From contig CAKZXA010000018.1 of assembly GCA_937922045.1 (NCBI GenBank), positions 1 to 38,278 on the forward strand: 38,278 nt of DNA, read 5' to 3'. The translations under genes were made by a program, and so were the position numbers. The notes beneath the pieces are model-generated. The model was not told the origin of the DNA and searched no databases. It worked only from the letters and a program-made list of their open reading frames with translations. Shown here piece after piece: positions 1 to 38,278 of the stretch (position 1 is the first letter of the stretch; each line of letters opens with the position of its first letter). Source of the stretch: an uncultured Acidimicrobiales bacterium. Its GTDB lineage: Bacteria; Actinomycetota; Acidimicrobiia; Acidimicrobiales; SZUA-35.

Positions 1-418
<418 letters not shown>

Positions 419-425
419 AGAACCT

Positions 426-525
426 GTTAGATTCTGGGAAGAATCTAACGTTGATCCGTTGCTGAGTCGTGAATGCCAATCCACACTCAGCGGCCTTGTC
501 CGAAAAGGAAATCGGTTTCAAGGCC
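426..525 (-). promoter_or_regulatory. rRNA leader with three consecutive hairpins
   Basis: Three inverted repeats lie almost end to end just upstream of the 16S 5' end. The first, 426-449, is a perfect 10-bp stem (GTTAGATTCT with its complement) around a 4-nt loop, ending about 8 nt before mature 16S. The second, 461-491, has a 7-bp stem (GCTGAGT/ACTCAGC) plus three inner pairs. The third, 492-525, has a 7-bp stem (GGCCTTG/CAAGGCC) enclosing CCGA/TCGG. They are seen directly. Leader structures of this kind usually serve pre-rRNA processing and antitermination; that role is inferred here. Confidence 0.7.
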
Positions 526-568
526 AGGCTTATTTCTTTGGAAGGCCGTGAGGCCTCCCAGTGACGGG

Positions 569-598
569 GTATAAGTACTTGCTCAAGCCGAAGCTCAA
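569..598 (-). promoter_or_regulatory. candidate rRNA promoter P2
   Basis: On the minus strand a TTGAGC hexamer (598 to 593) is followed, after 18 bp, by TTATAC (574 to 569). Transcription would start near 562, giving a leader of about 145 nt that contains all three hairpins. The match to sigma70-type hexamers is reasonable but unproven. Confidence 0.45.
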
Positions 599-685
599 GC
601 ATTGGCTGTACAGATACTCCGCACACGCTGCGTACATCCTCTCTTCCGTTTTCAAGAAGCTGGGAAAGTGATTCCCGTGCCCCGC

Positions 686-715
686 AGTCTAGCGGACCCC
701 CGCACTGAAGTTGAC
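686..715 (-). promoter_or_regulatory. candidate rRNA promoter P1
   Basis: The minus strand carries TAGACT at 691 to 686, the -10 form I recall from mycobacterial rRNA promoters. The best -35 18 bp upstream is a weak TCAACT. It sits at the edge of an imperfect palindrome (711-732, TTGA and CGCTT arms) that could be a regulator site or hairpin. Transcription would begin near 679, giving a leader of about 260 nt. A sequence resembling an actinobacterial BoxA antiterminator (CTTCTTGAAAAC) lies at about 659-648, downstream of this start. Confidence 0.45.
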
Positions 716-962
716 CGCTTTGAAGCGATCAACTTGTTCGAGGGCCAGCGGACGATGCGGGCCTGCCTTAGAGCGGTTCCGGAAGCCTCTGCAACCTTGT
801 CGGTTGTAGTGTTTCCGTGCCGTTGAGGCGAATAACTAGATTAGCTATGCGAGGCTGATCCGACAACCTGCAGACCACGTTTTCTTCAAATTCTTTCGTT
901 GAAGTTTGGACGCCAGCGCCATCGGGTGACGGCGGGGGCACCACGGGCGCCGGAGTGGGTCT
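699..962. other. tyrS-rRNA intergenic spacer without a gene
   Basis: Between the tyrS stop and the P1 region I find no credible coding sequence. Small inverted repeats are present at 792-806 (CAACC/GGTTG) and 937-951 (GGCACC/GGCGCC, one wobble pair). Neither is followed by a T-run, so I cannot call a tyrS terminator. Read-through from tyrS into the rRNA operon is possible. Confidence 0.5.
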
Positions 963-2270
963 TCACGAGGGTCCGCCAAAGTCCAGTAGGAACATGGACT
1001 TCTTGCCCTTGCGGATGAGAAGGAAACGGTCGTGTTGGAGGTCAGCACGCGTCGCTACGGTCTCGGAAGAGATCTTGGTGTCGTTGAAGGAAATCCCATT
1101 CTGGTCGAGAAGCCGGCCGGCTTCGCTCTTGGACTTCGCGACACCGCCCTCGACCAACAAGGAGACGAGGTTGTCGTCGACGTCGAGACGCGACCGGTCG
1201 ACGTTGGTCGTTGGAAGCTCGTCGGCCAGGATCTCAAAGGTCATCGCGCTCAATGCCTCGACAGGAGCTCCGCCGAAGACAGCCTCAGACGCTTCTATTG
1301 CACCGCTTGCGGCGTCGACACCATGTACCAGCGAGGTGATCTCTTTGGCCAGACGCTTCTGGCCGAGCCGGACGTGTGGCGCCTCCGCATGCTCGGCGAC
1401 TACAGCATCGACCTCGTCGATCGAAAGGAACGTCAGCCACAGCAGAAGCTTTCGAAGCTCGTCATCCTCCGACTGCATCCAGGTTTGGTAGAAGCGGTAC
1501 GGCGACATCATCGCCGCATCGAGCCAAAGGGTCTCGCCTCCCGCCGTCTTGCCATACTTCGTGCCGTCTTTCCGAACCAGCAAAGGCCACGTTAGAGCGT
1601 GCGCCTTGCCACCGGTCCGTCGGCGGACCAGGTCGACACCTAACGAGATGTTGCCCCATTGATCGGACCCACCGATCTGCATCTCCACACCCTCGTTCTC
1701 GAAGAGCCAGGCGAAATCATTCGCCTGCAGCAGCATGTAGGAGAACTCCGTGAAGGAGATCCCGTCCGCCCCCTCCATACGGTTCTTCACCGATTCCTTG
1801 GCCACCATCTGGTTGACCGTCACGTGCTTGCCTACATCGCGGAGGAAATCGAGAATTGAGACGGAGATCGTCCAGGCCCGGTTATCCAGAAGCTTGGCCG
1901 GGTTTTCGTCGGCCTCGAAATCCACGAACTGGCGCAGTATCGGCACGATGCCAGCCAGATTGGCGGCCAGGGCGTCATCGTCGAGCAAGTTTCGCTCCGA
2001 CGACTTACCTGAAGGATCACCGATCATGCCGGTGGCCCCACCGGCTAGAGGTAGCGGGCGATGTCCTGCTCGTTGGAACCGGGCCAGGGTCAGCAGTCCG
2101 ATGAGGTTACCCACATGCAAACTCTGAGCCGTTGGGTCGAACCCGCAATAGACACTGATCGGGCCCTCCTTCAGCCGCTGAGCCAATGCTTCGAGATCGG
2201 TGGTGTCTTGCATGAGGCCGCGAGCGATCAGATCGTCAAGCAGGTTCGGGTCTGTGGACATATGTCTCAT
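963..2270 (-). CDS. tyrS: tyrosine--tRNA ligase
   Basis: Class I cytosolic aminoacyl-tRNA synthetase charging tRNA-Tyr; 435 aa, close to the usual 400-430. The N-terminal catalytic domain shows the CGFDPTAQSLHVGN stretch with the HVGN form of HIGH, a GGSDQWGN tyrosine-binding segment and KYGKT in place of KMSKS. The last 60 or so residues form an S4-like RNA-binding domain. Two in-frame ATGs exist, at 2270 and 2261. A strong AAGGAG at 2286-2281 is 10 nt from the first and 19 nt from the second, so I choose 2270; the reading frame stays open far upstream but without family similarity. It is followed on the same strand by the rRNA operon. From memory, tyrS is also next to mpg in Mycobacterium. 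Confidence 0.97.
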   Translation of the reverse strand: MRHMSTDPNLLDDLIARGLMQDTTDLEALAQRLKEGPISVYCGFDPTAQSLHVGNLIGLLTLARFQRAGHRPLPLAGGATGMIGDPSGKSSERNLLDDDALAANLAGIVPILRQFVDFEADENPAKLLDNRAWTISVSILDFLRDVGKHVTVNQMVAKESVKNRMEGADGISFTEFSYMLLQANDFAWLFENEGVEMQIGGSDQWGNISLGVDLVRRRTGGKAHALTWPLLVRKDGTKYGKTAGGETLWLDAAMMSPYRFYQTWMQSEDDELRKLLLWLTFLSIDEVDAVVAEHAEAPHVRLGQKRLAKEITSLVHGVDAASGAIEASEAVFGGAPVEALSAMTFEILADELPTTNVDRSRLDVDDNLVSLLVEGGVAKSKSEAGRLLDQNGISFNDTKISSETVATRADLQHDRFLLIRKGKKSMFLLDFGGPS

Positions 2271-2344
2271 CCTACGCCGACTCCTTTTCGGCCACGGTCT
2301 AATTACCCTGGTCACCGACTGCAGCCGACGACGAAGGACCCCCC

Positions 2345-2836
2345 TTGTCCAACCTTGTGAAGTATCTAGCCGGCGCCATCCTCCTCGGCAGCTTCGGGCT
2401 GTGGGTCTACGCCTACGGCTTCGTGGAGCGCTCGACACCAGACGAATGGGACGAGGCCAGCCTTGGAGCCCAAGCCGAAGACATCTGCGCAACGGCAATC
2501 GCCGATGTCGCATCGATGCCGACGGCGCTCGAAGCAGCCGACAGCAAGGCGCGAGCCGAACAGATTCGGGCTAGCACAGCACGGTTGTCGGCGATGGTCG
2601 ACGAGCTTGCCTCGCTGGCACCGGCAACGGAGAACGACGCAAGGATGCATACCGGTTGGATTTCCGACTGGCAAACGTTTATAGCCGATCGCTACAAGTA
2701 CGCAGATGCCATCTCCGAGGACCCCGACGCACAGCTTCTACTCACCGCCATCGGTCCCGAACGGCTGGATCGCCGCCTCACCCGCTTCGCCGACACCAAC
2801 AAAATGTATTCCTGCGTGGCACCAACCGACGTCTAG
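2345..2836 (+). CDS. uncharacterised membrane-anchored protein
   Basis: 163 aa, divergent from tyrS. It starts with TTG (2345) behind AAGGA at about 2333; a GTG at 2357 is an alternative. One N-terminal hydrophobic segment (about residues 8-26) looks like an uncleaved signal anchor. The rest is hydrophilic, Ala/Asp/Glu-rich and probably helical outside the membrane. Two cysteines, in DICATA (about residue 49) and MYSCVAP (about 157), near the two ends of the soluble part, could form an extracytoplasmic disulfide. I do not recognise a family. Codon use and the absence of competing ORFs support a real gene. It ends 59 bp before the convergent Nudix gene. Confidence 0.75.
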   Translation: MSNLVKYLAGAILLGSFGLWVYAYGFVERSTPDEWDEASLGAQAEDICATAIADVASMPTALEAADSKARAEQIRASTARLSAMVDELASLAPATENDARMHTGWISDWQTFIADRYKYADAISEDPDAQLLLTAIGPERLDRRLTRFADTNKMYSCVAPTDV

Positions 2837-2895
2837 CAGCATTTTCAGGCAGTTTGGCTCAGGCAGTTCAGCTCAGGCCGATCTGCATCGGGTGA

Positions 2896-3561
2896 CTACC
2901 AGAGACCAAGCTCGCGGCAAACGTCAAAGCCACGCTGCGCCGTGCGGCCAAGCGAAGAATCTGGACCACTCACCATCGGGTCGCCTTCGTCGAACCAGCG
3001 AGCCCCCTTCGTTTCAGCATTCGGCGCCTCGATGGCATGGGGGGCGCACAGAAGCACGAAGCGAAGATCGAGGTGGAGATGTTCGGGCTCGTTCGGACGC
3101 TCCGGGATTACGTGAATGTCTACATCGATGGCAGGGCTGATCACCCGTAGCCCGGTAAGACCGGTCTCCTCCCTTACCTCCTTCATGGCTACACCAGCGA
3201 GGTTGCCATCACCATCGGCGTGACCACCGGGCTGAAGCCAGAGATCCAGCTTTCGATGATGGATGAGCAGGGTTTGGCGTCTGGCGGGGTCGATGACGAG
3301 GCCCGAACCGGTGAGATGCCCTTGCGGACAGCTCCGGTGAAGGGCGTCGGCATGCTTCGCACAAAACGCTAGAACTCGATCGCGATCCTGTACCGCTTCC
3401 TCGTCGACCAGGGCAGCTGCATGCAGCTGGCCCATCGCGGCCTCGAGATCGTCGATCGCGATCGCTAGATCAGGGCTGTCCGCTGGCAAAATTTGGTAGA
3501 TCACAGACCGAGCATCGTAGTCGTTCCTGTTCCCATCATCAGCCTCGATCTCGACCCTCAT
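2896..3561 (-). CDS. Nudix hydrolase family protein with altered Nudix box
   Basis: 221 aa. A Nudix domain begins at about residue 85: GSGLVIDP, then LWLQPGGHADGDGN and KEVREETGL. The consensus GX5EX7REUXEEXGU is matched except that the first Glu is Gly (GHADGDG, where related proteins have GHADGDE), and the Arg of REU is Lys. The EVREE cluster that binds Mg is intact, so activity is likely retained. The substrate is unknown; Nudix enzymes hydrolyse nucleoside diphosphates linked to another moiety. The first 80 residues are a helical extension rich in Asp/Glu/Ala. The start (ATG 3561) overlaps the end of the glycosylase gene by 23 bp, implying co-transcription and a possible nucleotide-pool role beside a DNA-repair gene. 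Confidence 0.85.
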   Translation of the reverse strand: MRVEIEADDGNRNDYDARSVIYQILPADSPDLAIAIDDLEAAMGQLHAAALVDEEAVQDRDRVLAFCAKHADALHRSCPQGHLTGSGLVIDPARRQTLLIHHRKLDLWLQPGGHADGDGNLAGVAMKEVREETGLTGLRVISPAIDVDIHVIPERPNEPEHLHLDLRFVLLCAPHAIEAPNAETKGARWFDEGDPMVSGPDSSLGRTAQRGFDVCRELGLW

Positions 3562-4201
3562 CGGGCATTGTGAACGCCACCGCCGGCACGGGACGGCTCA
3601 CATGCTGGTTCCCACCAACCGCAAAACGCCATCGACGCTCCGTGGCTTTCGAGATGCCGATACGCGGTCCACAGACGAGCCGCATCTCCGAGTCCTTGTC
3701 CTGACACCCAAACAGAGCAACCTCGGACGAACCAAAGAGAAAGGACCCATTGTGCTCACCGCCGATCCCAAGCGCGGCACACAGCTTGCCGGGACCGGAA
3801 GCGAGATCTCGATCCCGACGAGCCTTCGGACGTCGCTCCCACATTTCCTCGACGCCCATGATGGGCTCGACACCGCGAATGAGCACCGCCCCCGCCGCCT
3901 CTGGCTCACCGCAGACTACATTCGCGCACCAGTGCATGCCATAGCTGCGGTAGACATAGAGATACCCGGGCGGGCCGAACATGATGCGGTTGCGATCGGT
4001 GCCCCGTCCTGATGCATGGCTGGCCGGATCGTTGCCTGCCTCGTATGCCTCGACTTCGACGATGCGGCCGGCGCAGGAGGGCGCCCCTTCGGGATCGAGC
4101 ATCGCCAGCGTGCAGCCAAGCAAGCGAGGGGCCACCACCGAAGCGCGATCGACAAGGAAGTCGAAGTCCTCAGGCAGTTCTCCCTCTACGTTGCCTTCCA
4201 T
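3539..4201 (-). CDS. 3-methyladenine DNA glycosylase (AAG/MPG family)
   Basis: 220 aa. The mammalian-type alkyladenine glycosylase family removes 3-methyladenine and related damaged purines to start base excision repair. The diagnostic IVEVEAYEAG with DPASHA is present near residues 44-60; the Glu in VEAY is the catalytic base position. GPPGYLYVYRSYGMHWCANVV and ASGPGKL follow as in the family. The ATG at 4201 is preceded by a GGAGGGGAG Shine-Dalgarno; the reading frame continues 18 codons upstream into argH without family similarity. It begins 19 bp after the argH stop and is probably the distal part of the arg transcript. I recall mpg also lying near tyrS in Mycobacterium. Confidence 0.93.
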   Translation of the reverse strand: MEGNVEGELPEDFDFLVDRASVVAPRLLGCTLAMLDPEGAPSCAGRIVEVEAYEAGNDPASHASGRGTDRNRIMFGPPGYLYVYRSYGMHWCANVVCGEPEAAGAVLIRGVEPIMGVEEMWERRPKARRDRDLASGPGKLCAALGIGGEHNGSFLFGSSEVALFGCQDKDSEMRLVCGPRIGISKATERRWRFAVGGNQHVSRPVPAVAFTMPDEGRDRG

Positions 4202-4220
4202 CGCTCCCCTCCCCCGTGCT

Positions 4221-5630
4221 CTAAACGGCGCCCTCGACCAAGCGGACCAGCCCACCCACCCGTGAGCGGTCCTCAGCGACCTGCTCAGCCAAGGCCGTCA
4301 GCTGCTGGGCGACCGGGCCAAAGCCGGCGCCTCCCGGGCTCTGACGGCGGCGCAGGGCGGCGCCAGGCTCGAAGAGAGCATCGACCTCGGGCCCGAAACG
4401 GTCATCGCCGGCCACCAGGTCCGACAAAGAGGAACCGTCGGCCAGATGGCGTTGAACCAGCTCGGCCACGATGGCGTGGGCCTGTCGAAATGGAACGCCA
4501 CCCTCCACCAGGATCTCGGCCAAGTCTGTGGCCAACGACGTCTGATCCGACGCAGCGTTCTCCATCACGTCGGTCCGGAACGTGACCGTGTCGATCATCC
4601 CTCCAATGGCGAGCAGAGCCAGGGTGACCTGATCGACAGAATCGAACAAGGCCTCCTTGTCCTCCTGGAGATCACGGTTGTATGCGAGCGGTAGACCCTT
4701 CAAGGTGGCCAACAAGCCCGTGAGGTTACCGATCAGGCGGCCAGACTTACCACGGGTCAGTTCCGCAATGTCGGCGTTCTTCTTCTGGGGCATCATCGAG
4801 CTGCCGGTGGCGTAGGCGTCATCCAAGACGATGAATCCGAACTCCGACGACGACCACAGCACGAACTCTTCCCCTATCCGGCTGAGGTGTATGCCGATCA
4901 TGGCCACCGCGAACAAGGCTTCAGCGACGAAGTCTCGATCGCTGGTGACATCGAGCGAGTTCTGGAAAACTTGACCGAAGTTGAGATCACGAGCCGTGTC
5001 CGCCGGAACGAGGGGCAAGGAGCTACCAGCGAGAGCCCCCGCTCCAAGCGGCGATACGTCGGCCCGGTTCCAGGCCGCCAGCAGCCGATCGATGTCGCGA
5101 CTGAACGACCACGCATGGGCGGCTAGATGGTGAGCCAGAGGCACCGGCTGGGCACGCTGGAGGTGGGTATAGCCGGGCAGATACGCCTCGCCGACGTCTG
5201 TCGCTCGCCGGAGCAAGACCGACTCCAGCTCAGCGACCCCAAGCGCCAGTTCGGCCAGCGCATCTCGTACCCAGAGCCGAAAGGCGGTGGCCACCTGATC
5301 GTTGCGGCTCCGACCGGTGTGGATCTTTGCACCGGCTTCACCAGCCAATTCTGTCGCTCGACGCTCGATGACCGTGTGGATGTCCTCGTCGGTCGGGTTG
5401 AAGGCCACCGAGCCCTCGGCAAACTCGACGGCAGCCTGATCCAAGGCGGTCAGAATCGCCTCGGTCTCACCCTCGGTCAAGAGGCCAATTCGTTGGAGGC
5501 CCCGAACGTGAGCCTTCGTCCCGAGGATGTCGTGCTGGGCCATCCGTTGATCGAACGACAGGCTCTCGGTGAAGGCCAGCAAGGCCTCCGAAGGACCGCT
5601 TGCGAACCGGCCGTGCCACAGGGTGCTCAC
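4221..5630 (-). CDS. argH: argininosuccinate lyase
   Basis: Last step of arginine synthesis: argininosuccinate to arginine and fumarate. 469 aa, normal length for the fumarase/aspartase superfamily. The signature loop [12 protein letters not shown] holds the catalytic Ser; [12 protein letters not shown] and the YTHLQRAQP segment are also present. The start is GTG at 5630, overlapping the argG TGA in a GTGA tetranucleotide, a classic translational-coupling arrangement. Cytosolic homotetramer in this family. Confidence 0.97.
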
Positions 5631-6853
5631 AACGATGGCCCCCGCTTGGCCGCCAGGTTGCGCAGACGGAGTGCATTGAGTTTGATGAAACCCTCTGCAT
5701 CAGCCTGGTTGTAGGCGCCGCCATCATCTTCGAAAGTGGCGATGTTTTCATCGAACAAGGAGTCGTCTGAGCGTCGCCCGACCACGTCGACGTTGCCCTT
5801 GTAGAGCTTGAGCCGAACCGTGCCGTTCACGCTCTGCTGGCTCCAGTCGATCGCTGTCTGCAGCATTTGGCGTTCAGGGCTCCACCAGTAGCCGTTATAG
5901 ATCAGCGAGGCGTAGCGAGGCATCAATTCATCCTTGAGATGAGCGACTTCCCGGTCGAGGGTGATCGATTCGATAGCCCGATGACCTCGCAACATGATCG
6001 TCCCGCCCGGGGTTTCGTAGGCCCCACGGCTCTTCATTCCCACATAGCGATTCTCAACGATATCGAGGCGACCAACCGCGTTTGCTCCGCCCACCTCGTT
6101 GAGATGGGTGAGCACCTGGGCCGGGCTCATCGCCTGTCCATCGACGGCCACGATGTCTCCGGCCTGGTACTCGAGCTCAAGGTAGGTCGCCTCGTTGGGC
6201 GCAGCCTCGGGTGAAACCGACCAGCGCCACATCTCCGCCGGTGGTTCGGTCCAAGGGTTCTCCAGCGGACCGCCCTCATAGGAGATATGGAGCAGGTTCG
6301 CGTCCGTCGAAAAGGGCGACTTGGCTCCCCTGGACATCTCGATCGGAATGTCGTGCTCGGCAGCATAAGCCAGAAGCCGTTCTCGACTCATCAGGTCCCA
6401 CTCACGCCAGGGAGCGATCACCTTGATGTCGGGGTTTAGTGCGTAGGCTCCAAGCTCAAAACGTACCTGGTCGTTGCCCTTGCCGGTGGCACCGTGACTG
6501 ATGGCATCGGCGTTCTGCTCGTTGGCGATCTCGACGAGGCGCTTGGCGATCAGCGGCCGAGCAATCGATGTGCCCAGCAGATATTCGCCCTCATAAATCG
6601 TGTTGGCCCGAAACATCGGAAAGACAAAGTCGCCGACAAACTCCTCCCTCAGATCGTCGATGTAGATCGACGACTCCGGGATGCCCATAGCGAGCGCCTT
6701 CGTTCGAGCCGGTTGCAGTTCTTCTCCCTGGCCGAGGTCGGCGGTGAAGGTGACGACCTCGCACTCGTAGGTGTCCTGCAGCCATCGAAGGATCACCGAG
6801 GTGTCGAGACCACCGGAATAGGCAAGAACGACCTTGTTGACCTTTTCTGTCAT
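5627..6853 (-). CDS. argG: argininosuccinate synthase
   Basis: Joins citrulline and aspartate using ATP. 408 aa. The N-terminal PP-loop [10 protein letters not shown] binds [16 protein letters not shown] and [17 protein letters not shown] are family hallmarks. The start is ATG 6853 behind AAAGG; the frame continues 16 codons upstream but those residues do not match the family, whose members begin a few residues before [10 protein letters not shown] 66-bp gap separates it from the argR stop. Its stop overlaps the argH start by 4 nt. Confidence 0.97.
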
Positions 6854-6919
6854 GTACGAACCTTTCTTCAGACCGGCCGCGTGACCAGGTCCACTCATCA
6901 AGATCTGTTGGCGACTTGT

Positions 6920-7393
6920 TTACCGAGCTTCAGCGAATCCGGCGAGATCGGTGAGGGTCGCAGCCAAGGCTTCGCCCTTTCGCTCCACCGCAATCGCGAG
7001 CAGCGTATCGTCGCCAGCGACGGTGCCGAGCAGGTCGGGCTGAGCCGAGCGATCGAGGGCTGAGGCCACGACGTGGGCCGAGCCTGGAGGAGTTCGCAGG
7101 AGAACCAGATCACCGGAACGAGACACGTCGACAAGCCACTCGCCCAAGACCCGACGCAAATGCTCGCTTGGAGCGATCTGTTCTGAAGGGAGCTCGGGGA
7201 TGGCGTAGACGCTCGATCCGCCCGATACCCGCACCTTGATGGCTCCCAGTTCTTCGAGATCACGCGAAACGGTGGCCTGCGTTGCCCTAATACCGGCCTC
7301 GCCGAGGAGCTCGACGAGATGGGTCTGACTGACCACTGCCTCATCGGCCAGAACTTGGGCGATGCGGTGCTGGCGTTGGACCTTGCTAGCCAT
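6920..7393 (-). CDS. argR: arginine repressor ArgR
   Basis: 157 aa DNA-binding repressor of arginine genes, hexameric with arginine in the known family. The N-terminal winged helix contains SQTHLVELL and ATQATVSRDLEELGAIKV, the recognition-helix signature. The C-terminal domain has LLGTVAGDDTLLAIA, the GTxAGDDT motif where arginine binds. The chosen ATG (7393) overlaps the end of argF by 8 bp. An upstream in-frame ATG at 7417 would add 8 residues not typical of the family. Its place inside the operon gives autoregulation through the site in front of argC (11635-11648). Confidence 0.95.
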   Translation of the reverse strand: MASKVQRQHRIAQVLADEAVVSQTHLVELLGEAGIRATQATVSRDLEELGAIKVRVSGGSSVYAIPELPSEQIAPSEHLRRVLGEWLVDVSRSGDLVLLRTPPGSAHVVASALDRSAQPDLLGTVAGDDTLLAIAVERKGEALAATLTDLAGFAEAR

Positions 7394-8330
7394 CGATTCC
7401 ACCGGCTGCGTCTTCATCTGGGAGCGGCAAGGTGTGTCCCGAAAGCCAGGCCAACACAGCTCGAACCGCATTCAAACGATTGGCCGCCTGTTGCCAGATC
7501 CGGCTGCGATCGCCGTCGAGCACAGCAGCCGAAACTTCCTCATCACGGTGGGCGGGCAGGCAATGCATGAAGATGGCGTCCGGGTTGGCGTCCATTACCG
7601 TCTCGTTTACTTGGTAACCCTCAAAGCGTTGGAAACGCTCCTCCCGTTCGTTCTCCTGGCCCATCGATACCCACGTATCGGTGTAGATCACGTCCACATC
7701 GACGACCTCGGTCAGGTTGGGGACGGTCGCCACCTCACATCCCGACGCAGCAATCCGATCCTTGTCGGCTTCGCTGAAACCGTCTTGGGGAGGGCTGGCG
7801 ACAACGACGCTGCCTCCGAGCATCCCGACGGCCAAGGCCAATGATCTCGTCACGTTGTTGGCATCGCCGACATAGGCGACACGTCGACCGTCGATACGGC
7901 CGTACTCGGCTTCGATCGTGAGCACATCGGCTATGGCCTGGAGCGGGTGAGCCTCGTCTGACAAAAGGTTGACGACCGGCATGACGCCGACCGAAGCCAT
8001 CCGCTCGAGCACGCTATGGCTGAATACCCGGCCGCAGAAAACACTGTGGTAACCGGCCATCGTCCGAATCAGGTCTTCGGCTGTCTCGCGTTTGTCGACC
8101 TGGACCTCGGCATCGGTGATGTAAACCGGGTGTCCACCGAGTTGGATGGTCGCCACCTCCGTCGAGTTGCGGGTGCGCGCCGACGGCTTCGCGAAGTAGC
8201 AAGCTACACCCTGACGAAGCAAGCTGTCGTCGAGCTTCTCGGGCGGCAGTTTCGCCAGCTCGACGAGACCTCGTAGCTCGCTAGCGCTGAGATCGTCGAT
8301 CTCCAAAAGGTGTCGCAATGACCCGCTCAT
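7386..8330 (-). CDS. argF: ornithine carbamoyltransferase
   Basis: Carbamoyl phosphate plus ornithine to citrulline; 314 aa. The carbamoyl-phosphate loop reads FAKPSARTRNSTEVA (Ser-Ala-Arg-Thr-Arg where most have STRTR). HPLQAIADVLT and the catalytic HCLPAHR are present. The ATG at 8330 overlaps the argD stop in ATGA. The Thr-to-Ala change (S-A-R-T-R) is a known variation, so I expect a functional enzyme. Confidence 0.96.
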   Translation of the reverse strand: MSGSLRHLLEIDDLSASELRGLVELAKLPPEKLDDSLLRQGVACYFAKPSARTRNSTEVATIQLGGHPVYITDAEVQVDKRETAEDLIRTMAGYHSVFCGRVFSHSVLERMASVGVMPVVNLLSDEAHPLQAIADVLTIEAEYGRIDGRRVAYVGDANNVTRSLALAVGMLGGSVVVASPPQDGFSEADKDRIAASGCEVATVPNLTEVVDVDVIYTDTWVSMGQENEREERFQRFEGYQVNETVMDANPDAIFMHCLPAHRDEEVSAAVLDGDRSRIWQQAANRLNAVRAVLAWLSGHTLPLPDEDAAGGIDG

Positions 8331-9583
8331 GAGCTCTCGCTGAGAACCGACCGAAGCAGGTCGGTCGCCTCGGCAATATGGGATTCGTCGACGATGAGTG
8401 GTGGAGCCAACCGAAGAGCACTGTCAGTGACGCCATTGACGACCAGGCCGCGGCGCAAACACTCTGCAGCCACCGCCCTAGCGTCGAGCCCGTCGAGTTC
8501 GACAGCCAGCAACATACCGAGACCACGAACGTCGGTTACCTGAGGCAGGGCACGGAGCGATTCGGTAATCTGTTCACCGGCTCGGCGGGCCAAGGCTGGC
8601 GCGTCGATCGCCTTCATCGTTTGGAGGACGGCGCGGGCGGCTGCGGTCGCCAAGGGTTGCCCACCATAGGTCGTTGCGTGGTCGCCTTGTTTGAACGAAG
8701 CAGCAACATCGGCCTTGGCCCAGCATGCGCCGATCGGCATACCGTTTCCGAGCGCCTTGGCCATGGAGATTACGTCGGGTGAAACGCCGAAGTGTTGGAA
8801 GCCGAACCATCGACCGGTTCGGGCCAGCCCGGTCTGCACCTCATCGACCATGAAAAGGATGTCGCGCTCACGACACAACCGCTCAACGCCTTGGAAATAC
8901 TCGATGGTCGCTGGGTTTACGCCACCTTCGCCCTGAACAGGTTCCAGAAAAATCGCGGCCACGGTGTCGTCGAGCACTGCTTCCAACTCGGCTAAGTCGT
9001 TCCAAACGACATGTTTGAAGCCCTCGGGCAGGGGCTGGAACACCTCCCACTTCGCCGGCTGACCCGTAGCGGCCAACGTTGCCAGCGTGCGCCCATGGAA
9101 GCTCTGGTAGGCGCAGACAACAGTGTGGCGTCCATGACCGCCATAGCGGCGAGCAAGTTTGATTGCCGCCTCATTGGCCTCAGCGCCCGAATTGCAGAAG
9201 AAGACCTGACCGCCGGCCGGTGAGCCGTCGCCGATGAGTTCGTCCAGCATGGTGGCGACGACACCGTTGTGTTCGGTCGCATAAAGATTCGACACGTGGA
9301 GAAGACGTGTCGCCTGATCGGCGATGGCGGCCGCTACCGCTGGGTGTGCGTGTCCGAGGCTGGTCACCGCCAGGCCTGAGAGGAAGTCGAGGTACTGATT
9401 GCCGTTGCTGTCCCAAAGATACGCTCCATCGCCACGGTTGAACTGAACCGACGGCGTGCCGTAGTTAGGCATGAGCGGGCAGCGCTCAAGACTGTCGAGG
9501 GAGTCGACAGCGCCGACTGCGTGGCGATGCTTCTCGACAGGGGTTGCATCCATGGGGGCGAGATTTCGGGGTTCTGACGTCAT
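8327..9583 (-). CDS. argD: acetylornithine aminotransferase
   Basis: PLP-dependent class III aminotransferase, 418 aa, converting N-acetylglutamate semialdehyde to N-acetylornithine. The family hallmarks are NSGAEANEAAIKLAR, the aspartate in FMVDEVQTGLARTG that contacts the PLP ring nitrogen, and the Schiff-base lysine in SMAKALGNGMPIGA. The start is ATG 9583 with GAGGA nearby. Residues 1-30 are a variable N-terminal extension. It begins 73 bp after argB, the largest gap between argC and argF, and that gap holds a hairpin. Such enzymes can also serve lysine synthesis (DapC activity); this cannot be decided from sequence. Confidence 0.95.
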   Translation of the reverse strand: MTSEPRNLAPMDATPVEKHRHAVGAVDSLDSLERCPLMPNYGTPSVQFNRGDGAYLWDSNGNQYLDFLSGLAVTSLGHAHPAVAAAIADQATRLLHVSNLYATEHNGVVATMLDELIGDGSPAGGQVFFCNSGAEANEAAIKLARRYGGHGRHTVVCAYQSFHGRTLATLAATGQPAKWEVFQPLPEGFKHVVWNDLAELEAVLDDTVAAIFLEPVQGEGGVNPATIEYFQGVERLCRERDILFMVDEVQTGLARTGRWFGFQHFGVSPDVISMAKALGNGMPIGACWAKADVAASFKQGDHATTYGGQPLATAAARAVLQTMKAIDAPALARRAGEQITESLRALPQVTDVRGLGMLLAVELDGLDARAVAAECLRRGLVVNGVTDSALRLAPPLIVDESHIAEATDLLRSVLSESS

Positions 9584-9627
9584 GAGTTCCTCGGAGGCGA
9601 TGGCGGGTGTTGGAGCGATTGTTTATC

Positions 9628-9644
9628 TCCGACCACAGGTCGGA
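9628..9644 (-). promoter_or_regulatory. hairpin between argB and argD
   Basis: A perfect 7-bp inverted repeat (TCCGACC and its complement) surrounds a 3-nt loop in the only sizeable gap between argC and argF. Flanking TTAT/ATAA bases could lengthen the stem with a two-base bulge. No T-run follows, so it is not a textbook terminator. It may stabilise or process the mRNA, or bind a protein; the function is unknown. Confidence 0.5.
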
Positions 9645-9656
9645 TAAGGGTTGAAG

Positions 9657-10532
9657 CTAGGAGCGATCTTGGGTGACCATTGTGCCGATTCCGGCATCGG
9701 TAAAGAGTTCTAGAAGTAGCACGTGGGGCACACGCCCGTCGAGCAGGTGAGCACTGGTTGCCCCAGCCTCAACCGCCTTGATGCAGGAACCTACTTTCGG
9801 CACCATGCCACCCTTGATTCGTCCAGAGGCGATCGCCGATCGTAGCTCATCTAAGGAGGCCTTGGCGATCAATGAATCCGGCAGGTCCACATCGGCCAGC
9901 AAGCCCGGCACGTCGGTCAGGTAGACGACCTTTTCAGCCTTCAGAGCACCACCGAGAGCACCGGCGACGGTATCGGCGTTGATGTTGAGAGCCTGACCGC
10001 TGGCGTCGATGCCGATCGAGGAGACAACCGGGATCAGATCCTCAGCCAGAAGCCGCTCAAGAATGCCCGGGTTCACGGCCTGCACCTCACCAACGAATCC
10101 GAGTTCGGGGCGTTCGATCCTGGCCTCTACAAGCCGACCGTCTTCGCCGGACATGCCGACCGCGTAGGCTCCATGACGATTGATGTGACCAACGATCTTG
10201 CGTCCGACTTTGCCAACGAGAACCATGCGAGCAACATCCAGCGTCTCCTCATCGGTAACCCGCAGTCCATCTCGAAACTCGGTGTGCTTGCCCAACTTGG
10301 CCAGCAACTCGCCGATCTGTGGGCCGCCACCGTGCACGACGACGGGCTTCAGGCCGACCGAACGCAGCATCACGATGTCTTCGGCAAAGGTCCGCAAGAC
10401 CTCGTCGTCGACGATGGCGTTTCCGCCTAGCTTGACCACGACAATCGCACCACGGAAGCGCTGGAGGTACGGCAACGCCTCGATGAGTGCATCGGCCCGC
10501 TGTTCGGGCGAGTAACCGCGATCGGGACTCAT
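9657..10532 (-). CDS. argB: acetylglutamate kinase
   Basis: Phosphorylates N-acetylglutamate, usually the arginine-feedback step; 291 aa. The amino-acid-kinase fold is clear from VVVKLGGNAI near residue 32, VVHGGGPQI, the DGLRVTDEETLDVARMVL segment, and NINADTVAGALGGAL. An N-terminal helix of about 25 residues precedes the kinase fold, as in arginine-sensitive hexameric forms. The ATG at 10532 overlaps the argC TGA in ATGA, leaving no room for argJ, which lies here in many actinobacteria. Confidence 0.96.
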   Translation of the reverse strand: MSPDRGYSPEQRADALIEALPYLQRFRGAIVVVKLGGNAIVDDEVLRTFAEDIVMLRSVGLKPVVVHGGGPQIGELLAKLGKHTEFRDGLRVTDEETLDVARMVLVGKVGRKIVGHINRHGAYAVGMSGEDGRLVEARIERPELGFVGEVQAVNPGILERLLAEDLIPVVSSIGIDASGQALNINADTVAGALGGALKAEKVVYLTDVPGLLADVDLPDSLIAKASLDELRSAIASGRIKGGMVPKVGSCIKAVEAGATSAHLLDGRVPHVLLLELFTDAGIGTMVTQDRS

Positions 10533-11599
10533 GGATAGACCCCAACGGTGGGGAGTCCAACCGTCTCGTCAAGGCCGCACACGATGTTGGCGCACTGAAC
10601 AGCCATCCCGGATGCCCCCTTCATGAGGTTGTCGAGGGCCGCAATCACCATGATCAAGCCTGTGCGAGGGTCGACCCTCGCCGTGAGATGCACCGCGTTC
10701 GACCCGAGAACGGCCTTGGTCGATGGACTGCGCTCGTCGACGACGACAAAGGGCTCCGATCGATAGTGGCCGGCCAAGATTTCCAAGGCGTCCTCGGTGC
10801 TCAACGCTCGACCACGATCGCTGGGTCGGCCATAGCATGTGGCCAGGATCCCCCGGTTCAGAGGGGCCAGGTGCGGTGTGAACAACACCGATGCCGGGGC
10901 TCCCGTAGCCTGGTTCAAGGCCTGTTCGATCTCGGGTGTGTGTCGGTGGGTCAACAGTCCGTAGGCGGTGACATTTTCATCGACCGTGCAGAAGGTCGTG
11001 TGCTCCTTCGGAGGCCGCCCCGCTCCGCTGACGCCGGTGACGAGATTGACGATCAACCCGTCGGGTTCAACGACACCGGCCGCCAAAAGGGGGGCCAAGG
11101 CAAGGATTGACGTCGCAGCATTGCATCCGGTTGCGGCCACTAGCGTGGCGGCTCGTATGTCGTCACGAAACAGCTCGGGGAGACCATAGGCGGCCGAACG
11201 AAGCAGCTCCGGGCACGTATGCTCCTCACCATACCATTCGGGATACAAGCTGGCGTCGAGCAACCGAAAGTCCGAACCGAGGTCGATGACCGCTCCAACC
11301 CGTTCTTGAATCTTCGGCACCACGCCCATGCTCACCCCGTGGGGCAGGCCGCAGAATACAACATCCAGCCCGTCGACCAGATCTGGGGAAAAGGGATCGA
11401 ACGTGCGATCACCGACGGCGAGGGCGAGACTCGGATAGAGGTCAGCGATACGCTGGCCTGCTTGCGAATCGCCCGTCGCAACCTTGATATCGAAGGCTGG
11501 GTGGGCGGTCAACAATCGCATCAGCTCGGCGCCGGTGTAGCCGGAGGCTCCGACAATCCCGGCCGATCTCTTCGAGTCGTGCGATCCTGCATCGGTCAT
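10529..11599 (-). CDS. argC: N-acetyl-gamma-glutamyl-phosphate reductase
   Basis: NADPH-dependent reduction of acetylglutamyl phosphate; first gene of the arg operon; 356 aa from ATG 11599. The N-terminal Rossmann motif is GASGYTGAELMRLL; DLGSDFRLLDASLYPEWYG and YGLPELFRDDIR are family landmarks. The catalytic Cys is in ATGCNAATSILALAPL (about residue 159) and the catalytic His in THRHTPEIEQ. The residue after Cys is Asn, whereas most ArgC have GCYPT; GCNAT is the form I recall from LysY of the amino-carrier pathway. An ATG at 11611 is the alternative start. A TATGCT hexamer 7 nt before 11599 would fit a leaderless transcript. The neighbouring ArgB looks like a normal acetylglutamate kinase, so I keep the argC call. 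Confidence 0.9.
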   Translation of the reverse strand: MTDAGSHDSKRSAGIVGASGYTGAELMRLLTAHPAFDIKVATGDSQAGQRIADLYPSLALAVGDRTFDPFSPDLVDGLDVVFCGLPHGVSMGVVPKIQERVGAVIDLGSDFRLLDASLYPEWYGEEHTCPELLRSAAYGLPELFRDDIRAATLVAATGCNAATSILALAPLLAAGVVEPDGLIVNLVTGVSGAGRPPKEHTTFCTVDENVTAYGLLTHRHTPEIEQALNQATGAPASVLFTPHLAPLNRGILATCYGRPSDRGRALSTEDALEILAGHYRSEPFVVVDERSPSTKAVLGSNAVHLTARVDPRTGLIMVIAALDNLMKGASGMAVQCANIVCGLDETVGLPTVGVYP

Positions 11600-11634
11600 G
11601 CGAAACAGCATACAGTAAGATTCATTCAGTCGAA

Positions 11635-11648
11635 CTCATAATTATGCA
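11635..11648 (-). promoter_or_regulatory. putative ARG box (ArgR operator) upstream of argC
   Basis: On the minus strand 11648 to 11635 reads TGCAT-AATT-ATGAG, with a perfect 10-bp palindrome CATAATTATG at its core. ArgR operators have TGCAT/ATGCA-like half-sites separated by 4 bp; eight of ten half-site bases fit the mycobacterial form as I remember it. It lies 24 bp before the upstream argC ATG, in the spacer shared with udk, where a bound repressor would cover the promoter. Confidence 0.55.
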
Positions 11649-11690
11649 GCTTGTTCTGGCGGTGATCGAGGCTGCGATACGACGTACCGC

Positions 11691-11707
11691 GGTAGGGATC
11701 GCCTACC
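11691..11707 (+). promoter_or_regulatory. hairpin just ahead of the udk GTG start
   Basis: GGTAGG and CCTACC form a perfect 6-bp stem with a 5-nt loop, ending 11 nt before the preferred GTG start. No clear Shine-Dalgarno lies between hairpin and start. It could influence translation or, as DNA, be a protein site; neither can be shown from the sequence. Confidence 0.4.
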
Positions 11708-11718
11708 ATGAACTCTCG

Positions 11719-12381
11719 GTGAGCATCATCATCGGAGTATGTGGAGGCAGTGGTTCCGGCAAGACCACCTTGAGCAGCAAGCTGGTCGAGCAGCTTGGCG
11801 ACCACCGCACCGCCTGCCTCTCCTTCGATTCCTACTATCACGACTTTTCGCACCTCAGTCCGGCGGAACGGGCAGAGGTCAACTTCGACCACCCCGACTC
11901 GCTCGATGAAGAGCTGCTGTTGGCCCACCTCGACGCTCTTCGCAGTGGCTCGTCGATAGGAGTGCCGACGTACGATTTCGCCAGCCACACCCGCTCGGAC
12001 GAGATCCAGCTCGTGGGCCCGGCCGAATACGTGGTTATCGAAGGAATACTTCTTTTTAGCTCACCATTGGTGCGGGAACGACTCGACCATCTCATCTTCC
12101 GCGATTGTCCATCGGGAGTCCGCTTCGAGCGGCGCATGCTCCGCGATGTGGAAACCCGGGGGCGTACACCCGATTCGGTTGAAGCCCAATGGAAGACAAC
12201 CGTGCAGCCGATGCACGAGATCTATGTCGAACCCCACGCCGCTTTCGCTGATCTGGTCACCCGCCATGGCTATGACCTCGAACGCGCCGTCGACCGAATC
12301 GTCGAAGCGTTGGAGCTTGAGAAGCCATTGGTCGGCTGTCTCGACGAATGGCCGTCCTCAACGGTCCTCGCCAGGCGCTAG
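11719..12381 (+). CDS. udk: uridine kinase
   Basis: Salvage phosphorylation of uridine and cytidine; 220 aa from GTG 11719, about the normal 210. The P-loop GVCGGSGSGKTT is at the very N-terminus, as in the family, followed by DSYYHD, FDHPDSLDEELLL and VVIEGILLF (Walker B-like). RDVETRGRTPDSVEAQW matches the lid region of Udk. An ATG at 11644 would add 25 residues without family similarity and overlaps the ARG-like site, so I prefer the GTG although its Shine-Dalgarno is poor. The gene diverges from argC. Its TAG stop shares a CTAG tetranucleotide with the convergent unknown gene. Confidence 0.9.
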   Translation: MSIIIGVCGGSGSGKTTLSSKLVEQLGDHRTACLSFDSYYHDFSHLSPAERAEVNFDHPDSLDEELLLAHLDALRSGSSIGVPTYDFASHTRSDEIQLVGPAEYVVIEGILLFSSPLVRERLDHLIFRDCPSGVRFERRMLRDVETRGRTPDSVEAQWKTTVQPMHEIYVEPHAAFADLVTRHGYDLERAVDRIVEALELEKPLVGCLDEWPSSTVLARR

Positions 12382-12941
12382 AGACTCAGCACGTCACTTC
12401 CGGCACTGCTGAGAATCAGTCCACTCCCGCCCTCGCCGGCCCGCAGAACGGTGACTGCCCATGAAGACAAGGCAGCGACATGGGCGGAATCGGCTTCGCC
12501 TGGAGCGGGCAAGCGCCCGGTCGACAACAACCGAGCTTCAGAATCCCAGCAGCCCACGATGAGAGATCGCAGGGTCGGATCGGTCGCGGTCGGGGCTGGC
12601 GTCTCCGGCTGAATTCGTGGCGACGCTAGTGCCTGAACCACCTCCACAGGATCCGCGATTTCAACGATCGAGGCTCGTTCGCCAAGGGCCTTGCCGAACT
12701 CGATGAGCAATCGACAGCCCGTCGTATCCGACGTTGACCCAGATGGCCCAGATGGCCCAGATGACCCAGATGACGCAGATGACCCAGATGACGGTGAGGC
12801 TAATCCAATCCCGACAACGAGTCCGAACGAACACGGCCGACAAAACCACACCTCATCCGCACTCTCAGGCAGGGAGCGGCGAAGAGCAACGTTCAACCCA
12901 GCAACACCCAGAGCTAGCGGCACGTCAACGGTGGCGGTCAC
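12378..12941 (-). CDS. uncharacterised protein with a Ser/Gly repeat linker, coupled to a STAS protein
   Basis: 187 aa from GTG 12941, which overlaps the STAS-gene TGA in a GTGA; a GTG at 12953 is the alternative. The N-terminal half (VDVPLALGVAGLNVALRR and a CRPC pair near residue 36) is joined to the C-terminal half by a linker of Ser-Ser-Gly/Pro-Ser-Gly triplets encoded by a 9-bp minisatellite. The C-terminal half ends in SWAVTVLRAGEGGSGLILSSAG. I recognise no family and see no clear membrane segment. Coupling to an anti-sigma-antagonist-like protein suggests a regulatory partner, but that is inference. An opposite-strand ORF covers part of this region but is shorter and has no context. 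Confidence 0.6.
   Translation of the reverse strand: MTATVDVPLALGVAGLNVALRRSLPESADEVWFCRPCSFGLVVGIGLASPSSGSSASSGSSGPSGPSGSTSDTTGCRLLIEFGKALGERASIVEIADPVEVVQALASPRIQPETPAPTATDPTLRSLIVGCWDSEARLLSTGRLPAPGEADSAHVAALSSWAVTVLRAGEGGSGLILSSAGSDVLSL
12739..12792. repeat. 9-bp minisatellite, six units
   Basis: Six tandem copies of CCAGATGRC, with one unit starting with G. The unit length is a multiple of three, so copy-number change would lengthen or shorten the Ser/Gly/Pro linker in the minus-strand protein without shifting frame. Confidence 0.9.
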
Positions 12942-13273
12942 CTTGTTGAGCACGAATCAGCTGAGCCGATACGGTCACCATTGTCTAGGGGCAGAACTCC
13001 CTGGAAGCCGGCTAGCTCGATGATGATCTGCACGGCCGGAGACGGGTCTCGCAGGGTGAGGAGGCCGCCGTACTCAGCGAACAACTGCCGATAGTCCACC
13101 AGCATCTCGAGGGCTACGGTGTCGATGAAGCTGACCTCGCTGAGGTCGACGACAAGGCGCCGCACCCGCTGAGACCGGTAGGCCCCCAAGACCCTAGCCA
13201 GCCCTTCAGCTGTGGCCGCGTCCACCCTGCCTTCAGGCCGAATTACCACGCTCGCAGAACCGTCGCTTCTCAC
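12938..13273 (-). CDS. STAS-domain protein (anti-sigma factor antagonist-like)
   Basis: 111 aa, essentially one STAS domain: VVIRPEGRVDAATAEGL, VRRLVVDLSEVSFIDTVALEMLVDYRQ, then GLLTLRDPSPAVQIIIELAGF. In SpoIIAA/RsbV-type antagonists a kinase phosphorylates a Ser in the DS dipeptide of this loop; here the dipeptide is Asp-Thr (FIDT), so Thr would be the phospho-acceptor. No anti-sigma kinase or sigma factor is adjacent; only the unknown partner gene follows, overlapping by 4 nt. GTG at 13273 is the start; the Shine-Dalgarno is weak. Confidence 0.85.
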   Translation of the reverse strand: MRSDGSASVVIRPEGRVDAATAEGLARVLGAYRSQRVRRLVVDLSEVSFIDTVALEMLVDYRQLFAEYGGLLTLRDPSPAVQIIIELAGFQGVLPLDNGDRIGSADSCSTR

Positions 13274-13380
13274 ACCTGCCCATCGGCCACTGTCGTCAAA
13301 CGATTAAGTCCGACGGCCAGCGAAGAGGCTGACGACATTGGCCGGGAACGGCTCTTCTTCTCTCGGAGGTCCGCGCCATC
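13274..13380. other. divergent intergenic region between the STAS gene and merR
   Basis: About 110 bp with no gene. On the minus strand TTAATC (about 13306-13301) could be a -10 for the STAS operon. On the plus strand a purine-rich CGGAGG lies near 13365, too far (about 25 nt) from the merR ATG to act as its Shine-Dalgarno. Confidence 0.4.
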
Positions 13381-13392
13381 TAGGCTTTGTTC

Positions 13393-13797
13393 ATGAAGAT
13401 CGGCGAGCTAGCCACACGCGTCGGCGTGTCAACAAAGACGATTCGCTACTACGAGTCGATCGCTCTTCTCGACGAGCCTGAGCGGACCGAGTCGGGCTAT
13501 CGAATCTATGATGACGAGGCGGCGGAGCGGCTCAGCTTCATTCGTGACGCCCAAGAGTCGGGACTAACCCTGGCCGAAATCACTTCGGTTCTCGAACTGA
13601 AGCAGGCTGGCGCAAGCAGCTGCACCCATACTCTGGGACTGCTCGAACGCCACCTGGCCGACGTTGACGATCAGCTGGCCCGGCTCGAGAAGACAAAGAT
13701 GCAGCTCGCAACGATGGCCGACCGAGCGAGGTCACTCAATCCATCGACCTGCACCGATCCGAATCGGTGTCAGGTAATCGGGAGAGAAACGGTCTAA
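13393..13797 (+). CDS. MerR-family metal-responsive regulator of copA
   Basis: 134 aa. The N-terminal MerR helix-turn-helix is [21 protein letters not shown], then [21 protein letters not shown] and a long dimerisation helix. A metal loop near the C-terminus reads [13 protein letters not shown], a Cys-x5-Cys pair. Counting from ATG 13393, Cys77 falls where E. coli CueR has Ser77. Cu(I)/Au(I) sensors have Ser there; Zn/Cd/Pb/Hg sensors have Cys. Yet a CueR-type operator and a Cu-type ATPase lie immediately downstream, so copper remains the best guess. A TAGGCT hexamer 6 nt before the ATG fits a leaderless transcript. Confidence 0.92.
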
Positions 13798-13830
13798 TCG
13801 CTGAACCCCAGCCGATTACCGAACCAGTCC

Positions 13831-13862
13831 TTGACCTTCCATCCGACTGGAACGTTTATACT
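13831..13862 (+). promoter_or_regulatory. CueR-type operator and promoter of copA
   Basis: TTGACC at 13831-13836 (-35) and TATACT at 13857-13862 (-10) are separated by 20 bp, the long spacer typical of MerR-activated promoters. Between and overlapping them lies the dyad ACCTTCCA-6 nt-TGGAACGT (13834-13855), with 7 of 8 positions symmetric. It closely resembles the E. coli copA operator as I remember it. The -10 ends 6 nt before the ATG at 13869, implying a leaderless copA mRNA. The site overlies only the short merR-copA spacer, which places metal control on copA-copZ. Confidence 0.85.
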
Positions 13863-13868
13863 AAGGGT

Positions 13869-16136
13869 ATGGCTCGCAGCTCCCACTCCAGCAGTGCAGT
13901 CGCAGACGACGACACGCCGTCTAGCGAACATCCCGAACGAGAGCATCAATCCACCACGCTTGCGATCGACGGGATGACCTGCGCGGCCTGCGCGAACCGT
14001 ATCGAACGCAAGCTGACTCGACACGAGTCGGTCGACGAGGCCATCGTCAACTTCGCCACTGGCCGGGCCACCGTCCATCACCGGCCTGAGCTCGCAACCG
14101 ACGAGTTCCGGTCGATTGTCGAAGGCCTGGGATACACCCTGATCGCAGCCGACTCGGCCGACGAGGCGGCCGAACGACGCCAACGAAACCTCACCCATCG
14201 TCTCATTGTGGCCGCAGTGCTCACCGTGCCGCTTATGGCTCTTTCGATGATTCCGGCGTTGCACGTCGAAGGCTGGCACTTCATCGCAGCTGTGATGGCT
14301 ACCCCCGTCACCTTCTGGTCTGGGTGGAACTTTCATCGCTCGGCCTGGCTCAACCTCGCCCATCGCACCACGACGATGGACACCCTCGTTTCGATGGGCT
14401 CGCTCGCGGCCTGGCTTTGGTCGACCGTTGTGCTCGCTCTCGATACGATCGGCCGAGCGCCAACGTCAGGCGGTGGACCTCTTCCGATCTACTACGAAAC
14501 CGCCGCTGTGATCATCACCTTGATCCTCCTCGGCAAATGGCTCGAACACAGGGCCAAGCGGCGTTCAGGGGATGCGATTCGTTCGCTGGCCAAACTGGGC
14601 GCTAGCGACGCTGAGCTTGAGGATGGCAGGATCGTGCCCCTCGACCAGCTCGCGGTCGGAGATCGCTTTGTCGTACGTCCTGGCCAGAAGGTAGCAACCG
14701 ATGGGGTTGTCGTATCGGGGACCTCGGCGGTCGATGCCTCCATGCTTACCGGCGAGCCGGTGCCGGTCGAGATCGGTCCAGACGACGAGGTCGTTGGAGC
14801 CACCCTCAACCTCAGCGGCTTCCTCGTGGTCGAGGCCACCAAGGTCGGCGCCGATACCGCCCTGGCCCAAATCGTTCGCCTCGTCGATGAGGCGCAAGGT
14901 TCACGGGCGGAGGTCCAGCGACTCGCGGATCGTGTCTCGGCCGTCTTTGTTCCAATCGCCCTTGGCGTCGCTCTCATCACCCTGGTCGCCTGGCTCCTCG
15001 TCAGCCGCGATCCAGCCGCCGCCTTTACCGCTGCAGTAGCGGTTCTGATCATCGCCTGCCCTTGCGCTCTCGGGCTCGCCACACCGCTGGGGATCATGGT
15101 CGGCACCGGCCGCGGCGCCCAGATGGGTGTCCTCATCAAGGGGGGCGAGATCCTGGAAGACACCCGGGACGTCGACGCAATCGTGCTCGACAAGACCGGC
15201 ACGGTGACAACGGGAAAGATGAGTTTCGTCACGATGGAGCGCCCAGCTAGCGCTACGGCCAAACCAGGATCTGCTGGCGATGAGGAACTGCTCCGGCTTG
15301 TGGCCGCGTTGGAGTCTCGGTCTGAGCATCCCATTGCCCAGGCGATAGCCGCCGCTCCCCTACCCGCCACCAACGCGGCCATCGTGGCCGATTTCGAGAA
15401 TCACCCCGGCTTCGGTGTCACGGGTCAGGTCGATGGACAAGCGGTTCGAGTGGGGCGACGTTCTCTCTTCGACACGGTGAACCCAACGATCGAAGCCGCA
15501 GCTCAGGAGGCCGAAGCATCGGGCGCCACCGCTGTTCTGGCTGGCCGAGACGGAGCGGCCGAAGCCGTGATCGTGGTCGCCGATACGATCAAGCCGAGTT
15601 CAGCCGAGGCGATCACCGCCTTCGGAGACCTTGGCCTGACGGTTACCCTTTTGACCGGTGACAACGCAACAACTGCCCGTACCGTGGCCGACGAGGTTGG
15701 CATTGACGAAGTCATCGCTGAAGTTCTCCCCAACGACAAGGCTGGCGTCATTCGCCGGCTTCAGGCGGGTGGCAAACGGGTGGCAATGGTCGGTGACGGC
15801 ATAAATGACGCCCCTGCTCTAGCCCGGGCCGACCTTGGGATCGCCATAGGCACCGGAACCGACGTGGCCATCGAAGCATCAGATCTCACGGTCGTGTCGG
15901 GCGACTTACGAGCGGTGGCTGACGCCATTGCTCTGTCCCGGCGGACACTACAAACAATTCGCGGCAACCTGTTCTGGGCCTTTGTCTACAACGCGGCTGC
16001 CATGCCCCTCGCCGCCTTCGGCATACTGAATCCGATGATCGCCGCCGGAGCGATGGGGCTTTCCTCGCTCTTCGTGGTGTCGAACAGCCTTCGACTCCGT
16101 AGTTTCCGAGGCTACCGAGGCACCGCACGACCATGA
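13869..16136 (+). CDS. copA: copper-exporting P1B-1-type ATPase
   Basis: 755 aa inner-membrane Cu(I) efflux pump. One N-terminal heavy-metal-binding domain with GMTCAAC (Cys38, Cys41), then eight predicted membrane segments. CPC lies in [13 protein letters not shown] (397-399), the phosphorylated Asp in DKTGT (441) and the hinge GDGIND at about 642. The last two membrane helices have [10 protein letters not shown] and [15 protein letters not shown], the Tyr-Asn and Met-Ser-Ser signature of Cu(I) (P1B-1) pumps rather than Zn/Cd ones. A GTG at 13767 would add 34 residues, but it lies upstream of the copA promoter and overlaps merR, so ATG 13869 is preferred. Confidence 0.96.
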
Positions 16137-16149
16137 AAGAACAGCTCGC

Positions 16150-16383
16150 ATGACCAACGATGTAGCCAATGACCCGACAAGCAACGGAGGCAACGTCCAC
16201 GTGTTCCCCGTGCCCGATATCAGCTGCGGACACTGCGTCTCAGCCATCACAGAGCAGGTTGAAACGGTGGACGGCGTCACCAGCCTCGACGTAAACCTCG
16301 ACAAGAAGTTGGTTACGGTCACTGGCGGCGACGCCACAGCCATCGTCGCCGCCATCGACGAGGCGGGCTACGACGTCGCCTGA
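16150..16383 (+). CDS. copZ: copper chaperone, heavy-metal-associated domain
   Basis: 77 aa single HMA domain. The metal site is DISCGHCVSAI (Cys-Gly-His-Cys) near residues 26-29, followed by the usual beta-alpha-beta pattern ending in IDEAGYDVA. It begins 13 bp after copA and is almost certainly co-transcribed, delivering Cu(I) to CopA in the cytosol. The CxHC variant of CxxC is frequent in actinobacterial CopZ. Residues 1-15 are a polar extension. Confidence 0.92.
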   Translation: MTNDVANDPTSNGGNVHVFPVPDISCGHCVSAITEQVETVDGVTSLDVNLDKKLVTVTGGDATAIVAAIDEAGYDVA

Positions 16384-16394
16384 GTCGCAGGATG

Positions 16395-18212
16395 CTAGCT
16401 AATACGACCAGCGAGACGAGCTGCTGTCTCGGCCTGTTCGAGCTGGGCATCGATAATATCGAGGCCCGCGTCCCAGAAGCCAGGATCGGCAAGGTCGCAA
16501 TCGACGATGGCGCCGAGGTCCTCGGGCGACATCGAACCGCCTGCCCGTAGAAGCTCAAGGTAGGCGGGGACAAAATCAGGACCCTGTTGTTCGTAGCGGG
16601 CATACACCGAAAGGGCCAAGAGCTGCCCGTAGGCATAGGCGTACACATAGCCAGGGGTTGCCATGAAGTGAGGGATGTACGACCACCAGATGGCGTAATC
16701 GTCGGTGAGTTCGACCGAGTCACCCATCATGTCGGTCTGTGATTTCATCCAGAGCTCGCCAAAGCGCTCAACCGCCAATTCGCCAACGTCGCGTCGTTCA
16801 ACGTGGCAACTGTGCTCGAAACGATTCATCGCCACCTGTCGAAACACGGTAGCGATGGCGTCGTCGACGGTCGAAGCCAGCAAGGCGAAGCGCTCAGCCG
16901 GATCCTCGAGCATCTCAAGCAACCGGTTGTTTGTCACGGTCTCCCCAAAAACCGAGGCTGTCTCGGCCAGTGTTAAGGGTGTCGACTGGTGGAAGATTCC
17001 CTGCTCACGGGCTAGGTAGCCATGCACGCCATGACCAAGTTCATGAGCCAGCGTGAGCACGTCTCGAGATCGTCCCGTCCAGTTCAGCAGCACGTAGGGG
17101 TGGTCGCTTGGGACCGAGTAGGCGCAGAAGGCACCGGGCTGCTTGCCAGGGCGTAGTGGAGCATCGATCCATTCCTCATCGATGAAGCGGCCGACGATGC
17201 TGGCCAGTTCGGGAGAAAACGAGGCGTAGGCATCCCGCACAACACTCGTGGCCTCGGTCCAACCGATTCTCTGCTCAGAATCGATCATCGAGGCCATGCG
17301 ATCGTAATCGGCGAGCCGATCAACGCCCATCGCTTGGGCCTTGAGGCGATACCACCGCTGCGGAATGTCATAGCGAGCGACCACCGCCGAGACCAGTGCC
17401 TCGACCGACTCATCCGATGCCTCGTTCGACAGATTGCGGCTGGAGATCCAGCTCGGAAAACTGCGCAACCGGTCATGGACCGACTTATCGAGCAAGAGCG
17501 TGTTGTAGATAAAGGCCCTTGTCTTGACGTCCTCGGCCAGACCTGCAGTCACGGCCTTGGCCGCCTGAGCTCGCTGCTCGCGTACCGGAGCCTGGAGGAG
17601 CGAGAGACCTTCCTCCAGCGAAGCGGTCCGCGTTTCGTCGCCATCAGGCAACTCCACCTGGATCATGGAGGTCAGTTCGGAGAACAGTCGAACCCAGGAC
17701 GAGGCTCCGGTCACCGATGTCTCGATCAGCACCTGCTCTTGGCCTTCTTCGAGCATGTAGGGGCGGTTTCGGCGAGTGTTCTCGAGGTGGTGCCGGCAGA
17801 AGGCCAAACGTTCATCGCTCAGCAGGTCGACGGCCCGAGCATCGTCGATGGCCGCAAACTCAAGATCGATGAAAACAAGCTGCGAGCCGATCCCGGTAGC
17901 CCTCTCCTCTACCTGCTGCATCATGGCCGCATTTTCAACGACCTGCGTGTTCTCGGTATAACGCAGCATGCCGAAATGCCCAGCTCGGCTGACCAACTCT
18001 TGTATCTCGGCCAGACCGTTCATGAGCTGAGCCAATTCGCCGGAATCGGCATCACCGATGCGCCCCCGCCACTGCACAAGCTCGGCAGCCTTGGCATCGG
18101 CGCGATCCAGAAGCTCTCGTGGATCACTAGCGCCATCGAGCAATGAGCTGAGATCCCACGCCACCTCTGACGCTTTCAGATCTGCCTCGTTCGGAGTAGC
18201 GACTTCAGACAT
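16395..18212 (-). CDS. pepF: oligoendopeptidase F (M3 family metallopeptidase)
   Basis: 605 aa cytosolic zinc peptidase of the M3B group. The zinc-binding HELGHGVHG is at about residues 390-398, with the downstream Glu in LAETASVFGE as third ligand. The N-terminal part is an all-helical lid (residues 1-200), as in PepF. No signal peptide is seen. ATG 18212 has AAGGAAG about 8-11 nt upstream. The gene follows pheT by 44 bp on the same strand and converges with copZ (11-bp gap). Confidence 0.94.
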   Translation of the reverse strand: MSEVATPNEADLKASEVAWDLSSLLDGASDPRELLDRADAKAAELVQWRGRIGDADSGELAQLMNGLAEIQELVSRAGHFGMLRYTENTQVVENAAMMQQVEERATGIGSQLVFIDLEFAAIDDARAVDLLSDERLAFCRHHLENTRRNRPYMLEEGQEQVLIETSVTGASSWVRLFSELTSMIQVELPDGDETRTASLEEGLSLLQAPVREQRAQAAKAVTAGLAEDVKTRAFIYNTLLLDKSVHDRLRSFPSWISSRNLSNEASDESVEALVSAVVARYDIPQRWYRLKAQAMGVDRLADYDRMASMIDSEQRIGWTEATSVVRDAYASFSPELASIVGRFIDEEWIDAPLRPGKQPGAFCAYSVPSDHPYVLLNWTGRSRDVLTLAHELGHGVHGYLAREQGIFHQSTPLTLAETASVFGETVTNNRLLEMLEDPAERFALLASTVDDAIATVFRQVAMNRFEHSCHVERRDVGELAVERFGELWMKSQTDMMGDSVELTDDYAIWWSYIPHFMATPGYVYAYAYGQLLALSVYARYEQQGPDFVPAYLELLRAGGSMSPEDLGAIVDCDLADPGFWDAGLDIIDAQLEQAETAARLAGRIS

Positions 18213-18256
18213 GTCTCGTCTTCCTTTTGCTGAGCGGTGGTGGTTATCTCGCGACG

Positions 18257-20629
18257 TTAGCGGATCTCGGCCTTGTGCTTCATCCCAACCTGGTCGATGC
18301 AGGCCTGGCGAACTTTGGCCACCTCTTCATCGGTCAGTGTTCGGTCCAAGGCTTGCACCCGGAGGCGATAGGCCAGCGAGCGAACGCCGGGCCCGAGCTG
18401 CTCGCTGCGGAATACATCAAACAGTTCGACAGACTCGATCATGCCGTCGCCGGCCTTCTTCATCGTGCGGGAGAGGTCGGTGGCCGGAACCTCATCGGAC
18501 GTGACGAAGGCGAGATCGAAGTCTGACGACGGATAGACCGAGACCCGCTTATATTTCGGCACGGTGGAGAGAGCTGCCAACACAGGCGCTACAGCCACCT
18601 CAAACCAGGCGACCCGTCCATCTATCGAATAGTTTTCCAGCACGGCAGGATCGATTTCGCCGACGGAACCGATCGTACGGCCGCGGAAGCTCACGACAGC
18701 CGAACGTGTCGGGTGAAGTCCAGCCACTACCTCGTTCGCGATGCTCAGGCCCGCCATGTTCGTGCGGGCCGCAAAGTCGTAGAGCCAGCCGACGGCGGTC
18801 TCGGCCGCACTCGTCGGCGCCGCATCGAATCCCGATCCGATCACGGCCACGCGCTCAGGCTCGTTCGGCAACGTGTCGTCGGTGGCCTCGAAGACAACGC
18901 CTAGTTCATAGAGGCGAACCGGGCCGTTGCGGTAGGCCTGGTTACGCACCAAGGCCTTGAGCAGCCCTGGGAGCAGCGAGGTTCGGAGTATCGACTCCTC
19001 GACCACCAACGGGTTGACCAGGCTCAATCCATCTTCGCTCAGCCCGGCGCGACTCAGATCGTTGGGGGCCAGAAACGGTATCGGCATCGCTTCGGAGAAG
19101 CCTGCCCCGAGTAGGGCTCGCCGCAACCTACGCCGATTGCGTTGATCCTCGCTTAGTCCGCCAGCCTGTTCAGGCGTCGGCACTCGCTTACCCGACTTGT
19201 CGTAGCCGTTGTGCCGTGCGATCTCTTCAATGACGTCGATCTCGATCGACGAATCGGGGCGCCAACTCGGAATGGTCACCTGCAGGGCTTGACCGTCGGT
19301 GGCTAGTTCGCTGGTGAATCCAATGGGATCGAGGAGATCAGCCATCTCGATCGCTGACAGCTCGGTGTTCAACAGATCGTTGGTTCGCTGCACCCGCACC
19401 GTTACCGGCGTTGTGGGCGCACGGTTGCCGTCGACCACCACATGACCGGCGGCGACTTTCGCCCCACAGAGCTCAATGGCCAGCTCGGCGAACCGATCGA
19501 GGGCCCGTTCGATACCGAGGGGATCGACCCCTCGCTCAAAACGGGTGGAAGCTTCCGAGCGCAGCCCGAGCCGGCGGGAGGTCTTGGCGATCGTCATCCG
19601 ATCCCACACCGCAGCCTCCAACAAGACCGAGGTGGTCGCATCGCTGATCTCGGTCGATGCGCCGCCCATGACACCGGCAAGACCGATCGGCGTATCGTCA
19701 GCGTCGACGATTACGCCATCGTCGGGCGTGATCGGACGTTCTATTTCGTCAAGGGTGATGATCGATTCACCAGCGCGGCCCATGCGAACACCGAGGCGAC
19801 CATTCTTGACCAGGCCGAGGTCGTAGGTGTGGTTCGGTTGCCCTAGTTCAAGCATGACGTAGTTCGAGATGTCGACGATCGAATTGATCGGCCTCATACC
19901 AGCAGCGATCAAACGAGACGCCATCCAGGCTGGCGAGTCCCCGACCGAGACATTCTCCAGAACCCGGGCGCCAAAGCGGGGGCAGAGATCGCCGTCTTGA
20001 ACGTCGATCGTGATCAGCGAAGACGCTGCTGGCTCGACCTCAGAAACAGTTGGCGTCGGCGGGCTGAACGGCACGCCGATCCGAGCGGCCAGATCCCGGG
20101 TAATGCCGATGACGGAGAGAGCGTCAGGCCGGTTGCCTTCAATGTCGAGGTCGAAGACCACGTCGCTCTGGGCTCCAAGCGCTGACGCCAGCGTCTCACC
20201 AACGGGCAGCGAGGAGTCGAGGATCATGATGCCATCGGCGTCCTCACCCAATTCGAGCTCTGATGATGAACAGATCATGCCGTTCGACCATTCACCTCGG
20301 AGCTTACGACGAGCGATTTCCAGACCGCCCGGCATCACGGTGCCAAGGGTGGCGAGGGGCACGAGGTCGCCTTCGGCCATGTTGAAGGCACCACAACAGA
20401 TCTGCAGCGGCTCGCCATCTCCCGCGTCAACATCGACGAGCTGAATCTTGTCGGCCTCGGGATGGCTTCGCAAGGCGAGAACCTTGGCCACAACGATGCC
20501 GTCCCACGAGGGCCCGGTGGTTGCGACGTCCTCCACCACCATGCCGAGATCGGTCATGGTGGCTGCCAGTTCATCCGGCTCACCGGTGAGCGGGGCGAAC
20601 TCCTGCATCCAGGAATGTAGTGCTTTCAT
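18257..20629 (-). CDS. pheT: phenylalanine--tRNA ligase beta subunit
   Basis: 790 aa, full length for the bacterial beta chain, partner of PheS in an alpha2-beta2 enzyme. Domains in order: EMAP-like tRNA-binding OB fold at about 40-150 (VVAKVLALRSHPEADKI), the B3/B4 editing domain at about 210-390 (GVMGGASTEI, LEAAVW), B5 near 400-470, a catalytic-like core, and the C-terminal FDX-ACB anticodon domain ending in QVGMKHKAEIR. It starts 51 bp after pheS. Confidence 0.97.
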   Translation of the reverse strand: MKALHSWMQEFAPLTGEPDELAATMTDLGMVVEDVATTGPSWDGIVVAKVLALRSHPEADKIQLVDVDAGDGEPLQICCGAFNMAEGDLVPLATLGTVMPGGLEIARRKLRGEWSNGMICSSSELELGEDADGIMILDSSLPVGETLASALGAQSDVVFDLDIEGNRPDALSVIGITRDLAARIGVPFSPPTPTVSEVEPAASSLITIDVQDGDLCPRFGARVLENVSVGDSPAWMASRLIAAGMRPINSIVDISNYVMLELGQPNHTYDLGLVKNGRLGVRMGRAGESIITLDEIERPITPDDGVIVDADDTPIGLAGVMGGASTEISDATTSVLLEAAVWDRMTIAKTSRRLGLRSEASTRFERGVDPLGIERALDRFAELAIELCGAKVAAGHVVVDGNRAPTTPVTVRVQRTNDLLNTELSAIEMADLLDPIGFTSELATDGQALQVTIPSWRPDSSIEIDVIEEIARHNGYDKSGKRVPTPEQAGGLSEDQRNRRRLRRALLGAGFSEAMPIPFLAPNDLSRAGLSEDGLSLVNPLVVEESILRTSLLPGLLKALVRNQAYRNGPVRLYELGVVFEATDDTLPNEPERVAVIGSGFDAAPTSAAETAVGWLYDFAARTNMAGLSIANEVVAGLHPTRSAVVSFRGRTIGSVGEIDPAVLENYSIDGRVAWFEVAVAPVLAALSTVPKYKRVSVYPSSDFDLAFVTSDEVPATDLSRTMKKAGDGMIESVELFDVFRSEQLGPGVRSLAYRLRVQALDRTLTDEEVAKVRQACIDQVGMKHKAEIR

Positions 20630-20680
20630 CTCGTTGCTCGTCTTCTCTTCGTCTTCTGATCCGGGCGGGTGAGGTCTGAT

Positions 20681-21679
20681 CTAGAACTGGCGAATGAAGC
20701 GGATATCGTTCGTGAACGCTTCACGGATGTCATCGACACCAAACTTCATCATGGCCAGGCGGTCGATGCCGAAGCCGAAGGCGAAGCCAGACCACTCTTC
20801 AGGGTCGATGCCCCCAGCCTTCAAAACGTTGGGGTGGACCATGCCGCAACCTCCCAGCTCTAGCCACGAACCATCGGGGAGCTGGATATCAAATTCAGCC
20901 GAGGGCTCGGTGAACGGGAAATGGTTCGGGCGTAGTCGAGACGAGAAGTCCGAACCGAAATAGCTATCGGTGAACGCCTCGATGGTGCCCGCGAGGTCGG
21001 CCAGCGAGATGCCCTTGTCGATCACGAGGCCTTCGATCTGCTGGAAGACCGAGAGATGGGTTGAATCTGCGGTGTCACGCCGGAACACTCGCCCAGGGGC
21101 GACGATGTAGATAGGCGGCTCTTGGGTGAGCATCGCCCGGATCTGCACCGGCGAGGTATGGGTGCGCAGCAGGGTGCTGCCCGGTTCGCCATGTTCCACA
21201 TAAATTGTGTCAAAGCCGTCTCGCGCCGGATGGCCCGGCGGGATGTTCAAGGCATCGAAGTTGTGCCAGTCAGTTTCGACCTGCGGCCCCTCAGCCACGC
21301 GAAACCCCATGCCGGCAAAGACATCTTCTAAGGCTTCCCAGGCTTGGGTAACGATGTGGGCGTGCCCGATATGCGCCGACTCGCTCACCTCGGTCAGATC
21401 GAGACGTTCCGTCTCCATCTGGGCAACTCGCTCCACAGCGGCGATCTCACTACGACGGGTTTCGAGAGCTTGCTCGATGCGAGCCCGTACCTCATTGAGC
21501 GCCTGGCCGGCGGCCTTACGATCCTCGGGCGGCAGTGAGCCGAGATCCCGCCGGGCCAGTGTCAGCGGCGCTCCCTTACCAACGACGTCGGTCTGAACGT
21601 CGGTGAGCTGTTCGCTGTCGGCTGCCGCTGTGATCGTGGCCAACGCATCAGCTTCGAGTTGTGGAAGGTTGTCAATCAT
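20681..21679 (-). CDS. pheS: phenylalanine--tRNA ligase alpha subunit
   Basis: 332 aa catalytic chain of a class II synthetase. An N-terminal coiled-coil (about residues 5-80, rich in Ala/Arg/Glu) binds tRNA-Phe. Class II motif 2 is in RVFRRDTADSTHLSVFQQIEGLV and motif 3 in GFAFGFGIDRLAMMKFG; LRTHTSPVQIR is typical. A TTG at 21694 would add five residues, but the ATG at 21679 is the more usual start and has GAGCGAGAA upstream. It lies 30 bp after the SpoU methyltransferase and probably belongs to the infC transcript. Confidence 0.97.
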   Translation of the reverse strand: MIDNLPQLEADALATITAAADSEQLTDVQTDVVGKGAPLTLARRDLGSLPPEDRKAAGQALNEVRARIEQALETRRSEIAAVERVAQMETERLDLTEVSESAHIGHAHIVTQAWEALEDVFAGMGFRVAEGPQVETDWHNFDALNIPPGHPARDGFDTIYVEHGEPGSTLLRTHTSPVQIRAMLTQEPPIYIVAPGRVFRRDTADSTHLSVFQQIEGLVIDKGISLADLAGTIEAFTDSYFGSDFSSRLRPNHFPFTEPSAEFDIQLPDGSWLELGGCGMVHPNVLKAGGIDPEEWSGFAFGFGIDRLAMMKFGVDDIREAFTNDIRFIRQF

Positions 21680-21709
21680 GCAGTTCTCGCTCAAAATCTT
21701 GGTCGAAAT

Positions 21710-22540
21710 CTAAGGGGTGTGTTTGCGTCGCTGGCGGGCTGCCTCGAAACAAAGGACAGCGGTCGCCGCTGCTACATTCAGCGATTCGACGTCGTCAGCC
21801 ATCGGAATCGTCACCATGTCGTCGCTACTGGCCTTGGCCTCTGGCGAGAGACCACGTGGTTCATTGCCGACCAGGATGACGGCACGCCGTAAATCATAGG
21901 CGTCATAAGGAATTGCGTCGGGGGAAATATCGGCCGAAACGATGGTCCGTCCGTGGGTAGCAGCGACATTCACCAGCGAACCATACTCATTCGCACTGAC
22001 GACGGGTACCCGCAGAATTGAGCCGGCACTCGCCCTCACGACCTTCGGGCTGAAGGCATCGACGGTGTCACCAACCATCACGACACCGGCCGCCCCGGAG
22101 GCTTCGGCCGTTCGGAGGATGGCACCAAGGTTGCCGGGATCGCGGACCTGGTCGACGCCGAGGAGATGTCCATCACGACCAAGGTCCTCAAACGTCCAGG
22201 TCGGCATCTCGACGACGGCCGCTACCGGTTGAGGGTTTTTTGGATCCAGAACAACGCTCAGTACCGACGACTCGGCCACGAACACCTCAGGATCTCCGCC
22301 TCCGGCCTTCACCTGGAAATCGACGGGTTCATCCAACGACACCAGCAAATCTTGGGCCGTGTCGCCAACATAGATCTCCTTGACCCGGCACGGGCTTCGC
22401 AACGCATCGGCGACAAGCACCGGACCGTCAACCACGAAGACCCGCTCCTCGGAGCGGGTCTTGCGGCGTTGGACCAGCAATCGAAGCCGCTTGATCCGTG
22501 GGTTCTTGGCGCTGACCGGGACTGGCTCAAGCTCAGTCAT
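21710..22540 (-). CDS. SpoU/TrmH-family RNA 2'-O-methyltransferase (TsnR/RlmB-like)
   Basis: 276 aa. An N-terminal L30e-like RNA-binding domain (NPRIKRLRLLVQRRK ... VFVVDGPVLVADAL) is followed by the knotted SPOUT domain: motif 1 VRDPGNLGAILRTAEASGA, motif 2 VILVGNEPRGLSPEA, motif 3 IPMADDVESLNVAAATAVLCFEA. It would methylate a ribose in rRNA using SAM; the exact site cannot be read from sequence. The same position between rplT and pheS holds tsnR in Mycobacterium, from memory. An AGGGAG lies 10 nt before ATG 22540. Confidence 0.92.
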   Translation of the reverse strand: MTELEPVPVSAKNPRIKRLRLLVQRRKTRSEERVFVVDGPVLVADALRSPCRVKEIYVGDTAQDLLVSLDEPVDFQVKAGGGDPEVFVAESSVLSVVLDPKNPQPVAAVVEMPTWTFEDLGRDGHLLGVDQVRDPGNLGAILRTAEASGAAGVVMVGDTVDAFSPKVVRASAGSILRVPVVSANEYGSLVNVAATHGRTIVSADISPDAIPYDAYDLRRAVILVGNEPRGLSPEAKASSDDMVTIPMADDVESLNVAAATAVLCFEAARQRRKHTP

Positions 22541-22554
22541 GATCGAGCGACTCC

Positions 22555-22917
22555 CTACGCTGCGGTTTCGGCACCCTCGGCGACCTTGACCAAAGCGGTA
22601 AAGGCGGCCGGGTCGGAAACGGCCAACTCGGCGAGGACCTTGCGATCCACCTCGACTTCAGCATTCTTCAGGCCATTGATGAAGCGGCTGTAGGTTGTGT
22701 CGTTCTGGCGGCACGCAGCATTGATGCGCTGTATCCACAGTCGGCGAAACTCACCCTTGCGGGCACGGCGATCGCGGAAGGCATAGTTACCCGAGTGCAT
22801 GACCTGCTCGTTGGCAGCTCGCACACTACGGCTCTTGTTGCCGTAGTAACCTTTGGCCCGCTCAAGTGTTTGCCTGCGGCGCTTCTTCGAATGGACGGAG
22901 CGTTTTACTCGTGCCAT
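22555..22917 (-). CDS. rplT: 50S ribosomal protein L20
   Basis: 120 aa. The start [15 protein letters not shown] and [34 protein letters not shown] are L20 hallmarks. It binds 23S rRNA early in assembly and, in studied bacteria, represses its own operon. AGAGGAGAAG lies ahead of the ATG. The 118-bp gap to rpmI holds two stable hairpins that could be its mRNA target. It ends in a short Ala/Glu tail. Confidence 0.98.
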
Positions 22918-22956
22918 CTCACTTCTCCTCTAGAACGTAAATTTGTACTGTGAGCT

Positions 22957-23015
22957 GAGCCACCTCGATTGCTGACGAGGTGGCTCGATTGCGAACCAGC
23001 TTCTATCAGCTGGCT
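22957..23015 (-). promoter_or_regulatory. two hairpins in the rpmI-rplT spacer
   Basis: 22957-22986 is a perfect 11-bp inverted repeat (GAGCCACCTCG and complement) with an 8-nt loop. 22994-23015 is an 8-bp stem, one GU pair, with a 6-nt loop. Neither is followed by a T-run, so terminators are unlikely. Their place before rplT suggests an L20-binding or processing element; L20 autoregulation is known in other bacteria but by different structures. Confidence 0.6.
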
Positions 23016-23035
23016 AACGTTGAATTTGAGATCCT

Positions 23036-23230
23036 CTAGCTCGAGAGCATTCGCTTGATGCGATCGCTATCAGCCTTGGCTACTTCGATGTCACCAGTCA
23101 GACGACGCTTGCGTCGGCTCGACTTCTTCTCAAGGAAGTGGTTCAGGTTCTTGCTCCGGCGCGTGAGCTTGCCACTACCGGTTACTTTGAAGCGCTTCTT
23201 GGCGCCCTTGTGCGTCTTCATTTTTGACAT
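23036..23230 (-). CDS. rpmI: 50S ribosomal protein L35
   Basis: 64 aa, normal length. The sequence MSKMKTHKGAKKRFKVTGSG and the basic stretch NHFLEKKSSRRKRRL are diagnostic. The ATG at 23230 follows an AGGAGA Shine-Dalgarno 7-8 nt upstream. The frame stays open through the end of infC, but that extension is only the out-of-frame shadow of the infC repeat region. It lies 73 bp after infC. Confidence 0.97.
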   Translation of the reverse strand: MSKMKTHKGAKKRFKVTGSGKLTRRSKNLNHFLEKKSSRRKRRLTGDIEVAKADSDRIKRMLSS

Positions 23231-23303
23231 GGGAATCTCCTGGGAGTCTCCGTACGGTTCAATGGAGGATGATGCCCGTCCAGCAAGCGGATCGGACTCG
23301 ATT

Positions 23304-24017
23304 TTAGGCTGTGGGTTCTTCGCCGCCCACATTGTCTGCGTTGGCTTCAACTGCAGCAGCAACTGGTTCTTGGGGTACCGCCGCAGCCGGAGCTGGGGGC
23401 GGAACTGGTGCCGCCGCAGCCGGAGCTGGGGGCGGAACTGGAGCCGAAGCTTCAGCGATCTGGGCATCGGTTGGCGGCTCTGGCCGCTTTCTCTTGCCCT
23501 TTTTGGAATCTGGTCCAAGAACCATCGTCATATTGCGTCCGTCGAGCCTTGGGTAGTTCTCGATCTTGGCATAGTCCTCGACTCGCTCAGCGATGTTGTC
23601 GAGGATTCGCTTTCCGAGTTCGGGGTGTGTGACCTCACGCCCTCGGAACATGATCGTGATCTTTACCTTGTGGCCCTCCTGGAGGAACTTCTCAACCTTT
23701 TTGGTCTTTGTATCGAAGTCACCACTACCGATCTTGGGACGGTATTTCATCTCCTTGACCGTGATATTGGTGGCCTTCTTACGCGATTCCTTCTGACGCT
23801 GTGCCGCTTCGTACTTGTACTTGCCGTAGTCCATGATGCGACAGACCGGCGGGTTCGCCTTGTCGGCTACCTCGACGAGGTCGAGGTCTAACTCGCGGGC
23901 AAGTGAAAGCGCCTGCGGCATTGGTTTGATACCAAGCTGTTCACCGGTCGGACCGATCACTCTGACTTCTCGCGCACGGATCTTGTCGTTGATCCGTGGC
24001 TCTGGCGACGGTGCTAT
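23304..24017 (-). CDS. infC: translation initiation factor IF-3 (non-canonical AUA start)
   Basis: 237 aa from ATA 24017. IF-3 binds the 30S subunit and rejects wrong start codons. The N-domain begins PRINDKIRAREVRVIGPTGEQ, then a linker (ARELDLDLVEVADKANPPVCRIMDYGKYKYE) and the C-domain (KEMKYRPKIGSGDFDTK ... FRGREVTHPELG). The conserved RINDKIR lies upstream of the first ordinary start, a GTG at 23960, so a start there would delete part of the fold. An in-frame TGA stands two codons before the ATA. AGGAG (24031-24027) is 9 nt from the ATA. E. coli infC starts with AUU for autoregulation, so AUA here is credible. The C-terminus carries an Ala/Pro-rich tail of about 55 residues with an 11-residue tandem duplication. 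Confidence 0.9.
   Translation of the reverse strand: MAPSPEPRINDKIRAREVRVIGPTGEQLGIKPMPQALSLARELDLDLVEVADKANPPVCRIMDYGKYKYEAAQRQKESRKKATNITVKEMKYRPKIGSGDFDTKTKKVEKFLQEGHKVKITIMFRGREVTHPELGKRILDNIAERVEDYAKIENYPRLDGRNMTMVLGPDSKKGKRKRPEPPTDAQIAEASAPVPPPAPAAAAPVPPPAPAAAVPQEPVAAAVEANADNVGGEEPTA
23380..23445. repeat. 33-bp tandem duplication in the infC 3' end
   Basis: Two adjacent 33-bp units (23380-23412 and 23413-23445) differ at one base. They encode two near-identical 11-residue Ala/Pro-rich blocks (PVPPPAPAAA with one more Ala) in the IF-3 tail. Near identity suggests a recent duplication. Confidence 0.9.
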
Positions 24018-24034
24018 AGCCGATCACTCCTCAT
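24014..24034 (-). CDS. six-codon upstream ORF overlapping the infC start
   Basis: ATG at 24034 opens a short ORF, Met-Arg-Ser-Asp-Arg-Leu, whose TAG stop (24016-24014) overlaps the ATA start of infC (24017-24015) within CTATAG. It has its own AAGGAG (24051-24046), 11 nt upstream. The infC Shine-Dalgarno lies inside it. Terminating ribosomes would be placed exactly on the AUA, so it may couple or regulate infC initiation. Translation of the ORF is not proven. Confidence 0.5.
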   Translation of the reverse strand: MRSDRL

Positions 24035-24045
24035 ACCGTTGGATT

Positions 24046-24112
24046 CTCCTTCGTTTGTCTACTGTGAAGCGAAGAAAAGAAGGAGGTCGACGAGCGCTGA
24101 AAGCGATCGTCG
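24046..24112 (-). promoter_or_regulatory. infC leader: hairpin and possible Shine-Dalgarno sequestering helix
   Basis: On the minus strand a hairpin (24112-24088: CGACGA, one mismatch, CGCT, loop TTC, AGCG, TCGTCG) is followed by a pyrimidine run. Within that run CTCCTTC (24085-24079) is perfectly complementary to GAAGGAG (24052-24046), the Shine-Dalgarno of the upstream ORF, with a 26-nt loop. The two structures nearly abut. This could be an attenuator or ribosome-access switch for IF-3/L20 feedback; the pairing is seen, the role is inferred. Confidence 0.45.
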
Positions 24113-24330
24113 CCCGGACAACGGGTTCAGAATCTCAAGACATGCGACGGTCTCCCGCCAGTCATGAGCTGAAATCGAGGACCTGGGCGCACGTTACCGT
24201 GGCCAGGTGGGGCCGAGACCCTCTTCTTTGTCTTAACCGAATAAAGGCTAGCAGCACTTTAGGCTGATTGGGCAACCAGCGAGCCGTTCGGCCACGATCA
24301 GAGCCTCGACAGCCGGATATGGTTTGAGCC
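24113..24330. other. divergent promoter region between infC and the DUF1844-like gene
   Basis: No gene. On the plus strand TATGGT (24318-24323) lies 7 nt before the ATG at 24331, fitting a leaderless start for the DUF1844-like gene. On the minus strand TTGCCC (24275-24270) followed by CTAGCC/TAGCCT about 18-19 bp on could be the infC promoter, but the match is poor. Confidence 0.4.
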
Positions 24331-24759
24331 ATGAGTCTTTGGACCCCAGACGGTGAGCGCCCGATTTCCCCCCAGACGGCAACCGATGCCGCCCCACCAT
24401 CCGAGCAACCGCCGCTAACGCCGGAGCAACAGGCCCAGGCTGAGACGATGGCCCACGAACTGTCCGAGGCTCGCGCTCGCCTTCTGGAAACCGATGTCAG
24501 CGCCGTGCTGGCCAACCACGCAATGGGCATCTACGAACTGGCCGCCATCCATCTCACCGCCGACCAGCCGAAGATGGATCAGTCCCAGATTGCGATCGAC
24601 GCCCTGGCCGCCCTCTTGAGCGAACTCAAAGGCAAACTTGGCGAAGCCGAGAGCACCCTGCTCGAAGCGCTTCACCAGATCCGCCTGGCGTTCGTCCATC
24701 GCCAGAATCAGCTGGCAGACGCCGGGTCCGATCCAGCCGAATCCGCACCGGAAAGCTAG
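24331..24759 (+). CDS. DUF1844-like protein
   Basis: 142 aa, soluble. Residues 1-45 are Pro/Gln/Ala-rich and probably disordered. Residues 55-130 are helical: VLANHAMGIYELAAIHL, IAIDALAALLSELKGKLGEAE and ALHQIRLAFVH. This pattern matches the DUF1844 family as I know it, whose actinobacterial members often sit beside infC; the function is unknown. It probably has a leaderless start (see 24318-24323). Its TAG stop shares CTAG with the convergent GGDEF-EAL gene. Confidence 0.8.
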   Translation: MSLWTPDGERPISPQTATDAAPPSEQPPLTPEQQAQAETMAHELSEARARLLETDVSAVLANHAMGIYELAAIHLTADQPKMDQSQIAIDALAALLSELKGKLGEAESTLLEALHQIRLAFVHRQNQLADAGSDPAESAPES

Positions 24760-26495
24760 CCTCCTACGGGCAAGGAGGCGCCTACAACAGCTCCGTCGGG
24801 ATGGCCTTCGAAGAGCAGGCGTTCAACCTGACTGGCTGGCCCAGGTCGACAGTAAAAGAAGCCCTGTTGCAGATTGATCCCTAGCTGAATCAGAACCTCG
24901 GCCTGCGTCTCGTCCTCCACACCCTCGGCGATGAGATCGAAACCGACCTCATCAGCCAATGCCACGATGGCGGCAACGACCTTGTAGTCGACGGGGTTGG
25001 TGGCGATACTTTCGACGAAACTTCGATCGATCTTGATGCTCGATGCCAGCCCCCAAGATCGCAACGCTCCTAGTGCGGCCTGATTCGCCCCGAAGTCATC
25101 GACGGCAAAGCGGACTCCAGACTGCTCAAGTCTTGTAAGCATCGCTCGCGCTGAGGGTTCGAGTTCATCGAGCTCGCCCTCGGAGATCTCCAGAACCAGT
25201 TGTTCGGGCTGAAGATCGTGGCGGGCCAGGGCGCTTTCCACCCTTTCCATCAGCCTGACATCACGCACCTGGCGGCGATCGAGGTTGACCGAGACCGCAA
25301 CGGAGCTTCCCGATCGCCTGGTCCATTCGGCAACCTGGGCGCAGGCTCGATCGAGCACAACATCACCAAGATCAATGATGAGCGACGATTCGGCTGCAAC
25401 CGGCAAGAAGTCGGCCGGATGCACCATGCCGTGAATCGGGTGTTCCCAGCGGACCAACGCCTCGAAAAGCACCACCTCGTTGGTGGCTCGGTCGACGAGG
25501 GGCTGATAGTGCACAATGATTTGTTCGGAGGTAAGAGCACTCCGTAGCGCTTGTTCTAGCTCGAGACGGGCGATGGCCCGGTTGCGGAGGTCGGCGCTGA
25601 ACGCAACGCGGCTCCCAAGCCCCTGACGTCTCGCTTCAGCTAACGCCAACTCGGCGTCGCCCAACAGAGCATCCGGACCGGGTCGCTCCCCCATCAGGTA
25701 CTCGTCGGCCAAGCAGTAGGCGGCGCCAATGGTGACCGAAACCCTCTGACTTCTGGCTGCGGTGGCACCACCCGAGCCGAGCTCCATCGGTTCGTTCAGC
25801 AACCGATCGATGTCGGTGAGAAGATAGTCGAGGTCTCGAACCGTCGGCAGGTCGCGGGTCACAATGGCGAACTCGTCACCCCCGATTCGCCCTACGAGCG
25901 ACTCGACCTCCGATCCTCCATGCCGATCGGTCTGCAGCACACCTTCCAGCCGGGCCGCCACCTCGGCCAGGATGGCATCCCCTCCCGCCCGACCAAGCGA
26001 CTCGTTGATCAGCGACATCCGATCGATGTCGCAGTACAACACCAGCAACAGTTCACCTCGTCCGAGCTCGGTCAGCAGGCGGCGCACCTCGGCGTACACA
26101 TGGGCCTGGGTTGCGACGCCGGTTAGCTCGTCCCGACCGAGGGCCCGGTGCAGGCGGTCGACCAGGTTGTAGGCAGCGACAAGCCGCGAACTCAGGCGAT
26201 GAACGGCAGCCGCGCCAGCAACAACCAGAAAGCCCATAACGAGGATCGGCGTGGCCCGAGCTGACGGACTTTCAGCGCCCATAACAATCACAAAGAGCGC
26301 AAGTTGGGCGGTGGCGATGGCAGCGGTCGCCACGATCTGCCACATTGGCGTTCTGCTTGCTATCGAAGCAAAGGCCTTGACCAGGCCGTTGAACGTGAGC
26401 AGGCGGTCTAGATCCTCAAAGACCTCGTCGGGCAAGGCGCCACGCCGCTCTCCTTTCGGCGGTTCGGCGCGGTGGAGATAATCGGAACCCGACAC
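24756..26495 (-). CDS. GGDEF-EAL cyclic di-GMP signalling protein
   Basis: 579 aa membrane protein. Two hydrophobic segments at about 51-72 and 82-98 form a hairpin anchor without a recognisable sensor domain. The GGDEF domain begins with GRDELTGVA (about 122) and has an intact GRIGGDEFAIV (GGDEF about 205-209). The EAL domain has FEALVRW (Glu about 345), the metal-site residues in EISEGEL, VDDFGAN and KIDRSFV, AEGVED and QGFFYCRP, so both cyclase and phosphodiesterase motifs look complete. Which activity dominates cannot be told. The start is GTG 26495 with a weak Shine-Dalgarno. It follows the MoaB-like gene by 63 bp. Confidence 0.93.
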   Translation of the reverse strand: MSGSDYLHRAEPPKGERRGALPDEVFEDLDRLLTFNGLVKAFASIASRTPMWQIVATAAIATAQLALFVIVMGAESPSARATPILVMGFLVVAGAAAVHRLSSRLVAAYNLVDRLHRALGRDELTGVATQAHVYAEVRRLLTELGRGELLLVLYCDIDRMSLINESLGRAGGDAILAEVAARLEGVLQTDRHGGSEVESLVGRIGGDEFAIVTRDLPTVRDLDYLLTDIDRLLNEPMELGSGGATAARSQRVSVTIGAAYCLADEYLMGERPGPDALLGDAELALAEARRQGLGSRVAFSADLRNRAIARLELEQALRSALTSEQIIVHYQPLVDRATNEVVLFEALVRWEHPIHGMVHPADFLPVAAESSLIIDLGDVVLDRACAQVAEWTRRSGSSVAVSVNLDRRQVRDVRLMERVESALARHDLQPEQLVLEISEGELDELEPSARAMLTRLEQSGVRFAVDDFGANQAALGALRSWGLASSIKIDRSFVESIATNPVDYKVVAAIVALADEVGFDLIAEGVEDETQAEVLIQLGINLQQGFFYCRPGPASQVERLLFEGHPDGAVVGASLPVGG

Positions 26496-26558
26496 AGTCC
26501 GTCCATCGGCACAACGGCTTGATTCCTTAGAGGCGAGGCAGACGGTCTAGGCCTCAGC

Positions 26559-27080
26559 TCAGTGCGGCCGCCCGCCAGCTAGGAGATCTAGGGCGTGACC
26601 GACAACATCCAGAACCGACTCGAGTGTCTCGACGGCGCCGGTCGTCGATCCTGGCGTATTCAAGATGAGGCATCGACCTCGGGTTCCGGCGGCAGCTCGA
26701 CTCAATCGCCCGAGACCGTTCGGGTTGCACAATCGCATAGCTTCGGCCAGGCCAGGGGCCTGTCGCTCCAAGATCTGGAGCGTGCCCTCGGGGGTGAGAT
26801 CTCGGGGACCGAAGCCCGTGCCGCCCGTGGTCACGATCAACCCTTCAAATCCTTCTGCCAACTCGGTGAGGCAGGTAGCCACCGATTCAACACCATCGGC
26901 AATCTGACGTCGATCGACGACAATCCACCCATCGCGCTCAAGACGTTCAACGACTGCATCGCCCGAGCGATCCTCTCGGGTTCCGCCGACCACCCCATCG
27001 GAGACCGTGACCACCTTGACGTCGAGACCGGTTGGCGGCTTGGCATCCGCCTTCGCTGATGGTGATGTGGCATCGCTCAT
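26559..27080 (-). CDS. MoaB/MogA-family molybdenum cofactor protein
   Basis: 173 aa. Family motifs: VKVVTVSDG near the start, VTTGGTGFGPRDLTPE (molybdopterin-binding loop) and LNTPGSTTGAVETLE. Such proteins adenylate molybdopterin (MogA, MoaB in many bacteria). No other cofactor gene is nearby. Start ATG 27080, or 27089 three codons upstream; neither has a good Shine-Dalgarno. The frame is open far into the divergent gene, but that extension is its shadow. Residues 1-20 are a low-complexity Ser/Ala/Lys leader. Confidence 0.88.
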   Translation of the reverse strand: MSDATSPSAKADAKPPTGLDVKVVTVSDGVVGGTREDRSGDAVVERLERDGWIVVDRRQIADGVESVATCLTELAEGFEGLIVTTGGTGFGPRDLTPEGTLQILERQAPGLAEAMRLCNPNGLGRLSRAAAGTRGRCLILNTPGSTTGAVETLESVLDVVGHALDLLAGGRPH

Positions 27081-27137
27081 AGGCACCATTGTGCCGTCGG
27101 AGATCGTTGGAGCGGACAGGTCACTACCCTTCATCCC

Positions 27138-28271
27138 ATGACTACGCCTGATCGACCCCTTGATCCGACGACTATCGCCGTGACCGCAGGCCGACCCACC
27201 GTGGCCGGCGACCCGCTGAATACACCGCTCATGGCTGCCTCGAACTTCATCGTCGATCCGACTGCCACCGACGGCCGCGTCTACAGCCGCAACGAGGGGA
27301 CCACACAGTGGGAAGCATTCGAGTCGGCCATCGGCCAGCTTGAGGGCGGCCCAGCTGTTTCCTTTGCGTCGGGCATGGCTGCGATCTCCGCCATCCTCAA
27401 CCTCTTGGAGCCGGGAGCGTCGGTGGTCGCACCGGCCGACTGTTATCAAGGTGTTACCGCCATCCTGGACCAGCGGGCCAAGAGCCATGGCTGGAATGTA
27501 CGCATCATCGCAACCACCGACACCCCTGCCTGGCTTGAGGCAATCGATGGCCAACCCGACCTTTTGTGGATCGAGTCTCCCTCCAACCCGATGCTGGAGG
27601 TTGCCGACGTGCCGAGTCTGTGTTCATACGCAGCCGAGCGGGGAGTCGTCGCCGCAGTCGACAATACCTTCGCCACGCCGCTGCTACAAAACCCGCTCCA
27701 ACACGGCGCAACCTACGCAGTCCACAGTGCGACGAAGTTCATAGGTGGACACTCCGACCTGTTGGGAGGCGTCGTGGCCTGCGCTAGTTCCGCCGCAGCC
27801 GATGAGCTTCGCCTGCGCCGATCGCTCGGCGGCGCCACCATGGGAGCGCTCGAAGCTTTCCTGGCTTTGCGTGGGCTGCGCACGCTTCCCGTCCGCCTCG
27901 CTCGGTCTCAGGAAACGGCTGGGATCTTGGCCGAACGTCTACACCAACACGCAGGTGTTGTTCGGGTTGCGTACCCAGGGCTATCGAAAGACCCTGGCGC
28001 CGAGTTGGCGGCCCGCACCATGTCTGGTCCGGGTGCCGTTCTATCCTTCGAGACCATCGGTGATCCCTCACGCCTCGATGTTGCATTGAGCCGGCTGTCA
28101 ATCATCCACAACGCGACCTCGTTGGGCGGCGTCGAGTCCACGATCGAACGCAGGCATCGCCTCCCAGGGCAGGAGATGATTCCGCCCACACTGCTACGCC
28201 TAAGCGTTGGCTGTGAGCACCCAGACGATCTCTGGCAGGACCTAACCGGGGTACTCGACGCCCTTCATTGA
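27138..28271 (+). CDS. cystathionine gamma-synthase/lyase family PLP enzyme
   Basis: 377 aa of the Cys/Met-metabolism PLP family. YSRNEGTTQWEAFESAIGQLEGG is the tetramer/PLP-phosphate region, FASGMAAISA follows, VDNTFATPLLQNPL carries the Asp for the PLP ring, and the Schiff-base Lys is in HSATKFIGGHSDLLGG. Synthase (methionine route), lyase (reverse transsulfuration) and related activities cannot be separated from motifs alone. TACCCT (27125-27130) lies 7 nt before the ATG and no Shine-Dalgarno is visible, suggesting a leaderless transcript. serA-serC follow on the same strand. Confidence 0.92.
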   Translation: MTTPDRPLDPTTIAVTAGRPTVAGDPLNTPLMAASNFIVDPTATDGRVYSRNEGTTQWEAFESAIGQLEGGPAVSFASGMAAISAILNLLEPGASVVAPADCYQGVTAILDQRAKSHGWNVRIIATTDTPAWLEAIDGQPDLLWIESPSNPMLEVADVPSLCSYAAERGVVAAVDNTFATPLLQNPLQHGATYAVHSATKFIGGHSDLLGGVVACASSAAADELRLRRSLGGATMGALEAFLALRGLRTLPVRLARSQETAGILAERLHQHAGVVRVAYPGLSKDPGAELAARTMSGPGAVLSFETIGDPSRLDVALSRLSIIHNATSLGGVESTIERRHRLPGQEMIPPTLLRLSVGCEHPDDLWQDLTGVLDALH

Positions 28272-28273
28272 TG

Positions 28274-28312
28274 GGCCGCTTGGCCTAGCGCTGCGGCTAG
28301 ACCCCAGCGGCC
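28274..28312 (+). promoter_or_regulatory. nested stem-loop between the PLP-enzyme gene and serA
   Basis: Outer stem GGCCGCT/AGCGGCC (28274-28280 with 28306-28312) and inner stem CTAGC/GCTAG (28285-28289 with 28296-28300). It begins 2 bp after the stop codon, as a terminator would, but has no T-run. TATCCT at about 28321-28326 just downstream could be a -10 for serA. Confidence 0.5.
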
Positions 28313-28402
28313 AATGTGTTGTATCCTGCAAAAAGAAGTTTGAACCGAAACGACCTCGTCGCCCGCTTTGGCCGGTGCCGAGCTTCGAGAACCGGAGTAC
28401 AA

Positions 28403-29611
28403 GTGAAGATTCTCTGCGCCGACTCTGTCGACGTGTCCAGCCTGAGCCCGCTTGTCGAAGCTGGCCACGAATGTTCCATTCGACCAGAGCTGACCGCTGA
28501 CACCCTCCCCGAAGCTATTCCCGGACATGACGTCCTGGTGGTTCGGAGCACGAAGGTCACCGACGCCGCGATCAGCGCCGCCGACCGACTCGGCCTCATC
28601 GTGAGGGCTGGCGCTGGCACCGACAACATCGACCAGGAAGCCGCCTCGGCCAAGGGCATCTATGTGTGCAACGTGCCTGGTCGCAATGCGATCGCGGTTG
28701 CCGAGTTGACCATGGCTCTGCTTCTCGCCGTAGACCGGCGGGTCGCAGCCAACGACGCCGAGCTCAAGTCGGGGGCCTGGAACAAGAAAACTTATACAAA
28801 GGCTGATGGCATCTATGGCAAAAACATGGCCATCATCGGCCTGGGCGATATCGGTTTGGCGGTTGCCGAACGGGCCAAAGCCTTTGGACTGACCGTCGGA
28901 GCGGTTCGCAAACCAGACCGCTCAGCCGCCTCCCTGAGCGCAATCCGGTCGATCGGCGTTCGCTTGTTCGACACGCTCGATGAACTCTTGGCTAGCGCCG
29001 ACATCGTGTCGATCCATGTGCCCAAATCAGCGGAAACGATCGGCATGGTCGACGACGTCTTCCTCTCCAAGCTACGGAACGGTGCCATCCTGCTCAATAC
29101 TTCTCGAGGCGACATCGTCGACGAGGCCGCCCTCCTCGCGTCGCTCGACAGTGGCCGTATACGTGCCGGGCTCGACGTCTATGCCAACGAGCCGTCATCG
29201 TCCGATGGCGACTTCGCCTCGACGTTGGCCAAACACCCGGCTGTTGTCGGCACCCACCACATAGGTGCGTCAACCACCCAGGCTCAGCAATCGGTCGCTG
29301 AGGGGACGGTCGAAACGATCGAAGCCTACTGTGCGGGCGCACCCATCAACTGCACAAACCTACGAGTCGAACCGGCTGGGGTTTCCAATCTCACCATCCG
29401 GCACCTTGACAGGGTTGGTGTCTTGGCCAAGATCTTTGCCGTGCTTCGAACCAATGGGATCAACGTGCAGCAGATGCAAAACCGTGTATTCCGCGGCGGC
29501 CAGGCCGCCGTGGCCAGCATCAACGTTGGCTCAGTCCCCAATGCAGATGTGCTGGCCCAACTTGCCGAAGTCGATGAAGTCCTCAACCTGTCCGTCAGCG
29601 AGCCAAGCTAA
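28403..29611 (+). CDS. serA: D-3-phosphoglycerate dehydrogenase with C-terminal ACT domain
   Basis: 402 aa, first step of serine synthesis. The N-terminal substrate domain is split by the NAD domain: VRAGAGTDNID, NVPGRNAIAVAELTMALLL, IIGLGDIGLAVAERAKAFG (nucleotide loop), LNTSRGDIVDEAALL and the catalytic His in THHIGAST. The last 75 or so residues (NLTIRHLDRVGVLAKIFAVL) are an ACT domain, the usual serine sensor. It lacks the extra intervening domain of mycobacterial SerA (about 530 aa). Start GTG 28403 has CGGAG 5 nt upstream; the frame is open further upstream without similarity. serC follows 12 bp later. Confidence 0.95.
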   Translation: MKILCADSVDVSSLSPLVEAGHECSIRPELTADTLPEAIPGHDVLVVRSTKVTDAAISAADRLGLIVRAGAGTDNIDQEAASAKGIYVCNVPGRNAIAVAELTMALLLAVDRRVAANDAELKSGAWNKKTYTKADGIYGKNMAIIGLGDIGLAVAERAKAFGLTVGAVRKPDRSAASLSAIRSIGVRLFDTLDELLASADIVSIHVPKSAETIGMVDDVFLSKLRNGAILLNTSRGDIVDEAALLASLDSGRIRAGLDVYANEPSSSDGDFASTLAKHPAVVGTHHIGASTTQAQQSVAEGTVETIEAYCAGAPINCTNLRVEPAGVSNLTIRHLDRVGVLAKIFAVLRTNGINVQQMQNRVFRGGQAAVASINVGSVPNADVLAQLAEVDEVLNLSVSEPS

Positions 29612-29623
29612 GTGAGAGATCCA

Positions 29624-30709
29624 ATGCAACGAGCACACAATTTCTGCGCAGGTCCCTGCACTCTTCCCACGAGCGTTCTGGCCGAGTTAGCCGATGAACT
29701 ACCGAACTTCAACGACTCGGGCATGTCGCTCATCGAAATGAGCCATCGAAGTGCCGATTATGACGCCGTCCATTCCGAGACTCTCGATCTAGCCCGTCGC
29801 CTTTTCAACGTACCGAGCGACTTCTCAACCCTGTTGCTTCAAGGCGGCGCAACGCTTCAGTTCGCAATGATCCCAATGAACCTGTTGGCGACGCCGGAGG
29901 CCAAGGCCGCCCATATCGTCAGCGGTTCGTGGGGCAAGAAGGCTTTCGCCGATGCGAAGAAGTGCGCAAGCGCCTACAGCGCTTGGTCTGGCGAGGACTC
30001 CAACTTCACCACCTTGCCGACGATGGCCGACCTGAACCTTGAGGACGGGACTCGCTACCTGCACCTGACCTCAAACGAGACGATCGGCGGAATCCGGTTC
30101 AACGATTTCGTCGACCCCGGCGTTCCGATCGTGGCTGACATGTCGTCGGACTACATGAGTCGACCGATTCCGTGGGACCGGTTCGACGTCGTTTACGGCG
30201 GTGCCCAAAAGAACCTCGGACCGGCGGGCCTCAGCGTCGTCTTCATTCGTTCCTCCCTCCTTGAGGAGATGCCCGACACCCTGCCCGACTACCTGAGCTA
30301 CAAGTATCACGAGCCCGCGGGCAGCCTGGCCAACACGCCGCCGGTCTTTGCCATCTGGGCCACCGGCAAGGTCATGAAGTGGATGGAAGCCAGTGGTGGA
30401 GTCGAGGAAATGGAGCGTCGCGCCGCCAAACGCTCGGCCATGATCTACGACACCATCGACGCCAGCGACGGCTTCTATACCAACCCCGTCGATTCGGCCT
30501 ATCGCTCACACATGAACATCGTGTTCCGGCTCGGGTCAGAGGATCTTGAGAAGATCTTCTTGGCCGAAGCCGACAAGCACGATCTACGAAACCTTAAAGG
30601 CCACCGCTCCGTTGGCGGCATGCGAGCCAGCGTCTATAACGCCCTGCCAACCGAGAGCGTCCAAGCCCTCGTCGATTTCATGGGCTCCTTCTCCGCCCAA
30701 CACGGTTAG
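29624..30709 (+). CDS. serC: phosphoserine aminotransferase
   Basis: 361 aa class V PLP aminotransferase, converting 3-phosphohydroxypyruvate to phosphoserine. NFCAGPCTLP at the N-terminus (most have NFxAGPA), EMSHRS, LLQGGATLQFAMIPMNLL, MSSDYMSRPI, and the Schiff-base Lys in YGGAQKNLGPAGL; GMRASVYNALP near the end. A GTG at 29612 would add four residues; neither start has a strong Shine-Dalgarno. No serB is seen in the window. Confidence 0.95.
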   Translation: MQRAHNFCAGPCTLPTSVLAELADELPNFNDSGMSLIEMSHRSADYDAVHSETLDLARRLFNVPSDFSTLLLQGGATLQFAMIPMNLLATPEAKAAHIVSGSWGKKAFADAKKCASAYSAWSGEDSNFTTLPTMADLNLEDGTRYLHLTSNETIGGIRFNDFVDPGVPIVADMSSDYMSRPIPWDRFDVVYGGAQKNLGPAGLSVVFIRSSLLEEMPDTLPDYLSYKYHEPAGSLANTPPVFAIWATGKVMKWMEASGGVEEMERRAAKRSAMIYDTIDASDGFYTNPVDSAYRSHMNIVFRLGSEDLEKIFLAEADKHDLRNLKGHRSVGGMRASVYNALPTESVQALVDFMGSFSAQHG

Positions 30710-30718
30710 AGGTCGCGT

Positions 30719-31966
30719 ATGGCAGCCATCAAACCCCTTCATCTAGACATCGTTGGGCGTGACTGGGCCGACGAGGTTCCTTCGCCGCCCCACGATGCCT
30801 TGACGCCGACTCAACGCAGGGCACATCTCGATCAGCATCCCTTGTCCTACCTCGGTGTAACGAAAGCGCCTGAGGACGCCGATCCCCAGACCCCAACAAC
30901 TACCCAGGAGTTGCTGAACGCCGGGCGCCGCCAGCTCGAGCAGCTGCTCGACGCCGGCGCCTTCGACAGCACCGACGAAGCTGGCTATTTCCTCTACCGG
31001 CTCGACACCGAGACCTCCTCGCAATGCGGGATCGTTTGTGGCGTAGCCGTCGATGACTATGACACCGGCGTCGTACGTATCCACGAACAGGTTCGGACCG
31101 ACCGAGCCCTCCACCTGGCCCACCACCTCAGCGTGGTGGGGGCCCAGTCCAGCCCGATCGCTCTCGGCTTCGAAGCATCCGGGGCCCTGGAAGGCGCCTT
31201 GGAGGCCGAGAGGTCCGACGCACCGCTTGTTGATGTCACCTCCGATGACGGTCTCCGTCAACGGGTGTGGCCCGTCATAGATGCCCAGCACATAAGCGCA
31301 ATCGAAAGCGAGCTGGCATCACAGCCTCTCTACCTGATCGACGGTCACCATCGAGCGGCTGCCGCGTCGACCTACCGTTCAGCTCAGCTTGGCGATGCTC
31401 ACGACGACACCTTCGATTGGATGCTGTGCGCAATCTTCCCTCTGAGCCACCTCCGCAATAAGGCCTTCCACCGAGTCCTTCATGGCATCGACGATGCCGC
31501 CGAATTACGCGTTCAGCTGAAGGAGCTTTTCGCCAGCCGTTCGGTCGCCTCACCTTCCGAGGCTTCGCACCGAGGCCCGAGCGAAATCGTGGTGAGACTC
31601 CCGGACGACGATGGCTGGCTCCTCATCGATATTCCCCTCGTGGAGACCGCCGACGACGCCGCCACCATCATTGCCAATCTCGATACGGTTCGGTTAGCCA
31701 CCCGGTTGCTCGGCCCCGAGTTCGATGTAGATGAGGCTCAGCCCGACGGACGGTTGACCTATCAGCCCGGCTTCGCCGACGCCAGCTCGCTGGCCGCGAT
31801 CGTGCCCGAAGCCGACGAGGCAATTTTCATCATGCGGCCGGTACAGATGTCTGAGCTCGTTGCTGCCTCTGATGCTGGCCTGGTGATGCCACCGAAATCG
31901 ACCTACTTCGAGCCAAAAGTCCGGTCGGGAATCTTCCTGCACCGGAATCGTAGGTCCATCGGCTGA
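30719..31966 (+). CDS. DUF1015 family protein
   Basis: 415 aa. Landmarks: RIHEQVRTDRALHLAHHL near residue 120, YLIDGHHRAAAAS near 205, and MPPKSTYFEPKVRSGIF near the C-terminus, all as in DUF1015. A HEQ/DGHHR pattern suggests a metal or nucleotide site, but the function is not established. DUF1015 genes commonly neighbour serA/serC, from memory, and here the ATG is 9 bp after the serC stop with GAGG between, so co-transcription is likely. A link to serine metabolism is inference. Confidence 0.88.
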   Translation: MAAIKPLHLDIVGRDWADEVPSPPHDALTPTQRRAHLDQHPLSYLGVTKAPEDADPQTPTTTQELLNAGRRQLEQLLDAGAFDSTDEAGYFLYRLDTETSSQCGIVCGVAVDDYDTGVVRIHEQVRTDRALHLAHHLSVVGAQSSPIALGFEASGALEGALEAERSDAPLVDVTSDDGLRQRVWPVIDAQHISAIESELASQPLYLIDGHHRAAAASTYRSAQLGDAHDDTFDWMLCAIFPLSHLRNKAFHRVLHGIDDAAELRVQLKELFASRSVASPSEASHRGPSEIVVRLPDDDGWLLIDIPLVETADDAATIIANLDTVRLATRLLGPEFDVDEAQPDGRLTYQPGFADASSLAAIVPEADEAIFIMRPVQMSELVAASDAGLVMPPKSTYFEPKVRSGIFLHRNRRSIG

Positions 31967-31988
31967 CGCTCCGGGCGACGATCACAAG

Positions 31989-33158
31989 CTAGTGTCGTCG
32001 CAGTTTGAACGCCATCATGCCGTCGCTGGTGTCGGGCAAGAGATACACGACGCCCGACGTCAGCCGACGCCATTCCTGTGGTGCGTCAATCTCGACCAGT
32101 TCGACATCGTCACGACGGCTGCGAATCTGGTCGAGAACACCGACCGTCTCGGTGGTCGTCAACGTGCACACACTATAGAGCAGCTCGCCTCCGCTTCTGA
32201 GGAGGTCGAGGCCAGCAAGAACCAGCTCGACCTGAAGCTCGGCGAGACGTTCTGGCGCTTCGGGCTCGATCCGCCATCGAGCGTCGGCGCGGCGGCGGAA
32301 GCTGCCGAAACCCGAGCACGGCGCATCGACCAAAACCCGATCGGCGCATCCAGGCCGCAGCGAAGGTGAACGACCATCGGTGACGAGAACGGGGAGTCGT
32401 AGGTCAAGCCGTTCAGCGTTGGACTGCACGAGACGGCCACGAGACAGGCGTCTGTCGACCGCTATGACGCTTGCACCTTCGCTGGCCATCCCGGTAGCTT
32501 TCCCACCAGGAGCGGCGCAGAGATCGATTACGAGCTCGCCTTCGACCGCGCCGACCAAGCCAGCAACAGCTTGCGAAGCCGGATCTTGGACGTAGCCGTC
32601 GGCCCGCTCACTCGTGGTGGCCGGCTCGTTCATGGCGCTAAGCGCAGCCATCGCATCATCGTGCCCTAGATCCTGAATAAAGCGCTCGACCAGCCAGTCG
32701 GGATAGCTCATCTCGATGGCGGGGCTGGGGAAAACGGCCTCGGACTCAGACACGCGTCGCAGCACAGCGTTTACAACCGAGCGTCCAGGCCCTGTTGTGG
32801 CCGCCACTGTGGCGTTTACTGCGGCATGGGGTGGTGTGTGCAGGTAGTGGAGTTGGAAGGCGCCGAGCCGTAGAGCCGCCCGCACATGACTGTCGGTTGG
32901 GCCGACCACGAAGCGATCGACCAAGTAATCACACGCCCGACGCATCCGCGTGGTGCCGTACACCAACTGGGTCACAAACCGTCGGTCTTCGGGTGACAGG
33001 TTCGATCGGCCCAGCATTTCAGGGAGCAACAGGTTCGCGTAGGCGCCGCCCGTGTCGATGCGCTCAAGGGCTTCGAGCGCTAGGCGGCGGCTTGCACCAC
33101 CGATGTGCTGTATTTGGTCGTCTGTTTCGATTGCTTCGACATCGATCGGTTTAGACAA
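31989..33158 (-). CDS. rsmB: 16S rRNA (cytosine-C5)-methyltransferase RsmB
   Basis: 389 aa from TTG 33158. An N-terminal NusB-like RNA-binding domain (ALEALERIDTGGAYANLLLPE, RFVTQLVYGTTR, about 20-140) is followed by a SAM Rossmann domain: VIDLCAAPGGKATGMA (motif I), VLVDAPCSGFGS (motif IV, Cys that releases product) and YSVCTLTTTE (motif VI, nucleophilic Cys). Somewhat short against about 430-450 in most bacteria. No ATG or GTG suits the N-terminus; the TTG overlaps the fmt stop by 8 nt, favouring coupling. The frame continues into fmt as shadow. Confidence 0.93.
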   Translation of the reverse strand: MSKPIDVEAIETDDQIQHIGGASRRLALEALERIDTGGAYANLLLPEMLGRSNLSPEDRRFVTQLVYGTTRMRRACDYLVDRFVVGPTDSHVRAALRLGAFQLHYLHTPPHAAVNATVAATTGPGRSVVNAVLRRVSESEAVFPSPAIEMSYPDWLVERFIQDLGHDDAMAALSAMNEPATTSERADGYVQDPASQAVAGLVGAVEGELVIDLCAAPGGKATGMASEGASVIAVDRRLSRGRLVQSNAERLDLRLPVLVTDGRSPSLRPGCADRVLVDAPCSGFGSFRRRADARWRIEPEAPERLAELQVELVLAGLDLLRSGGELLYSVCTLTTTETVGVLDQIRSRRDDVELVEIDAPQEWRRLTSGVVYLLPDTSDGMMAFKLRRH

Positions 33159-34083
33159 GTTTCTCGCCTTCGAGCGGTTGCACTCCGTTGGCCCAATCAA
33201 TTGCGGGCATGGCACGTTTACCTTCGGGCTTGACCTCGAGCAATTCGAGGCATCCACCATCGACCGTGCCCAGAAGCACGGCTCCCTCACTGAGGCCTAG
33301 AGCGCCTGCTTCGAGATCGGGGCAGGCGACGGTGGACCGGAGCCGGGCTTGTTCCACGCCGAGGCGCTTGGATCGGAAGGTGGCCCATGAACGGCCGAGT
33401 CGGATCCGACGATGGAGTTGAGCTGCGGGCTCAGCGAGGTTGAGCCTGGTTTCAGAGCGGTCGATCTTGGCTGCATACGCTGGCTCGCCGCTTTGTGGTA
33501 TCGGTTCGCCGAGACCACTGCGGAGGGTCTCGATCAGGAGGTCAGACCCAAGCTCCGTGAGACGGCGTGCGAGGTCGGCAGCTGTCTCCTCGCTTCCGAT
33601 CTCTACCGTTGCCGAGGCGTAGACGGGTCCGGTATCCAGCCCTTCCTCCAGGGCCATGATGGCAACGCCGGTCTCGTTGTCGCCCGCGAGAATCGCTCGC
33701 TGAACCGGAGCTGCGCCGCGCCATCTTGGCAGGAGTGAGAAGTGGATGTTGACCATCGGCACCTGCTCCAGCAAGGTGCGGGGAATGATACGACCGTAGG
33801 CGACCACGATGGCGAGGTCGATGTCGAGATCGGCCAGAGCCAAGGGATCGTCGCCGACGGGCAACCCATGCCTCAAGGCGATTTCCTTTACCGGCGACGG
33901 GGAAAGGGTGGAACCCCGTCCACGACGACGATCGGGTTGTGATACGACATGAACGATTCGAAGATCGGCAGCGATCAATGCCTCAAGGACGGTGGCGGCC
34001 TCGGTCGGCGTGCCCAAGAAGGCTAGGCGCTCAATGGTTGAAGGTGGCCCGGCTAAGGGCTGCCCGTCAGTCGCAGACGTCAT
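33151..34083 (-). CDS. fmt: methionyl-tRNA formyltransferase
   Basis: 310 aa. The formyl-transfer domain has VVSQPDRRRGRGSTLSPSPVKEIA, then NIHFSLLPRWRGAAPVQRAI with the catalytic Asn-His pair and the Asp of GLDTGPVY. The C-terminal OB-like domain (PAYAAKIDRSETRLNL) binds initiator tRNA. ATG 34083 begins 7 bp after the def stop. The preceding in-frame residues come from def sequence and do not match the family. Confidence 0.96.
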   Translation of the reverse strand: MTSATDGQPLAGPPSTIERLAFLGTPTEAATVLEALIAADLRIVHVVSQPDRRRGRGSTLSPSPVKEIALRHGLPVGDDPLALADLDIDLAIVVAYGRIIPRTLLEQVPMVNIHFSLLPRWRGAAPVQRAILAGDNETGVAIMALEEGLDTGPVYASATVEIGSEETAADLARRLTELGSDLLIETLRSGLGEPIPQSGEPAYAAKIDRSETRLNLAEPAAQLHRRIRLGRSWATFRSKRLGVEQARLRSTVACPDLEAGALGLSEGAVLLGTVDGGCLELLEVKPEGKRAMPAIDWANGVQPLEGEKLV

Positions 34084-34090
34084 GAATCGC

Positions 34091-34639
34091 TCAAGGAAGG
34101 CGGAGACCGCCGCCGAGCGAAAGCTCGCTGTTCTTCGTAGGCGGGGCGACATCGATGAAGGTTTCGCGGAGCACCTTCATGGCCTTCTTCCTGGTGTCCT
34201 GATCGAGATGATCGATCAACATGATCCCTTCGAGGTGGTCGAGCTCATGTTGGAAGAGGCGGGCTAACAGCTCATCGGCCTCGATCGAGACTTCCTTGCC
34301 ATCAAGATCGTATCCGGTGAGGTGAATCTCCTTCGGACGTATGATCTCCCACGACAATCCAGGAACGGAAAGACAGCCTTCTTCGTAGCTCCACTCTCCC
34401 GATGACTCGACGATCGTCGGGTTGACCAGCGTCTTCGGACCCTCACCAACGTCGTAGACGAAGAGTCGACGCTGGATGCCGACCTGAGGGGCGGCGAGCC
34501 CAAGTCCTGGTTCGGCGTACATCGTGTCCAACATGTCTTCAGCCACCTGCACGAGCTTGCCGTCGATCGCAGTGATCTCTTCAGCGACCTTACGCAACAC
34601 CGGGTCACCAAATACCCGTACGGAATAGGGGGAAGACAT
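34091..34639 (-). CDS. def: peptide deformylase
   Basis: 182 aa metal enzyme that removes the N-formyl group of new proteins. All three motifs are intact: GLGLAAPQVG, EEGCLSVPG and FQHELDHLEG. ATG 34639 is preceded by TTGAGAG. The family N-terminus VRVFGDPVLRKVAEEI follows within ten residues; the frame's further upstream extension overlaps the divergent gene and is not coding. First gene of the def-fmt-rsmB unit. Confidence 0.96.
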   Translation of the reverse strand: MSSPYSVRVFGDPVLRKVAEEITAIDGKLVQVAEDMLDTMYAEPGLGLAAPQVGIQRRLFVYDVGEGPKTLVNPTIVESSGEWSYEEGCLSVPGLSWEIIRPKEIHLTGYDLDGKEVSIEADELLARLFQHELDHLEGIMLIDHLDQDTRKKAMKVLRETFIDVAPPTKNSELSLGGGLRLP

Positions 34640-34704
34640 GCTCTCAAGCTTACCGTCGTTTGGGCAGCTGAAAATGCTCGTCTTCACCGCTAGGGTTCGT
34701 GCAA

Positions 34705-35391
34705 GTGAGCACCAACCCAGGCCAGGAAGAATCCAACGGTGGGCAGCGTGATCACTACTTCGCGGCCACACCCTCAGCATCGTCGAATCCGGCGACCATA
34801 GAACTGGTCCTGCCAGACCTCTACCTCAAGCTGGCCACCGATAGTGGTGTCTTCTCGCGGACCGCCATTGACCCTGGAACGAAACTCCTCCTCCTCGACG
34901 GCCCCAAACCGATTCTGGCCGACGCTCAGCTCGGCGACATCGGCGCCGGCTACGGGCCGATTGCCTTGGGCCTGGCCAAACGCAACCCTCAAGCCACCGT
35001 GTGGGCCATCGAAATCAACGAACGGGCCCGAGCGTTGTGCCAGCAAAACGCCGATGCTGCCGAGCTTTCAAACGTCCAGGTCGTTGCCCCCGATGAGGTA
35101 CCGGCGTCTGTTCGCTTCGATCGGCTCTGGTCGAATCCACCCATACGGGTCGGCAAGCCAGCCTTGCACGACCTACTCATCCGCTGGCTCTCGCGTCTCC
35201 AGCCCGGAGGTTCAGCGCACCTGGTCGTTCAGCGGCATCTCGGCGCCGATTCCCTTCAGAAATGGCTCACCGGACAAGGATGGTCGACAACCAGACGAGG
35301 GTCGAAGGCCAGCTATCGGTTGCTCGATGTGACCGCGCGCCACCCGGAGCACCAACACCCGGAGCACCAACACGAGGAAGACCAGCCATGA
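34705..35391 (+). CDS. RsmC-like class I methyltransferase (MTS domain)
   Basis: 228 aa from GTG 34705; a GTG at 34699 is the alternative. SAM motif I is GDIGAGYGPIALGLA and the target-base motif is SNPPIRVGK, the NPP(x)RxGK form of RsmC/RlmG-type guanine-N2 methyltransferases. DHYFAATPSASSNPATIEL at the start is also typical. It is a short, single-domain version. TAGGGT 8 nt before 34705 may be the -10 of a leaderless mRNA. The C-terminal tail has a His-Pro-Glu-His-Gln duplication. Its stop overlaps the next start in ATGA. Confidence 0.88.
   Translation: MSTNPGQEESNGGQRDHYFAATPSASSNPATIELVLPDLYLKLATDSGVFSRTAIDPGTKLLLLDGPKPILADAQLGDIGAGYGPIALGLAKRNPQATVWAIEINERARALCQQNADAAELSNVQVVAPDEVPASVRFDRLWSNPPIRVGKPALHDLLIRWLSRLQPGGSAHLVVQRHLGADSLQKWLTGQGWSTTRRGSKASYRLLDVTARHPEHQHPEHQHEEDQP
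35341..35370. repeat. 15-bp tandem duplication in the methyltransferase tail
   Basis: Two identical 15-bp units, 35341-35355 and 35356-35370, each encoding His-Pro-Glu-His-Gln; a partial third follows (His-Glu). The tail is His/Glu-rich and could bind metal, though it may be neutral. Confidence 0.9.
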
Positions 35392-35945
35392 CGAAGCCCC
35401 TGTCGGGTACCGAACTGAAACGTCTGCATCGCTCTTGGCGTCGCCAAGGTGATCTCCGGTTGGCCCTCATCCTTGATGGCGTGCAGAACCCGTTCAACGT
35501 CGGTTCGATCTTTCGCTCAGCGGCGGCCTACCGCACCGAGCAGATCTGGATGGTGCCGCCCACGGTCGAGTTGCCGAGTCCGAAGGTGGCCAAGACCGCT
35601 CTTGGGTGCGAACGACTCGTCTCGACCCAGCTTGCGCCGAACGGACCGGCCGCGGTTACAGAGGCCAAGGCCGCTGGCTTCACGACCGTCGCTGTCGAGC
35701 TGACCGAAGCCGCGTCTCCCCTATTCAGGCTTCCGTTGAGTGGCCCCATATGTCTTGTCCTCGGCCATGAGGAACGAGGGGTCAAGGCCGACACGCTCGC
35801 CGTCGTCGACCACATCGGCTTCCTCCCCCTGGTAGGAAAGGTTGGATCGCTCAACGTAGCCCATGCCACCACGGCTGCGCTGGCTGAAGCCTCCCGACAG
35901 TTCTGGAGCAGTCTTCCCGAAGGGTCCGACACATCCGAGAGGTAG
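35388..35945 (+). CDS. SpoU/TrmH-family RNA 2'-O-methyltransferase
   Basis: 185 aa, a single SPOUT domain without the L30e-like N-domain of the other SpoU protein in this window. Motif 1 GVQNPFNVGSIFRSAAAYR, motif 2 ICLVLGHEERGV, motif 3 LPLVGKVGSLNVAHATTAAL. This build suggests a TrmH/TrmL-type tRNA enzyme, but the target is not determinable. ATG 35388 lies in the ATGA overlap with the upstream methyltransferase, with GAGGAAG 8 nt ahead. It converges with priA (15-bp gap). Confidence 0.9.
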   Translation: MTKPLSGTELKRLHRSWRRQGDLRLALILDGVQNPFNVGSIFRSAAAYRTEQIWMVPPTVELPSPKVAKTALGCERLVSTQLAPNGPAAVTEAKAAGFTTVAVELTEAASPLFRLPLSGPICLVLGHEERGVKADTLAVVDHIGFLPLVGKVGSLNVAHATTAALAEASRQFWSSLPEGSDTSER

Positions 35946-35960
35946 AGCGAGACAGCTTGT

Positions 35961-37796
35961 TTAGACCCGCAAGGGGTCAACGACAACTCGAAGCCGCTCC
36001 TTGGGGCGATGCCCAGCAGCCAAGGCCTCAATGAGCTGCTCGGTACCCGGCGATCTCGCCAGATACCGCCCGTCGGCTCGCGGGCCGAGCACGGTCACCG
36101 ATGCCTCGGCTGGCAGCCCTCGCAGCGACGTAGCGTAGGATGCGGCTCCCGGACCGGATAGCTCGGCCAGAGCAGAGAAGGGCGGGAGACCGCCATCGCG
36201 GCGGAACCCCATCTCCTCCTCGACGAACAGACCAGCATCGGCCCGAGCAGCAGCCTGGACGACGCGATGGTCAGGGTCTCGGGTCTGGATGATGAGCGAT
36301 GAGCCAGCACGCCTCGGTCCGCACAAGCGGGCGGCCCGCCCAACGAGACCCATCGCCTGTTCGGCGGCTCGAAGCCGGGGAGCATGGAGCTCCTGATCAA
36401 AGTCTAGAAAGGCGACGACGTCAGCCCCGTCGGTCTCATAGAGCGCGGCGGCAGTCCCCATGACCACCGCACCATCGGTCAGACGCGAGCGGTCGGTGGT
36501 GGCGGTGACCTCTACGACAGGCCGACGCAACAGGGTCTGCAGCTCTTCGGCAGCTCGTGAGACGCCTAAGCGAAGGCGCTTGAGCTTCGTTCCTGTACAT
36601 ACAGCGCAGATCAATGGTCTCGACTCACCGGTGATGGCCGAGACGAGCAGACCGTCGACTTCGGCCATGAGATGTTCGCCGTTCTCGGTGCGAACCAGCT
36701 CGCCACAACTCGCGCAGGCAAGCATCTGGGCCCTACCTTTGCGGTTCAAAACAGCTATTACTCGGTCGGCGTGCCGCATCGCATCGATCGTGGCCGTCGG
36801 CAACAAGCCGCTACGACCCGGTTCAGGTGAGCGCTGATCGATGACAGACACGATCGGCCAGGCTCGTCGAGTCGGGCCTCGGGGTTCATCGATGCGACGG
36901 TCGGCTGCTGCAACCGCCTCGAGCGACGGTGTCGAGCTCACGAGCACGCAGGGCACTCCAGCCCGGCGAGCCCGTTCAATAGCAACATCGCGGGCGTGCC
37001 AGGTTGGAGAACGCTCCTCCTTGTAGGCCTCATCGTGTTCATCAAAGACGAGCACTGCAGCTAGATCTTCGGCCGGCGCCCACGCCGCCGACCGGGCCCC
37101 CACGACAACACCACCGGCATAGCCGCCGACCCAGGCCGCAGGCTGCAAATGGGTTCGGACCCGGTGGCGGGCTAGTCGGCTCGACAACCGGCGGGCCTCA
37201 CCAACTGTGGGGCACAGCACGATGGCGGTGCCGAGACTGGCCGCCGCCAGGGCAAACCGTAGTCGGTCGGCACACGGACCGATCTGGGCCAGGGTCACCC
37301 GCTGCTGGGTAAAGGCCTCGCGGGCGAAGTCGTCGACAGCATCGTCTTCAAGTACCACAGCTCGGTGCCGTACCGAGGGGCGGGCCCGAACCCGGCTCGG
37401 CGGCGATGCGGCCTTAAGCACCCGCCCGACACGACCATGCCAACGCCAAGCCGCCCATCTGGCCAAATCGATTGTCTCAGCGTCAGGGCCGACCGAAGCA
37501 ACCTTGCGCAGGTATCGCAACTTGACGCCCTTGGTCGGCTCGACATCAACCTCGGTTACCCAACCTTCAGTCTTGCGGGCACCGATCTCGATCAAGACGA
37601 TCGAGCCGACCGCAATCATCGCCGCGTCGCTCGGTCGGCAGATGTAGTCCAGGCCGCGGTCGAGCCCGGGCACATCGGGAAGAACCCGAACCAGTCGCTC
37701 CCCCGGCTCCAACGTTCGCTCCGGTTCCGAGGACGCTCCGGACGCGGCGGAACTGTCCAACTCATCTGGGTCGAAGAGCTGGCCTGGAGTGGTCAC
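35961..37796 (-). CDS. priA: degenerate primosomal protein N' (PriA-like, probably not a helicase)
   Basis: 611 aa. The N-terminal 3'-DNA-binding domain (RVLPDVPGLDRGLDYICR, GSIVLIEIGARKTEGWV) is conserved. The helicase core is decayed: no GxGKT P-loop is visible; FDEHDEAYKEERSPTWHARDVAIERA retains a shortened DEEH-type motif; SSTPSLEAV stands for the SATPS motif. Only two CxxC pairs (CASC, CAVC near 360-405) remain of the usual eight zinc cysteines. Actinobacterial PriA is known for such loss, so this is probably a structural restart protein. GTG 37796 has no clear Shine-Dalgarno. It follows metK by 39 bp. Confidence 0.9.
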   Translation of the reverse strand: MTTPGQLFDPDELDSSAASGASSEPERTLEPGERLVRVLPDVPGLDRGLDYICRPSDAAMIAVGSIVLIEIGARKTEGWVTEVDVEPTKGVKLRYLRKVASVGPDAETIDLARWAAWRWHGRVGRVLKAASPPSRVRARPSVRHRAVVLEDDAVDDFAREAFTQQRVTLAQIGPCADRLRFALAAASLGTAIVLCPTVGEARRLSSRLARHRVRTHLQPAAWVGGYAGGVVVGARSAAWAPAEDLAAVLVFDEHDEAYKEERSPTWHARDVAIERARRAGVPCVLVSSTPSLEAVAAADRRIDEPRGPTRRAWPIVSVIDQRSPEPGRSGLLPTATIDAMRHADRVIAVLNRKGRAQMLACASCGELVRTENGEHLMAEVDGLLVSAITGESRPLICAVCTGTKLKRLRLGVSRAAEELQTLLRRPVVEVTATTDRSRLTDGAVVMGTAAALYETDGADVVAFLDFDQELHAPRLRAAEQAMGLVGRAARLCGPRRAGSSLIIQTRDPDHRVVQAAARADAGLFVEEEMGFRRDGGLPPFSALAELSGPGAASYATSLRGLPAEASVTVLGPRADGRYLARSPGTEQLIEALAAGHRPKERLRVVVDPLRV

Positions 37797-37809
37797 GCGA
37801 TGTGTTGTG

Positions 37810-37840
37810 TGTAGCCGAGCCGAAGGGCCGAGGTGCTACA
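37810..37840 (-). promoter_or_regulatory. inverted repeat around the metK stop
   Basis: TGTAGC/GCTACA arms enclose a smaller GGCC/GGCT pairing, starting within the metK stop codon. Without a T-run it is at best a weak or rho-type terminator, or a processing site between metK and priA. Confidence 0.35.
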
Positions 37841-38278
37841 GCCCCAGATAGTCGCGGACAGCGTCGGCCTGGTCGGTACGCTCCCAGGTAAATGAGCTGC
37901 CGGGCTCTCGCCCGAAGTGACCATAGGCTGCGGTCTGGCTGTAGATCGGACGCCTCAGCTCGAGGGTGTCGAGAATGGCTCCCGGGCGGAGGTCGAAGAT
38001 CTCCTTCACTGCCTTCTCGATCTGCTCCTGCGGCGCGTGCTCGGTGCCAAAGGTCTCAACCATGATCGATACCGGATGGGCTACGCCGATTGCGTAAGCG
38101 ACCTGGACCTCACATCGATCGGCAGCGCCGGCCGCGACGAGGTTCTTAGCCACCCACCGAGTGGCATAGGCCGCGGATCGGTCGACCTTGGATGGATCCT
38201 TGCCAGAAAAGGCGCCACCACCGTGTCGAGCGGCTCCACCGTAGGTATCGACAATGATCTTGCGACCGGTCAAGCCAG
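37836..38278 (-). CDS. metK: S-adenosylmethionine synthase, C-terminal part
   Basis: The last 146 residues of a gene that starts beyond the right edge. [25 protein letters not shown] is the second MetK signature, holding the phosphate loop and catalytic Lys/Asp. [28 protein letters not shown] and [19 protein letters not shown] follow, ending in the usual GREP and FTWERTD region. It makes SAM from methionine and ATP. Its linkage to priA-def-fmt-rsmB is typical of actinobacteria. Confidence 0.97.

Follow-up and report, generated by a model that had tools for sequence, protein, structure and literature searches.

The locus raises the question of how the copper exporter gene copA is switched on in an uncultured member of the Acidimicrobiales, where its coding sequence begins and to what kind of metal sensor it answers. 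The window, by which we mean the whole stretch of 38,278 nucleotides analysed here, belongs to contig C18; the assembly is 4.88 Mb in size, is 96.87% complete and comes from a group known here chiefly from metagenome assemblies. The original prediction had placed a CueR-type operator before a leaderless copA. We consider it probable that the stretch 13831-13871 comprises the operator and promoter of a leaderless copA-copZ unit together with its start codon, and that the MerR-family protein encoded just upstream activates this unit. The features concerned are as follows.

13381-13386, plus strand: putative merR -10 element TAGGCT, ending 6 nt before the merR ATG (sequence read).
13393-13797, plus strand: MerR-family regulator gene, 134 aa, with C77, H79, C120 and C126 (SCxHT ... 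CTDPNRC; Pfam MerR_1 and MerR-DNA-bind).
13767-13868, plus strand: in-frame upstream extension of the longest copA ORF, from GTG 13767, probably untranslated as CopA.
13831-13836, plus strand: -35 element TTGACC (sequence read; TTGACC, in some cases TTGACA, stands before the copA of relatives).
13834-13855, plus strand: putative operator for a MerR dimer, a 22-bp imperfect dyad in a 20-bp spacer (sequence, conservation, co-occurrence).
13857-13862, plus strand: -10 element TATACT (sequence read; TANNNT at the same place in relatives).
13869-13871, plus strand: copA start ATG, its first base the predicted transcription start (6 nt past the -10 element).
13869-16136, plus strand: copA, copper-exporting P1B-type ATPase, 755 aa (TIGR01511, HMA domain, GMTCAAC and CPC motifs).
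16150-16383, plus strand: copZ-like copper chaperone gene, 77 aa (HMA domain above the Pfam cut-off).

On direct reading, the coordinates given in the original prediction for TTGACC, the dyad, TATACT and ATG 13869 are right. The two boxes are separated by the 20-nt spacer TTCCATCCGACTGGAACGTT (13837-13856), and the dyad, AC(C)TTCCA-N6-TGGAA(C)GT, is imperfect in the bracketed pair and in two of the three central pairs; its centre falls between 13844 and 13845, with the -35 box ending at 13836. TATACT is followed by AAGGGT and then by the ATG, which leaves a gap of 6 nt and puts the first T of TANNNT at -12. CopA passes the copper-translocating ATPase model TIGR01511 (554.8 bits, cut-off 397) and, with a lower score, also the cadmium-family model TIGR01512 (393.7 bits, cut-off 313.5). 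The copZ-like gene begins 13 bp past copA, with which it is probably co-transcribed, and its product has the CopZ model as best NCBIfam match, at 54.3 of 85 bits and thus below the cut-off. The sole match in an Rfam search of the whole window was a partial 16S rRNA gene at its edge (1-418, minus strand); the copA locus gave none.

The longest copA reading frame opens at GTG 13767, 34 codons upstream of ATG 13869 and in the same frame. We rejected this GTG as the copA start because the extension overlaps the end of merR and the promoter and because the distance from the -10 element to the downstream ATG is kept in relatives; for the same reasons the extension is listed above as probably untranslated. 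The latter evidence comes from 78 distinct copA ORFs (window included), taken from loci found by MerR or copA similarity, a set that favours copA genes near this MerR. The element scores at least 22 bits in 73 of them, within 330 nt upstream of the HMA motif. All 73 sites are followed by an in-frame start codon (ATG in 57, GTG in 16) at a distance from the -10 element of 6 nt (n=60), 7 nt (n=12) or 8 nt (n=1). Four ORFs have no site above the threshold (L211, L213, L175 and L130 (degenerate dyad); L and G numbers denote loci and panel genomes, respectively), and in L017 the region is cut by the contig end. The original prediction had named absence of the dyad from close relatives as one finding that would overturn it; the dyad is present before most of these genes, and the prediction withstood this check. 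The locked start gap argues for ATG 13869 as the true copA start, as had been claimed; this corrects the start by 34 codons. The switch and start codon are packed into 41 bp. Among the best 80 of 465 relatives kept from a scan of named genomes, the titles are mostly those of metagenome assemblies of Acidimicrobiia, Acidimicrobiales or families thereof, the exceptions being seven titled just Actinomycetota or Actinomycetes and one titled Demequinaceae. Judged from these sequences, the element is real, common to many related actinobacteria and widespread in Acidimicrobiia.

The reading frame of merR ends 33 bp before the -35 box on the same strand, an arrangement that would suit a leadered copA message, produced for the most part by transcription running on from merR or by a hidden promoter further upstream, with the dyad acting as a roadblock. 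We regard this as improbable: in all 73 sites the start codon follows the -10 element at 6-8 nt, also where merR lies on another contig (L019, L025), and direct reading found no Shine-Dalgarno sequence at a usable distance before ATG 13869. Some readthrough from merR, or a second upstream promoter, may still contribute to the leaderless transcription that we favour. The merR gene itself is probably leaderless too, with a promoter of its own that lacks the dyad: before 88 distinct merR genes (window included), TANNNT matches occur at gaps of 6, 7 and 8 nt in 39, 28 and 3 cases (total 70).

Two minor observations belong to the survey of copA sites. In L027, on the same contig as L130, a degenerate site lies directly upstream of copA with both dyad arms altered together (TTGACCTTGCCCCCGAGGGCAAGGTGCACACT), which may be co-change under selection. 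In L168, the assembly titled Demequinaceae, an Acidimicrobiia-like regulator accompanies a copA with the same element, a case of either wrong binning or transfer.

How far the element exceeds chance depends on which of its parts are counted. The loose pattern TTGACC-N5..30-TATACT has one forward match in the 4.88-Mb genome, and the reversed control gave 1 and 1; with control and genome equal, the -35/-10 pattern by itself was rejected as evidence. Once the dyad is included (up to 3 mismatches), the genome contains one site and the reversed control none, and the same dyad search over 41 genomes yielded 55 matches against 11 control matches. The window site reaches 43.3 bits with a weight matrix built from 29 other relatives' sites, its own left out, while the best background score with the matrix that includes it is 8.8 bits among 678,396 positions (about 340 kb of the window's genome). 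Because TTGACCTT...TANNNT served to choose the 30 training sites, those letters are fixed by construction and carry no independent weight in the matrix. The full 41-bp composite (-35, dyad, -10, six bases and RTG) is found with at most one mismatch in 27 of 198 genomes of the order and not in the control, several of the matches spending their mismatch in the start codon, so that not all are gene starts. The dyad-bearing element is thus above chance, and its chief support is conservation with a fixed start gap.

The element also keeps company with the regulator. A close MerR orthologue, defined by an E-value of 2e-39 or better, occurs in 35 of 99 panel genomes (that of the window included). Counting one copA per genome, the element lies upstream of copA in 30 of 33 genomes with such an orthologue and in 0 of 38 without, several of the latter having more distant MerR relatives. 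The three misses are G010, cut at the contig end, G026, with a degenerate dyad, and G025, without a site; leaving out G025, Fisher's test on 30/2/0/38 gives p = 9e-18, a guide only, because the genomes are related. Of the 76 genomes in which copA was matched, 69 enter the count, in addition to G003 and G029, with G036 and G079 (MerR present), G051, G067, G076, G085 and G097 left out. The element stays with copA when merR lies on another contig (L009, L019 and L025; genomes G006, G008 and G037), and it is missing from the second copA copies of G021 and G064, where a close MerR orthologue is present. Of 88 merR genes, 68 have a copA-type HMA motif on the same strand in the 500 nt that follow, and 3 have it in divergent orientation; in 16 there is none within 500 nt, and in one the flank is too short. 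Together, the dyad, its conservation and this co-occurrence favour the predicted MerR-type operator and promoter with copA as target.

It had further been claimed that Cso/CopY-type repressors are more familiar in actinobacteria. CsoR is indeed commoner nearby: its family (PF02583) occurs in 48 of 64 genomes without the close MerR and in 7 of 35 with it (p 1.7e-7, again a guide only among related genomes), and a search of the window's own genome did not find it.

The designation of the switch as CueR-type holds only for the half-site. In E. coli, as predicted for the window, a MerR-fold regulator controls copA from a dyad between -35 and -10, and the -35 box with the left half-site, TTGACCTTCC, is identical. 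The E. coli system differs in its 19-bp spacer, in a 5' untranslated region with AAAGGAG before the ATG and in a regulator with Ser77 and a C-x7-C loop; promoters of CueR and of HmrR both have a 19-bp spacer (PMC1526738), so the layout is not, as had been stated, that of the proteobacterial copA promoter. The window has a spacer of 20 rather than 19 bp and a dyad of 22 rather than 21 bp, and its regulator reaches 82.1 bits with the CueR equivalog TIGR02044 (cut-off 147.4), failing likewise the CadR-PbrR equivalog TIGR02047 (104 bits, cut-off 151.45). Residue 77 is Cys, as in ZntR, CadR and MerR, whereas CueR and HmrR have Ser, and the metal loop is C120-x5-C126, against the C-x7-C (C112, C120) of CueR.

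Phylogeny agrees with these differences. In a tree of residues 1-116, from which the metal loop was excluded, 26 copper-branch rows, about every fourth of those available, form a group (95/83) nested in a larger actinobacterial one of 44 rows (100/96), to which CueR and HmrR do not belong. An AU test rejected a clade of the copper branch with CueR/HmrR at p-AU 0.024, a single test on 116 residues with few references; there are five outside references, two of them CueR/HmrR, the branches of MerR and CadR are long, and the residue composition of CueR is unusual. The copA target and the identical half-site might be taken to mean that this actinobacterium has a genuine CueR orthologue and a CueR operator to match. 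We consider this very improbable: merA and merB of other actinobacteria are preceded by similar half-sites, and actinobacterial HMRTR proteins share the operator-contact residue pairs of CueR (PMC5045206). Orthology to CueR was rejected on model score, Cys77, C-x5-C, tree and AU test.

For the HMRTR subfamily of MerR regulators, the sites described are 22 bp long and have their centre 8 bp away from the -35 box (PMC5045206), and the window site has exactly that length and centre. A CueR-like half-site is therefore expected here and is no evidence of CueR. The 44-row group contains 18 non-copper actinobacterial relatives and no verified HMRTR reference; one member, L193, is annotated as 'heavy metal-responsive transcriptional regulator'. 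The best sequence match of the regulator among solved structures is MerR of Bacillus megaterium, followed by CadR, and CadR is also the best PDB fold match of an AlphaFold2 monomer model (mean pLDDT 87.1, falling to 71, 56 and 43 in the last three blocks). All 64 aligned relatives in a set not chosen by motif, eight non-copper relatives among them, have C77, H79, C120 and C126. C77 and H79 are invariant also among 85 rows picked by a CxD[PA]NRC loop, a selection that fixes C120 and C126 by construction; four further rows have the loop as DPHRC. We assign the regulator, on its sequence, to an actinobacterial HMRTR-like MerR branch that is sister to CueR and includes mercury-gene regulators.

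The targets of relatives bear on the metal. Six of the 18 non-copper relatives stand before merA or merB: MerA in L179, L186 and L189, of which L186 and L189 are above the cut-off and L179 reaches 440.5 of 454.45 in a truncated ORF, and MerB-domain ORFs in L178, L182 and L193. All six have a nearly identical dyad in a 20-bp spacer (L193:3953-3984, minus strand, for example). Eight others precede a small DF-family or thioredoxin-like protein (L176, L177, L183, L187, L188, L190, L191 and L192), two of which pass the NCBIfam cut-off, with L191 not scanned and L192 without a Pfam match; the same domain forms the front part of the MerB ORF in L182 and L193. The target in L184 is lipoprotein-like, and L180, L181 and L185 have no readable target. 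A 6-nt start gap occurs in L183, L190 and L191 also, so leaderless output is not exclusive to copper genes. The metal can therefore not be read off the operator: near-identical dyads lie ahead of copper genes in Acidimicrobiia and, in other actinobacteria, ahead of merA or merB.

Within Acidimicrobiia, extra sites precede His-rich P-type ATPases, of the type called 'CopB', at a start gap of 7 nt in L174, L198 and L212 and of 23 to 60 nt in L160, L170, L200, L204 and L205; L160, L174 and L200 were scanned with Pfam and the others judged from N-terminal sequence. In L052, which comes from the genome of L212, sites lie before a multicopper oxidase and a lipoprotein-like protein, and L208 has a site ahead of a CopC-CopD fusion. 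Others precede genes without assignment (L199, L201, L202/L203, four in L206, two in L207, and L216). We call the metal copper on account of copA, copZ and these copper-type targets. The system is presumably a copper regulon run by an HMRTR-like, Cys77-bearing MerR in genomes mostly without CsoR.

Two groups of extra sites deserve separate mention. In L203 (78-496), a site with a 6-nt start gap is followed by the gene of a protein of 127 aa that contains CC motifs and matches no Pfam family, possibly a new member of the copper regulon. Two short contigs of genome G021 (L206, L207) bear six operator-like sites that score above 22 bits, before a Rieske-domain protein, a membrane-type protein and others; these point to an enlarged or different regulon. 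A second MerR relative, a more distant one, is present in G021 as well.

We propose that the switch works as follows. A dimer of the regulator would sit on the 22-bp dyad in the over-long 20-bp spacer and hold RNA polymerase idle. On the model of CadR and MerR, a metal ion, most likely Cu(I), would then bind near C120/C126 from one subunit and C77 from its partner. Binding would distort the spacer so that -35 and -10 are aligned, in the way described for CueR and its kin, where metal binding distorts the DNA and both boxes become usable by RNA polymerase (PMC9909328). Transcription is predicted to begin at the A of ATG 13869, ribosomes would start on the leader-free message, and CopA and CopZ would then clear copper, with CopA exporting it.

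In the literature, Cys77 goes with MerR proteins that respond to divalent metals (PMC9909328, PMC11591864), which speaks against Cu(I) as sole inducer. The regulator may thus be a broad soft-metal sensor for Hg, Cd, Zn and Pb as well as Cu, with copper induction of copA one response of several. Besides Cys77 and the relatives before merA or merB, this would agree with Salmonella CueR S77C, which responds to Cu and divalent ions, and with Rubrivivax CadR, which is involved in CopA expression with copper (PMC11591864). We think it possible yet rather doubtful, because the assignable Acidimicrobiia targets are copper-type genes and because the CTDPNRC-type loop, among the rows examined, is found only in the Acidimicrobiia copper branch. 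CadR, PbrR, ZntR and MerR resemble the window regulator in their Cys at the CueR Ser77 position and differ from it as divalent-metal regulators with T-E rather than C-K operator-contact pairs (PMC5045206). The alternative we advance tentatively, with slightly less belief than doubt, is that copper sensing arose a second time, in the actinobacterial HMRTR-like branch, with Cu(I) bound through C77, C120, C126 and perhaps H79, the operator nearly unchanged and CsoR largely replaced in this lineage. If true, this second origin would break the Ser77 rule, the likely Cu(I) sensor bearing the "divalent" Cys77. The copper-branch and mercury-gene regulators are in any case natural close homologues for testing the basis of metal selectivity (+1 versus +2) in MerR proteins.

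The leaderless arrangement at copA is supported by the first T of TANNNT at -12 and by the conserved gap; the claim that joining such a switch to leaderless translation is unusual fares less well. Across 378 kb of the window's genome, mechanical calling gave 303 ORFs with 837 candidate starts; TANNNT lies at a gap of 6 nt from a candidate start in 20 of these ORFs and at 7 nt in 19, against about 2.8 per gap elsewhere, a mean that leaves out gaps of 8 and 9 nt (9 and 11 ORFs). More than twenty percent of genes are given as leaderless in Actinobacteria, where TA-led genes have TANNNT about 12 bp before the start, as at copA (PMC3160421). With this -10 placement common in the genome as well, a leaderless copA is ordinary here; it differs from TA-led genes in that its -10 element is part of a MerR-type over-long promoter.

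Among described systems, actinobacterial HMRTR has the same site layout and shares its operator contacts with CueR, as noted above, while the available part of its account mentions neither a copper regulon nor leaderless targets (PMC5045206). CvkR of Anabaena is a MerR-type regulator whose own and target mRNAs are leaderless, as predicted here, and it represses a CRISPR-associated transposon with no metal link (PMC9938897). In an Arthrobacter genome, MerR-type 'copper-responsive' activators were named from similarity to CueR (PMC9436591), and for Frankia it is reported that operons with metal genes contain no metal-related merR (PMC4531530). No description of this regulator or of a MerR-activated leaderless copA was found by title or abstract start among the open-licence PMC papers listed, within which a MerR-type copper switch of the HMRTR-like branch with a leaderless target would be a variant so far undescribed.

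Two further observations concern the minus strand. Direct repeats of 9 bp (about GACCCAGAT) occur at ~12734-12800, within an ORF of 191 aa without a Pfam match, and a STAS-domain protein is encoded at 12938-13273, adjoining merR on the opposite strand.
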